Assembly (NCBI GenBank): GCA_024699855.1
Contig: JAMPIQ010000001.1
Span: 1,736,001-1,800,000, forward strand
DNA length: 64,000 bases
Direction: 5' to 3'
Source: Aphelenchoides besseyi
Taxonomy: Eukaryota > Nematoda > Chromadorea > Rhabditida > Aphelenchoididae
The notes below the pieces were generated by a model. That model searched no databases. It saw only the letters and a program-made list of their open reading frames with translations, and was not told the origin of the DNA. The translations under genes were made by a program, and so were the position numbers. Shown piece after piece: positions 1 to 64,000 of this stretch (positions within the stretch are counted from its first letter, which is position 1; the number at the start of each line of letters is the position of its first letter).

Positions 1-449
1 TTTCGTCTGAAAACGAACAGTTAAAGCGACGGCTATTAATAAGCTTAGCTGCTGGTGGAGATATTAAAGTGGCGAAAAAATCAATGGGGTTCGGATATTC
101 AGACGAACTTCGTCGTCGACCGGCAAATCGATAAGTAGAACTTCGACGATCAGCGAAACATGCGACCAGTTGATAAGAAAGACTTGAAAGCACAGAAATA
201 GAGATCACTTGGGTTTGAGCTTCCAACTGAAGTTGGAGCCAATTCACGAAATTGAATAACAAATTTTCAAGAAAACAAGAAACTTGTGACAACAGAAGCA
301 TTCAAGCAGAACTGCGAAGATCAATCTAAATACGAGATTGTTTCTGGTTATTCGAGCTGTTATAGCCTGGTTTTCTACTCGCTTGTATTTTATTTTGAAT
401 ACTACGTTGCAAAACAACAAACATGGATCCTATTATTAAGAAAGACTTA
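1..449. other. AT-rich stretch without a recognisable gene
   Basis: No long open frame, RNA gene or repeat could be recognised here. The sequence is A-rich and grades into the diverged tandem repeat that starts near 450. Confidence 0.5.
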
Positions 450-2300
450 ATCGATAGGATAAATCAACTCAACATAAAAGAGGAAGAGCATAACAATATA
501 ATTGCGAATTCCCGACTGAAGGAATGGAACCATATCAACACACTAATTTAAATCCATCAACTAAATTATAACTCACCAACTTCATTGACTTCAAATAAGA
601 AACCGAAACCAAACGCATATCGAGCAAAATCATGGTACAGAGTCTACAAGCTGTTCGAAAATCGGATAAGCGTCAGTAGCATGGACTGACACACAAAAGA
701 TCACCTCCTTAATCTTAATGACTACGAGTAATTCCAGATATACCGGCTAATTGCAGAAAAGGATCAAACTCACTCCGCTCCTTCAACTGCACCTCAATAA
801 CAATCAGAATATCAATAATTGCAAATTGACAACAAAGAACATATCAGCACGCTAATCATAGCCATTAACTACATTGACTCACCAAATTGATGACGTTAAA
901 TAAAAACTAAAAGCAAACTCGTATCAAACACGACAAAAATAACGGCACGAAATCTACAAGCGGAACAACAACAAAGTTCGCGTCAATGCCATTCACCGAA
1001 CTCAAGAAATCACCTTCGTAATCTAAACGAACGCAAACACTTTCAATTATTACTGATAACTGAAAAATAATCCAAACCTAAATCTTCTCATCTCACCCGC
1101 AGCTCAGTAACAGTCAGCCTAACAAATATGATCATAAATTGCCAAATAAACAAATACGGAACATATCGGTGTACTAATTCTAGTCCATCAACTGAACTCC
1201 AACTCACCAAATTGATGACATCAAACAGAATCTAAAATCAAGCACATCGTGCACCAATCAAATTAAAGACTCACGAAATCCTTAACTGAATGACGACAAT
1301 AGAGTTCGCGTGGGTAACATCCGCTAAACTGACACGATCATCTGTTAATCGGAATAATCTCTAAACTTCCAAGTGATCATGTCAAATACAAAGGGAATCA
1401 AACCTCAAATTTTTTTCCTCATCCCGGAATTGTAACAGTCGGATCACTTAGTATTCAGCAAAATCAGCAGCTAAGCGATTCCGAATTGATGTTTAAACCG
1501 GAATATTGGATCAAATAATCACCTCACATATTTTGCGCACATCAGAGACACTCACAACACAAATTGCAGAATTTGTAAGTAATAACAAGTTCTTGTGCTC
1601 ATAATGAAGAGACCGTTGAATCAATTGACAGAAATAGCAAACACAACTCACACACAAATCATACATAATCAAAATGGCAAACTACTAAACTTGCAACTGA
1701 ATGACACGTTAATAAGAATCAGCTAATAATACTTGGAACTAAACACAACACAAAAGACATACCGTCATTTGAAATAATCACAAGCGCTTACAATTATCTC
1801 TAGCAACTGCAAAAGTGAATCCAAATCTCGATTCTTCATCCGAACACTTTGCAACAGTCGGATCACTTGGCAATAATGCGGGTTGTCAACTAAATGAATT
1901 CGGATTGATAGATTTACCGAACTGAATAAACTGAAATACTCGACTCTTCGGCGCACACTTCAACCCTCATAGTCACACTCGTCTTAACAACTCGTATTCT
2001 GAAACCATATCTACTCGTGATAAAGTGCCATTAGATCGGTTGACAGTGAGCCGAAAACAATACTCACGGAAATATACGACATAATAAAAATAACAACATA
2101 AAATCCACATACTGAACAACAACAATAAAGTTGGCGACAGTAAAGTCGATTATGCTCAAAACATTACATGTTAATCCAAATAATCTCGAGACTTCTAATT
2201 ATCCACGTTAACTGAAACAAACATCAAACTTTGAATCTTGATTCTTCATTTCGAGCCTCTATAATAATCGAAGGTATTAGATACCATTCAAAATTGTTTA
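450..2300. repeat. Strongly diverged tandem repeat, period about 310-420 bp
   Basis: Several word groups recur in the same order at regular spacing. CATATCRRYRYRCTAAT with a following ACTCACCAA-type block occurs near 531, 840 and 1162. An AARRAGTTSGCG-type block occurs near 971, 1299 and 2125. A CTTCATCC-type block occurs near 1084, 1417, 1831 and 2240. ACAGTCGGATCACTT is exact at 1435 and 1854. Spacing is about 310-330 in the left half and about 410-420 in the right half, so the unit seems to have grown or gained an insertion. I count about five to six degenerate copies. No protein is encoded. It may be an old satellite or a decayed array of a noncoding unit. Confidence 0.6.
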
Positions 2301-4499
2301 CTGCGTAAATAAGTTGTCGATAATAAATGAATTACTCAACTGAAGAAACTTGTACAAATTCGTGAAACTCAACTCACAGTCATCTTGAAAATCCAAATTT
2401 GTTAACAATAATCGCCAATGCTGAAATAAAGTCGATTTATTTCAACCCCAAAATTAAATGAATGCACTTTTTCGAAGACCACACGCCGCGTTTTCTGCGT
2501 TCATTTGGGCCGCTTGTTGTGGGTGGTCTGAAAAATTGACGGGAGAGAATTATCGATAAATTTAAGGATTCATCGATAGAATCTGAGAGTTGTTGGGTAG
2601 ATGCTCTACAGCCACCGTAGTCGATAGACATTATCAGTTTTCATCGACAATCGATACTCGAATTTTAGAGCCCAAAACTAATCTCGATTCAAACGACTAC
2701 CTACAGCAAGCGGCCAAAATGTAAGCGGAAAACGCTGCGAGCGGTCCCAACTGAATTGACATTCAATTCTTGATTGGCAGTTGATGTAAACAAAATACTG
2801 AGATGTTCGTTGATGTCGAATGGACGTTATAACTGACTAATCAGAATTCATATCTTTAGTGGGTTTAGCAGTAAGTTCGAATCATTTTCTTGTTTCTTAA
2901 TCGTTGAATATTGTTGGATTTAGTTCTGTTGGACTTATGATCGCTCAAATAACAATTCGCGATCAAAAAATTAGCATCAAAACTTCGAGCAAGTACCATG
3001 GAAGTGCACGCTTTCGATGCTGCTTGTCGATTTGTGGTTTTGGTCTCGAACTTCTTTAGCAACTTAATAGAAGCTCAACAACTACAAAATAATCATCGGA
3101 TGACGAATAAGAAGCGAGTCAATACTTGAAAACGTAGTTTCCACTTTTCTTATCTTAAGCCAAAGATGTAAAGTTCAATTTCTGCAACCATTGAACACAT
3201 TAACAAGCAGTTAACACTATCAAGTAATCCAATATTTGTGGTTGTTCTTGTGAACTACAATCTCAAAGACCAACTACTTTTGTTGTTCTGATCAATTTAC
3301 AGAGGCCGATTTTAGAGTATGTTTTCGACTTCAATTCTACTATCAATCGACCATTGCTATCCAAACTTTCAGGGTCATAATCTTCTGATATCATTATTAT
3401 CTGACTTAAATTACAGCTCAGCAGCATCAACAGGAAAAGCTGCACAAACTTTTGCAGTTTTGGACGATTTTTGACAAATCCTTCGGCTTTGAACAGCTCT
3501 ATTTTCTTTCTCATTTATCCGGTGACTACAAGTTTGGACGCATTAAACAGCCAATTTATTCAGTTATCTATCAATATAATATGAGCACTAGTTGTTGCCA
3601 GAATCTCCGAACTACATCGATTTGCGCGATGGACATGTCATACAAGTGAATGAGGGGTATTGTGTATTTTAGCTCGTTGGCTGGTTGGATTCCGCTAATA
3701 TTCACAGGGTTTGTAGTTCATTAGTGTTAGTTCTTGTTCTGTTAAGTACACGCGTTTACAGCCACTGGTTATCGAGTTGTAGTCAATGGAAGTTGACTTC
3801 TCGGAGGTCGATGTCTGATAGTTGCCATTCTTCTCTGTTACTTTCTTGTGTTAACTGCTGTTACTGATTGTTTAATGAATAAAAATTCCATGTAATTTAG
3901 AGTTGTGACAATCAGTTTCAAGCGACTTTTCAAACAAAATCAAGGATTTCATTATAGATGATTTCAAGACATTTAAATCTCCGTCTGATTTGTAGCTTAT
4001 ACAAACAAAAGCTAATAAACATACCAACTGATTATTGCAATTATACACCTATTTGATCATTTGTAAGCTAAAACAATCAATCGTTGACTTTGATTTTATC
4101 GTTAAAAGTGTTTGTGCATCGATATTTGATTGTAATCGCTTGGATGATCGTTTTAGTGCTTTTGTGCATTCATAATCGACAGAATCCATTTGCATTAACT
4201 ATTCTAGTTGAGGCGCATTAGGAACTTGTGTGATGAGTTGACTGCTTTCCGCTTGTTAGTTCAACAGTCACTACTGCAATTCCTCTCGTTATTGTTTCTG
4301 TGCAAAGACCGCCAATCGAGATCTTTCAATTTCGGCAGTTGTCTATTTTAGCTACAAAGTTAAGGCTGACTAGTACGTTGATTAGGAAGTTCTTCCGTAA
4401 ATTTTTTTCAGCCGGTAAAGTCACGGCACTTTAACTGGCTTTCTACCAGTCATCTTACACGTTTTATTGAAGTACAATTACTATTGGAGAATCCTTCCA
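2301..4499. other. No confident gene; a few weak ORFs
   Basis: This stretch has no recognisable family. A minus-strand open frame of 83 codons at 3263-3514 starts with a basic segment and has a hydrophobic patch, and another of 65 codons lies at 2865-3062. Both have a plausible amino-acid mix, but neither has clear splice neighbours or homology I recognise. They might be exons of one minus-strand gene or chance. An ATG directly followed by a GTAAG-like site at 2718 could be a 5' exon end on the plus strand, but no downstream exon could be tied to it. Confidence 0.3.
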
Positions 4500-5827
4500 G
4501 GAACTCAATCGTCAAAAAGCTCGAGCTAACGGCTCCGTTAGTGCAATGCGCGATCGTTTCCGTGAACTTACGTCGCCGAAAGCCGAAACCCATTACGTAC
4601 AAGCGATCGGCTATGTTGGAGAAGAAAGAAGTAGAACGACCCAAACGAACATACACCATCGTTAAGCCGATGATAAACGACGATTTCGATAAGCAGTTAA
4701 AGCTTGTTTTTGCAGAACTTTCCAATCTGTTTGTTTAGATTGCTGAATTGCGAGAGCAAATGAAGAACAAAAGCTCTCAGTTGAACAATGAATACAAAGA
4801 TCTGAGTAAGGGAATCCACAATAAACTCGATCAAGAGAAGCTGAGAACAATAGAGATGGAACATCGCGAGTTGCTAGGAAAAGCGAAAGATACGTTCAGG
4901 TTAATCATTGTGCTAAACATTAATACGGTCTGTGGATTTTAGCCGGGCTGATGAAGAGCGTTTAATTTAGCAACAACAACACATCTCAGACGTCGAAAAG
5001 AAACACCGGGAGAAGTTGGAGCGTGAAAACCAGAAACAATTGGAACAAAAGAAGTTGGCAGAAGAGGTGAGAAATGTTCAGAAATTTGGTTGAATTTGAA
5101 TTACAACCTCCGTCAATCAGCAGCTGTTTTGTCCATATGTTCGGATTATTACTCTTTGATCGACAGGTGCAATGGCTTTTTCGTTAAAAGCAATTGAAGA
5201 AATTTCAATTCCTGACTTTTAATGTTTTGGCATTTGTTTAAACTTTTCAGAAGGCTGCCGCTGCTGCTGCAAATACCCGCAAAGTTACGCGACGAGTTCG
5301 AAGGATCGAAGATCCAAAAGCGACAGAAATCAACAAGTGTAAGTGTCAAGATTTTATTGTATTCACTGGTGGCTATTAGCTGGAGTCGAGTTGCTGGAAA
5401 CTCGTCCATTCACAGCGGCCATTCCGCAGGCCAAAGCAGCCGCAACTCTAACACCACACAAAACAGCGATTGTTCTCAAGAAAAAGGGTAATGGAGGCAT
5501 TATAATAAAAAAACATTTTTGTTATAGGTTCTCAGTCCCACAGAAAACAAACTTGAAACACCACCAATTGAGCTAAATGCCGAGCGACGCAAATCGATTC
5601 CAACTAATCGACGCAAAACTATGGAGCTGATACGACCGTTAGATAATGGTGAAGAGACCGAATTGAACGTCAAACATTCAAAAGTACACAGATCTCGATT
5701 ATTCCGTTGACTAAAGGTTTTTAAAATCGAAAAAAAACATCGACCTCATAGACGAAATCGTTTTGTTCGCAAACCGTTCGATCTCGACAACCTATTTGGA
5801 CTGAGTGCATTGACGGACTTCGAATAG
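4500..5827 (+). CDS. Coiled-coil, basic C-terminus protein, probably damaged; function unknown
   Basis: Multi-exon plus-strand gene. A Glu/Lys/Gln-rich helical region runs from about 4741 to 5066, then an Ala-rich and basic segment (5254-5339), a segment 5382-5488, and a basic C-terminal part (RRKS, RRKT) ending at the TAG at 5825-5827. Introns of about 30-45 nt with GT-AG ends join these pieces in phase, for example 5341-5381 and the short introns before 5528 and 5713. Two things are odd. Between 4500 and 4735 two reading frames both look coding, and I could not find a splice that joins them. Inside the coiled coil a TAG near 4969 interrupts a run of Gln codons and could be a CAG to TAG change. 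The charged coiled coil plus basic tail resembles chromatin or cytoskeletal proteins in general, but I recognise no family. It may be a recent pseudogene. Confidence 0.45.
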
Positions 5828-5902
5828 GTGTAGGCTTATTTGAAATTCGCATATTTTCGTTTTTATTCTAGCCTTTAAATGATTTCATTTTGCTTTCTTC
5901 AG

Positions 5903-6296
5903 TGCCTACATTCATATCTCTATGTCGCAAATCTTGGGTTTTGAATTTAAAAGCTCAAAAATAGTCTTTTCGCGCGGATTTATTGTGACATTCAGGGCAG
6001 TTGATGATCTATTCTGGATTACCGACGGGCCTCACGCCTACTACTATCGTTGCAATCCGAAGGGGTACACCGCCATGTGCCGCCGGTCAAAAGAACAAAG
6101 TCGTCTTAAAAGTAGCCACTTAACAGGTAAATTTTTTCTCAATCATTTTTAAGGTGTTGATTCTACGACTGAACCGATGCAGCCGGTTGATGAAACTGGT
6201 ATTTTGACCATTACATTCGGAAAATTCCGTGAGGCTCGTGAATTTTGCAACCAGCTCAAACAATGGATTCACCGATATCACGGAAGTATATTTTAA
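5903..6296 (+). CDS. Small unknown coding region, possible FLYWCH-like zinc motif
   Basis: After an acceptor at 5901-5902 (CTTCAG) an open stretch contains YYYRCNPKGYTAMCRR (about 6037-6085), an aromatic-then-cysteine arrangement reminiscent of FLYWCH-type zinc fingers, which are common in nematodes. A possible intron at about 6127-6153 joins to a second open stretch, VDSTTEPMQP and onward, that ends near 6296 with a polar helical segment. The match is short and the histidines expected at the end of a FLYWCH finger are not clear. The gene could equally be a fragment or the tail of the preceding gene. No start codon is secure. Confidence 0.28.
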
Positions 6297-7167
6297 TTTG
6301 AAATTTTGAATAACTCTATTCTAATTTAGTAACTCCGTCATTCCCAAGCAAATCAAATTTAGGGCGAGCATTCTCTATGATTTAAATTGTTGTCTTTACA
6401 TTGGGGTATAAACAGATTTATAGTAATCATAGCCTTTTATTCGTACGTCGTGAGATATTTGAGTTTGTTTTCATAGGAGTGCTGTAGTCTTTGGGAATCT
6501 ATTCATTAATGTCTACAAGTAGCATGTTTACTTCTCGATTTGTAGTTCCGTAATTCATTATGTGTGAAAATTTACATTTTTTTGAGCTTTTTAGATAGTC
6601 TATGTCAATTTGAACGTGACTTCTAGTGAGTCCATTTTTGAATATTCGTTATCACAAACCTTTTAAACAAAAATTATGAAATAGGATTAGTCAAATTAGA
6701 TGCAATAGTGGAAATTTAGCAATAAAATAAAAACACTTAACAAAAATAATGATATACTCAGTAAACATGTATAATCCAACCAATATTGATCGTATTTTTG
6801 TATGGTGTAATTTAATTGATGACTCGTATGTTGATGATAAAACGTAAACTCAATTTATAGATTCAAATATGATAGTGGTGAAATAATTGAAGAACCATAT
6901 CAAATGATTTATCAGAAAGTTCCAAGTAAACCAAATAAAATAATTCTAAAATTAGTAGATTCTAGAAACAATTTAATTGACAAGTAACGGGAATTAAATG
7001 TCCATCAGTCGACTCTCAGAACGAACAAATTCATATTTGAATGTTCCCTCACAATCGCTGTTTTTGCTTTGTGGTTCTTGTTCTCTAAAAACTGATCCCC
7101 AAATTTTAATCTTGCTTCGAAACTCTAGACCGTGTGTTTTTATCTACAAAAATAGCGTTTCGTAGAC
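6297..7167. other. AT-rich intergenic stretch
   Basis: Mostly AT-rich sequence with no gene of its own except the short decayed coding fragment at 6767-6987 listed separately. The sharp rise in AT content around 6650-6990 contrasts with the flanks. Confidence 0.4.
6767..6987 (+). pseudogene. AT-rich decayed fragment resembling a Maverick/Polinton-type protein
   Basis: From an ATG at 6767 a short open frame (IDRIFVWCNLIDDSYVDDK) ends in a stop. A second open frame of about 40 codons follows at once and ends at the TAA at 6985-6987 (IILKLVDSRNNLID). The wording resembles the small capsid-like proteins of the type annotated F54H12.2-like and found in Maverick/Polinton elements, in which an I-x-V-Y-x-D/N-I-I segment is followed by a stretch ending in I-x-D-x-x-G-x-L. 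Codon use is far more AT-rich than in the neighbouring genes, consistent with foreign origin. The frame is interrupted and nothing else of such an element is visible nearby. Assignment is by eye only. Confidence 0.25.
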
Positions 7168-7745
7168 ATGAGCGGTGAACTGGAACAAAGCGATTTAAAC
7201 CCTTCTTTTTTGGCCGATCACTTTGATTGAGATGATTCGTTCGAGGATTGTAGCGACGATAGCAACGATTATCACGACTTTTCCGACAGCGAAGTCGGTG
7301 TAATTAATTCCCACCGAGACGAAGAATGCCGATGACGTAATAGGTTGATGAGAAATTATCCGTAGAATCACAGAATGCCAATCGTTGGACGCTTCGTTCT
7401 TACACATCTGAGATGTTTGATTTTATTCAGAATCGTACTCCATTTTTTGGACCAACCTTTTTTGTCTCGAGTTTAAATGATGCAGGAAATTATTGCGCAC
7501 ATTTTGATATTAAAAACGAACGTGTTCACATGGGTAATTGTGTCCGTAGAATACGAAAGAAGTTTCACAAAACGAGCTGATTTTGAATAACTACATGCTT
7601 GGTAGATATTCTGTAGCTGTTCGGATAATTTCTCTTCAACCTGTTATATTCAATGAACTGTGCGCGCAACTGACTGAAAAGCAATAGTTCAAAGGCTAAA
7701 TAGTAATTTGTGTTGATTGATCTGTTTTCAATGTTTAAATTTTAG
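7168..7745 (+). pseudogene. Decayed ORF with acidic N-terminus
   Basis: An ATG at 7168 opens a frame that reads through a TGA at about 7228 into an Asp/Ser-rich acidic segment (SFEDCSDDSNDYHDFSDSE). Further open pieces in changing frames follow at 7395-7580 and 7560-7690. An acidic N-terminus followed by a longer body is typical of several cut-and-paste transposases such as piggyBac-like ones, but no catalytic motif is visible. The reading frame is broken at least twice. I regard it as a dead gene or transposase relic, family unknown. Confidence 0.3.
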
Positions 7746-7933
7746 TATCCATACAACAAAATTTTCGATTTTCTTTCGCATCAATTCGTTGCTGAAGTTG
7801 AAGTGCGTCGAACGCCTGAAGGATCTAAATCTCAATATAAATACTCAATGTGTAAGCATTGTAATGAACTTTGCGTCATTGGACAATACTATGAAGATAG
7901 AAAGTGCCATATTACCATTCAGTTCATGATGAC
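7746..7933 (+). CDS. Isolated exon with a Cys/His cluster
   Basis: The exon is bounded by a TTTTAG acceptor (ending 7745) and a GAC-GTAAGT donor (7934). It encodes about 62 residues: a helical part, a polar linker with RRTPEGSKSQ, and a cluster MCKHCNELC followed by RKCH, which has four cysteines and a histidine and could bind zinc. Its neighbours upstream and downstream are open but frameshifted, so it may be a surviving exon of a decayed gene. It could be the C-terminal Cys-rich part of a transposase. No confident family. Confidence 0.3.
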
Positions 7934-8040
7934 GTAAGTGAACACAATCTGATTCGTTTGTAATTTGTTGTTAGGCATTTGAAGAGTTGAATCGAAAGCG
8001 GAAAGAAGATTCACGATCGTTGTGTTCGATTTCTCGCATC

Positions 8041-8798
8041 CAAACCGACTTCGCTTCTTGATTTGGCATCGCTGACCGAATTATGTGATTTGAAAATCGA
8101 AGACATTGTTTGTCCACTTTACCGTAAATTTATTAGCCGGAAAATGGGAACTCATAAATTTCGGTTTGTATCGGTTCATTTGAGAGATTATTGTCCGATC
8201 ATCATTGCTGAACGAAAACGTCTCTTCAAATTGGACGGATTGAATTTAAAGTTTGTTTAGACGATTTTTCATGTTCTAATCATTTGGTTTTAGAATCGAT
8301 GGAAACACGTATAAGTTCGCAAACGTTTTTCACCATACAATGAACTCACCAAAAGAGTTCCTACGACTAGAAAGTTTTTATGGGATATTCAAAAAGGAGC
8401 TTAACGGTGTGTACAACAGTCAAACGTTTTTCTAGCGCATGCTCAGTTATCTTGGATCGAATCCAGACGAAAAAGCAGGGAAAGAAAAGAAACACGACAG
8501 TTAGCGCACAAAAATGCGAAGCCAAACCAGTAGTTTATTGTTTGATGTCAAAACTTTCAACTACATCCCGTTGGTGTACGGAAGTGCCCAAGTCGTCAAC
8601 AAACTTCAGGCTGTGGAAATTTTATTGGGCAATTTCTTGGTTTTTGATTTTTTGCATTTTTATTTCAGTTACAAGCAAATTATCAAAGGCTGTCGTCATT
8701 CGGAAGCAAGTAATTTTGGCGGCTTGTTTTTTCTTTTGTTAATTTGGGTCTCATTTTTTTGGGCACACGAAAATAACTGTTTGACTACCGGATTTAAA
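8041..8798 (+). pseudogene. Degenerate coding stretch, unknown family
   Basis: Coding-like segments follow one another with frame changes and stops: 8051-8258 (LLDLASLTELCDLKIED region), a short intron, 8294-8430 (NVFHHTMNSPKEFLRLESF region), a stop near 8432, then 8510-8720. The mix of hydrophobic and charged residues looks like real but decayed protein. Together with 7746-7933 and 8800-9345 it may be one gene, perhaps from a lineage-specific expanded nematode family. No domain could be assigned. Confidence 0.3.
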
Positions 8799-8799
8799 G

Positions 8800-9345
8800 T
8801 GCGAGTTTGAGAATTATCGCTTGACTTACGCTCTTGTCTCTGAACTCTACGGTTTGCACCACGAGTTTACGGAAAGAAAAATTTTGACTTTTTAATGACC
8901 GCAAACGGTGCATTTTTACGGTATGTTTTTGTATACGATGTTCAGAATTTTATTCGGGATTTAGATTCTGGGATAAATATCAAAATCGCGGCTTTTTTAG
9001 AAAATTTTGATGGTGAGAAGTATTTTAATTGGGTGTGGTTTAGTTATAGAGGTGAAGATTTGGCCGCAATAGGATTTTTGTCAGTTTCTGGGCTGCGTCC
9101 GGCTTCCGTTTTCGTAATGAAACCCTCCACGGGAATTTGTCTTCGGAACTTGTCGTTCAAACAAATCGATTATCACGGTAATTTGGTCTACGAAATGGCA
9201 ATGAAAATTCGGAAAACAAAGACCAACAAAGACATCGAATACGTGTAAGCATCTTTTATTTTATTTGTCGCTATTTCATTTTTTTCAGGTGTCCGTTTAC
9301 ATTTCCTTTCTCACAAGACGGTCGCTTCGCTGCCGTCTTTTGCCG
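8800..9345 (+). CDS. Unknown protein segment, about 117-codon ORF plus short 3' exon
   Basis: A short open piece at 8800-8890 (ending in a stop) is followed by an ATG at 8895 and an open frame to 9238. A donor GTAAGC at 9247 and an acceptor ending TTTTCAG near 9288 join it to a short exon that ends at a TAG near 9347. The protein is mixed alpha/beta in composition and rich in aromatic residues, with no signal peptide, TM segment or recognised motif. It may belong to the same decayed gene as the upstream segments. The long uninterrupted frame makes this the best preserved part. Confidence 0.35.
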
Positions 9346-9710
9346 TTAGTGGCGTTGGGTTTGTAGCGCGAGTTGGAGGGGAGTTGGAGTTGATAAAGTT
9401 GACTACCTGACGTTTGGGGCCTTCAGCCCGAAAAGTGCAAGACGGTCAACGGACTTTTGAATTGTGTTCCAAACAGTTTGACACGATAAGAATATTGAAG
9501 ATGAGTTGGGAAGCGAAACATAAAGTTATGAAAATAAACGGTTCCAGCAGAGTCCTAATCGGCGCAAAAATCGTTTGTAATGTAAGCGGATTGACTCTTA
9601 GTTGAAAAGCCACTTCACGTACGCCAACGTGATCAATCCATCGAAGTGGTGCTTTCGTCTTGAAGGAAGAAAACGTAAGAAACCTATTTGTATCAAAGAA
9701 TGAACGACAA
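9346..9710. other. Gap next to Helitron 3' side, with a short inverted repeat
   Basis: No gene is supported. A 7-bp inverted repeat CCACTTC / GAAGTGG sits at 9610-9616 and 9643-9649, enclosing a smaller CACGT / ACGTG pair. It lies just beyond the 3' side of the Helitron coding region, where a terminal hairpin would be expected, but the loop is too long for a classical Helitron terminator and no CTRR end could be placed. Confidence 0.3.
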
Positions 9711-11282
9711 TTAAACATCTATTGAATCGTCGTCATCGGCTGTCGGATTGGCCGGTGGATTGACGGGAGCAGTTGTGGTAACGACATTGGAGTTAACTGC
9801 CTTCGCGTCAGCTTCCAATTGTGTCACGAATTTCGTGACTTCCGGATTGACAACATTCAACATGAACTTGCTTTGCTGTTGTGCTTTGGGATCGGTTTGC
9901 ACATTATCCGGGTTGAAAATGTAGATGTCAGATGCGCGACGAACACGCGACAAAGCCACATACAACTGACCGTGCGCAAAGACCGGCGAGTTCAAATACA
10001 AACCGATTCGCTCCATTGTTTGGCCCTGGGCTTTGTTGATGGTCATTGCGAATGCCAATTTCAAAAAAAAATGGACACGACGAAAAGCCACCGTTTGGCG
10101 TTGATCGTAGTTGACTTTGCGATCGAAAACTCGACGAACAACGTCGATTTCTTCGCCAGTCAAACCATCGGACTCGATGCGGCGAACAGTCACGACGTCC
10201 GGTTGCAAATCGGTGACAACTGCCGGAGTGCCGTTGCAGAGTCGGTAGGAGGTGTCGATGTTCGAAATGAACATGACTTTTGCGCCGATCTTCAGCTTCA
10301 ATTGCTGTTGAGCCAAACCGTTCTCTTCGATTTGACCCAAATACTCGGTCATCGCGTCGACGGCCGAATCGTCCAACGGATCGATGGTATTCTCGTCTTT
10401 GATCGTGTTGATGGCCTCGTAGACAATCGTTTGTCCGGGCAATTTTTTCAGCAACTCTTCGTTGATCGAGTTGACGGTCACATTCAACGGCGCAACAATC
10501 GCCGAGTTGGACGTGATGTTTCCGCTTTGCAAAGGTGCCGACGGAAACACTCGATCTTGGAGTTCCTGAAGATCGTTGACCAAATTAAAGTCCGACAAAG
10601 CAAGTATTGTCGAGTAGTAGTCGTTTTGTCGCACGATCGGTTTGTTGGCAATTCCGACGTCGCGCAAAAATGAGCGAAACCGAATCTGATTCGCGTCAGT
10701 TCGGTGGTTCTGACGCAGGCACAGGAATTTGATTGTACCCTTGTCATGCTCAGCAATCAGACTTTCTTCGAAGCCGGAAGCCACGTTTCCGTTTCGAAAG
10801 ATCGGCAGAATTTGTCGAAAGTCGCCGCCGAAAACGATCAGCAATCGTAGTTTGACGTACGGACCTTGGCGAAGGTCTTGAATTACACGTTTCATGTAAT
10901 TATAGACGTTTTGATGCATTGCCGATGCTTCATCAATTAGAAGAAGTCCCCAGCGGCGAATCGCTTCGGCAGCCCGACAATGTTTGTTCATTCGTGATTC
11001 CGAGTCCGAAGCGAGGTCTGTTGGAATCATGAATCGGGAATGAACGGTTTGTCCTTGGAACAAAAGCGACGCGGCGATTCCCGTCGTTGCGCTAGCGGCA
11101 AATGGAATGCCGTGCTCATTGCATTGTCGAATCAACTGATTGTACAATGTCGTCTTGCCAGTTCCACCTTCACCGTGTAAGAAGAACATTAACGGTGGCG
11201 GAATCGGTTGGCCATTTGGAAGTTCGGACTGTTGAATGGAGTGCCAGATCAGGTCGAAGGTTTGTTGCTGATCGCAACCCAA
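9711..11282 (-). CDS. Pif1-like helicase part of the Helitron
   Basis: An open frame of 523 codons. The Walker A motif GEGGTGKTTL lies at about residues 37-46 and the Walker B motif LLLIDEAS at about 112-119. GGDFRQILPI follows (motif III of the Pif1/RecD superfamily), and near the C-terminus TINKAQGQTMERIG and LYVALSRVRR (motifs V and VI). This order is that of SF1B helicases of the Pif1 family as found in Helitrons. The first codon of the frame is TTG and is not a real start: the protein should continue from the middle Helitron segment, but a one-base frame change near 11283-11300 separates it. The last 40 or so residues are Asn/Ala/Pro-rich. The helicase part itself shows no internal stop. 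Confidence 0.9.
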   Translation of the reverse strand: MGCDQQQTFDLIWHSIQQSELPNGQPIPPPLMFFLHGEGGTGKTTLYNQLIRQCNEHGIPFAASATTGIAASLLFQGQTVHSRFMIPTDLASDSESRMNKHCRAAEAIRRWGLLLIDEASAMHQNVYNYMKRVIQDLRQGPYVKLRLLIVFGGDFRQILPIFRNGNVASGFEESLIAEHDKGTIKFLCLRQNHRTDANQIRFRSFLRDVGIANKPIVRQNDYYSTILALSDFNLVNDLQELQDRVFPSAPLQSGNITSNSAIVAPLNVTVNSINEELLKKLPGQTIVYEAINTIKDENTIDPLDDSAVDAMTEYLGQIEENGLAQQQLKLKIGAKVMFISNIDTSYRLCNGTPAVVTDLQPDVVTVRRIESDGLTGEEIDVVRRVFDRKVNYDQRQTVAFRRVHFFLKLAFAMTINKAQGQTMERIGLYLNSPVFAHGQLYVALSRVRRASDIYIFNPDNVQTDPKAQQQSKFMLNVVNPEVTKFVTQLEADAKAVNSNVVTTTAPVNPPANPTADDDDSIDV

Positions 11283-11424
11283 ATGACGTGCGGAATCTGA
11301 TTGACGTCATGATAGCGCGTTTGATCGTCGCCCTCCAAAAAATCAACAGCCATTTCGCCGTGAAATTCCGGATTGAATGCAGTGACCGTTCCATCCGGTT
11401 GTGGCAAATCGAAATCACTCAAAG

Positions 11425-11659
11425 TTGTAAGGTTTTGTATTCTCCTTACAATAAAATCGAATAAATCTACTTAGGTAATAGAGAAGTTTATTTAAGCGAT
11501 AGACGAAAATAAAGTACACAACTACACTTGATGAAGAAAAAAGGTCGAGGTAAAAGTTGGGTGGAGAGAAGATTCGTTAACGATAAATCGGAGGCGGGGT
11601 TAGGGGTGCGGCGCTCTAGAACTTGATTAAGAAGGAATTTATAACGGGACGTTACAAAG
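11425..11659. mobile_element. 235-bp insertion in the Helitron with CAAAG duplication
   Basis: CAAAG at 11420-11424 is repeated at 11655-11659. Taking out 11425-11659 joins the Helitron frame without a shift (NRDFTL then SDFDLPQP on the minus strand), matching the usual Helitron link sequence. The insert ends are weakly inverted (TTGTAAGGT and TTGTAACGT), it is noncoding, and it has one GC-rich patch near 11590-11620. It may be a small nonautonomous DNA transposon with a 5-bp target duplication; an intron is less likely because the ends are not GT-AG in the needed position. Confidence 0.5.
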
Positions 11660-12101
11660 TGAAATCTCGATTATTCAGATGCCATTCCAAAATAAGCAGC
11701 GCGATTTGTTCGGCTCGTTGTTCACGCATACTGTCACTCAAATGTGCGAAACGATTTCCGAGTGGTGGTCGCATGAACGGCAGATAATCAAAGTACAGTT
11801 GACGTGGACTTTGCAACAACTCGGCGCCGTTAATCAAAACCTGCGCAAAAAGGAAAATGAATCGACGAATTGGATGACCGGCACGCTGATCAAGTGCGTT
11901 TCTCCAAATCAAATCCGATTCCATTAGACCCATTTGTTGGGCCGCGGTGACGAAGTCTAATTCGCCGAAACCGTTCGGATCGAATTGACGGTAGGTGATT
12001 CCATTTACTGTCGCCAGCTGTTCGAAGTTTTGGACACACTTCATTCGTAGCACGATAGTTCGAAGAGCCAACAATTGACGGTTTTTGACATTCACTTCAT
12101 A
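11655..12101 (-). CDS. Middle segment of the Helitron protein
   Basis: About 149 codons on the minus strand between the mariner and the 235-bp insertion. It contains LRTIVLRMKCVQNFEQLATV and AAQQMGLMESDLIWRNAL, which match the conserved segment that follows the Rep region in Helitrons (hydrophobic LL-x-V-x-G, FEDLRTVNG, LGLLEDDEEW). It continues in frame from the 13709-14590 segment when the mariner is removed with one TA. An ATG at 12137 that seems to start it lies inside the mariner terminal repeat and is not genuine. Confidence 0.8.
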
Positions 12102-12189
12102 TTGGGTTGTTACTAAAGTTTTGTCTGATTGCGTCATGAGTGACCTAAATTAGGAATGAAAGAAATTGACCGGTCGGTTGGAAGTGTGT

Positions 12190-12590
12190 GAACGAAGTTC
12201 GGTTGTTCAGCTGCCTACTGTCCTAAGTATGATTTTCGTTGTAGATTAGAATTCATTCATTAAAATTAACACAAATCATCAAAAATACTCGCCGTTTGAG
12301 TTGATAGTTTGGCGCCACCGTCCGGGCAATTGGGTGATTCCGCGCGTGTAGAAGGATCGATGACGGGAGGCGAAGAACGAGTTGAGGGACCGGCGGAGAT
12401 GATCGACGTCGTTGAATGGGCGTCCGAAAAGGAAAATGAAGAAGATGAACCAATGGACAGAAGCGGCAAAAGACGAACAACGTTGGAAGAAGCTCGGAGA
12501 AACATTTGCGATTCCGCTGCCACAAAAATCGAAAAGACGACAACAATTGTGAGGTCACCAACACGGAACTTTATTTGATCACTTAATGGT
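12190..12590 (+). other. Extra coding-like sequence inside the mariner
   Basis: Between the left terminal repeat and the transposase lies about 400 bp not expected in a mariner. On the plus strand it is open from about 12309 to 12575 and encodes an acidic, Glu/Arg-rich segment (VEWASEKENEEDEPMDRSGK, then RTTLEEARRN), with a GTGAGG donor-like site at 12549. This looks like an exon rather than transposon sequence. It may be a captured host fragment. It replaces the region where the transposase C-terminus should be. Confidence 0.4.
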
Positions 12591-12596
12591 CACTGT

Positions 12597-13541
12597 TTAT
12601 CCGTTGATTTTGGAAATAAATTGAATTGAATTGAATCGGCGTCCTCGTATCCACGTCTTTAGCGAACGGAAGAGATGGTAGTCCGTTGGCGAAAGGTCCG
12701 GAGAGTACGGCGGGTGCTCGATGGCCGTCCAACCCAAAGTCCTCAGGTGCTGTTGAGTTCTTCGGGCGGTGTGCGGTCGCGCGTTGTCCTGGAGCAGTAG
12801 AACGTCGTGGCGATGACGAAGGGCGGCGGCGACTCGATCCATTTGGGCACAGTACAGTTCCAAAGTGATCGTCTGCCCGCGGTCCAACAACTCCCAGTGC
12901 ACAACACCTAACAGATTCCACCAAACAGAAAGCATAACTTTTGTTTGGAAAAGATTCGGCCGGGGTGTACCATCCGGTCGCTGATTGGGACGCAACCATT
13001 GCCCACGGCGATATGGATTGTCAAGTTGGACCCATGTTTCGTCGCAGGTTAGGAGCCGGTGGACGAACGGGTTGGCACGTTGCTGCTGGAGGAGATTTTC
13101 GGCAGCCCGGACTCGCCGTTGCTTCTGCAGGTCCGTCAACTCGTGGGGTACCCACCGTCCTCGTCGATGCCCGAGACCTAAACGAGAATAACCATTAGTG
13201 ATTGTAGACATAAAGAATTGCTTGCCCGCTCGTCTTAATGTTCTCCAAACGGTTACATGGCAACAACCATTGGCCAATTCGCGAGTTGATTGCGCAGATC
13301 GATTGGACACAGCGTTGAGAATCGTCGGTTGATGAACCGTTGGCGGACGTCCTGTTCGTAGTTGATCGGCCAAATCCTCGAGTCCATCGTCGAACTTTTT
13401 GAACCATCGACATGCCGTTCTCTCGGTGGTCGTTCGCGTTCCATGTGCCAAGTTGATGATGGCGGCGGCTTTGGCGGGCGAGTGATGGAGACGATATTCG
13501 TTGAGAAGCAGAACTCGCACTTGTTCACGAGTGAGGCCCAT
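12597..13541 (-). CDS. Mariner transposase, C-terminally shortened
   Basis: Open frame of 314 codons. The N-terminal part has the helix-turn-helix HSMAR/paired-like region (MGLTREQVRVLLLNEYRL to about residue 110). The catalytic triad is complete: D in LLTCDETWV, D in LLQDNARPHTA, and D in SPTDYHLF, with 34 residues between the second and third, i.e. the DD34D signature of mariner. After WIRGRRF the frame ends within about a dozen residues made of a low-complexity GAATT-type run, so roughly the last 30-35 residues of a normal mariner transposase (about 345) are missing. The catalytic core is intact but the protein is probably compromised. Confidence 0.93.
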   Translation of the reverse strand: MGLTREQVRVLLLNEYRLHHSPAKAAAIINLAHGTRTTTERTACRWFKKFDDGLEDLADQLRTGRPPTVHQPTILNAVSNRSAQSTRELANGCCHVTVWRTLRRAGKQFFMSTITNGYSRLGLGHRRGRWVPHELTDLQKQRRVRAAENLLQQQRANPFVHRLLTCDETWVQLDNPYRRGQWLRPNQRPDGTPRPNLFQTKVMLSVWWNLLGVVHWELLDRGQTITLELYCAQMDRVAAALRHRHDVLLLQDNARPHTARRTQQHLRTLGWTAIEHPPYSPDLSPTDYHLFRSLKTWIRGRRFNSIQFISKING

Positions 13542-13708
13542 TTGACGAAATTAGTCAAGGAAACAGGAGTAGCGATGTCGAGAAACAGCAGATCCAATAA
13601 ATCAAATTTGACACTTCGTTTAATTTCCAATCGACCGGTCAATTTCTTTCGTTCCAATTTTAGAAAATGCATTGCGCAATCAGACAAAACTTTAGTAACA
13701 ACCCAATA

Positions 13709-14590
13709 GATTGCAACTAAACGTTTGCGTTTCAATTGCAGTTTTTTGAAAGTACGTTTACGCTTATCGTAGTTGTACTCGTAGTGGAAGTCTTTGTACG
13801 TCAAATCGGCCCTCTCATTCGGATTTTCACGGCAGAATTTCATGTATGCTGTGAAACGCGAATGGACTTCGCTTGTCGAGTTGGCACGACGAACAATGTC
13901 TTCGGCCCGATCACCATTTGCGACAATCAAATACGATTCGTTCGGCAAATGGACTCCAATCATGATCACAACATGAGAGAAGTAGAACGGCCCTTTCGAA
14001 AACAAATTCATGACCGCTTCGTAGTCACTACAGTACATCAAAGACATTTGATATCGTGCTTCATTGTAGTTGACCGTTTTATCATAGTTGATTTCGATGA
14101 ACGGATTGTTTTGAGCGCCTTTGCTCACAACTTCAATGAACGCCGTCGACATCTGTCCTTTCATGATGTATTTGATCGCGTAGCCGGTGGTATTTCGCGT
14201 GACCACCGCTTCCAGATTGGAGTGTCCGTTCCACGTTTTCAGTCCATAAGGATTGTAGGGAACGACGTCTTTGTCCGTCAAAACTTTTCCACGCTTTTTC
14301 GGGACTGTAAAAGAACCCAAATTGGCGGACAAACGTGCATACTGAATGAATCCGTAATGCACTTGTGTGGTCAGTGATTCACGCATAGGAAAACGGTGTT
14401 TGCACGGTGTTTTCGTTGGATTGACCGGATCTCGACAAACGCTTTTCTCATTACAATCGTGGAGCCTCAACAGGCTGTGTCCGAAGGTCGTCGTCCTCGG
14501 TACTCGAAGAAGCATTTGGTATGTGCAGTCATTTGATGATTTCAATATTATATGGTTTAAGATTGCAATTCTTGTCGTGATGATTTTCAC
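13709..14590 (-). CDS. Upstream Helitron segment (post-Rep region)
   Basis: Minus-strand frame with CKHRFPMRESLTT, DVVPYNPYGLKTWNGHSNLE and AIKYIMKGQ, which correspond to the Helitron sequence C-x-K-x-FP, VVPYNP-x-L, N-HxNVE and KYLFKYIYKGH, followed by the basic stretch KRKRTFKKLQLKRKRL. Upstream of about 14460 the similarity fades and the two-histidine nuclease motif is not seen, so the 5' end of the element is lost. The frame runs on below 13707 into the mariner repeat, which is an artefact of the insertion. Confidence 0.8.
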
Positions 14591-14884
14591 AACAGTTGTG
14601 ATCAGCCTGGCAATTCAAAGTCAACAAGGAAAACCGCATGTTCTTTCGAGAATTCGACGAGTGAATACTCGAAATCAACCATCGTGTTCCGAATACGAAC
14701 TAGCGGCAAAGAAGAAACGTGGTGGGCATTTGAACGTTCAGAATTCTGAACACAGCAGTAATTTTACACCTAATGCGCGTTAATAACGCAGCATCTGACT
14801 AACATGCAGAATGCATTTTCATACATTCGCCTTCTTTCAAAGAAGAAAACAAAACGAATGAACGAAATTGAATGTGAGGTTTAG
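14591..14884 (+). other. Short intergenic stretch; possible small membrane ORF
   Basis: A plus-strand frame from an ATG at 14580 to 14783 would encode about 67 residues with a hydrophobic N-terminus (MIFTTVVISLAI) and a polar, basic remainder. It could be a small secreted protein but overlaps the Helitron edge and has no support from splice sites. Otherwise nothing is seen. Confidence 0.25.
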
Positions 14885-15561
14885 TAACATACGAATGGCA
14901 CTTGGTAGAAGATGAAATACGAAGCTACACAAGCGAGTTAAAACAACAGCTTGAAGCTTGCGACGTGGTGGGATGTAAACACAACCCAACTGATGTCATG
15001 AAACGAAGATGCAAAGGGCCATCGATCAAAGGTCCTTTGCAGGACGGAGGTACCATCGATGAACGCAAATTCGACCAATTGTTTGAGGATGTTTTTGAAG
15101 CGATTTTCAAAACTAGTTATGAAGATTTGTTACAACAACAACTGACTAGTCGACTAAACAACGTAGAAAATCCTTCAACCGAACAACGAGCCGCAATTGA
15201 AACAGAAATTTCCAACAAAATCAAAAAAGACCAAAAGAAAATTTTGCTGGATTATGTCCGACAAGTTCTCGATGGAAAAGCAAAGTTTGCTGTTTCGTCG
15301 TACAATTGGAAGACTCCGTCTTTCTCATATGCGTACACGGAATTCATCAAAAAGCAGTGCAAATGGTCGTTAGAATACGATCATATGAGAAGTTTGGGTG
15401 ATGAGTCGTTGAACCGTCACTGGAAGAATCGGCCCAATTTCGACAATTTCGCCAAAACCGCAGGAAAACTTGTCGTTGACGAAGGGATGTCTCCACCATC
15501 AGTGTCAACTATTCATAAACAACTCCATCATAATGAAGAGTTCATCAATTTAGAGAAATAA
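14885..15561 (+). CDS. Uncharacterised protein, upstream half (ends in in-frame TAA)
   Basis: Open from a TTTAG acceptor-like site at 14880-14884 to the TAA at 15559-15561, about 225 codons, with no ATG in the first 30 codons. An upstream exon or a lost 5' end is therefore likely. The N-terminal part contains ACDVVGCKHNP; the middle is rich in charged and Gln residues and probably helical, and HKQLHHNEEF lies near the end. The same frame stays open after the TAA right into the next ORF, so the two are probably one protein of about 620 residues. No family recognised. It lies head to head with the Helitron, 0.3 kb away. Confidence 0.6.
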
Positions 15562-16773
15562 GTTCTGCAATCGGACGATAACTGCAAGCAAATAACGGAA
15601 CGCCCGGACTTATCGGCGCTGTGGAGTAAAATGCGAATTCGTGTATATCAAATCGAGAAAAGAAGCTCTTCACCTGATAACACGAATAACATGGATGTGG
15701 ATATTATTGAGGAAGCTTGCAACTCTAATACCAATCGCGATACCTACGAACTTAAATCATTGAACGTGAACACGCAAACCTTAGCCATTCAACTAACATC
15801 AGCAAGCCGCATATTGGAAATGACCAGACGCCAATGCGAGAAAGTTGGATGTGGACACGAGAGTTGTTCGAAAGCAATCGAAGAAGGGCTGAAGATGTTT
15901 CGTAAATTGCAACCGCCAATGATTGGTGCTTATACTGATGGAATGGTTAAAGCACTCAGCAAATTCATGGAAGTTCTGGACAACCTGAAGAACGACCAAC
16001 CAATCGACAACATTTACAACGGAAAACTCAACAAAGAAGAAACTTTTTCCTTAAATTATGGAAACGAAATCCGTCCGTTTGTATTTGTTGAAGGAATCAG
16101 GCGCCTCAGACTTAGCAACCCGTACTCAGACAAAATTGATGTGTTAGGAAATCAGTTCTTCAGTCGTCACATAGACAATAACAACGATGACAAACTGAGC
16201 AATGACGAACGCGAAGTACTGCGTAAAGGATTCGTTTTTATAACCGATGATCGTCAATCTCCGAAATTCGCATTTATTACCGTCGATACAAAAAGTAATT
16301 TGGAATTTGAAGCAACATTATACGATCCCAATCTCCACGTTCAGTATATGACGGCTTCTCAAATTGACGACGATCGACTAGACAAAACACGCGAATTTTT
16401 CTTGAGGATTTTCCCAGGATGCCACATTACAACAGCATACAAAAACATCTACCATCCGACGCCTCAAGAATGTGATTATGGAATTGCTTTGTGCTTCATA
16501 GCCGAGAGATTACTTGAGCCATATGCCGTCTCAATTAATGAAGAAGAGCGCACTATACTAAAAAATCAGCAACACGTCAACTCGCTTCGTTATCAACTAG
16601 CAGCACATCACTTTTACGACAATCCCGAAGATATTCCCGTTTTTGTCGTTGCCGATATAGTGGGTGCTCCGGACACAGACATTAATGAAAAAATTCGTGC
16701 CGAAACAGCAGCTGAAGCTCTACAAGTCACTAACGCAATTGACGGCATCCAAATGGAAATAGATCCCTTTTAA
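15562..16773 (+). CDS. Uncharacterised protein, downstream half, weak Ulp1-like (C48) fold
   Basis: From the TAA at 15559 the frame is open for 23 codons to an ATG at 15631 and on to the TAA at 16771. It contains QCEKVGCGHESC, echoing the C-x3-G-C-x-H motif of the upstream half. The C-terminal 200 residues carry KFAFITVD, then LYDPN, and PQECDYGIALC, which line up loosely with the HW-x-L-x-x-ID, Y-D-S and Q-x-x-x-DCG-x-x-x-C blocks of Ulp1/SENP cysteine proteases. The catalytic His and Cys positions are occupied by other residues, so if related it is inactive. AATAAA signals lie at about 16883. Base composition resembles normal host genes. Function unknown. Confidence 0.6.
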   Translation, partial: VLQSDDNCKQITERPDLSALWSKMRIRVYQIEKRSSSPDNTNNMDVDIIEEACNSNTNRDTYELKSLNVNTQTLAIQLTSASRILEMTRRQCEKVGCGHESCSKAIEEGLKMFRKLQPPMIGAYTDGMVKALSKFMEVLDNLKNDQPIDNIYNGKLNKEETFSLNYGNEIRPFVFVEGIRRLRLSNPYSDKIDVLGNQFFSRHIDNNNDDKLSNDEREVLRKGFVFITDDRQSPKFAFITVDTKSNLEFEATLYDPNLHVQYMTASQIDDDRLDKTREFFLRIFPGCHITTAYKNIYHPTPQECDYGIALCFIAERLLEPYAVSINEEERTILKNQQHVNSLRYQLAAHHFYDNPEDIPVFVVADIVGAPDTDINEKIRAETAAEALQVTNAIDGIQMEIDPF

Positions 16774-17229
16774 CATCATTGTTCCATGATTCTCCCATCT
16801 ATTCCCACCATTTTGCCCTTAAGGCTTGTTTCTCTTCACGATATCCATCTACTGTAATTTGTAGTATTTTGCTTACAATCAAATAAACATCGCTCATAAA
16901 GATTCGAAATTTATGGATTTATTTTAAAGTGTAAACAAAGTCCCATTTTTCTAAAACTAAAAGAAAGGTGAAGACGAGTAATTTAATGTCAACAGTTCGC
17001 TTTTGTCGAGTTTGTGCAAGCAAAACATCTGTCTCACCGAGACAAAGCGGCAGTCGAGAGTTCCATTCCTTGGTCTGGCAAAATGTATATGTTCTTTGTT
17101 AGTAACAACACAACAATTTCAAAAAAACGAGTCTTCCAAAGTGTGTATAGTCCGAAAGTAAACTTATACAGTAGATAAGAGTGGAAGACTGATTGCATTG
17201 AGTAATTTAATCAGCACTAAATTCAATCC
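16774..17229. other. 3' flank and intergenic
   Basis: Contains AATAAA at about 16883 that may serve the preceding gene. Between 16980 and 17100 nothing is recognisable. The DDX52-like remnant begins near 17230; earlier parts of that gene are not visible here. Confidence 0.4.
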
Positions 17230-17705
17230 ACCGTCTTTGCTTTTGTTCAAAGTAAAGAACGTGCCGGTTCGTTGTTCTTTGAACTTCAAGATCGTTGTCC
17301 GAATGTTCCGATTCATCTGATCAGCAGTAAGTTACATGCCGATTATAGTATTGGCGTGTCTTTTGCAACGTAATCAAGTTCTGACCAAATTTCGTACCGG
17401 CGAAGTTTTCGTTCTGATCACAACCGAAATCCTGGGCCATGCACTCGATGTGACTGTTAACTTGGTTTTCACCTTTAATCTTATCACTTCCGTTGTTTCT
17501 TTGTTCATCGGGTTGGTCGAGCTGAAAGAATTGGACGTGCGATTACGTTCTTCTCTTATGTCGACTTGACTGTCATTTGATCGATTGCTACGATGATTCA
17601 TCAGGCCGGCTACGAAGTTCCAAAATATAACTTGCGGTTGAATAAAGTCAAACAGTCGGTTGAAAGTTTTGCTTCACATCAATACTTGAAATCTTTCAGA
17701 GATGA
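17230..17705 (+). pseudogene. DDX52/ROK1-like DEAD-box helicase remnant (C-terminal helicase lobe)
   Basis: Translated pieces match the second RecA lobe of the ribosome-biogenesis helicase DDX52/ROK1: FAFVQSKERAGSLFFEL (17236 on), then after a possible short intron QRNQVLTKFRTGEVFVLITT, DVTVNLVF and ITSVV. A one-base frame change near 17500 leads to HRVGRAERIGRAITFFS (canonical HRIGRTGR-x-G), and an in-frame TGA follows DLTVI at 17577. SIATMIHQAGYEVPKY then continues in frame, as in DDX52. ARGID is replaced by GHALD and the NYD-x-P motif is lost. The first RecA lobe with the DEAD box is absent. It is a decayed copy; basic residues up to about 17990 may be its C-terminus. The functional gene should be elsewhere. 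Confidence 0.75.
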
Positions 17706-18101
17706 TTGAAATTGACTATTAAACACGCGCCGAATCGAGAAGCAATCGTTCGGTTGGTCGTTGAAACTACGTCAAGAAAGCGGCAATGAAGAAACGAGTA
17801 GTCAAACAACATCCGAAGATTTTGAGCAAAGAACGAAAGAAGGCACGTAAGCCAAAGACCGATGAAGCAACAAATGATTAGAAAACAAACAGTGAGATGT
17901 AAAACCACTGAAGAGGAAAGCAAAACGGTAAGCTTGAAGATTCACTCATCTAAACAAAAGAAGAGTTTTAGGAAACCAAAAGCTAAAAGGAATGATTAGA
18001 ATCGTAATGTTAAATTCTATTTTGATGTTTGTATTTAATGTTCGGCTTTTAATGGGCGAAATAAACTTAAAACAAATGAGTTGGAATTGAGATTGTGAGT
18101 C

Positions 18102-20051
18102 TTAGCCATTTGCACGTGCTCGTTTTCTAATCGCCATTGCAACCAGTTCGTAGATTGATGCGTATTGTTCAAACGATTGCACCGTGTTTGACCGTTCATG
18201 TCGAAGTCGAGAGACAACTTCGTAGATGTCGATGATCGAATGAGCTTCAAGCTTGTCCAACAACTCGTTTAACGCAATAAAAACACCGGTTCGACCAACA
18301 CCAGCGCTAAAGTAAAAGGAATTCAAATACATTCCTTGCATTTGTTACCTGCAATGGACGAGAATTGGCGGGTGTTTTTTGGATTCACGAATCTTCTCAA
18401 TGAACGCCAGTAGATGTTCTTGATTGGTTGGAGCTGATGCATCTTTCCATTGTTTAAACTGCCATTGAGTAATCTTTCGGGTTCCTTCGCCTTTCTTTTC
18501 CAACCAAATTTCACGTTGAAAGCAAATGTCGTCATGCTCAATTGTTTCCACCATATTCATTGAGAGAAGGTCATCAATTCGTTCGTCTTCGCCGACGTTC
18601 TCCGGCCAGTAACGAGCAGATTTTGATCGCATATCTTCAACGCACTAAACAGAACATCAATACTGTAAAGTTCGAGACTAACTTGTGTCAAATTGACTAT
18701 GCAGTTGATTTGTTCTTGCCAAATCATGTGCCAAAAATCGGTCACCGTTTCCTCACGATTACGACCGAGAGCTTCGTTCTCCGCAAGCGGTGCTTGTGCG
18801 GCAATGTAGTTGACTTTACCCGTTTCGACGTTTCGGATGTACGATGCGTTGATGTAATCACAAGGTCGATTACGTAAAATAACTCTGTTCTCATCGTCTA
18901 AAATTTTTATGTTTGAAATAACGAATTCAATGTACGCACAAGGCACAACATCGTGATAGCGATTTCGTCTCATGTTTGGTTGTGAAAGACCTGCGGTTTG
19001 GTCTTTGTGAATTGGTTGACATTCCAATTGCTAAAACAAAAGATTTACATAAACCAACATCTTGGACTGACTTCGTATTCTGCATAAAGTTGTTCGTTAT
19101 CGTTTTCTGGCAACTTTTCCATTCTACTCGGTAGTCGCAGATCTGATGGTATAGTTGCTCTTCGATTGTCTGTGGTTCGTGGTCTTTCTACCTTCACTTC
19201 CGGCATTTCAATGCTAAAACTTCTAAAAGTTTGTTTTTCTTATTCAATGCCCATATGATCAAACCGACCGATCTCTCGCATTTGGCGCCGTTTGCGGTCG
19301 AACAACAGTCGTTTCGATGGATGAAGGTATGACGGGAGTTTCAGTTAACTCAGCAACAATTGGACCTTCTTCGTCTTCTACTCCAACCATAACAACACTG
19401 CGAAGTGATCCATTGGTTCCAGCAGACTTGGCATTCGAAGCAGTGTCGGTGGTATCGCGCTCAGCGATTGCTGTCGAACCCGATGAAGAGGGAGGTGAAG
19501 GAAGGCTGTGAACTGGTGGTACTTCAAATGTTGGTCTTGATTGAGCAGCGCCAATGTGAATGTGATGAGTCGTTGAAATCGACGATATCGGATCCGGAGA
19601 ACGTGTTCGTATGAAATCGGCTGAATTGTTGCGACTGTAACGCGATTGCAAATCGAAATGATGATTGACAACTCCGCTCTGTAAATTGCAGCTTAGTGTC
19701 CGCTGGAGAGCTTCTTATTACCTTTCCTTCCATGTGAATGCGACGTCGTCGAGTTCGTTGATAAACAAAAAACAAGATGAATGCCGCCGCGAGAAGAACG
19801 AATCCCAATCCGATTAACATGAAGATCAATGCGATTTCTGAAAACATTTATGAGAAACTGAAGTTCATTTCTTTTTTTGGATACCCACCTAACTGCCCGT
19901 TCATTTTTACTCTAATAACCGATGGGAATTGGCGCGTAAAAACCGTTGGAATAAAAACAGTCGACTTAAACCACGTAATACGCAAAAATGTTTCAGAGGG
20001 TCGTGAGAATTGCGCCTGAGGAATGAGGTCAATGACTTTGATTATTGACAC
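18102..20051 (-). CDS. Receptor-type protein tyrosine phosphatase, single catalytic domain
   Basis: Minus-strand gene. A TM segment (IALIFMLIGLGFVLLAAAF) is followed by RTRRRR at 19710-19840. A Ser/Thr/Pro-rich cytoplasmic linker follows (19259-19640), then a short exon near 19070-19205, and the PTP domain in exons 18683-19031, 18349-18644 and 18102-18306. Hallmarks: NRYHDVVP, DYINASYI, TVTDFWHMIW, RYWP and the signature VHCSAGVGRTG, which is split by an intron at the Ser codon (18307-18348). QSFEQYASIYELV follows near the C-terminus. The catalytic Cys and Arg are present, so activity is expected. The WPD-loop Asp is not obvious where expected: the sequence around WKDASAP has WKDAS instead of WPD. 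The extracellular part is short (19850-20050) and the first exon was not found. It acts at the plasma membrane; partner unknown. Confidence 0.88.
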
Positions 20052-20990
20052 GGAGATAAGCGAATTTCAGCACCTCACATCCCGGTACCATCAGCCGCGT
20101 GAGTTTTTGTTTCGAACCACTGGCTACGAGGAATACTTACCTTCCATTCTAGACAGTTACTGGTTGAGCACTATGAAGAGATTCTTAACACAAACGCTGT
20201 AGTACCCTGAAGTCGAGAACTTTAAGGTTGTAGTAGTCACGTTCAAATCGACATCAAACGAAGGACATCGAAGTAAACTCAAATGACGAGCACACGTTCA
20301 CGATTGTCGTTGACCTTTTTTCGTAATAACTTTCGCTAATCCGCGCTGTTTAAAAGCTGTAAAATGGGTAAATGGAACTCAATCGGTGAGCACTGAACCC
20401 CCTTCATTTCTTCTGCTACTAAAACAAAAACAATAAAGCCAGAACACGACTCGAAATTACTCTTCCTATCGCTCTCGTTTGAGTTCGAAATGTTTGAGCA
20501 TCATCACTTTTACCTCACGGCAAAGTTCCGTACAGTTGACGTGTGGGTGGCGAGAGCGCGTGAGTGAACAAAAGGCGGATGTTTAATCGAAAACAACAAA
20601 AACCTTTCCTTCAAAAGGTGCCATAATCGTGGTCCAATTTTCAGTAAAACGGAATCGAAGATACCGACGATACTGAAAATAACCCACATATCGTAATGTT
20701 ATGCTACATAAACACCAATGACCAACGATAATGGCCGTTTCTCAACAACCCCAGTATGTAAATTAGTCGTCAAACAAAGAGAGACTTCAATCGAGTTTAC
20801 AAGTTGAAGAACGAAGTTTGAAATTAAAGTCACGTACGAAAACAAACAATAGAACGATTGTGCTCAATTGTCGGCCTCTTCCACGAGTCAAAACGATTGA
20901 AGAGGCCATAGAGTGGTAGAGCTTCGACGGTATAACCGGTTGATAAGATCCCTTCAGTTCGTTACTCATCTCTCACTCTTTATTGACTTT
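20052..20990. other. Intergenic; 5' side of the phosphatase gene
   Basis: No confident gene. A minus-strand open stretch at 20787-20969 (MSNELKGSYQPVIP region, 60 codons) could be a last exon of the upstream LAPTM-like gene or a small separate gene. The 5' exon of the phosphatase is probably within 20060-20200 but could not be fixed. Confidence 0.3.
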
Positions 20991-23900
20991 TCACTTGAAA
21001 CAATCTAACAAATTGTCAAACTTAAACACTTGACATTTAAATTTGTAGTCTCCTTCAAAACAACCTTGTAAGTAGAAACAGTAACTACTAAACGCAGAAT
21101 CGATGGAAACCAATTCACCAGGTGTATCATCGGAAAGAGGTTTTTCATCAGAAGGAAATTTCACGTGATCTTTCAGCTTGTTTGAAGTGTTACGTCGACA
21201 TTTCATTTCATTGTTTATTGACATTCTGTTAAGCAGTCCAAGAGCATATTTAATATTTTTATTGATTAGTGAAAAACATGTAGTTTACCCGTTGAAAGCT
21301 GCTTTCGCAGAACTCGACCTGAGAACAGAAAAGTATTGGGCGATAATCGAAAAGAACCAAATTTGTATGGCAACGATCGATACGGTGAGCCCTAAGAGTA
21401 CGACGAGAATCACGTTCAGTCCGCGAAATTGCACGTTCGCTCTGATCGGATCGTATTTGTCTACGGATGAGAGTCCTAGAAGGTATAAAGGTGATGAAAT
21501 CTGCTCGTTAACTGACTGAACTCTTACCCAATCGACCTCTCGGTGTGTCCTCGTAAATAACCGCATTAAGTTTTATTGATGTTCCGCCAATCATCAACAA
21601 AACAATGTAGCCGGCCACCAACGTCCATGCAACGATCATCGCGAACTAAAAGAATTCGATTTTAATTGGCCTTTTTCCGCAACAACTCACCTGCATTAGC
21701 ATATGTGGAATGAGAAAGTAGGCGGAAAGTTTGCGGATTCCAATTAACAACAAAACAATGGCAATAAATGAGAGAGTCATACAGAAAATGCCGAGAACAA
21801 AACTGAAGTAGTAGTCATCGCTGCTCTTGTTGAAGTTCCAAACGGCGAGACCAAACTGAAACAGTCGATCAAATGTGTGTGAAAGATGAATAACTCACGT
21901 TGTAGGCGAGAATCACCAGTTCGATGGCCGCAATCCAATAGGCGGCTATTCGCACTCGAACACCGCAACAACATCGATCCGAAATGTCGCGTTTTGTTTC
22001 GACCGCTTTCTCTGTTTCGTCAACATCGCCGCCCATGGAATACTGAAATTTCGTTCAAAATCGAGAGTGAAATCAAAAGTCAACGTAATGGCTTTTATTG
22101 CCATTAGAACCCCTCCATTATAGCAAACAGAAAAACGATTAATACCGCGAGCAAATAGAACGATTATGAAGACAATCGCACATTGGGAATCGTTTGAAGC
22201 TCAGTTTCTACGATTTGGATCTACATAGATCCGTGAAAGAACAAATATAACAAGATGATTAGATAGCCGTTGCGAATGAGTGAGTCAAAGCTCGAAAGAT
22301 CAAAAGTTATGATCTAGCAAACGGAATCGAACGACCTTCAAAGCTTCGAAGCGAACGGTCAACACGAGAAAAAAAGGTCCCGTCAAAATTCCACAACGCA
22401 AACCGTTCGCTCAACGACATCAAAGCACGCCGTCCGAGGTAAAAGCCCGAGAATTGGCGGACGAACGAATTCATTTGTGAGATTGTGATCAATTGCGACA
22501 CAAATTCGAAATTCCATTTCAGATCCAAAAGTCTGATAAAGCTCCCCACGTTTTCATAAACAAATCTCCCGATGAATGTCGATTGAACGATTCGAGGACC
22601 TCATCAGATTCACTTCTTTCTGGTTCTACAAAAGCCTTCTTCCCTCTCTCACAGCAGTCAAGCACCTTCGACTAATGGGGAAAGTGAACGACGTTGAGAA
22701 ACAAAAACAATAAAAATCGCAGCACCGGCGGATCATCAGAAGGTCAAATCGACCTCACGAACATTTTTCTTCACAAATTTTCTGTTCATAGATGAGGAAA
22801 AACCCTCTGATGCGCAACCTTCTTTCTCGTCGGTCTCTTAATTGCCGTCTAAAAGCGGCGCCAACGCAAAAAAGTTCGATCGACAGGTTCCCGCGCTCTT
22901 CGAACTTCTCTCGCGTACACGGCGCTTTTGCGATGTGACGGCGTTAACCGTCGAGTGCACTTTTGCCAAAAAACCAGGTCGACGCACAAAAGACGTCAAA
23001 AATTGGCCTCAAACTTTTGATTTCGCAAAAAAATCGACGGCACAAACCACGTGGTGCAAAAGCGTAAACGCAAACAAAAATGTGGATACTCGAAAATATC
23101 TCGCGCTCTTCGGCTCATTAGACGGCGGTCAGATCGACGTCGATGGGAAAGACAACGCGCTGAAAATCCTGAAGGCCGCTCGCTCAACACTGAAATCGCC
23201 GAGATCTCTCCTCCACCCTCAATTCCCTCCATCGTCTATGACGATTAGTTTTCTCTGAGTAATGTGCGAATAAGCGAAAGAATTAGACATCGAAATCCTG
23301 TTCACGTAATCCGCCTAATGAAAAACCACTGATGGACATTACCGTCAAAGCGACGAAAGAAATTCCATCAGTCAATCACAACAACAAATGTGTGCGGAAA
23401 TCAGACGGCCGGCCATTTGAATGGTGGAAGCGAACGTGCGAATTGCCATCACAAGCAAAGACCCCCCTTCCGACTCATGTCGTAACAGATGTTAAGTCCC
23501 CATTTTTATTTACCAAAAACATTTAAGTTTGTGGTAAAACGCGTAAGAGAAAGAACACAAGTGCCTCTTTATAAGCGAACAAAACGACTGAACACACTTC
23601 ATTGATTGCTATTTTGATTTCAAAGCGGCCCAATACGCTTACCCTTGCCCATCTCCATCCTTGTTTGAAAGAGTTACGAAACTCGAAGGTTTCCGCCATT
23701 TGATTACAATGTCGAGATAGAGTCCAAAAACTGCGACAAGAATTATAGACCATTACTAAATGGGGGGAAGATAACAGAAACTCTTGAAAGACTCAAACAA
23801 TGACAATTACCGAACAAGTGATGTCGAAAAGCTTGAAAGATGCCCCACGGCTTAAGACTCTTGATTGAGCCACTTAAGTTGAAGACCGCAAAAAAGTGAC

Positions 23901-24093
23901 CAAATGACCGGGAGATGAGTAACGCAAGAACAAGTGCATTCAACAAACATACCTGACTGTTTCTTTGGTCTTTTCTGGTCGGTGATTTGGATCGTTCCAT
24001 TCTATCACAAACAAGTAGAGGTTGATGTTGATCCAGAAAGCTGGTAGTATCGCTGCTTGTACTGCTGCTGCTGGTTCCGGTCATGATCACCAT
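20991..24093 (-). CDS. Four-transmembrane, LAPTM4-like protein
   Basis: Minus strand. The exon at 22042 down carries GGDVDETEKAVETKRD then CCGVRVRIAAYWIAAIEL (TM1). TM2 is FVLGIFCMTLSFIAIVLLLI (about 21720-21850), TM3 MIVAWTLVAGYIVLLMIGG (about 21590-21650) and TM4 VILVVLLGLTVSIVAIQIWF (about 21320-21410). Four TM helices, a Cys-Cys before TM1 and short loops resemble the lysosomal LAPTM4 family, but the match is at the level of layout. An exon at 23953-24093 (47 codons, start ATG at 24093, Ser/Thr-rich with DQHQPLLV, a possible acidic di-leucine sorting signal) ends in phase 0. It would join in frame to the 22042 exon across a 1.9-kb intron. C-terminal exons at 20991-21180 are tentative. Alternatively translation starts at the ATG at 22036 after trans-splicing. 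Confidence 0.55.
22043..23952. other. 1.9-kb intron or 5' region, gene-free
   Basis: No family recognised. Open frames such as 22842-23258 (plus, 138 codons) start at non-ATG codons and read like random sequence. The stretch is unusually long for an intron in this genome and has many TCG/CGA-rich words (for example 22850-23230), like the upstream regions at 28.9-29.7, 34.6-34.9 and 59-59.4 kb. This hints at promoter or enhancer content. Confidence 0.35.
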
Positions 24094-24894
24094 CAGCTCA
24101 CGCGGCACACTTCATTCCTGATCAAGAGAAAAAACACCCGTTAAAATGAAATCCAATCGGTATGACAAACGTCAAACAGCAATGATAAGCTGGGCTGTCA
24201 TTTCCCTTCCGGAAAACCCACACGACGGCCGACATACAGGGGGATTTTGAAAGTGGCAGCAACAAAAAAACAAACACGATTATGAACATTCCTTTTCGCC
24301 GTTGATTTCAATCAACAGGCTCGCATTTTAACGACCAATGAAAATCCCATGATGTTGTTTTATGGCTACTGTTCGGTAAGAAAGAAGCTCCGTAAACAAC
24401 CTTTAAGTTGGTTAAGACGATTCCCGAGCGAAAAGTTTCGATTGCGAACGATCAACGTTCTCAGCTAATTGGCGAACGTGTGCGCTGATTGTGCGAACAA
24501 GATCACGAATTGGAAAACAAATTCGAGTTCGCTTGAACGAAACACCAAGTATTCGCACACAAGGGGTGTCGATTGCACACCACGTATGAAACGTGAATGA
24601 ACGGAGATCTCTTAACTAACGACTCAAACTTATCAGCATTGACCGTTAAATGCCAATTTCTCTCATCCGTCGCTCAATCAACGACCTTCAAATTGCGATT
24701 GGCGACGAGAAATTTCATCCGTCCGCCGACGTTTAACACCTTCAGTCTCGGTATCTTCAAATCAATCATCGACAATTTACTCGGAAACGCCGACAAAGAA
24801 TTTGAATGGTCACGTGGAAAGAACTCAAATATGCAAATCACTGAAATCCTTTTGTTCAAACTCAATGATCTCATTCTCTTAGTTAGTTGTCAAG
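24094..24894. other. Intergenic between LAPTM-like gene and bestrophin
   Basis: Divergent promoter region for the minus-strand LAPTM-like gene and the plus-strand bestrophin. An open plus frame at 24597-24914 overlaps the bestrophin start in another frame and is not supported by homology. Nothing else is seen. Confidence 0.35.
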
Positions 24895-26653
24895 ATGACG
24901 GTCCAGTACAATAAAATCGTTGCAACTGCTCATTCAACGAGTTTTATTCGTTTGTTGTTTCGATGGTACGGTTCCGTGTGGAAAGGAATTCATCTCGAAC
25001 TCTTCACATGGCTCGCTTATTACATGGTAATCAGTTGTACATATCGTTTTGTTCTACGCACCACACCCACAGGTCTCGTATTCGAGAAACTGGTCCAAAA
25101 AATGGACGGATATTTGACGCAGTTTTCTGGGTTTGTTTCGATTGCAACGGCTATTCTCGACCTTTGATTTCAGTTGGTTTACTTTCGTTTTGGGTCTTTA
25201 TGTTTCGGCTGTTGCTGCTCGTTGGTCGTGGGTCTTCTATCAACTACCATGGCCGGATAACTTTTTCTCGTTGCTTTCGGCGTTTTTCGAATCAAAAGGC
25301 GAAAGATATAAGGTCTTCGATTCTTCCTATTTAGCTGATGTTTTTAGGTTGCGGAGTTGAATCTTCGAATGACGATTTCACGTTACTGGAACGCTGTTTT
25401 TATTCTCATTCTTCGCGACATCAGTGAAAGTGCTCGAAAACGTTTTCCAACTCTTCACCATCTCGTCAGTTCATTTGATCAGTTCACTCGACTTTTGTCT
25501 TCAGGTACCATTAGTATTGACGATTGATGAAGTGGAGATCATCGAACGAATAGAGAACAGTGATGAGTTTCTCTACAAAACCTGCCTTTATTGGGTTCCA
25601 ATTGAATGGATTGCCAAGTTGCTCAAAAAAGCACGAAACCGTGGAAATCTAAGCGATTTGAATTACACAATTCTCAATGAGGAGCTATCCAAACTGCGTC
25701 AATGTTTCAACAATCTGCTATCTCAAGACTTTCTATCCGTAATGCCACTTTCGTATACGCAGATTGTTTCCTTTGCTCCGGTGGTTTATTTTGTTTTGAA
25801 TTTGTTTGGAAAACAGTTCGTTCCGGCACCTGAAGGAGAGCCATCACGAATCGATTACATTTTTCCGTTCAATGGCGTCTACGAGTTCATTATCTACTAT
25901 GGTTGGCTAAAGGTCGGTCAAGTGATGTTAAATGCCTTCGGTTTGGATCCCGACGATTACGAAATCGATTGGTTGGTTCAACGTAACTATCAGGTTGGAT
26001 ATTGAATATGAGTACAAAAAATGTTTGAGTTTAGATTGGACGTCTGATTCTGAATCGTCTCTTTGACCAAACACCGAAAATAATGGAAGTTGAAATGGGA
26101 ATCTTACCGCATACGAAAGCAAGTGCAAAAATCATGAGACATGCAAGTCCGATGGTTGGTTCTATGGCAAAAGTTCTGGAAGAACGAAGTGAAAGACGAG
26201 ATGATGTTCGTGATAACAACAAGGTAGTTAGTGCTAAATAAAAGATTAAATCCTGTCTTTTTAGTTCTCATCAATGCAATTGAGATATTTTGGAAGGACA
26301 CCCACTGCCGATCAATTACCGGCGGTTGCTCCGACTCCTAAAGAGTTGGCTGCGCTTGCAAGACGAGTGATCTAAAATCCGTTGGAATTTCATGTTTAAC
26401 TTGTTTTAGAGCGAAGTTGTAGTTGAGTTTCTTTCTCCAAGTCAAATTCCCGAGAATGATGGAGCCCCGAAAACACAACCAGAATTCACGCCTCTAACCG
26501 ATCAAAAACCGGACAACGAAGTCAAAACTCCAAAGGTATGATGAACATAATCTCAATGTTTGAATCTTTTAACAGACTCCACAACTCGCACCATCAGTCC
26601 CGTTGGTTAAAACCGATCCAACTCAAAAGGAAAGTGTCAATGATCGTGTTTAA
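24895..26653 (+). CDS. Bestrophin family chloride channel
   Basis: Start ATG at 24895: MTVQYNKIVATAHSTSF is the characteristic bestrophin N-terminus (MTV-x-Y). Exons: 24895-25130, 25174-25312, 25348 to about 25464, 25505-25993, 26035-26223, 26265-26367, 26410-26535, 26576-26653. Features: WYGSVWK, TM helices, WVFYQLPWPDNF (bestrophin YENLPWPD), ARKRFPTLHHL with the RFP motif, CLYWVPIEW, the conserved Ca-clasp-like acidic stretch FGLDPDDYEIDWLVQRN (human E-D-D-D-D-F-E-T-N), and a polar, Pro-rich tail. All joints are GT-AG with introns of 35-45 nt. The family forms pentameric Cl-/HCO3- channels gated by calcium in the plasma membrane; nematodes have many copies. No damage is seen. It converges with the SLC22-like gene, with stops 84 bp apart. 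Confidence 0.93.
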
Positions 26654-26737
26654 TATACATTCATAGAATAAACCTTGAAATCAATCAGAGTGAGCAAATG
26701 AGAATATTTAAAAGGCGAGAAATGTAGAAGATTATTG

Positions 26738-28619
26738 CTACCGTTGTTCATCGTCTTCGCCAATTTCACTCGACGTATCAGGAAGTTCACAACCCTTCGT
26801 TTCTTTGAGAACAAGAGTCGCCAATCCACCAACTCCGCTAAGTAGTGCGAATGTAAGAGCCGGAAGAAGAATCCAAATATTCGCCAACGTTCGAGTGAAC
26901 GGGGCGAAAATACTACCAACTCTGAAATCAAGGATAAGACGACTTCTGTGGAATGCTTATACTTGGCCATAAATACAGCCACTCCCATACAACCGTTTCG
27001 CAATGATGTCGGAAAGAGTTCAGAAGCATATACGAATAGGGAGGTGAAACAACACGATATTGCAAACTTTCCAATTAACCACAGAATCAGTGAAAATGTC
27101 GTATTATTCACGAACATGAGTCCAATAAACGCCGCCGCTTAAACTCGTGAATTAGCTTTGTATAGATCTATTATTCAAACCTGTTAAGAAATGACCACCA
27201 GAAACAAAAAGTCGACGACCAAGACAGTTGAGTAAAAACGGCGAAAACAAGTAGCTCGGAACTTCGACCAAACCTGAAATACGATTGTTCCTTGTGTTTT
27301 CGACGTCGAACTGACCAGACAAAATGTAATTCAGAAACTTGTTTCCCGCTAGTTCCGTACTGAACAGACTAAGACCGTAATAGACAAACGAATCAACGGT
27401 CCACAAATACGACAAAATAACCGTGTAGATGAGAAGAACCCGACTTTGCATCAACTCGCTTATGATCCCGCGTTTGGAAGCCTCTGGTTTGGAGTTCTTT
27501 GTTTTGTGATGATCACGAATGATTGTCGCCGCATTCAAATCTAAACGCGGACGACGAGCAAATCGATTGGCCGCATTCAACCATTGTTGCACATCTTCTT
27601 CACGTTCCTCATTCACAAGCCAATGAAAACTATCGGGAAGAACGAAAAACAAAATCGCTGCCGAAACCAAACTCGGCAAACTCGCGGCAACAAGAATCGC
27701 TCGCCAATGTGGAAAGAAATAAGCAATTGGTGCCAATAGCGTATATCCGATGACCCAAAAAAGTCCGAAGATCAACGGAGCGTACTTTCGCAATGCCATT
27801 GGACTTGATTCGTAGGCAAGAACCTGAAAGCTGGTTAGAACGGACGATAACCCCAACTGCATACCCAATTGATGACACCACAACCCGGGAACAATATCCC
27901 TTGGAATAGTCGCAAAGCCATAAGTTGCCAAACGCTTCGCGAAAATGAACCGGCAATACCGAAAACACCATAGCAAGCAAGAGCGAACAATAAAGCGGTT
28001 CGTCTTCCTCTCAAATCCGAAAACCGATTGATGATGCTGCCACCAATTGCGTTCCCGATTAAGAAGGCCATTGTGGTCATATCTCCATAACGCGCTTCTT
28101 TTCCCGTCAAATTGAACTAAAGTTTTTTGTGTGGTCGACTCGTTCAGTTTTCGGAACAAACTTCTTCGACCACTGATCCGGGTGTCGTAACACAGTTTGT
28201 CGTATTCTCACTACAAATATTTCCGACTAGCCACGCTGATGTCTTGAAACAAGAAGTTGAACAAAATTTGCTGTCCACGTACTCACCATCACGGGCATTG
28301 CAGCCACCGCCCAAATGATTGCCATCAAACTGAAGACCATCAGAATGTACGGATTGAAAGGTCCTAAATTCTCTGTTACTTTCGTATAAGATAAACATTT
28401 ACCTAACGAATTCAGAATTTGATCCGGTGTCTCGCCCATTGGTGAGGAAATTCGCTGCTCGTGACTCAAAAGCTCTTGTCGATCATCACGATCGGGATTT
28501 TCGATTACTGAACCACCGACTGTTGGGCTTTTCGCCATCATGTTCGCTTTTTTTGTTACCGCACCATAACTCGCGTGTTGTCGCAGTTCATTGCTTCCTC
28601 CCGCCGTTGCCTCATCCAT
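26738..28619 (-). CDS. SLC22-type MFS transporter (organic ion transporter)
   Basis: Minus strand, ATG at 28619, stop TAG at 26738. A polar N-terminus of about 60 residues leads to DQILNSLG and NPYILMVFSLMAIIWAVAA (TM1). After the extracellular loop comes the MFS motif FSDLRGRRTALL (28030 region), then RLFQGI, an intron at about 27839-27879, and VLAYESSPMALRKYAP followed by GLFWVIGYTLLAPIAYFFPHW. LPDSFHWLV precedes a basic central loop. In the second half are further TMs, LNCLGRR, and ASELFPTSLRNGCMG, typical of SLC22. The C-terminal TM exon ends with LPDTSSEIGEDEQR. The order matches organic cation/carnitine transporters; substrate unknown. An acceptor-like TTTCCAG lies just before the start and may mark trans-splicing. 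Confidence 0.85.
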
Positions 28620-30035
28620 CGTTTCGAAGGCCTGGAAACGCGAAAAGATCAAAGTTGAGCATCAAAACTCGAACATTCACGTGCCTTTTACAACACGCTT
28701 CAACAGCGATCCGATCGTGTTTACTGTAAAAAGGAGCAGAGCGAAATAACAAATTCGTGTGACACCTCGAAAAGTTTCCCAATCAACAGTTTAAACTCAG
28801 CGACTCGCACACACTCAAAAACAAAAACCAAAGATTATAACTGTCAGTTTGCATCACCAGTCGCGCATTCCTTGGCATCGTCAGGGCCGAAAACTTTGAC
28901 GGACAATAAATTATCTCTTATCAACTCGAACTTGTACAACTTCTCCACGCCTTCCCCCGCCCAAAAGACATCATCTTAAAGAGTCGATGAACCCAAACTT
29001 TTCGCAGGTCATTTTTTCTGGTTCCCGCCAGAAAAAGATTTCTCGACGTCTGTGAGAAAAGAACACACGTGAGCTCTTCGGTGGCCCTCGGAGTGTTGGT
29101 GCATTTGATACGCGAAGAACAAACCGAATTCCGTCGTCCATCTAATGGCATTCGGCTTCACCTTCGTTCCTAATGCAAAGATCTCGTCGATTGGTCTTAG
29201 CCAATGGTTTTGTTTTGATTTTCGCAAAAAAACTAATCGAAAAAACATTAACGTCGTTCCGAGAACACGACGTTTGGTGGCGATATTTGCGGAATAAATT
29301 CCCCGATCAAAGCGAAATGGTTCTTTCGTTGCCAAAGCGGAAGTTCTTGTAACGTTTTTCCCACTTTCCGTCAATAGCAAAAGGTCTTGGATTAGTCGGA
29401 AAAACGTACGAGAAAACAGATTTCTGATGTGAAAACAATAACAACGTTTCTTCTTGGAGTCGATCGATTGCCGACCGAAATGAAAAGGCCATTTCGTATT
29501 ATCCACCAATTGTTTTGCCACGGCCACAGATCTCCAATTGAGAGTATTTGGTCTTTCGGTGTCGTCTGCTAACCTCCGCCTGTTTTTCCGCTTTTTGACT
29601 TTCGTTCCGACAATCTCCACCTCAACGGACTTTCGACCCCTCGACAACAACACGTGCTCATGCAAACTCGAACTGACAACTACCGGGTTGCTCACTGTAA
29701 CCAATCAGAATCCTTATTTCAAAATCATTGCAAATAGAATTTGAGAATCAGCACCTTTTTCGAATCAATTCAATGCTTCCAGAAACCGTTCACTTCACAC
29801 TTATCGTTGTTTTGTTAACAAATCATCTTGTCATTAAGACAATTGTCCAAATTGAAACCCGTAAAACGTAGTTTGCACAGTAACCAATGCGTTTGATCTT
29901 TGAACAGTTTTGAAGTTTGGATTGCAACATGTTCACATGCAAATATCTTTAGCTAATGACGCAAATGATTGTTAATCACGGCAAATTAATAGCCACTGCT
30001 TCATTTCACAGTTCACATCTGGATAAACAAACGGT
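28620..30035. other. Upstream region of the SLC22-like gene; one 231-codon ORF of doubtful value
   Basis: A minus-strand frame at 29009-29704 is open for 231 codons and strongly basic, with no domain, signal peptide or splice support. Its words (TTTCG, CGAAA) are like other gene-free upstream regions in the window, so I do not call it a gene. Otherwise nothing is recognised. Confidence 0.35.
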
Positions 30036-30043
30036 TATATAAA
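30036..30043 (+). promoter_or_regulatory. TATA box
   Basis: TATATAAA lies 35 bp before the ATG at 30079 of a secreted-protein gene. The spacing leaves room for a very short leader starting near 30065. A strong TATA box suits a highly expressed, tissue-specific gene. Confidence 0.55.
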
Positions 30044-30078
30044 CCAAACATTCCGCTTCTACATTTCACTATAACATT

Positions 30079-31006
30079 ATGCTTTTACTTCAACTCGCAA
30101 CTTCGTGGACCTTTGTTCTGATATTCTGTGGCCAATCCAATGCTGCTAACAAGAACACGAAGCAGCTTTCCGAACAGCAAATTAGTGTCGTCGGCAACTT
30201 AGAGTGTGCAGGCGAGGTTGTCAACAACGCGAAGATCGTTTTGAAATACTCGAGAAACGGTAAGTCGTGTCTATGTTTTTCTGCTCACTACCTTTTTGCA
30301 GGAAAAGAACTAAAGAGCTCTCGTTACACGTCTACAACCAAACAGCAACAAGGTTCTGTTTTGCTGACAACAAAACGAACAGAACCAAAGTTTCTCTTCC
30401 TTCAAATCATACCAATCGTAAGTCCTAAACCACACGTAAGTTTATTCGATTTTAGAATCCGAAAGACTCCAAATGTAACAAGACGATCGAAGGAAAGGTT
30501 CGAATGCGTGAATTCAAACCGTCGAGAAGTGACAGAAAGCACAAGATCTTCAACGTCGGAGATTGTGATTTTGCAAAAGGACGATGTTCAATATTCGAGT
30601 TTCAGTTAAATATATCCGCTCGTAAACTTGCTCAATTTCTAGGAGAAGGAACTCGGATTTGTTGACTCTTTCCGTTGTTGGAAACATTCTTTGTGGTAAC
30701 AACAAAGCCGTACGAGCAACAGTCGCATTGAAGCCAAAACGTCGAACAGAACAAGTGATTAATAGCCAACGGTTCGATAGTCGAAAACGTTCATCTTCGC
30801 TTTTGCAAGCTCAAACCAAAGAGCCCAACACACTTTTCCTTCAAATTATTCCCGATTCATCGATGAACTCGAACTGCAAGAAAACAATTGAAGCAAAGTT
30901 GGGATTGCGAGAATTCAAGATGAACGGCAACAAGGGAGTTTTCGATGTTGGAAGTTGCGATTTGGGCACCGGAAAGTGTACGAAGTTTCCCTTCCCATTG
31001 CAATAA
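30079..31006 (+). CDS. Secreted protein of two tandem homologous domains, distantly transthyretin-like
   Basis: Signal peptide MLLLQLATSWTFVLIFCG. Exons 30079-30259, 30302-30417, 30456-30604 and 30643-31006, with introns of 37-42 nt. Domain 1 runs from SVVGNLECAG through FLFLQIIP, CNKTIEGKV-x-MREFK to FNVGDCDFAKGRC. Domain 2 repeats the plan: SVVGNILCGN, TLFLQIIP, CKKTIEAKLGLREFK, FDVGSCDLGTGKC. Each has four cysteines in matching places. The start (V-x-G-x-x-x-C) and the F-D-V-G segment are reminiscent of the nematode transthyretin-like (TTL) family, but similarity is weak. TTL proteins are normally single-domain, so this would be an internal duplication. Probably extracellular. Function unknown. 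Confidence 0.7.
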
Positions 31007-31517
31007 GCAAACAAACGTCCAACTGTTCCGATTTAAACATAGCTAATAAACTCGTGTTATCTGCAGTAAAAAGTATTGTCCGATTTGAAGCCTTACAAAC
31101 ATTCCAAGCCAAATAGTGTAAGTCAGAGATTAACATTTCCATTGGCAGCCAACTTCAATGTACAAAGACGTGTTTTCAAGTACACAACCTTCTATTGAAG
31201 TGGTGTTTGTAGACGTTTGTTTTGATGAATAAGCCAATTCCGATTGTAAACGCAACAGCGTCCTATTGCTCTTATCAGCAACGACAAACAACAAGCGAAA
31301 TCAAAGGTTTGGGTTTTCTTTTTCAAATCGTTTTTTTTTGTTCATTTCGGCCCGAAAATTTCGAATTTTGTTCTCGACAACCATCGACTTAATCAACGCC
31401 GTTGCCAGCAGCCGTTCATCTGTCGGATTTGGGACATTTGTTCAAACAAAACGACAATTTTTTCAATTTTGAATTGCCATTTGGTTTGTGATTTCTAACA
31501 ATCCGTGGGCTTCCAAA
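31007..31517. other. Intergenic
   Basis: Short open frames only (for example 31266-31472 plus), without signal peptide, splice sites or similarity. Nothing supported. Confidence 0.4.
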
Positions 31518-31864
31518 ATGATAAAATTTGTACTTTTCGGTAAATCATAATTGAAGATCTCAAAAGACATCTTTTAGCACTAATTGGCGTATGCTATTGT
31601 TATACAAACAGCACATTGACTTCACCCACGGTACCTACAAGCACAGCAGCAGTCACAGTGCCAACAACTATGAAAACCGTTCCAGCGTGTGGAAGCGGTT
31701 ATGGCGGTGGGCTCGTTTTCAGTAAGCGGTTTGATTGCGATTCAATTGAACCATTGACTTTAGTTGCAATAATCTTTGGAATGGTTCTCATGTTGGGTCT
31801 CATTCAATTGTACAACTATTGGGTTAAAAGAAGAGAAGCCGATCCGGATACCCGTCCTTACTAG
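31518..31864 (+). CDS. Small type I membrane protein, about 102 residues
   Basis: Exon 1 is 31518-31539 (MIKFVLF plus one base) and exon 2 is 31578-31864, joined across a 38-nt GT-AG intron in phase. The product has a cleavable signal peptide (MIKFVLFALIGVCYCY), a Ser/Thr/Val-rich ectodomain likely to be O-glycosylated, a short Gly/Cys segment (ACGSGYGGG), one TM helix (LTLVAIIFGMVLMLGLIQLY) and a short polar tail ending DPDTRPY. No family recognised. The precise splice and clean topology make it convincing as a gene. Confidence 0.65.
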
Positions 31865-31964
31865 TCTATTCACGTATAATTCTTTTTATTTGATAAAATT
31901 TATTATAAGATTCCCGTTTTGGCGAAGGATTAAGTGGATTCAGAAGGAGATCAGTAAAGAAATC

Positions 31965-33183
31965 TTAGCGCTCTAGTCGATCACTAGTCGTGTTTATAGT
32001 CGAACAACTCGCACTTAACGGAAGTTCTTCGACGTCGGCGATTGGTGCCGGTCCTCTCGGTTTACGCAGATTTATAGTTGACAAAAGAAGTGGAGTTGTT
32101 GTTGAGTTCTGTTCTATTGGTTTTGGATTTGCAATTGATGTCGAAGGAAAAGGCGTAAGATCGGCTGTTGGGGTGTGTATTTCAACAACAATATCACGTC
32201 TTAAAAACGATGAATAAAGATACCATGAGACGGAAACTGACCTGTTTGTCGTTTCAACATTTGAATCAACCAATTGAGTTATCTCTCTGAAATCAACATG
32301 TCTTCCCACTTGCTATTCTTCACTTACTGAGCAAATTCATCGGTACTACTTGTTCCTGGCAGTTCACTCTCATCGGCCATGCTGAGACGACGATCCGGTT
32401 GATAAGCTAAACTGTCTGTTATTTTTGGAAACAATTCTCGTATTTTACCATCAACTTGTCCATTCAATCTTGGCTTTCCAATACCACTAATAACGCTTAC
32501 AGTCAACTGGTTTTTCGGCCGATCGACTTCATCTACTAACGAGCTTTTCGTAGCCGAAGTTATAAGATCGCGTTTGGAACGACGATACTCGGTTGATTCC
32601 TCTTGTATGATTTGTGCGTGCCGATCACGAGATTCTAATGCTATAACACACGCAATAATCAACAAGAACGTTCCAATTCCCATCAATACGGGGCCTATGT
32701 AGCGGAAAGAAGTCAGTTTGTATCTGAGTGATGCGTCCACAATCAAAACCTCATCACCGGTTGTTTTGTTGAAAACTGTTGTCTTAAAAACGAAGATCTT
32801 AGATTCGATTTCAGCATCTTACTGTTGTTAGATCACGATCAAAATAACCGAGAATCGTCATGAAGAGACCGGCGGCAATGATCGTCGATCCAATAACCAC
32901 CGCTCTGCACGCTGCCCATAGAGTCTGCAAACAAGTGGTTAGAAATCAGAAGCCGAAGAACAATTTGAGTGTTTTGAATACAAACCTCTTTATTGCGCGC
33001 GTAATAAGTCTTCAGAAAATAGGCACTTGCATAGGTCGGCGGTTTCTTTTTCGGTTTAATTCGCCGTGGCCTGAACGCTAACTCCGGTAGAGTTAATTCT
33101 CGATCTCGTATTCCCGCCACCAGATCGTTGCGATACAACGGCCGTTGACTGCCCGATTTCAATGCACGAGCTGCGGCGTACAT
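31965..33183 (-). CDS. TMEM200 family protein (two-TM)
   Basis: Minus strand. The N-terminal exon (33183 down to about 32988) is basic (RPRRIKPKKKPP). TM1 is near 32850-32930 (AVVIGSTIIAAGLFMTILGY). The exon at 32680-32800 leads to GPVLMGIGTFLLIIACVIAL and ESRDRHAQII, which is the hallmark of TMEM200A/B/C (GP-x-x-MGIG-x-FL-x-x-CA-x-x-x-x-ENRD). A long polar C-terminal tail follows with exons at 32324-32650, 32240-32300 and 31965-32200, ending TTSDRLER. Introns are short. The family is poorly characterised and membrane-located. Start at 33183 chosen as the first ATG of the exon; an upstream exon is possible. Confidence 0.78.
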
Positions 33184-33980
33184 TCAACGGGTCAAGGAAT
33201 ACAACAAAGTTATTGGATTCGAAAAGAAAGCAAGAGCAGTGGGATCGCTTATTTTGAAATGCTAACCAAACCTTTGAAAGAACACTCCTGCTGGCCACAA
33301 CTGTTGCCTTCGAATCGTCCATTGACTTCATGGGCATTCTCTTCAGATATCGAAATACGATCCGTAAACGCGCAAAGAATCGTGCGCTCCAAACACCTCC
33401 GGTGTATTATTTCCGGGCGTTTTTGTGACCCGTGAAATTCTCGAAAACGATGAAAAACGTAAATTTTCATGAGCGTCCATATTTCGCTTTTAGGTGGCCA
33501 AAAAATGTTCGCAAAGTTGGTGTTTGCGGGGCTACACGATTACGTTTCTTTCCATGAATTCCAGATCCTTCTCTCTCACCTCTTTGTGTTGATTGGCCGA
33601 GCGGATGATCTTGTTGGCGAAAGATTCGCCAAGAAGATTGAAGGCACAAGACATTGGAGCAGAAGGAATCGAAGTGGAAAACCTAACTGCAGAGTTGCGT
33701 GCTGTTGATTTTGTGAACGCGTGTCGGGTTTATTTGTTGAAGGAAGTGGATTAAAAGCCAGTAAATTTGTTGAACCGAAGCGCAAGATGACACGCAATTC
33801 CGCGAGTTCATCCGATTACACGAAAATTTTTAATCGTGTTGAGCAAAACACTAATGAAGGAGACGGCAGTGAACGGGGAGGGAGAATTAACATTTGGGTG
33901 CAGAACAACCGTTGATTTCAGTCCGAGATTTCAAAAGATCGAGTTACACAACTGATGTCTTGAGAACTTTGACGACTCAC
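33184..33980. other. No confident gene; weak coding-like pieces
   Basis: Minus-strand open pieces at 33530-33720 (GESFANKIIRSANQHKEV region) and 33340-33460 look moderately coding, but they are broken by a stop near 33529 and no splice plan could be settled. They may be later exons of the small minus-strand gene that begins at 34180. Confidence 0.25.
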
Positions 33981-34180
33981 CTTTCTGTCCACATGCTTCT
34001 TGATTCTCAGTTTGGGCTTATTTTCTGTCGCTTTCTTTTTCAGTTTTCCCAAAAGTGCTCGATCGGAAACCGGTAGCTGCAAGGATCACATGAAGCTCGT
34101 AGACGGAAAACGTTTACCTGATTCAGCTCACTGAGGTTAATTTTCCCGAGACCCAAAGAAACACCTCTGGCAGCCAACAT
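33981..34180 (-). CDS. Two 5' exons of an unidentified minus-strand gene
   Basis: Exon 1 is 34118-34180 (MLAARGVSLGLGKINLSELNQ) and exon 2 is 33981-34076 (LPVSDRALLGKLKKKATENK and a basic end), joined across a 41-nt GT-AG intron in phase 0. A donor GTGAGT follows exon 2. The N-terminus has few acidic residues before residue 17 and could be a mitochondrial presequence. Downstream exons could not be fixed. No family recognised. Confidence 0.4.
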
Positions 34181-35451
34181 TTTGGTTTTCAACTGAAAGT
34201 CGTTTCGAAGTGATGAAAGACCGTAACACGTGAATAAACGGAAACCAAATGCGGTTTTATAGTCACGGACAGCAGACGCGCGAAAACTCTTCGAATGCAA
34301 ATTGAAGTAAAAAACGTTTCTTTTGCACGAAATAACGGAACTTTACGAGTTCAAATTACGTTCCGTAATGACCATCAACTCTACGGTAGGAAGAGCGCTG
34401 GCGATTAATAATAAACGGCTCTTAATGGAAAGAAGGTGGCAGTGTGTTTGTTCGATTGCCGAAACTGTGAAGTCTCTGATAGAATTCCGACGACGCTCAG
34501 TCACGAACTTCTTCGAAGATTCATTTCCGAAACAACTCGAAATTGACCACATGAAATTGGATATAAACGAAGTTAACTGACGCGAATTTGCGTGCTCGTT
34601 GAGAATATCGGTCGAAAGGTTCCGTTCAAAAATTTCTGTTCTTACGACTCTCCAGTTAAAAGAAACGCCCAAAGGCGGTTGTCCGGATTGTCTTCTCGAA
34701 GGAGGAGGAAGAAAGCCGTCCGGTCGAGATGCTCGACCAAGTGCAAAAACTTACTCGTCCCGGCTTTCGCCGAAACATTCACGAGTTTTGGACGTGTGAG
34801 AAACGAGCGCCAAAACCAACTGTTTTTGACATTAAAATAAACCACAAACGTTTATCGCAATTTGCTAGTCTTGTTACACTAAGTGTTTTTTTGCTCATTT
34901 TGACGTCAAATCCAATTGACCGGAACTTATCGGATGTTTTCGGGTTTTCGTTGGAATTAACATCGGAAGTTTATTCGAACAATTTTGTTCGCATTGAAAA
35001 CAAAGATTGTGCATTCACGTTCCATTGTCGTGAGTTCCATTGGTCTTCAGACGTCTGAACGTCAATCTTTCGAAATCTTCAACGCACTCAACAACCTTTT
35101 TACGAGCATGAAACGTCATCATTGAAAGTCGAATGTAAAAACAATAAAGTTTCTTTAATTCAACACTACGCTATCTGATCAGAATCAAAAGTGGACCCAA
35201 AAATGGGATCAATGACGCTCGAACTTCGTTGATGTTGTTTGAATAATGACGTTTGGAAGCTTGTTCATTTGTTCAGAACGCTCTGACTACCGGATGCATT
35301 TAGTGGGTGTGCGTTGGGAATCAAGCAAACTTAACAAACGAAGCGGCTCGTAACTGTCCGTCCGTTTTCGAATCTAATCGACAACCAGCTGCTCAAATAG
35401 ACAATTGTAAAATTTGTTCGAACCCTGCCTTGTGATGATAATGAGCGAATG
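34181..35451. other. Intergenic
   Basis: Several overlapping short frames on both strands, none with splice sites or similarity. TCG/CGA-rich words around 34600-34800 are like other upstream regions. Nothing supported. Confidence 0.4.
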
Positions 35452-35458
35452 TATAAAA
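35452..35458 (+). promoter_or_regulatory. TATA box
   Basis: TATAAAA 70 bp before the ATG of the His-rich secreted-protein gene. Together with the TATA box at 30036 it fits a class of strongly expressed secreted proteins. Confidence 0.55.
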
Positions 35459-35527
35459 CGGCAGCCTCAGGTCCCATTCACCATCAACCGATCCTTCAGA
35501 TCCATTCTCCATTAAACATCGATAAAA

Positions 35528-36333
35528 ATGTCCAAATTTGTTGTTGTTCTTCTTTTTGTCGTTGGCTGTTCAATGGCCTTGAACTTTAGTCCTGACGATT
35601 ATACAACTCACGGTAAGTTTTCGATTTTTTTCAGTCTGCAATCTTATTAAGCCCCCAATCATCGTCCTTTTCAACCACATCATAAGCGGCCGCATCATCC
35701 TCGCCCTCATCATCATCATAAACCAATGCATCCACCACAACCTCCGCATCACCACGAAGGTCCACCGCCGCCGCCGCCGCATCACCACGAAGGTCCAGAG
35801 CCATGCGAACCGAAACCAACTGAACATCATTTCAACATGCCTCACCACGGTATGCCTCATATGATGCACGCTCCGATGCAAGTAAGTAAAAATTGCAAGC
35901 TATACGTAATCAATTTGTTTGAGATTCACTATCACTACCACTACGAATCGTCGTGTGGATGCCAAAAACCGCAACCAGCTTGTCATCATCCACCAAAGCA
36001 TCATAAGAAACATCACGAACCTGCCACTCCGCCGCCAGTCACCCCATCTGAAGAACCGGTGACTACGCCCGTTGTTGAACATGTGACTCAACCACAAACT
36101 GAAGCACCAACTACCACGACCACTACCACCAAAGCTCCTACAACTCAAGCTCCTACAACTCAAGCTCCTACAACTCAAGCCCCTACAACTCATGCACCGA
36201 CCACTAAAGCCCCGAAGGTTGCTGGTTTCGAACCGGTGAGTTTGACTTCTTTTAGTGCTATAAAAACCATACAAATTTTACTTCAACAACAATGTTATTG
36301 CAGATCGCACCCATCGAGTTGGTTAACCCATGA
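35528..36333 (+). CDS. Secreted His-rich / Thr-Pro-rich protein
   Basis: Exons 35528-35612, 35652-35881, 35924-36235 and 36304-36333. The signal peptide MSKFVVVLLFVVGCSMA is followed by a His/Pro-rich region with runs of 2-4 His (KRPHHPRPHHHHKPMHPP; PPHHHEGPPPPPPHHHEG), a Tyr/His stretch (IHYHYHYE), CGCQ and a second His/Lys cluster (HHPPKHHKKHHEP). A mucin-like region of Thr/Pro repeats (APTTQ units) comes next and the end is IAPIELVNP. The design suggests metal binding and an extracellular, perhaps cuticular or luminal, location. No homologue recognised; low-complexity proteins of this kind evolve fast. All three introns are GT-AG and in phase. Confidence 0.8.
36134..36208 (+). repeat. 15-bp coding tandem repeat (APTT-x), five units
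   Basis: Units of 15 bp at 36134, 36149, 36164, 36179 and 36194. The first three are identical (GCTCCTACAACTCAA), the fourth differs by two bases and the fifth is diverged. It encodes APTTQ x3, APTTH and APTTK in the Thr-rich part of the preceding CDS. Copy number is likely to vary between individuals. Confidence 0.85.
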
Positions 36334-36537
36334 GCGTACGAGTAATCGACATTTGACTCTTCTTTTTAATAGCATCACCTTGTTATTCAGCTTCTTGATC
36401 AATGAAGGAAATTGGAAATAAATAAATCACAGTTGCAAAGTTCGTTAATTGAATCAAAACAGAAAATTTGCGTAATCGAAACAATCCGATTTAATTGTTT
36501 GTGTCGTTTGATCGTCTTGCGGTCGACGGGTCGTCAT

Positions 36538-37531
36538 GTCCGATCAAACTTCTCAGTCGAATACTGTTGCCGATGCCGATTCACGTATTCGGTAACTTAT
36601 CCAACTTGGAACACTTACTCTTCTTGTAGTCAACTGAACATCCCAAAGAACGCAATTGAAGAACTCGAGCAATTGGTCAAAACTCCACTGACAAAACCTG
36701 ACAAACCGAAAGTTAATTCTGCACCAACTAACCGCTTCTACACCGCTCTTATCGCACTTATCATTTTTGGGCTATTAACGTAATTCATTCATTTAACAGC
36801 TTGAGATATTCCACTTTTAGATTCCTTTTGAATTGGTCGGCCATAGCTGGAAATCACATTCTACCTCATTTCACGTTTCTCATCGGACTTCTTGTTTGGG
36901 AGTGGTCGAATATTCATGGTAAGGTTCTCATCCAACTTCTCACTATGTTTTTAGGTAACGCGCTAACACGCCGTCGTCGTGCTTTTCTGAACGTACGCAA
37001 TGTTCTCGATACTTACCAGTAAGTTCAGACGGAGATAACACACTTATATCGAACCTTTCGAATTCATAATCGTCAGTTTGGTCATTTGTTTCAACCTGAT
37101 CCTCCAACTCCCGGTGACTGCTGTGCTGCACCGATGGGTAACGTAGTCGATCGAACTGAACAACAAAGTCCCGTGAAAACTGTCGGACAGGAGATGATTC
37201 AAACTTTGGGTTCAGCACCGACTCAAACTGCCGAGTTTGACAAAGTAAACTCGTATGATGAATTCACTTAAACGTTCATTTACAGGCCGTTCAAAATCAT
37301 TATGGTGGAATGTACGATAACATCAAACGAATCAACGCGGAGATGCAGCTGCTGGACAAAGGAAACAAGGCGAATCAAGACTTGGGTTTGGCACAATCCG
37401 ACGGTTAGTTTTCAATGATCTTCTCAGCAAGAAAAAACTTTTTAGCTGCGAAACCAGACGAAAAATTGGTACCCGTTGACATTCCACTTCCCGGAGATCA
37501 ATCAAAAAAAGAACAATCACCGTCGAAATGA
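36538..37531 (+). CDS. Uncharacterised small membrane protein, multi-exon
   Basis: Exon 1 from ATG 36538 (MSDQTSQSNTVADADSRI) ends at 36593. After a 38-nt intron come a helical segment and TM1 (RFYTALIALIIFGLLT). The next exon (about 36822-36919) adds LNWSAIAGNHILPHFTFLIG (TM2 region) and the following one a basic stretch NALTRRRRAFLN. From there a phase-0 splice to 37075 gives FGHLFQPDPPTPGDCC and a polar C-terminal region in exons to 37268, 37288-37404 and 37445-37531, ending with a TGA. The joint near 36992/37075 is my choice among alternatives; with a different splice the protein would end near 37145. No family recognised. It may be an ER or Golgi protein. Confidence 0.5.
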
Positions 37532-37655
37532 TCGTATGAGTTTTTGCCGGGCACTGAAAGAATAAAACACGTGGAAACGAACATTGAGTTTATTAGTTTG
37601 ATTGAACAAGACAATTCACCCGTAATCCAGCATTAACATTATTAAGGGAACCACA

Positions 37656-39622
37656 TCAGAACTTGGATTTACTACGTGCACGCCACAAAATCACGGCTAG
37701 GATTCCGACCGAGCCGATGAAGGTGAAAGAGAGTGCAGAAATGGTAAGAATTAGAATGGCGTAGCTGAAACAAATACGATCCATGTGTTGATTGTCGTTG
37801 ATTTCGCTAATTCGCTTTAACGCTGTCGTACGTTCCGTTTCGTTTGATTTTTTTGGTGCTTCTGTAGGCGCGGAATCTTCCAAATCCAAAACAACGATAC
37901 GCTCAGCGGTTAAATCCATGGTCATCTCTCCGTTCCAATGTGACTTTCTCATCGTCCCATTCGATTCAACTGATGGCAAATCTTTGATTGTACGTCTATG
38001 ACGATTCACAGCACCGCAACGTGGTGGCTAAACGAGAGATGTCAAAGGAATTGTTGTACTTTCTTACCGTTCGTCCCTTACACATGCCCTCCGAAATAAG
38101 ACAAGTTGTCAAAGCGCATTGGAAGTAGGTCTAAATTGTTCGAAGAACTTAGTAGTCTATCGAAGTATCTTACTGTTGTTTTATCGGCAAACTTGAAGAC
38201 TGAAACCGCTGCATAAGCCAAATTCGTTTGTGAGTTGTACGTCAAGTCGGGAACAATCGCCGGATCAGTAGAACATCTAAATCATCTCAATGAATTCTTG
38301 CAACTTCAAATCAATTTACCCGTGCTCATCGATCAACAATTTGCGGTCCCGACCTGCTCCATCGTCCGTAAAACAATCGTGAACGAACATTCCAAACATA
38401 TCTGAACAACTTTAAAAAGATTTTTTGTTACTCTACACTTACCGCTATCACATTGCCAAACATGAAATGCTTCTTCTCCAACGGTCGCATAATTGATAAC
38501 CGGGCCGTTGATCGTATTTCGACGAACACTGTATGTACATTGCGGTACTCGAGCGGTGTCAATCAATTCGGTTGTTGGCAGAGCACTGAAACAAACAATC
38601 ATTACAATCACAAAAAGTAAACGTACCTAACATCAAAACGATTGGTAACAACCTACATATCAGTGAGTTTAATCGTATCATTAGAACAAAAGCTAAAGCT
38701 AATTCGCAAACCTACCTTGTCAGCTTCGTGGTAGAAACATGTACAGCGATATGCACGATCAACCTTCGTTATGAAAACATCGTGGAATGAAACAATGATT
38801 GTAATTGATTGCTCGATTCCTCTCTCATCTTGTGATAACTGAAATCGGTCTATTCATTTGAACATCTAATTGACGTTCATCCTCAAGGTTAATTGTGTCC
38901 TCGTTTAGTTTCATTGAATCGAATTGGGTCAAACAACTCGGACATCTCATTTCAATTCTGTTTCATGAACTGCAAATTTGCGAACAAAACGTCGAGATCG
39001 CGCAACAAGTTCAAGAGTTAACTCAAACCCACTTCTCCACCCGTCGACCTAATAATTTTATTGAGCAGTTAATTGGAGTTTAAAATAACTCGGTCGAGTT
39101 GGTGAATTTGTCGCGAAAAATTACAAATCGCCTCGAGAATCTTTTGACCTTCAACTCAAGTTCAACAAACAAGCTCCAATACGGTAATTGCTATTCGCTC
39201 CCAAATGAAAATACCTTTCTTTGTCTTCTCATGTTACATTGTCCATTCATGATCTAAACGGAAAGATTCGTTCAATTTCATTCAACAATTTCTTACCTCA
39301 TAATCGACAGACGAGTTTTTGTTTTTGGCAAAACTCTCCACACAGTTGTCGTTGTCAATCATTCCCTGAAACAAACTAAATGGTGTTTTGAACTGTACTC
39401 ATACCTTAACGAAAATACGACCAGCAAATGGTTTCTCCATCCTGAAGGTCAATTTCAGACGATCTTCCATACAATCAACTTGCGGTTCACCTGAATCCCA
39501 TTTTCCTATCGCAGCTGTTGACATCACTTACCGAGAAGCCCATTGTCCAAGGCGGTCTGAGACATCACTGATCCAAGCAAAAAACATCCGATAGCAAGTA
39601 GGGAGGGTACTTCAAGCCACAT
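37656..39622 (-). CDS. ZP-domain protein, cuticlin-like
   Basis: Minus strand from ATG 39622 to the stop at 37656. The signal peptide (MWLEVPSLLAIGCFLLGSVM) is followed by the ZP module: KPFAGRIFVKGMIDNDNC, then GQCNMRRQR, ITIIVSFHDVFITKVDRAYR and CTCFYHEADK. Then YSVRRNTINGPVINYATVGE with VPQC before it and HVWQCDS after, FVHDCFTDDGAGRDRKLLI, DLTYNSQTNLAYAAV, FKFADKTT, and F-x-C-A-L-T-T-C leading to CKGR-TPPRCG. After the domain come RHRRT, a polar juxtamembrane region and a C-terminal TM (AILILTISALSFTFIGSVGI). This order is diagnostic for nematode CUT proteins, which polymerise in the cuticle after cleavage near a basic site; RHRR just after the domain could be that furin-type site. One intron (about 38850-39225) is unusually long. 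Confidence 0.87.
38895..39190 (+). other. Plus-strand coding-like stretch inside the long ZP-gene intron
   Basis: On the opposite strand of the ZP gene, an open frame at 38895-39083 (ICEQNVEIAQQVQELTQTHF region) is followed by a second open piece (NLSRKITNRLENLLTF region) to about 39230. The composition, Gln/Leu/Asn-rich with heptad-like spacing, looks coding. It could be a nested small gene or chance; no start or splice is secure. Confidence 0.25.
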
Positions 39623-40533
39623 AAGTAACAACGGCTTCTGAAATTCAAATTTTACGGTTTGATTATGTGCGTCGACTTTAACGCCAAGTTAAACACGATA
39701 ACAAGAGCAAATCGGTTTGAGAAACGAAGATGCACATCGGTTCTTAAAGTAAACGACGGCGCCAAGTCGTAATCGTCCCATCGACTCAAAATCGTTCTCA
39801 TCCTTCGATATTCGCTTTTTTGGCGCAAAAAGAGTGAAATCTTTTGGTTAAACATCGAACGCAAAGACCATATTTACACACCTACAAATCCATGAGCACC
39901 TCTTCAGCGCCAATCGAGCGAGTTGATGCGATTCCCGTCGCCTAAGCGAAACTCGAGGCGCCGAACTTCTGCCGCTAGAAATTCAGTAGTACAAAGATGT
40001 TCACTGAGTATGTCATCCGATCATCGGAACTTCAAAAAAACAGTTTGGATGCGAAAAGAATCTCGCCGCTGATGAACATGCAAATAAACTACGGTATGAA
40101 AGGCGAGAAGATGCGCGACCATCAGCACCAACTGAAACAAACCCTCGACTGCGTTTCTCGAAGATGACCATCCGAACTGTGCCGCGATTTTTTGAAGTCT
40201 TCGAAGAACACTGAACCTTCGAAACCGTTGTACCTTATTAAGACCCCGCCTTTCTTCACGAATTCAATTGACGATCGAAAATTATGCGAAGGTCAAAATG
40301 ACCATAGACGACGATTATGTCAAATTACGTGTTCGATGGACGAACCAAAGAAGTTTTTTTACATTTGCGTTTCAAAATTAAAATCACGTCCAAGCGATTC
40401 GTTTAGTCGTTTCAATGTCATTCACACAAAGGTCACAAGTCGATGCCAAATGGAATATTTTGCGGTTTAATTGAGCATAAACGAAAGCAAACATTCGACT
40501 TCTCAGCCTTCAAAAAATAATCGATTACAGTGT
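39623..40533. other. Intergenic with small unexplained ORFs
   Basis: A plus-strand frame from ATG 39997 (about 56 codons, helical and charged) and overlapping frames at 40192-40470 have a plausible residue mix (TIDDDYVKLRVRWTNQRSFF in one frame). They may be pieces of a plus-strand gene, but frames change and no splice plan was found. Not called. Confidence 0.3.
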
Positions 40534-41265
40534 CTACTTCCGAGATGTCCCTTTGGTTTCGTCTTTCGTTTCGTTTTTCGTATCATCTTTGGTGCAGTCT
40601 TGTTGAGTTTGATCGAAAATCTCCTGACTGTCATGCTTGTTCCCTTTCTTGTCCTTTTCTCGCGAAGTCTTTCGTGTCGACTGAAATCAATTTTAAGATC
40701 AGCGTAATAAGCCGTTTACCTCTTTGTTTGTACGCTGCGATTGACTATCTTTTTTGGTCTTTTGACTTTGAACCTTCAGTTTGATTACCGGTTTCTTGCT
40801 TTGGCTCTCATTCGTTTTCATCACCTCAGCACCCTTCTCTTGCTCTCCAGCTTTCTTGTTTGGAGTCGGCACTTTTTGAGCCGACTTCAGTTTTCTAAAC
40901 ACAACAATGCACGTGGAAAGTACGATCACTTACTTCGGACGATCGATATCATGTGTTTCTGTATCCCCACATGCTTTCAAGTTCAACGAAACTTGAACCG
41001 ATCGCTCCATTTCTCCCTTCTTTTCTAAACATATTCGATCAGCAGAGATTGTAGCAACGAACTTACTAGGTGGTTTTGCTTGCAGAGGTGATTGGATGTT
41101 CGGTACCATTAGAACTGGTGATGCGTTCGGGATCATCTTCTGCGGTGGTTTTTTCGCTTCTTTGGCTTTCCTCGAACATCCAGCGATCCAAAACAACACC
41201 GTAAAGACAAAGAGCATCAACGAGACTCCCGCGGCAATCGAATTCTCGCCAACAATCAATTGCAT
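40534..41265 (-). CDS. Single-pass membrane protein with Lys-rich tail
   Basis: Minus strand, ATG 41265, stop TAG at 40534. An N-terminal TM (GVSLMLFVFTVLFWIAGC) is followed by KAKEAKKPPQKM, a segment FVATISADRICLEKKGEMER (perhaps a beta domain), then three Lys/Glu/Gln/Thr-rich stretches ending TKDETKGTSRK. Introns are short. It lies 121 bp after the stop of SMU1 on the same strand, and an AACAG acceptor 5 nt before the ATG would suit SL trans-splicing, so it may be the third gene of an operon. No family recognised. Confidence 0.6.
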
Positions 41266-41385
41266 TCCGACTGTTTTCACCAAAAAAAAGTAAAGTGAAT
41301 GTGTGCAGTCCCGTTTTATTTGCATTACAAAAATTCAACATTTTGAGTATCACTGAGGAGTGAGTAAAGAAGACAATTGTAAAGC

Positions 41386-43427
41386 TCAGGCTTTCCACAA
41401 TTTCAAAAGCGAATCATCGGCAAACGTTGCAATGAGATTCTCGTGCGGATGATGAGCGACACCGATCACCGATTGTTCGTGAACGGGAATCGTTGATTCG
41501 AGATTTCCGGTGACAGTCGAAAAACAGTAGAGGATGTTGTCTTCACCAACACAGTATATCCATTCGGCTTTCGGTGATAGACAAGCCTTCAAAAGTGCTC
41601 CTTTTTCACGCTTTCCAGTCGTAAACGTTCGAACAATCTAAAAGCGTTGTGAAGATGTGAAGTTCATGTATCGAACTCACTTGTCCGTTTGTGTTGATTA
41701 CGTTGATTGTGTTTGAGCGATTACAAACCACAAACTGATCAGTTGTTTTCGGAACCGGGAGAATGCAATTAATCGGAGTATCAACAGAAATCCGAAATGT
41801 GTTTATGCACTCTAGAGTTTTCAAGTTCCATAACTTCAATGTTCCATCAACAGATCCCGAAAGACATTGACGACCGTCCTCTTTAAACACATGTCCAATT
41901 AGTAAATCATTTGAAAGAACCTACCAGTGTAGCGAACATCCGTAACAAAAGATTGATGGCCACGTAGCTCTTTTAAGCATTTCCCACTTTTCATACCATG
42001 CACACTATAGAAGGAATATACAAATGCTTTTTGTGTTATTACTTACCGAATCAAACTATCAAACGAAGATGAAAGAACGTAACTGTGATCTTTGGAGAAG
42101 CTTACACTTGTAACGCCTTGTTCGTGGGCATTTTCGAATCGTCGTAAGCATTGACCAGTCGAAATTTTCCATACTTTGATTTTCCCATCTTTTGATCCGC
42201 TGAGCAACATCTCTGAATCTCGACTAAAAGCCAAGCACAAAACCGCAGTATCCATTAGCATGAAATCATCCTCGGCCTACGACAGCAAATCAGTTTGCTA
42301 GACAGGATGTTAACTCACTTGGTATGGTAAATCTTTTCGCAAACGGCCATTCATGTAGTTCCAAACTTCAATGAAACCATCTGCACTTCCGGTGATCTGC
42401 AATTCCAAATGTAATGATAAAGAATACGAGAATTACCAAGTATTGGCCATCGGGACTAAACTGACAAGATTCCGGATGACTCTTGGCCCCAAACTTGATT
42501 GTTCGCGCTTCAATAGTTGGATACGATTCCTGAACTTCTTCACGAACCGCCGCTTTCCCACGAAACAAATCGATTTGAGATCCAGGAGGTAAAAGCCCTA
42601 ATGTTTCAAATAGATCATCTTTACAATCACAAATTCACCTTGATGTTGTTGCCATTTAAGCGATTGAGCCAAAAGTGTCATCAATCGAGATGGTGGAACA
42701 ACGTTCACTTCGGCTGCAAGTGACTAAATGGCCGTTTAAGTTTATGAATTAGAAGATTTATTTACCTGAGCAATAGCTGCTCGACGTTTCTCTTTGCTAC
42801 TGTCCAAATACACTTCTCGTGGATCGAAGTATGTTTTAGAGATCTAAAAACAGAATCAAAATACGCTTGTCTCCATTGATTAACAAACCAAATTCTCCAA
42901 ACGCGCGTATCTAAAATCCAATCATAAATCAAGACGTTCCTTTGTATACTAACCGTTCTGGTTCCGTGGTCTTGAGCAAAAGCAGTGGATCGGTTTGACG
43001 GAGAACCAAACGCGCAGATCCCATTTCCCTCATTTCTGCCAATTCAATGACAATCTAAGTTCAATCTCATGTTCATTTTATTGACTGGAATTTATACCTG
43101 TTCGTACAAATCAATAAGCTTTTTGGCAGGCATCTTCAGTGGTTGAATAACCTTCAAAACCTTGTCCCAATATCCATTCTCGATTTCCGTCCTCAACACA
43201 TCAACACTGTCGACGGTGTTCAACGTAACGTTTGTTTCTTCCTAAATCGGACTAATCCACTTTTCCGATCCTCATTCCACCAACCTGCAACGTCTGAAGC
43301 GTTCGATTCAAGTTGTTTTCCTTGAGATATTGCTGGATCAGACGCACGACACTAAAACACGAAACACTCAAAAATGTTCAATGATCCTAAGAACTTACTC
43401 GACCGCTTCGATTTCCAATGATGACAT
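41386..43427 (-). CDS. smu-1: SMU1 spliceosome WD40 protein
   Basis: Minus strand, ATG 43427. The N-terminal LisH-like start [10 protein letters not shown] is followed by [19 protein letters not shown] and a CTLH-type region. [20 protein letters not shown] and [20 protein letters not shown] segments link to [12 protein letters not shown]. The seven-blade WD40 part then contains [84 protein letters not shown] and [20 protein letters not shown]. It matches metazoan SMU1 along its length. SMU1 works with RED in the spliceosomal B complex in the nucleus and affects alternative splicing in C. elegans. All motifs are intact. Candidate second gene of a three-gene operon. Confidence 0.95.
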
Positions 43428-43675
43428 CTTAACTCAATTTGAATGCTTGTTCACTTATTCGCAAAGATATTCGATTGTCAGTTGGAAACTTCAAACCCGT
43501 GGAACGAAGTCAACAATTTCTATTACAATTCATTTATGACATTTTCCATTTAATGACTATTACATTGTGCATATTACCAATTACAATCACGAATAAAAAT
43601 TTCTCGTATCCCAAAATAAATTAGTTTCTAATTACTACAGAACGTGTAACACATGAATGAAAGAACACCGTATTC

Positions 43676-45706
43676 TTAGAATTGTGGTTGCGGAACATTT
43701 GGCGGCGGGAGTCCGAATTGTTGAGTCGGTTGTTGCGAGTAAGTGGGCTGTGGAATCAGCTCCGATATTCCCAAATCACTCAACGATGGCATTGGTAGAT
43801 TGTTGAAAATTGGTGCTGGAATTGGAGGAGTGTTGAATTGACTTGCGGGCGGTTGACCATACGATGAAGCCGGTGGTGCGTAGGAAGCCGCTGGCATTGG
43901 TGGCATTTGATTTGGTTGCGATTCTTGACCATAAGACGAGGGTGGTACTGAGAAAAAACAATGAAAACAAACTCACTGATCTCTGATTACCTGGAAATTG
44001 TTGTGGAGGCATTGGCTGTCCGGCTGATGCATTGAAGGGCGCGTAAGAAGAAACTTGAGGTGGTGGTGGAGCGCCGTAAGCAAAGTATGGTTGATAGGTA
44101 GTCGCATTGATTGCCGTGCTACTTGGCGCCACATTTTGATTCTCGTACTGGCTAGTCGGTTGTGGTGGAAAATTCGAAGGCAATTCTGGAGCTTTTGTTT
44201 GTACCGATGGCGAATCAGGAGTCGGAATGAAATAATGCGGTGGTTGTTGTGGAACGGACACCGGAGGTTGAACATTCGGTTGACTCGTCGGTTGATTCCA
44301 TTGTCCGTAATTACTCACGGGTGGTTGAGGCGGACCATAAGCCGAAGATGCGTTAACAGTGTGCGACGGAACTGTTTCATTTGATGCAGTTGCGTAGAAC
44401 TCGCTCTTAATTGGTAAAGTATTAGCCGGTGCAGCTACAGTCTGCAAACGAAAGTTAATCACAAATCTGATTCCAAAAATCTTACTGGTGGATTGTATGG
44501 ATTGTTTTCATTTGATGCTGATGTCACATAGCTTCCATTTGTTGGATAAGATTGCTGAGGTGGAAATTGCGGTTCCCGATAGTTGTTGACATTTGCAGTC
44601 GAATCAGCAGGTTGTGGGACCGACGCTTGAGAGTTCGGTAAACTGACCAAAAACTCATTTGGATCAGGAAAATGTTTGTCAGATTTTGCATTGGATGCAG
44701 GTGGTTGATTGATTTGATCAATTTGTGGTATACCTGTGAAACCTGGCAACGCGACATTAGACGGAACTTTGGGTAGTTCCGTGGGTTTTGGTTGTTGAAG
44801 TTGTTGATTTGGAATCGGTTGAGTCGGTCGTGAACGATCGACACTAACCGGAATACGATGCAAATAACCGTAACCGATGTTACACTAAAAATAAGGTCTT
44901 TAGAAAGATTTCGTTCAACTTACTCCCAAACAGCCTTCACCACCCCACGTATCGTTCGGCACCAATGTAACCTGCAAAGTTGATATGAATTAAAACAAAC
45001 GCCCAAAAGAACTCACTTCACGAACGTTGTCTGAATCCACGTTGTAAACGTACAGTTTGACTTGTTTCCCAATGTTTGCTTGAACCAACGAAATAAGATC
45101 GTCGGCGTGTTGAAGAACTGATTCGGCACCCAAAATGTAGTCGCTCTCGCCAATCAATCCCGCCAACGCAGCCGGCGAATTCGATTCAACGGAAATCACG
45201 TGCCAAACATTCTGATTTGCTCCTTCGAACGAACAAAAACGAATCGAAACACCCAATATTCCCTGACCACCCCAATTGTTCGATGGAACAATTTGAGTTT
45301 GACGAACAGTTTGAGTTTTGCTAAAAACATAATGAAATCGCAGTAGAAGTAACTCACCTGTTGTAAACAGTCAACTCCAGAGGTCGATCGATGTTCTGCT
45401 TTAAAATCTCTTTGAAAGTCTCATCATCTTGATCCTAAAATAAAACATTTAATCCAAAGCTCACTATGTCACTTACAAGTCGTTTGGAATTCACAGCGAC
45501 TAGGAAGTCGAAATAAGCCTGAAATGTGAACCGTCGATTTTCCTGTACAATATAGTCCACATACCTCAAGTCCGGCCAAATGTCCTGGTGAATTTTCTTG
45601 AACCTGAATTTATAGTTAAGCAAACCTTAGAAGAATAATCACAACTTACACGAAGTACATGAAATCCAGAGGATCCTTCAATCGGCACACTCTCGCTATT
45701 TCCCAT
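43676..45706 (-). CDS. Golgi reassembly-stacking protein (GRASP55/65)
   Basis: Minus strand, ATG 45706: [20 protein letters not shown]. Gly2 is the expected myristoylation site. Two PDZ-like GRASP repeats follow: [13 protein letters not shown] with [14 protein letters not shown] and RPLELTVYN, then [42 protein letters not shown] and [15 protein letters not shown] with [20 protein letters not shown]. The rest is a long Pro/Gln/Asn-rich tail (43676-44860), as in GRASP proteins, which tether Golgi cisternae and are regulated by phosphorylation of this tail. Introns are short. The gene is divergent from CDC40 with 236 bp between the start codons and is followed by SMU1 249 bp downstream on the same strand. 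Confidence 0.94.
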
Positions 45707-45942
45707 CGTTTTGATTTAAACTGAAAGTTTTGAAGAGGTGAGCTAAAAAGCGGATTCCCAATCGACAACCCAACAAAACGCAACGTGTAACCCAACGAAT
45801 CACTTGTCACCGCTTCTGCTCAATCGATCTAACGCGCCTTTCAGACACTTTGTGTGCACAGAGATTTCACGTTCAAGGCGTCTATTTATCTTCAGTTTTC
45901 CAGCATTCCAGTAACATTCAAGCAACCTCAAAAGTTTGGGCA

Positions 45943-48059
45943 ATGGACGTTCTACAATCGTACGTTAATTCGGATTCGGACGAAGATGGAGAGATTACCA
46001 ACGAGCCTCGATCGTTGTTGCTTCCAGATTCTGGAGTCGAATTGGCACCTGCTCTTATTGGAACTGTCAAACCGACCTCGACGGTTGCTGTCTACGACCA
46101 GAATCGAGAAGTCAAATACAATCCCAAATACGATGAATTGTTTGGACCGGAGGTAATAATTTGAGTTTTTCTTGTTTGAAGCGTTAGTTTAGGCTGGACC
46201 CAGTAATCCATTTAAAACTGCACAGCAGCTGGCCAAGAAGAACATGTTGACTGGATTCGTCGAAGCCGCGAGTTTCAATGATTTTCATTTCGATCGTGCA
46301 ATGCGCTCATACGACACTCTCGGTTACGCTGAGAATCCAACCGCTCATTCAAGCACCCAATTTGTTGGAGATACGAAGAAAGCCAAAGCAGAGAAAGGAG
46401 TGAGTTTGTTCGAGTCGAAGAAAACTGGCGGTGAGAAGCGCAAACGAGTGACGAACTACGACTCATCCGATCTCGACAATTACACGGGACCATGGGCCAA
46501 GTACATCAACGAAGAGACGGTGGCGAAGCCGAGTCCTGAACTGCAAAAGGAAATGGACGAGATTGTCAGAAAACGGAAAATGCAATCGAAAGCCGGACGT
46601 AAAGCAGCTCTTGATGAAGAACAACTGCTCGAAGAAACAACAACACTTCACAGTAAGAAATTTCAATTAAAACTGATAGCAACAAATCTTTTCAGTCAAA
46701 GATAACGAAGATTATCAGGGACGATCGTTCATGCAAACTCCAATGTACACTGGCGCCAATTTACGTCCCGATTATGTTCCCGATCGCTGTTATCCACCAA
46801 CCAAACAGGCATTCACTTACAAAAGTCATACCAAAGCCATCAATACGATTCGATGGTTTCCAAAGAGTGCACACATGTTTTTGTCTGGTGCTATGGATTG
46901 TAAAGTGAGTTCCGTTTGGTGAATCTTCGAATCTCATTTTAACGTTTAGATTAAATTATGGGAGGTCTACGGGAATCGCAAGCTGATTCGAACGTAAGTT
47001 CAATAACGGATTTATTTGTATGGTTTGTTTAAGATATGTGGGCCATAAGATGCCGGTTCGTGATGTTTGCTTCAACAACGATGGAACCGAGTTTTTGTCT
47101 TCGTCGTTCGACAACTACATCAAGTTGTGGGACACTGAAACGGGTAAGAACGAGAAATTTGTGAACTCGATGGTTTCATTTAAATTTCAGGACAAGTGAA
47201 AAATCGATTTCATACTGGACATCGTGCCTATTGTCTTACTTATAATCCGGATGATGACAAACAGAACATCTTTCTTTCGGGAATGCAAAACAAAAAGATT
47301 ATTCAATGGGACACAAGAACCGGCGAAATCGAACAGGAGTACGATCGCCATCTTGGACCTGTCAACTCGATCACCTTCTTCGATAAGAATCGTCGTTTTT
47401 GTAGTACATCAGACGACAAATCGATTCGAATTTGGGAATGGTGAGTAGTCGAGTGTGAATCAATGGTTATCTTTGTCTTTAGGGGCATTCCGGTTGATAC
47501 AAAATTGATCCAAAATGCGGGAATGCACTCGATTCCGGTGATGGTAAAAGCACCTTCAGGTTCGTTTTTTGTTAAGGAAAGTTATTATGATCCTTTTAGA
47601 AAAATGGATCATCGGTCAGTCGATGGACAGCAAAATTGTTTTGTTCCAACTGGTCGACGACAAACTTCGTTTCGCTCGGCGAAAGAACTTCAGAGGTCAC
47701 AACGTTGCTGGTTATGCGTGTTCGCCGAGTTTTTCACCGGAAATGAGGTAATCAAACAACCATGAATATGTCTTTACGGAAACCTTGTTTTTAGCTTCTT
47801 GGCTTCTGGTGATTCCGAAGGAAAAGTTTTCATTTGGGATTGGAGGTAAATGGCATCTTAAAGATTAATTTTTCAACAAATTCTAGAACGCACAAAATTG
47901 TATCTCGGTGGAAAGCTCACGAAAACGTTTGTATTTCCGTTCTTTGGCATCCACACGAATCGTCGCGTTTAATCTCTGCAGGTTAGCGATTTGATGATGT
48001 CTACTCTGCTTAACAGTGATCTTTAGGATACGATGGAGAAATGAAAATGTGGATTTGAA
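45943..48059 (+). CDS. CDC40 / PRP17 pre-mRNA splicing factor
   Basis: Plus strand, ATG 45943 to TGA 48057-48059. The N-terminal part has [28 protein letters not shown] and [14 protein letters not shown], typical of PRP17, followed by [11 protein letters not shown]. Then [19 protein letters not shown]-like [19 protein letters not shown] and seven WD40 repeats ([90 protein letters not shown]). Full-length and intact. It acts in the second catalytic step of splicing. The ribosomal mL52-like gene follows 130 bp downstream on the same strand. Confidence 0.95.
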
Positions 48060-48189
48060 AAATGTTCTTTAAACTGAATAAACGTTATCTTACTGTTAAC
48101 TCTCAAGTTCTGTTTCGAATTTGTTCAGCATCAGAATTGATATATTAGCATTGGCGCAGTAGAAATCTTCTCAGTTTGTAAATTTGCAG

Positions 48190-48643
48190 ATGTCCAAAGT
48201 TCTATGCCGTAGACTCTTTGGAGCGGTGGCCGAAAACCGGAATGGAGCACTAAAGAAACCGAAAAACTATCGTTACCAGTGGTGGACCGAACCGTAAAAT
48301 AAAGCGAATAGAAGATTTACGACATTCGTTTCAGAATCTATGTTCAACCGATTCCTCACCCTCTGCAAGTTGGTCCCGACTTTTCGTTTCTCGACGGTCG
48401 CAAACCACGAATCACCAACTATCCCGAGTTTAAACGACGAGAAGAACAAGTTGAGTTGGGAGTAAGCGATTGAATGTGTTTATTACTCTAAATCGGTATG
48501 TTCAGGCACAAATCGTCAAATGTCTGAAGGAAGTGAATGAAGCCGAACGAATGTATTCGGAACGTAAACGAGAACAAGAAAAAGAAAGTCGGTATCGAGA
48601 AACGTGGACATTAAGTCAGAAAGGAAATTCTCAGTTTTCTTAG
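48190..48643 (+). CDS. Mitochondrial ribosomal protein mL52-like
   Basis: Exons 48190-48293, 48335-48461 and 48506-48643, about 122 residues. The short basic N-terminus (MSKVLCRRLFGAVAENRNG) fits a mitochondrial presequence. PLQVGPDFSFLDGRKP corresponds to the PDWSYADGRP block of MRPL52, and the C-terminal half is a long charged helix (EFKRREEQVELGAQIVKCLK, ERKREQEKESRYRET), also as in mL52. The ATG is preceded directly by TTTGCAG, an ideal trans-splice acceptor, and lies 130 bp after the CDC40 stop. Both facts suggest a downstream operon gene. Its stop is only 31 bp from the stop of the convergent sepiapterin reductase gene. Confidence 0.7.
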
Positions 48644-48674
48644 ATTGTTCTTTTGCGAAATAAAGAGTTTGGTT

Positions 48675-49680
48675 TTAATGATCAAAGTAATCGATTCGAC
48701 TTCCGGACTTGAAATCATTTGCTTCCAAGATCTTCACGAGACGATTTACTGTCTCGGTTGTGGTCAAAATGTTTCGATTGACTTCCGTTCCACCATCTCC
48801 ACGTATAGCGCTGCGAAGATCATCCGAGAACGTACTGCAAATCCTTTTCTTAAATTCGATCGATAGGACACACGAACCGATTAATAACATCTTGTCGCAT
48901 ATCAGTCTCGACGGGTCCCGGAGAATAACTCAGAACACGAACTGATGGATTCTCGACACTAAAACTGCGGAAGTAGCTCTCACGACTCGCTTTACCCACA
49001 GAGTACTAAAAATGGTGTCCGAAATCGAAAATAACCGACGAAAATACCTGCGTAAATGATGGAAATGCAGTTGTAGCAGCAACTAAAGGAGAACCTATTT
49101 GAGTTATGTGATAACTAAACTCACGCGAAGTGATGTCCACAACAAGCAACTTTGTCGATTCGTTGCTCAGACGCCCTTTAATCGTGTTGAAGATCATGTT
49201 GTTCAACAGAATCGTTGAAATCAAATTCGTTTGCAAATACGAGTGCCAATCGTCAGCAGAGTTTAATTCGTTGGCACGCTTGTGAATTGCCCCGAGAGTT
49301 CCGGCGTTGTGAGCAACAAGGAAAAGCGACGTTGAATCCGTTTGGTTAATCAGAAGTTCTTTGATTTTGTCCAAATAACTCGTATTCAATTGTGAAAGAT
49401 CGGCGGTCACCAATTCGACAGTAACTTTTGATTCTCTGAATTTCCCAGTCAAATCGGTCATTCGACAGAACTCACTTCAAAACCAAATCTCTGGTTTTCT
49501 CTAGTCCATCACTACTACGCGCAACGAGAATAAGCTTTGAGCCTTCAGCAAACTTTTTGGCAACTTGAACTGCAATTTCTCTGCCAATTCCTCTGCTTGC
49601 TCCTACAAAGTATGCGGTCAATGAGAGGTTGTCAGTTTACCTGTGATTATAGCAACGGTCTTGCAGTTAAGCACACTCAT
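48675..49680 (-). CDS. Sepiapterin reductase (short-chain dehydrogenase)
   Basis: Minus strand, ATG 49680: MSVLNCKTVAIITGASRGIGREIA carries the Rossmann glycine motif across an intron. ILVARSSDGLEK follows, then VTADLSQL, FLVAHNAGTLGAI (the NAG motif), LVVDITSREF, the catalytic Y-x3-K in YSVGKASRESYF, and VRVLSYSPGPVETDM. The C-terminal SGSRIDYFD matches the end of sepiapterin reductase, where a terminal Asp contacts the pterin. It makes tetrahydrobiopterin from sepiapterin with NADPH in the cytosol. Exons are separated by short introns. Starts 155 bp from the divergent dynactin-like gene. Confidence 0.88.
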
Positions 49681-49835
49681 AATGACAGTGAATAAGTAGC
49701 AAAACAACAATAGTTAATGGCATCAATGATTGAAGAGGCAGAGTTGTCACATAACTCATCTCTGACCGGCTGTTAAGTTCATTGTTCGGACAGAAAAACT
49801 GACTTGGTTTATAGTGATTTCTAATATTGTTCACG

Positions 49836-50437
49836 ATGTCGGAAGCACTATCGACGCTCGAGAAAAATGTCGAAGAATTTGAGTTGATTTTGACCGGAGG
49901 TCTGAATTTTACTGATACTCGACTGATCGATCGGATCAACGAAATTCGACATCAATTGAAGTGGCGATGTTTGAAAGGCGAATTGAGCGATGAGATTGTA
50001 AAACGTCCCATTGATCAGTTGATCTCTTTGTTGAATGTAATCAGAGACGTGAGTTTAAAAGGTTTCTTTGTTGTCTTAATTTGCAGAATTTAGCCGTCAG
50101 ATTTGCAAATCAACGAGAAGATTCGATCCATCGACGCACAAAGAGGACTCATTGAACGACGTTTGGACTTGCTAAAGGACATTGAGCATCTGAAAACAAA
50201 TTTCAAGGCCGAAGATCTTCAGAATGCCGAACGAATGGAAGAGAAATTGGATGAGTTGATCGTCTCGTTCAACGAAATTCACGAAAAGTTACGATTGTAT
50301 GTCCAATTTTCCATTGCTAAATGCTCATTTGTTTCAGGTTCTTGAACGATTTGGCAAACGAACAAGAGGAAATCGATCAACTTTTTCAAATAATCGAACA
50401 TCGTCTTCATAATCTGGAAAACACTTTCAACCAATGA
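49836..50437 (+). CDS. Dynactin p22/p24-like (DCTN3) coiled-coil protein
   Basis: ATG 49836. Three exons joined at 50048-50095 (48-nt intron ending AATTTAG) and about 50297-50338. Product about 170 residues, almost entirely coiled coil: MSEALSTLEKNVEEFELIL, RGLIERRLDLLKDIEHL, LHNLENTFNQ at the end. Length, the N-terminal L-x-x-L-E-x-x-V-x-x-L/F-E start and the helical make-up fit dynactin subunit 3, which sits in the dynactin shoulder. Sequence similarity is modest, so another short coiled-coil protein is possible. Shares a 155-bp divergent promoter with sepiapterin reductase. Confidence 0.5.
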
Positions 50438-50931
50438 GCTCGTCTTCTTCTCACTTCTCATAACTCAACAACATCTTTCTACCTTGTTGTTCGTTTCACG
50501 CTCTTCCCAGACTCCAAAGCCCTAAATTTCTTTGTATATCTATTTGTTGTCCTACTTTTGTTGTAGTTTCGTAAATCAATGAAATTTATCACAACTATTT
50601 TGTACAATCGTGAGCCAAAGAACGGGAAAATACGTTTGATGAAACAAAAACTTTTTCGAATTTCGTATGCGGATTATGAGCATAAAGAAAGAAACTTCAT
50701 TATATAATGAGAAGAGGTCAGAACGGAGCACGAGCATAGACCGGAACAATTATACCGGGTGAAGCGGTCAAGTTAAGTGGTTATGACACAACGAGAAAAT
50801 AAGGTTCTAATTTAAAATCGATAAATACGATCGATACTTAGTGAATGACGAGACAGTCGACCAAACCGCTGCCGACAAAATGCATAACAATCTTAGAATA
50901 TAGAAGTAAAGAGACCGACTGTACACGCACT
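50438..50931. other. Intergenic and FOXO copy 1 3' flank
   Basis: From about 50725 the sequence is similar to the 3' flank of FOXO copy 2 (GACCGGAACAATTATACCG at 50740 and at 56539; GATAAATACGATCGAT at 50820 and 56620). The duplicated block therefore extends past the stop codons, but with many differences. Confidence 0.6.
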
Positions 50932-52628
50932 TTACATTTCAAAACTGTTAGAAGAAGTTATGTATTGCTTCAATATGCCATCGACATCAAAATCGAAAGC
51001 GTTTATGCTCTCGAGATCCGATGGCAAATTGCTGTTGTTGGCAATCGAAGTTTGGCCATGAGGGTAGACGTTTGATTGCTGCATCGATGGCTGAGCGTAC
51101 TGCACGTCCTGGACCTGGATAACGTTGCGATCGCCCGTCCATTGGCCATGCGTGTTTGGTGGGTAGTTGCTGGATGTCTGCTGTTCGTAGTAGACACTGA
51201 AAATGGAGCGTAGAACTATTTTCACCGAAACAGAACACCTACCCACTGGTTTGTGGTTGAACGGGAAAATGTTGTTGGGGATAACTGTTGCCGCTGTTCT
51301 GTTGGACTGGAGCCTGCTGCGTATAACGAGGCTGTTGACTGGGCAGCAGTGGGTTCCGCAGCTGGCCGTTTCCACGAGCCACATTCAGCTCCTGATAGGG
51401 ATGCGAGTGTTGGAAGCTGTTGGCTTCTTGTTTCACGTAAGTCGGGGACACTAGAGTCGGTTGTTGTCGTTGATATCCACCGATTTGTTGTGGAGGATCC
51501 ATTGAAACAATTTTGGTGAAGTCGATATCTGTATCCAAACGAATTTGATCGGTTCGGTCAAGAAGTTCGGCGAAAATAGTTCCGGACTCTGAAGGCTGAC
51601 TCATTCCAGAGTTGCTCATAGGTTGCTGCAGTGGAGTAGACAATGAATATTTGGATTCTTCGTTGGCTGGTTCAAACACCGGGGAAATTTGTGAACCTCC
51701 AGGAGCCGAAATGTTGGATAGAGTGCGGGAACGGAATGTCGAGCAATAGTCAGAATCGTCGGCTTCATCTCGGACCTCGTAATTCTGATCGCTTTGCGGA
51801 AGAACACGAGTGGATCCGTGCATCTGCATTTCGACACGTTTTCGAGCTCCACGTCGTTTCTTCTCGAGGGCTTGCTGAAGTCAAGATAGTGATTCATCGT
51901 GTGATCTTTCCGCTCTCACCTTAGTGTTAGTGTCCATTGTTGAAGCACGTCGACGTGGATTACGTCCTGGTTTTGCGTCCGGATTAATTACCCACCATGA
52001 GGATTTTCCGGCTCCTTCATTTTGAACACGCATAAATCGACTGTGCAGGGACAAGTTGTGGCGAATCGAATTCTAAAAATGAAAGATTACAAGTTGAAAA
52101 ATACCTTTAGATTCTTTGGACAACTTGAATTGAAAACTTTAGTACCTTCCAACCAGCCGAATCTTCAGCTGATGATCGTTCATGGAAATAAGGAACGTTT
52201 TGCGTGAACCAGACGTAAATTTCGTTTAACCGAAGTCGCCCTTCAGGTGCGCTTTCAAGTGCTTTGATAATCAGCTCTGCATACGACTCTTCACCCCATG
52301 GATTCGCTTTTCTTTGGGCTTGTAAGTCGGTGTTTCGTCGTCGAGATCTTTTGGTTCGATTGGTTGAGTCCGTTGAAATGGACTGCGTATCGATATAGAA
52401 GGAATCAGCTGATGGCCCACTGCTATTTGGACTCCAGCCATTTTCAGCTCCGTTCTCAAGTACCCCAATACTCGGCAGTCGAGCAATCGAGCCGACGGGT
52501 GTAAAGACGGTGGACGGAGTCCCGATTCCCGACGAATCGTCCGCAGCTTCCGTATTCGATGGCCACGTACGGCATCGTAAACGAAACTCTGCCGGCGGCT
52601 CATCAATCAGGTCCATCGATTCGTCCAT
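50932..52628 (-). CDS. daf-16: FOXO copy 1, isoform with b-type forkhead half (daf-16b-like)
   Basis: An alternative first coding exon, 52146-52628 (161 codons, start [15 protein letters not shown]), lies between the a-type exons and the shared exons. It has its own AKT-type site RLRCRTWP and its own first half of the forkhead: [53 protein letters not shown], ending in phase 0 at a GTACTA donor. It joins the same [11 protein letters not shown] exon as the a-type. In C. elegans daf-16 the b isoform likewise has NPWGEE and SS-x-E-x-AAGWK, so the mutually exclusive pair is conserved. A CAG acceptor about 20 nt before the ATG could serve trans-splicing, and an independent promoter is likely in 52.65-53.19 kb. 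Confidence 0.92.
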
Positions 52629-54168
52629 TTGGAAGGACGAAAATCTGTTCAATGAAAGTCAGTAAACGACAACCGAAAGCAAAAACGCGGAACGAAATAC
52701 GTAACCGAATCCAAGTGGCAATGAAATCGAAAATTTTACTCATAAAAGAAATTGAGTCCAAATGTGACGCCAATGCAGCAGCCAAAGATAATTGGCGACG
52801 GGTCGTTCGAATGCGGGAAACGAGAGCTATGAACGAGTACGAGACGGGTGTCGAGAGAAAGCAAAATCGCACAGTTTTTGCCCCGACTGCAACTACGATT
52901 CCTCTTTTTGCTCATTCGACCTTTCGCCGCGTTCACTACGCACTTCCCCGTTTTCTTCTTTTATCCCGCGTTGATCCCTTTTCCCGACTGGGAGGGGTCA
53001 CAATTTGAAAACGCAGCCAACCGAGCGACTTTCTCTGTCCATTTCTCTTTCCGCAAGTGCCACAAACCGCCGCTTTTGGTCCCGATCGCAAATACGAAGC
53101 AAGCGAAATGAGGGCGACTTGCGGTCGGCCCTCAAGTCGAAAGAATTCGGTTATCCCTGCATGCCCTTAATTGTCCAAAAAAGAATCGAAAACAAACCTT
53201 CCAGCCGGCACTTGAATTCGAATCTCCTGTAAAAAATTATTTCATGAGTGATTGGTTAAATTTAATGTTACCTTTATCTCGGAAGAAAGGTACATTGGCT
53301 ACCATGTACTCGTAGACCTGTGATAAAGTCAATCGTTTTTCCGGAGAACTCAAGATTGCTTGAGTAATTAAATCAGCCTAAAGTAGCCGAGATTAAAATG
53401 ATAAACAAAGATCATTTACGTAAGACATGTTGCCCCAGGCATTTCGTCGAGTGGTCGATTTCTTTGACGAAAGAGGCGAATCACTACCGCCAATATCGCA
53501 GTAGTCGACAGCGGAAGACATACTAGAAGTTCGAGATTAGAAATGCGAATTTGACAACAAAAACCTTACTCATTGGCAAATTGACCGGGTGACGGAGTAC
53601 TTGAAGTATCCATTTCCGTTGGCTGACTCGATTGTAGAGGGGCAAGAAGTGGTGGAGGTTGAGAGGCATCGAGTTGTTCATGCAGATTCTCGTCTGAATC
53701 ATATAGTGAACCTTCTTCTACGATGCGTTCATGCATTAAAGGCGATGTCTGAGCATTGAGATCAAGATTTGGACGTCGTAAAGGCCAAGTGTTGCAACGA
53801 TCACGTGAAACTGGCTCCAAGGTATCGTCAGTTCCAGCGAACTGACCATCATTATAGACACCCGTAGCAAGTGCTTGCGGCAGACCTTTCAATTGGGAGT
53901 CTGTGGAATTACCAGAATCGTCAGAACATTGTAGACGAGTTCGACTGGACGAAATGCTTGAGGTAGTGGAGGAATCAGTTGTGTGCACTCCAAATGCGGT
54001 ATTTGAAGACGATGCGTATGCTGAATTAAAGAACAAACCACAGTTGCTCATTGCTGGAGTAAAGTTGTGAACCGTAGGGTTAGAACCTGAACTGCAGGGC
54101 AATAAACGAACACCGGAAGCCGAATTTGGAGTTTGATGTGTTTGATCGTAACCCATTAATGAGCTCAT
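50932..54168 (-). CDS. daf-16: FOXO transcription factor, copy 1, isoform with a-type forkhead half (daf-16a-like)
   Basis: Exons (minus): 53570-54168, 53420-53522, 53272-53377, a 29-nt exon 53198-53226, then shared exons 51920-52072, 51243-51874 and 50932-51196. The start ATG at 54168 ([19 protein letters not shown]) leads to the first AKT-type site [26 protein letters not shown] begins the forkhead, with [36 protein letters not shown] and [20 protein letters not shown], then [18 protein letters not shown]. Then come the second AKT site (PRRRAST), the third (FRSRTLSN), DRTDQIRLD and the C-terminal FDVDGILKQ. This is the daf-16 layout. It would be a nuclear activator kept cytosolic by insulin/AKT signalling. 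The long first exon has many Ser/Thr. No damage is seen. Confidence 0.93.
50987..51495 (-). repeat. Conversion tract 1, copy 1 side (identical to 56781-57289)
   Basis: 509 bp read base for base the same as 56781-57289 (constant offset 5794), covering most of the last exon, the 46-bp intron 51197-51242 and the 3' part of the preceding exon. Identity stops sharply on both sides. Confidence 0.9.
51693..51959 (-). repeat. Conversion tract 2, copy 1 side (identical to 57481-57747)
   Basis: 267 bp identical to 57481-57747 (offset 5788), covering the 5' part of the large exon, the intron 51875-51919 and the end of the forkhead exon. The offset change of 6 bp is explained by a two-codon length difference in the diverged stretch between the tracts. 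Confidence 0.9.
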
Positions 54169-56725
54169 AACAAAGAAGCGGGATGCCGCCAATCGATTGC
54201 TCGCAATTCACGTGTATTCCGATCGCCGGGGATGCAAAAGAAAAGTGTAAGATGTCGTAAACTTAGACACTGAAACTAATCACTTTAATGGATGATGAAA
54301 ACGATAATCACGGTGATTTAACGTAATAAAATTGAAGGCAAAAGAAAATTTCGAAAATTAGGCCAAAGTCTAAAAGCTAATTCGGTGAAAGGAACCTGCT
54401 AATACGTTCATGTAAAACCGAATGGTCACTACCATCTGAAAAAACGACTCGTCGCGACACGCGTCGAACATTCATCGACGATCGCAAAGTAAAAGTGGGC
54501 CGAGGCCGAACAGCGGGAATGTCGAAGGGCATTTCAAAAGCCAAAAAAATCAAAAGCCCACGGTCGTCTCGCTCCGCAAGTCGTAAACGTCGTGCGTGCC
54601 GTTGTATCGCGATAATCGAACTTAACCGGCAACGCATTGCGAATTCGGATTTTTGATAATTGACGGGAATTAACGCGAAAGTCGTCGCATCAACACGGAA
54701 ATGCGTGGAAACGCGGCTGCTGCCATTGATCGTAAAGTGAGCGATAGTTTGGCGGGAGAGAGAGAAACGCAGACTGATTATTTTTGCACTTTGTCGTTTT
54801 CACGCCGTTGCTTGATAAGAGAGAAGAACGGTTAGTCGAGAGGTGGAAGTGGTGTGGCGAACAATGGAGAAGGGCGCCAACAAATTCATCGAATTTACGA
54901 ATATCGTCATTGCGAGTGTGCAAAACTGTAAAGGCGAAATCACTTGATAATCATTCCAAATAGCAACTCGGCCGGAATGACGCAAATCTGTGGAGTTAAT
55001 CTCGACGATGCACCAGAATTTTGAATCGACTGGACGATTTGTGCGGATTTACGAGTCCCTAGGATTAGGAAACAACCATTAGTTGTTCACATCTCTTCGC
55101 CATTCTTTAGATGACCAACTAACTAAATGTAATGAAGGAGAGTAAGTCGCAATGAAACGGATTGTTCAAGAGCAAAATCCCACAGCCCGAAGTCGAGGGC
55201 CATCGGTTGCAAAATGGACCTCAGATTTCGTAGACAACTGGACATTTTTGAACTGATTCCGCAGACTGTTCGCTGAATTAGACACAAAGCACGAGAGGAA
55301 GTTTCGGAGTAATAAAACAGATCGTCAAACGAAAGAAAATCAACGACTTTTAAGTTTCAGTCCCATTGATTCATCAGGAGAACAGAATCATTTGATTGCC
55401 CAACTCCAATGGTTGGCATTGAAATCGAAAAAATTTTAAAATCAACCGTCATGTGCGACAAAAGCGACGTGAAATGGGACATCGGCAGACAACGTTCTCT
55501 CTCTTCGCTTCCTGACGTTCCGATACGCACTTCGTCTGCTCGAAACCCGCCGCGTACGTTTTAGTACGCACCACATTTCCTCTTAGTTTAATGCCAAAAA
55601 GTTCACCTGCCAGCGGCCCAAATAAGTTGAGAGGAAAGATCGTAATAAATTTCAAGACCCCGCGGTTTCTTGACAACCCATTTCTAATAACCGACACGGC
55701 AAACCGAACAAACGCAGTAAGTCTAATTGAGTTAGATATCAACGTCTGGATGTAAAAACAAGTCAAATCTGTGCTTTCAAATACGCTTCTAACACCAATA
55801 CCTTCACGAAAGAGAGTGGTCACTAACGTCGTAGTGGAACGAGCAAGAGCCTTGAGGTGTTAGACACGCAGTATTTCGAATTGTAATCAGGTTAATTGTC
55901 GCAAACACCTCAGTGGTTACTCTCTGCTATAAAGTCCACGCAAGCAATAGTTCATGTTGACTGCAATGAGGCCAAGAACACCGTTGTTTTAAATCAAAAC
56001 AAAGAGATTACAGTTTGCCAACTTGCTTCCAACTCTTGCGGACCCTATAAAGGAAGTTGAAGGATTGGATTATTAAACCAACTTCCAACTTTAATGCTGT
56101 CATTATCAGCAACAGAAATATAACTCCTCACCCTCGGCTATTCGTCCCCATGAGTTGTCAGTGTCAAGCGGTGTCACTAATGTACGACCGCATAATTATG
56201 TCGCAATACAGACGATCAAAAAGCACCACCTATAAATTAAGTACGACGAATTCTTTAGCCTTCCGTACTCGTGACTTTAAAACGACGTCAAATGTCATAA
56301 CCGCTGAGGAATTGACTACAAAACATCTTCGGCTTTGGTATCAAGTGATGTGCTGAGTGTTTGTATTCACCGGCCCACAATCGTTCTTTAAATTGAAAAC
56401 ATTTTTGTTTATTAACGCTATTTATATAACTCAAACAAAGAGGTCAATTCACCTACAAAGTCGCTAACAGCGCAGAGTTAAATTGAATCGAGTAATCTGG
56501 TGAGGAGTGGTCAGAAACACGAGAGAGCGCAAGCATAGACCGGAACAATTATACCGAGAAAACAGACAAATTAAGTGGCTATCACACAACAAAAATAAAC
56601 AATTTCTTATCCAAAAAAGATAAATACGATCGATGCGTAGTGAATTAGATAAGGAACCGATCGAGCAAAATGCATTACGATCTTAACGTTTAAGAGAGAA
56701 AAGAGAGACCGACTGTACACGCACT
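54169..56725. other. 2.5-kb gene-free region between the FOXO copies
   Basis: Promoter side of copy 1 and 3' flank of copy 2. A minus-strand frame at 55449-55823 (124 codons) and a TATA-like word at 55934 were seen, but nothing links them to a gene. From about 56510 to 56725 the 3' flank shows patchy similarity to 50720-50931. Confidence 0.45.
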
Positions 56726-58979
56726 TTACATTTCAAAACTATTGGATGAAGTAAAATCTTGTTTTAGGATTGCATCGACGTCAAAATCGAAAGCGTTTAT
56801 GCTCTCGAGATCCGATGGCAAATTGCTGTTGTTGGCAATCGAAGTTTGGCCATGAGGGTAGACGTTTGATTGCTGCATCGATGGCTGAGCGTACTGCACG
56901 TCCTGGACCTGGATAACGTTGCGATCGCCCGTCCATTGGCCATGCGTGTTTGGTGGGTAGTTGCTGGATGTCTGCTGTTCGTAGTAGACACTGAAAATGG
57001 AGCGTAGAACTATTTTCACCGAAACAGAACACCTACCCACTGGTTTGTGGTTGAACGGGAAAATGTTGTTGGGGATAACTGTTGCCGCTGTTCTGTTGGA
57101 CTGGAGCCTGCTGCGTATAACGAGGCTGTTGACTGGGCAGCAGTGGGTTCCGCAGCTGGCCGTTTCCACGAGCCACATTCAGCTCCTGATAGGGATGCGA
57201 GTGTTGGAAGCTGTTGGCTTCTTGTTTCACGTAAGTCGGGGACACTAGAGTCGGTTGTTGTCGTTGATATCCACCGATTTGTTGTGGAGCATCCATCGGA
57301 GCAATGTTACTAAAGTCAAAGTCGGTGTCGAGACAAATTTGATCGGTTCGATCAAGAAGTTCGGACAAAATTGTCCCTGATTCCGATTGCTGATTCATTT
57401 CCGCGTTATTTGTTTGTTGTTGAGTGGACCACGAGTATTTAAACTCTTCGCCATTTGGTTCAAAAACTGGAGAAATTTGCGAACCTCCAGGAGCCGAAAT
57501 GTTGGATAGAGTGCGGGAACGGAATGTCGAGCAATAGTCAGAATCGTCGGCTTCATCTCGGACCTCGTAATTCTGATCGCTTTGCGGAAGAACACGAGTG
57601 GATCCGTGCATCTGCATTTCGACACGTTTTCGAGCTCCACGTCGTTTCTTCTCGAGGGCTTGCTGAAGTCAAGATAGTGATTCATCGTGTGATCTTTCCG
57701 CTCTCACCTTAGTGTTAGTGTCCATTGTTGAAGCACGTCGACGTGGACTACGGCCGTGCTTTGCTTCGGGGTTAATCACCCACCACGACGATTTCCCTGC
57801 GCCTTCATTTTGAACACGCATAAATCGACTGTGCAAGGACAAGTTGTGGCGAATCGAATTCTAAAGTTTAGTTGAACAAAAGTCTCGAATATTTGTAAAC
57901 TAACCTTCCAACCTGCTGAGCTATTGCAATTCGACTTGTCGCGGAAGAACGGGATGTTCACGGTCATCCAATCGTAGATTTGCGATAACGTTAGTCGTTG
58001 GTCCGGGGAACTCAGAATTGCTTGGGTGATCATCTCAGCGTAAGACATGTTGCCCCAAGCGTTACGGCGGGTTTGCGATCGTTTTTGTGCTGGACTTTGA
58101 AAATCAGCTCCCGAATCGGGCGAATTGCTTTCCGAGTAGTTCATTGGTGATAAACTGCAAATGAAGTGATTGGGTTATGTTTTTCTGACTTAAACTTACT
58201 CATAACCGACTTCCTGATCCTGTGAATCCATGCGCTGAAGATTGGCTCCGTTTGATGCATAGTTCGCGTATTGGTCATGAAAAACGCTAGTTTGACTTCC
58301 ATTTTCATTGAAATATCTAAAATAGTTGACTGATAAATATGCCAAAATAATCTGCAAAACTTACGGTTCTTCTTCTGGAATGCGATCGTGCATTCGAGGC
58401 GAAGCAGTGGAGTGCGGTTCTGGACGTCGCATCGGCCATGTGTTGCAACGATCGCGTGGCTGAGGTTCGAAATCGTCTTCATTACCGAATCCCATCAATG
58501 GCGGACTGTTTATGCATTCAGGAACAATCGCATTCACACCATCAGACGCAATTCCCGAATCATCACATTGCATGCGAGTTCGATTGGACGGATTGTTCGG
58601 TGAAGACACGTACCCTGAACGAATCGAGCGGCCTTAGAATATCAGTGAGTTCGAGTACCTGAGTAGAGTTGTGAACCTTCAACATAGTTGACGGGTTGTT
58701 GCATGTTGTTTGATGGAGGAATCGAATTGATAGGCTCCATGAAATCGGCCGGCAAGATGGTTGCCGATTTCGAATGAAGCGGCTCGTGTACCGCACTCAT
58801 CAATGGATCATCAGAATGAAGAAGAACTTCGGTTTTTGGCGAGGGCGAAATGGTTGCGGATTCGGTTGTCAATCGGGTGGAATTCAAGAGCAGCAACTTT
58901 CGCTTCTCGTCTCTGTGCTTTCCTTCAATCTTAACTTCAAGTTTCGAAGCTGTCGAAAAGCAACGTTTTTGGGGTTTAA
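56726..58979 (-). CDS. daf-16: FOXO transcription factor, copy 2, a-type forkhead only
   Basis: Exons (minus): 58658-58979, 58365-58632, about 58200-58316, 57905-58155, 57708-57860, 57037-57662 and 56726-56990. The AKT-type site RDRCNTWP lies in the 58365 exon. The forkhead is [54 protein letters not shown], then [14 protein letters not shown], so it derives from an a-type exon. [14 protein letters not shown] carries small changes relative to copy 1. Sites PRRRAST and FRSRTLSN and the C-terminal FDVDAILKQ are present. The first visible exon is open from an acceptor at 58980 and has no obvious ATG before residue 40, so the start exon may lie further up. No b-type exon is seen. Large parts are identical to copy 1 (see repeats). 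Likely functional. Confidence 0.92.
56781..57289 (-). repeat. Conversion tract 1, copy 2 side
   Basis: Partner of 50987-51495. Perfect identity including the intron. Flanking bases differ at once (for example TTAGGATTGCATCGACG before it against TTCAATATGCCATCGACA). Confidence 0.9.
57481..57747 (-). repeat. Conversion tract 2, copy 2 side
   Basis: Partner of 51693-51959. Perfect identity including the intron. Between the two tracts (57290-57480) the copies differ at roughly every third to fourth base. Confidence 0.9.
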
Positions 58980-61687
58980 ACTGAAAAAAAGAATTCGAAG
59001 TTCAATTTGTCTTCAAACGTTCACGTGGATAACACAAATTCTCGACGTTTCATTGCAGACCGCCCTACACGCATCGACGTGCATTCGACTTCGAAAATGA
59101 GCGCAATTCCCGAAATTTCCACGCTCCGTGCTACGCCCGTGCAGACGCGAGAAAAAAGCCACGAAGCAAAAGTACGAGAATCACGAGCAAAATTGGAAAA
59201 AAGCAGCACGTCTGCGAGTTGTTTTCGATTCGAAAAAAGAGAACGAACGTTCAATGACCCTTCTGGTTGCTCATTGGCGGACGAAAAATGTTGCTCAGCG
59301 GCCGTCTGGGAGGCACGACGATAAAAACAGAGAACACGGTAAACAAAATTGTTCGCTCATGACAAAACGAATCTTTGCGTTTTTGTGTTTCATTTCGTTT
59401 GTCTTGAATCATCGATATCCCCTGTAGTGTGCAATCACTATTTTTGTTCTCTCCAAAGCCAATGCTACGGTTATTTCCAACTACTGTTTCAACAGACGAC
59501 CATTCGTCTGAAGAAGAAAACGATAATAAGCAGACGACCTTCAGCGGCTTAATACAAAGATCACCACAAAACATAAGACGATTGTTTGTTGCATAGCAAG
59601 TGGACCTTTTTATTCGGCATTCACCTCAAAGTTTCGCAGCCTTGAAGTTTAAAACTCGGACATCCAGTACTTAGTCTTCGACAATTTTACGCGCCAACTG
59701 AACGAAATGCTGCAACAACAACAGTGCGTCTGCGGCATCACATTGTGCAAAATGGGACGGAAAATGTCGTTTCGATGGGGCGGTGGGGAGGTCCCCTTCA
59801 AAGTCACGATGTTTTTTTCGTCGGAGCAAATATGATCTCTGAAACTTTAGTTACGGCGGACGTGGAGAATCGGAATTCTTCGCTCTCTCGCACTTTGGTT
59901 TTCAATTGCTCGTCTGTTTCTAATCTCCCTTTTTTTAGCGAGCCCTCTGCTCTCTCCCTGAGGCCGGTTTGTGGCGGGTGCGTGCGTTTACAGGGCGGAG
60001 TTCGTGCGTTGAAACATCATAAAAAACCTCGAAACCGTCTAATTTGCTTGGCTCGGAACTCTCAGGCCAAACATCAACGCTGCTGTTGCAATTAAGAGAG
60101 AGAGGATATAAAGTACGAGCTGTTTATGCCGCCAAATTCCGAGCCAAAAACCGCTTATTGACCGTTGGACTCAGCGGTTTCTAATCCATACGTAAAGTTC
60201 TTTGTCCGTTATGATCCTATTCCCACGTCTTAATATCACGAGTTCGTTTTTGAGCGTGCATATCAAACCATTTGCACGTGTTGTTCAAAGGACTTTGAAA
60301 GGGAAAACACCATATCGACGTGTTCCTACACATAATTGTCTGGCTCTTGTTGATTCTAAAGGCTGTTGTGTGAGTCTGCCGACCGTTTTTTCTTTTGAAA
60401 CTTGCGGAGATGGTGGCCGTAAGCCTTTCGGAATAAACTTCGCAGCAGAAACACCAATTGCTCTCTTGGTCCTTCGTTTTCCGGACGTGGCGAAGAGGAA
60501 CGTTGAGTGAAAAACACCCGCCTAACGTTTCCAATGGGGTCATGCAATGAAGTCGTAAACAACAAAAGTGCACATCACAAAATGAACGAGCAGACGAACG
60601 ACAGAAAACTCGAGAGTCAACCGGGAAAGAAATCGAACGACAGCCAAAAACGGAAACTACACAAACGAGCACTCAAGACCAAAGATCCACACTGATGTGA
60701 GAGTGTGCGTAGTCGTAAACATTTTCAAAAAAATGTCATTAAAAGATCCATCTTTTTCTCTCCGAAACGGCCGAACGTCTCACAGTCAATCTATTCGACG
60801 TCCTCTTGAACGTCCGTTCGCGTAAACAAAATGAAGAAAATTTTCGTGCTTTCGGTCACGAACCTGACAGTTGGACGTCTTTGCAACGTTTATCGGCACT
60901 CACTAGTGAAACGTTTTCACGAAAATTGGCAGTCTGCTTAAACGAATCGACTTTTTGTTCTTTGCGAATAAGCCATCTGTTTTGATGTTATTAAAGCAGT
61001 TGATCGGCAATTTCACAACCGTTCGATGTCTGAAAATGGAACGCTATCAAACCGCCAATTGATCTTTGAACATCGCAGAAGACAAACGACAGTCACTTTT
61101 TTAAAAAACGTTTTTGTCGACAGATAACGAAATCACAAGTCGAGTGTGCAACCGCGTCTGATTGTCAGCTGTTTTCACGTGCTTCTCACCAATCGTCCTG
61201 AAGTCATAAACGAGATTCCAGATGTTTGAACGAAACCGCGCAATGACTGTCGGTGTCATTAGTGCTTCATCTATTCAAGTTGTCGCGAAAGTTTTCAACT
61301 TCGCAAAAGATAAAGAGTACAAAGTTCGACTCCAAAATTGCATAGATCACCGAAGCAAATTTATCGTTTGCTGTAGTTTTTGAAATGCAGTTAATGGATT
61401 GTAAACAACTCAAATTTTGCAATGGAATCGACGGTCTTATCACAACCACTTGAACAATCACAGGTCCATGTAAACTTCGAATGGTGCATCTAAAACGTAG
61501 ATTGGACTTCAGAAGTAATGTTCCCGAAGCGTTCGTTTGAATAGAAACAAGTTAACTGAAGAAATTAGAATAAACAAAATTTGTGCAAAAACTGAAATCG
61601 GATGGGTTTTCTCTTCCGAATCGTCAGTTTGATTCGAATCGCTTTTGCGAACGGCTAATTTTCTCAAAGTCGATCTTCATCGAAGCT
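58980..61687. other. 2.7-kb gene-free region upstream of FOXO copy 2 and the kinase
   Basis: Divergent upstream regions of FOXO copy 2 (minus) and the CK1-like kinase (plus). Several frames of 60-150 codons exist on both strands (for example 60217-60672 minus) but none has splice support or a motif. TCG/CGA-rich words cluster at 59.0-59.4 kb. A GGATATAAAG word lies at 60104. Confidence 0.45.
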
Positions 61688-63004
61688 ATGAGCTCCAACA
61701 CGGTCGAGAACAGTCTACCGCATGTTGGAACCGTCATCGAGCATCACAGCGGTCTACGATTTAAGGTCTGCCGAGTTCTCGCCAGTGGTCCATTCAGCGA
61801 TGTATTCGTGGTTTGCAATCCCAATGGTGAGACTTTTGCAATGAAAGTAGAGCGCGAAGTTGGTGTCATACGGTAAGACGCTCCAACTTTTGATCAAAAC
61901 TTTTCTGGCTTTCAGACCGGTACTCAAGCTCGACGTCTATGTTCTCACTGCGCTCGGTACAAAGCCCGGATTTCCGCGTTTGATTGCCGCTGGTCGTTGC
62001 CAACACTACAAGTACGCTGTGATGCAGTTGGTTGGAGTTGACGTTGGAAAACTCCGTCGTGCAATGCCGGAAAAAAAGTGAGTCAAACAGAAGCTTCTTG
62101 TTGATCTTCCGGCTACTTTTAGATTCTCACTCGGAACGGCTTTGCGTATCTGCAAGCAAACATTGGAGCGCATCGAGACGCTGCACAATTTGGGTTGGTT
62201 GTGTCGCGATGTGAAGGCGAATAATTTCGCGATTGGTCGTGGTGAAAACTCGGGCATCATCTACATGCTGGACTTTGGATTTGCTCGTCGCTACAGGTAA
62301 GCAATCAAGCCAACCAACTAACTTCATCTTTTTGTTTCAGAGATAAAAATGGAGTACACTTGCCACCACGTCCGGCTGCAGCGTTGTTGGGTACAATTCA
62401 CTACGCTCCGATGGCAGCTCACAACAATCAAGATCAATGCCGTCGCGACGATCTTGAGAGCTGGTTGTATATGTGCGTTGAATTGTGCTCAGGTAAGTGT
62501 TTCAATCGAATTGCTTTCAATCGCTTCTTTCCTTAGGACCATTGCCGTGGGCAACTTTAGATCCGTTGGCGAATCATCAAATTATTGGTGAGTGGAAGCA
62601 GTTCATTCGAGTCCACGGTCGCAACAAATTCTTCGCCGGTTGTCCTGATGAACTTTCCGATCTGCTCACATTGATCGATGCGGTGTCTTTCGACAAGTGT
62701 CCTCCATATCAGGAACTTCACCAGATCTTGGATACTACGATGAAGCGCTATGACGTGCACTTGACCGATCTATTCGATTGGCAGGTAAGTTCTTGCAAAC
62801 AGTTTAAAAACTCTTGACTGCTTTTCTTAGCTCAACGACAATGCGGTCATGAATCGTGCAGAGTTCATTGGAGAACTCGGTCAATCTCATTTGGTGTCAA
62901 CTCGTCTTCGTGAGCAACGTGAGGCTTTGGCCGACGCCGCTGATGCTCAAGATTGCAATCCACCAGTTGATGCTACGGAAGGCGATAAACTGCCGATTCT
63001 TTGA
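61688..63004 (+). CDS. CK1-superfamily kinase, tau-tubulin-kinase-like (TTBK)
   Basis: Exons 61688-61872, 61916-62077, 62123-62296, 62341-62492, 62536-62783 and 62831-63004. Start MSSNTVENSLPHVGTVIEHH. Kinase motifs: LASGPFSDVFVV (glycine loop with the first Gly retained), FAMKVER (VAIK Lys), LQLVGVDVGKLR region, the catalytic loop CRDVKANNF (HRD replaced by CRD), DFGFARRY and LLGTIHYAPMAAH, where CK1/TTBK kinases have GT-x-RYAS-x-x-AH. RRDDLESWLYM follows, as in the TTBK/worm CK1 group, then PLPWATL. The Lys, Asp and DFG residues are intact, so catalysis is plausible. Many such kinases in nematodes are expressed in the male germ line. The C-terminal tail is short. All introns are GT-AG and 37-47 nt. 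Confidence 0.92.
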
Positions 63005-63066
63005 GATTTTCAATGAAATAAATTTTGTGAGAAAATCTTTTTTATAGGCGTTCGAAACTGACAATT

Positions 63067-63261
63067 ATGAGCAACTTTGAATGCAATGTCGGTGTTCACG
63101 AACTTTCAATTGAACAACTTCGTTACAATTTGACGTCAACAGATTCAATTCTCTTTGATTTGATCAATTTTTTGAGTTGTCGTGGAATAATTTATTCGTT
63201 ACTTCATAAACACAGGTGCAAAAAAAGGTATCACAATAACTGGACCGAGAGTCTAGATTAA
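63067..63261 (+). CDS. Short unidentified ORF after the kinase
   Basis: An open frame of 64 codons starts at ATG 63067, 62 bp after the kinase stop. It has a mixed N-terminal part, a hydrophobic stretch SILFDLINFLSCRGIIYSLL and a basic end. It could be a start exon or a transposase-like fragment; GTGC and GTATC sites near 63214-63230 may be splice donors. It could also be chance. Confidence 0.25.
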   Translation: MSNFECNVGVHELSIEQLRYNLTSTDSILFDLINFLSCRGIIYSLLHKHRCKKRYHNNWTESLD

Positions 63262-64000
63262 GGAATGGAGGTTGAGAATACGAAAGTAGGAAACCTGAAT
63301 AAAAAAGTTGAAGCACACGATTTTAGAAGATCAATTGGATTCAAAATGACCTGCACCGAGAGTTTTTGATGTAGTTGTTGGATCACAACTAGACAAGCCA
63401 ATTCAACCGCCGACGGGGATTGGGAAAGCTGCGAAACAAGCACATCCAAAACATAATAGGTAGATTGATCCGAATTGTCTTAGAGAGAGAAGAGCTGCGT
63501 TGAAGTCGTCGAACTGAACACTGGATGCGGAGTGCTGGAATGGACAAAAATTGTCACGGACATGAAATATGTGGACCGGTGTGTTGGGAATGTCGAGAGG
63601 ATTGTTGAGCGAGTTGAAGATCTAAATCACAGTTAAGCACAAACGACCAAACCACTTACATTATGAAATTTTGAGGAGAAGTGAGGAGGACATTTCGAGC
63701 ACGAATGTTCGAACTCCCGTGTGTTGACAAGTCCGAGGGATTTGAGTCCTGAAAACAAAATGAATTTCGTAAAAATTGGCGCCAAAAAAGCGAACGCGTT
63801 CGTTTTTCGAGTCGTGTGTGAGTGTTGTGGTGAGTGAGCAGAAGGGTAAAACGCGCAAATTACGAGCGAAACCGAGGGACTACAGGGAAATGAAGAGCCG
63901 TTCAGCGTTCGCAGCAGCGTGTAGTTTTCGAGCGAAGGCCATCGCAAGAGAGAAAACGGCGCGACATCTCTCGCACGAGTTGGTCCAAAGAGTATCAAGA
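63262..64000 (-). CDS. Partial unidentified gene at window edge
   Basis: Minus-strand coding-like pieces: an exon at about 63660-63748 bounded by a TTTTCAG acceptor and a GTAAGT donor, a piece at about 63480-63620 (NPLDIPNTPVHIFHVRDNF in one frame, STPHPVFSSTTSTQLFSL in another) and DVLVSQLSQSPSAVELACLV at 63340-63450. A TAA separates two of the pieces in one frame. The order suggests the 3' part of a gene running from the right edge or starting near 63800-64000, but frames were not resolved. No family recognised. Confidence 0.3.

What the first reader, a model, noticed from the sequence alone, without database searches (positions are those of the whole stretch)
50932..58979. Tandem duplication of FOXO (daf-16-like) genes
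Two complete FOXO genes lie head to tail on the minus strand about 5.8 kb apart. Nematodes are known for a single daf-16, so a recent in-genome duplicate of the main insulin-pathway output would be notable. Both copies keep the forkhead recognition helix and three AKT-type sites, so both look functional.
Basis: partly seen in the sequence, partly recalled or inferred. Interest (0 to 1): 0.85.

Follow-up and report, generated by a model that had tools for sequence, protein, structure and literature searches.

The report
Old FOXO gene pair, recently re-copied
This plant-parasitic roundworm carries two neighbouring copies of the insulin-pathway regulator FOXO (daf-16); the pair looks old, not new, but stretches of the two genes have been copied over one another, leaving one of them a hybrid.

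Summary
The window (Aphelenchoides besseyi or a very close isolate) holds two intact FOXO/daf-16 genes head to tail on the minus strand. Gene B (56726-58980) has only the RRNAWGN type. The 5' halves and a 64-codon patch inside the 3' half are saturated at silent sites (pS about 0.7), yet two tracts beside the patch, 267 and 509 bp with introns, are letter-for-letter identical: a gene-conversion mosaic. A. fujianensis, A. bicaudatus and Bursaphelenchus also have two FOXO genes, apparently linked, so the pair is old. In A. besseyi the tail of gene A is B-type: it replaced the usual DAF-16 tail after the split from A. fujianensis (keeping it with the usual tails: p-AU 2e-51), with the join just behind the forkhead, at AKT site 2. 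A later conversion postdates the split from isolate M3Y94. The process is known; I found no report of it swapping a FOXO tail, in the search listings and passages I saw.

The parts
50932..54168 (-). Gene A, FOXO/daf-16 with two alternative 5' modules
   Evidence: exon models; A. besseyi proteins P0001/P0002
53198..54168 (-). Gene A distal module: RRNAWGN-type forkhead first half; exons 54168-53570, 53522-53420, 53377-53272, 53226-53198
52146..52628 (-). Gene A proximal module: single NPWG-type exon (the type of C. elegans P0186)
   Evidence: best solved-structure match 2mbf; N-terminus 60% over 108 aa to A. fujianensis P0100
50932..52072 (-). Gene A shared 3' exons 52072-51920, 51874-51243, 51196-50932
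56726..58980 (-). Gene B, FOXO with an RRNAWGN module only; exons 58980-58659, 58614-58365, 58316-58200, 58154-57905, 57860-57708, 57662-57037, 56990-56726
   Evidence: contained in P0004
59036..59053 (-). Possible start exon of gene B as implied by the public model P0004 (intron GTGTTA...TTTTTCAG)
   Evidence: prediction only, no RNA evidence
51693..51959 (-). Conversion tract T1 in gene A (267 bp, identical to 57481-57747, includes an intron)
57481..57747 (-). Conversion tract T1 in gene B
51496..51692 (-). Diverged patch in gene A between the tracts (45/64 aa identical to B, pS 0.70)
57290..57480 (-). Diverged patch in gene B
50987..51495 (-). Conversion tract T2 in gene A (509 bp, identical to 56781-57289, includes an intron)
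56781..57289 (-). Conversion tract T2 in gene B
51938..51940 (-). AKT-type site 2 codon (RRRAST) of gene A, beside the join of forkhead and B-type tail (RASTMD begins at 51949)
50708..50931 (-). Gene A 3' flank homologous to the 3' flank of B (75% over 236 columns); similarity ends here
56501..56725 (-). Gene B 3' flank, the counterpart

Best explanation
An old tandem pair of FOXO/daf-16 genes evolves partly in concert. Shown by comparison: gene A has a forkhead that is not B-type and an NPWG module orthologous to that of A. fujianensis P0100, but a B-type 3' half, because the B-type 3' half replaced its own after the split from A. fujianensis. Shown: two tracts were made identical again much later, around a patch that stayed diverged. 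Inferred: the mechanism is interlocus gene conversion between neighbours in the same orientation about 5.8 kb apart, donor B in the old event, donor unknown in the recent ones. Inferred: three FOXO proteins (A-RRNAWGN, A-NPWG, B) thus have separate promoters, N-termini and DNA-binding first halves but nearly the same AKT-controlled, transactivating tail, as C. elegans gets from alternative promoters on shared 3' exons of one gene.
For: Identical runs of 509 and 267 bp incl. introns; neither reached in 10000 permutations. dS 0 in T1 and 0.01 in T2 against pS 0.70 in the patch and 0.70/0.74 in the 5' half. C-half tree: own A, own B and M3Y94 A join Afuj_P0005, Abic_P0035 and jgi_P0006 (99/99); holding own A with the A-type tails costs 130.8 lnL, p-AU 1.9e-51. 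5' tree: own B with the same three relatives (99/99), own A outside; holding own A and B together p-AU 4.7e-4. Join: before RASTMD own A is 41/41 to Afuj_P0100 and 38/41 to own B; in the next segment (T1) 32/67 and 70/70. NPWG N-terminus of A is 60% to P0100; the other relatives listed have 33% or less. M3Y94 gene A: T2 137/156 with 5 gaps to own A, while own A and B are 155/156.
Against: The 5' tree does not resolve which relative is the orthologue of gene A's RRNAWGN module (8 of 13 inner branches open). The 41 forkhead residues before the join are the same in Bursaphelenchus P0013 and P0014, so they show a non-B, probably ancestral state, not orthology; orthology of A with P0100 rests on the NPWG module. 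The old replacement could be unequal crossing-over plus loss. M3Y94's gene B was not listed on its own (searches listed 120 of 2101 and 120 of 1630 proteins, one search listed 74; the P0004 cluster has 3 members and may hide it), so renewed conversion there is untested. Relatives are seen as predicted proteins, several fused or missing an exon, without DNA. No transcript data.
Confidence: 0.88

Rival explanations
1. Recent tandem duplication of one daf-16, with accelerated change of the 5' halves and of the patch.
For: 3' halves with identical introns; the 3' exon matches at 2 places only in the assembly.
Against: Saturated silent change (pS about 0.7) beside tracts at zero cannot come from one duplication date; relatives carry two diverged genes.
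Confidence: 0.02
2. The old tail replacement was unequal crossing-over in the forkhead second-half exon giving B / hybrid / A, followed by loss of the intact A; only the later tracts are gene conversion.
For: Same orientation and near spacing allow it; the replaced stretch runs to the 3' end and the similarity goes 224 bp beyond the stop.
Against: Similarity of the two 3' flanks stops there, whereas crossing-over would at first copy the whole B-A spacer; that trace may have decayed. No remnant of a usual DAF-16 tail seen in the window.
Confidence: 0.15
3. Assembly or polishing artefact: one copy's reads placed on both.
For: Identity is total over 776 bp in two tracts.
Confidence: 0.03
4. Separate duplications in Aphelenchoides and in Bursaphelenchus, so the pair is only genus-old in Aphelenchoides.
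For: The 5' tree does not resolve it; branches are long.
Against: C-half tree joins Bxyl_P0024/Boki_P0052 to the B-type tails (97/94); one Aphelenchoides clade p-AU 0.0086.
Confidence: 0.25

Closest known systems
C. elegans daf-16 isoforms (alternative promoters, different N-terminal regions; PMC6668909, passages read)
   Same: Two alternative forkhead first halves (P0036/P0046 RRNAWGN type, P0186 NPWG type) joined to the same 3' half; gene A has the same layout
   Different: Here a second gene carries a further RRNAWGN module, and its 3' half is a separate copy kept alike by conversion instead of a shared exon
Gene conversion in Caenorhabditis paralogues (PMC3966223; search listing and start of abstract only)
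   Same: Interlocus conversion homogenising nematode paralogues
   Different: Here the target is FOXO and the result is a domain swap at the end of the forkhead
GOT1 paralogues in Tigriopus californicus (PMC3728101; search listing and start of abstract only)
   Same: Islands of divergence that persist despite conversion, new combinations of paralogous sequence
   Different: Other protein family and animal; whether the patch here is kept by selection is untested
Vertebrate FOXO family (PMC7140813, passages read)
   Same: Several FOXO genes from duplication with partly overlapping function
   Different: Vertebrate FOXOs come from other duplications; no conversion mosaic is described in the passages I read

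Membership tests
FOXO / DAF-16 | Forkhead domain of the FOXO class | tested here: met
   Pfam PF00250 over cut-off in 2 of 2 proteins scanned; best solved-structure matches FOXO1 4lg0 (forkhead piece of B, 178 bits) and 2mbf (first 232 aa of A NPWG, 174 bits)
FOXO / DAF-16 | Three AKT-type RxRxxS/T sites | tested here: met
   3 of 3 models; phosphorylation itself not testable
FOXO / DAF-16 | PF16676 (FOXO transactivation motif; name recalled): checked, but not taken as defining in nematodes | tested here: not met
   Not reported at E 0.001 in 2 of 2 proteins scanned. The precomputed domains list it for some nematodes (Trichinella, Trichuris, B. xylophilus P0024 and P0053) but not for C. elegans P0036, P0046, P0186, which are FOXO beyond doubt
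nematode daf-16 locus | Two alternative forkhead first halves on shared 3' exons | tested here: met
   Gene A. Gene B has only the RRNAWGN type: its intron before the second half is 44 bp
interlocus gene conversion | Tracts of identity, introns included, bounded on both sides by old divergence | tested here: met
interlocus gene conversion | Conflict between trees of different segments | tested here: met
interlocus gene conversion | Non-reciprocal transfer shown by the flanks in a sister lineage | tested here: inconclusive
   Old event B to A from the tree; the recent tracts need M3Y94 gene B, not listed on its own

The most novel reading that the evidence does not exclude
Conversion works here as a lasting substitute for isoform sharing: selection keeps the AKT-controlled tail of two FOXO genes alike by repeated conversion while it protects the 64-codon patch, so that three FOXO proteins answer to one insulin signal through one kind of tail but differ in promoter and DNA-binding half.
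Probability: 0.25. Interest if true: 0.72.

Novelty: new variant of a known kind. Interest (0 to 1): 0.52.

Why it matters
Reviews describe FOXO as a single gene in C. elegans (PMC7140813, PMC10611805, passages read). Aphelenchoides and Bursaphelenchus, which include crop and pine parasites, appear to have two, so knock-down or expression work on "daf-16" in these worms may hit one gene, the other or both; in A. besseyi a probe in T1 or T2 cannot tell them apart. The pair is also a natural swap of a FOXO tail onto another FOXO's DNA-binding domain, a direct handle on which part sets target choice and insulin response. And it warns that 3'-half identity can make an old duplicate look new.

Tried and rejected
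Searched for a remnant of the usual DAF-16 tail: the A. fujianensis P0100 tail against the own genome gave nothing at E 0.001, and it did not report even the homologous tails of A and B, so the blank is weak. tblastn of 10 tails against the window found, above noise, only the known exons (stray hits elsewhere have E 0.37 or more).

Looked for an NPWG module in gene B: none between its forkhead halves. NPWG queries gave one weak 20-residue hit upstream of B, 60454-60513 minus (E 0.026 to 0.33 for 3 queries); read in three frames it did not look like a forkhead to me, and I take it as chance. A. bicaudatus P0035 seems to have an NPWG module in its B-type gene, in a model that also holds the RRNAWGN module.

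Looked for a third FOXO: a forkhead on C1 at 7.60 Mb is 52% alike, but its frame lacks the GDSNS-type insert before the recognition helix, which PMC10611805 (passages) gives as the FOXO insertion; its best solved-structure matches mix FOXO3 with FOXG1 and FOXA. I take it as another forkhead. Of the other matches none was classified one by one.

Expected the RRNAWGN modules of gene A and its relatives to group; they did not (BLAST one search puts unnamed P0008, P0016, P0009 first after A. besseyi).

GC3 as a mark of biased conversion: T2 0.55, T1 0.44, patch 0.37-0.39, 5' part 0.37-0.47; only T2 stands out, so not used.

A third short tract at the recognition helix (1 difference in 59 bases) is too short and too constrained to claim.

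Exact identity of the assembly: P0002 lies on a contig of 18,143,627 bp, the window's C1 has 18,141,642, so close but not shown to be the same record.

Full report
What is there. The minus strand holds two FOXO genes. I name modules by sequence because isoform letters differ between papers and databases: RRNAWGN type (C. elegans P0036, P0046) and NPWG type (C. elegans P0186, listed as isoform a). Gene A has a distal RRNAWGN module in four exons, a proximal single NPWG exon and three shared 3' exons; the 1125-bp intron of the RRNAWGN isoform contains the NPWG exon. Gene B has an RRNAWGN module and its own 3' exons. All three models are open and all their splice sites are GT-AG; all three carry the recognition helix and three AKT-type sites. 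The own genome (47,386,574 bases, 31 contigs) has 23 listed matches to the Pfam forkhead, of which 5 lie at these two genes; the 211-aa 3' exon matches at exactly 2 places; of 14 matches to gene A's forkhead 5 lie at these genes and the other 9 are at 38-58% identity. No match other than the one at 7.60 Mb was looked at singly.

Organism. The best proteins are Aphelenchoides besseyi: P0002 99%, P0001 93% (over 64% of the query), P0003 93%, P0004 74%. Identity to a named assembly was not shown.

Mosaic. Codon comparison of A and B by segment: N-terminus 64/205 aa, pS 0.70; forkhead first half 43/57 aa, pS 0.74; second half up to the join 38/41 aa, pS 0.41; T1 70/70 aa, no silent change; patch 45/64 aa, pS 0.70; T2 155/156 aa, one silent change; tail 13/16 aa. 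The genomic runs are 267 and 509 bp without a mismatch, introns included; neither was reached in 10000 permutations. The 3' flanks are 75% alike over 236 columns and similarity then stops; upstream regions show no significant similarity (best E 0.22).

Relatives. Three protein searches listed 120 of 2101, 120 of 1630 and 74 of 74 proteins, 212 in all. P0005 and P0035 have B-type tails, P0100 and P0055 the usual DAF-16 tail. Ditylenchus destructor also has two entries, on contigs of different length and much alike by eye; I did not pursue them.

Trees. From 29 sequences (27 proteins and the two window genes) the C-half tree used 17: 8 had no match to my motif and 4 were dropped as redundant or truncated (Abes98_A, Abes_B, Bxyl_P0053, jgi_P0026). 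The 5' tree used 16 of the 25 with an RRNAWGN module, chosen by hand. In the C half own A and own B are together inside the B-type set; in the 5' half own B stays with that set (99/99) and own A does not. AU tests: own A with the usual tails rejected (1.9e-51); own A with own B in the 5' half rejected (4.7e-4); all Aphelenchoides tails as one clade rejected (0.0086). These sets were named after a first tree had been seen, so the p-values are optimistic; the first is beyond that concern. The 5' tree is otherwise poorly resolved, 4 of 13 inner branches starred, with long branches flagged.

Join and timing. Own A equals Afuj_P0100 at 41/41 up to the join and only 32/67 in the next segment, where it equals own B 70/70. 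The same 41 residues are in Bursaphelenchus P0013 and P0014, so this marks the non-B, probably ancestral state. The join lies behind the Pfam Forkhead match (114-195 in the NPWG isoform; RASTMD begins at residue 203), so a whole DNA-binding domain was joined to a whole tail. In the patch A and B are nearer to each other (45/64) than to A. fujianensis B (23/48 and 28/47), so the replacement followed that split. M3Y94 gene A already has it. Between own A and M3Y94 A the segments (second half, T1, patch, T2, tail) give 41/41, 69/70, 60/66, 137/156 with 5 gaps, and 16/16; T2 is the most changed while own A and B are the same there, so the last T2 event came after those lineages parted.

Mechanism. 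Conversion between same-strand neighbours is established knowledge; tracts bounded on both sides inside the gene show it for the recent events. The old event may have been unequal exchange. That the shared tail gives both genes the same insulin response is inference.

Literature. Ten searches showed me no report of two daf-16 genes in these genera nor of FOXO gene conversion. I saw listings, starts of abstracts and passages only, some searches matched far more papers than were listed, and the library lacks most subscription papers. PMC4924289 (passages) includes B. [quoted passage not shown] PMC8555053 (passages) calls daf-16 sequences conserved among Clade 10 parasites, B. xylophilus among them. 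PMC12844259 (passages) lists a B. xylophilus transcript "daf-16-1 protein 2", the name that P0100 also bears. PMC7266049 (passages, A. fragariae) speaks in its abstract of forkhead factors similar to daf-16, a number of which changed under drying. PMC6668909 (passages) gives the alternative promoters of daf-16.

Noticed in passing
window 50708-50931 and 56501-56725: The 3' flanks of the two genes are 75% alike although silent sites nearby are saturated; runs of 36 bp (across the stop) and 25 bp are identical. Either a constrained 3' UTR or an intermediate conversion.
   Followed up: partly
window 9714-11306, minus: Open frame of 531 codons with PIF1-like helicase domains (PF05970, PF21530), possibly of a mobile element.
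   Followed up: no
window 25373-26002 plus; 27155-28207 minus: Open frames matching a bestrophin-type channel (PF01062) and a sugar transporter (PF00083).
   Followed up: no
P0001, P0013, P0014, P0035: Public gene models join both alternative forkhead halves into one protein, so these annotated FOXO proteins are probably wrong.
   Followed up: partly
P0014/P0030 and P0024/P0053: B. xylophilus seems to have two FOXO genes with different tails, each with both module types; not discussed in the passages I saw.
   Followed up: partly
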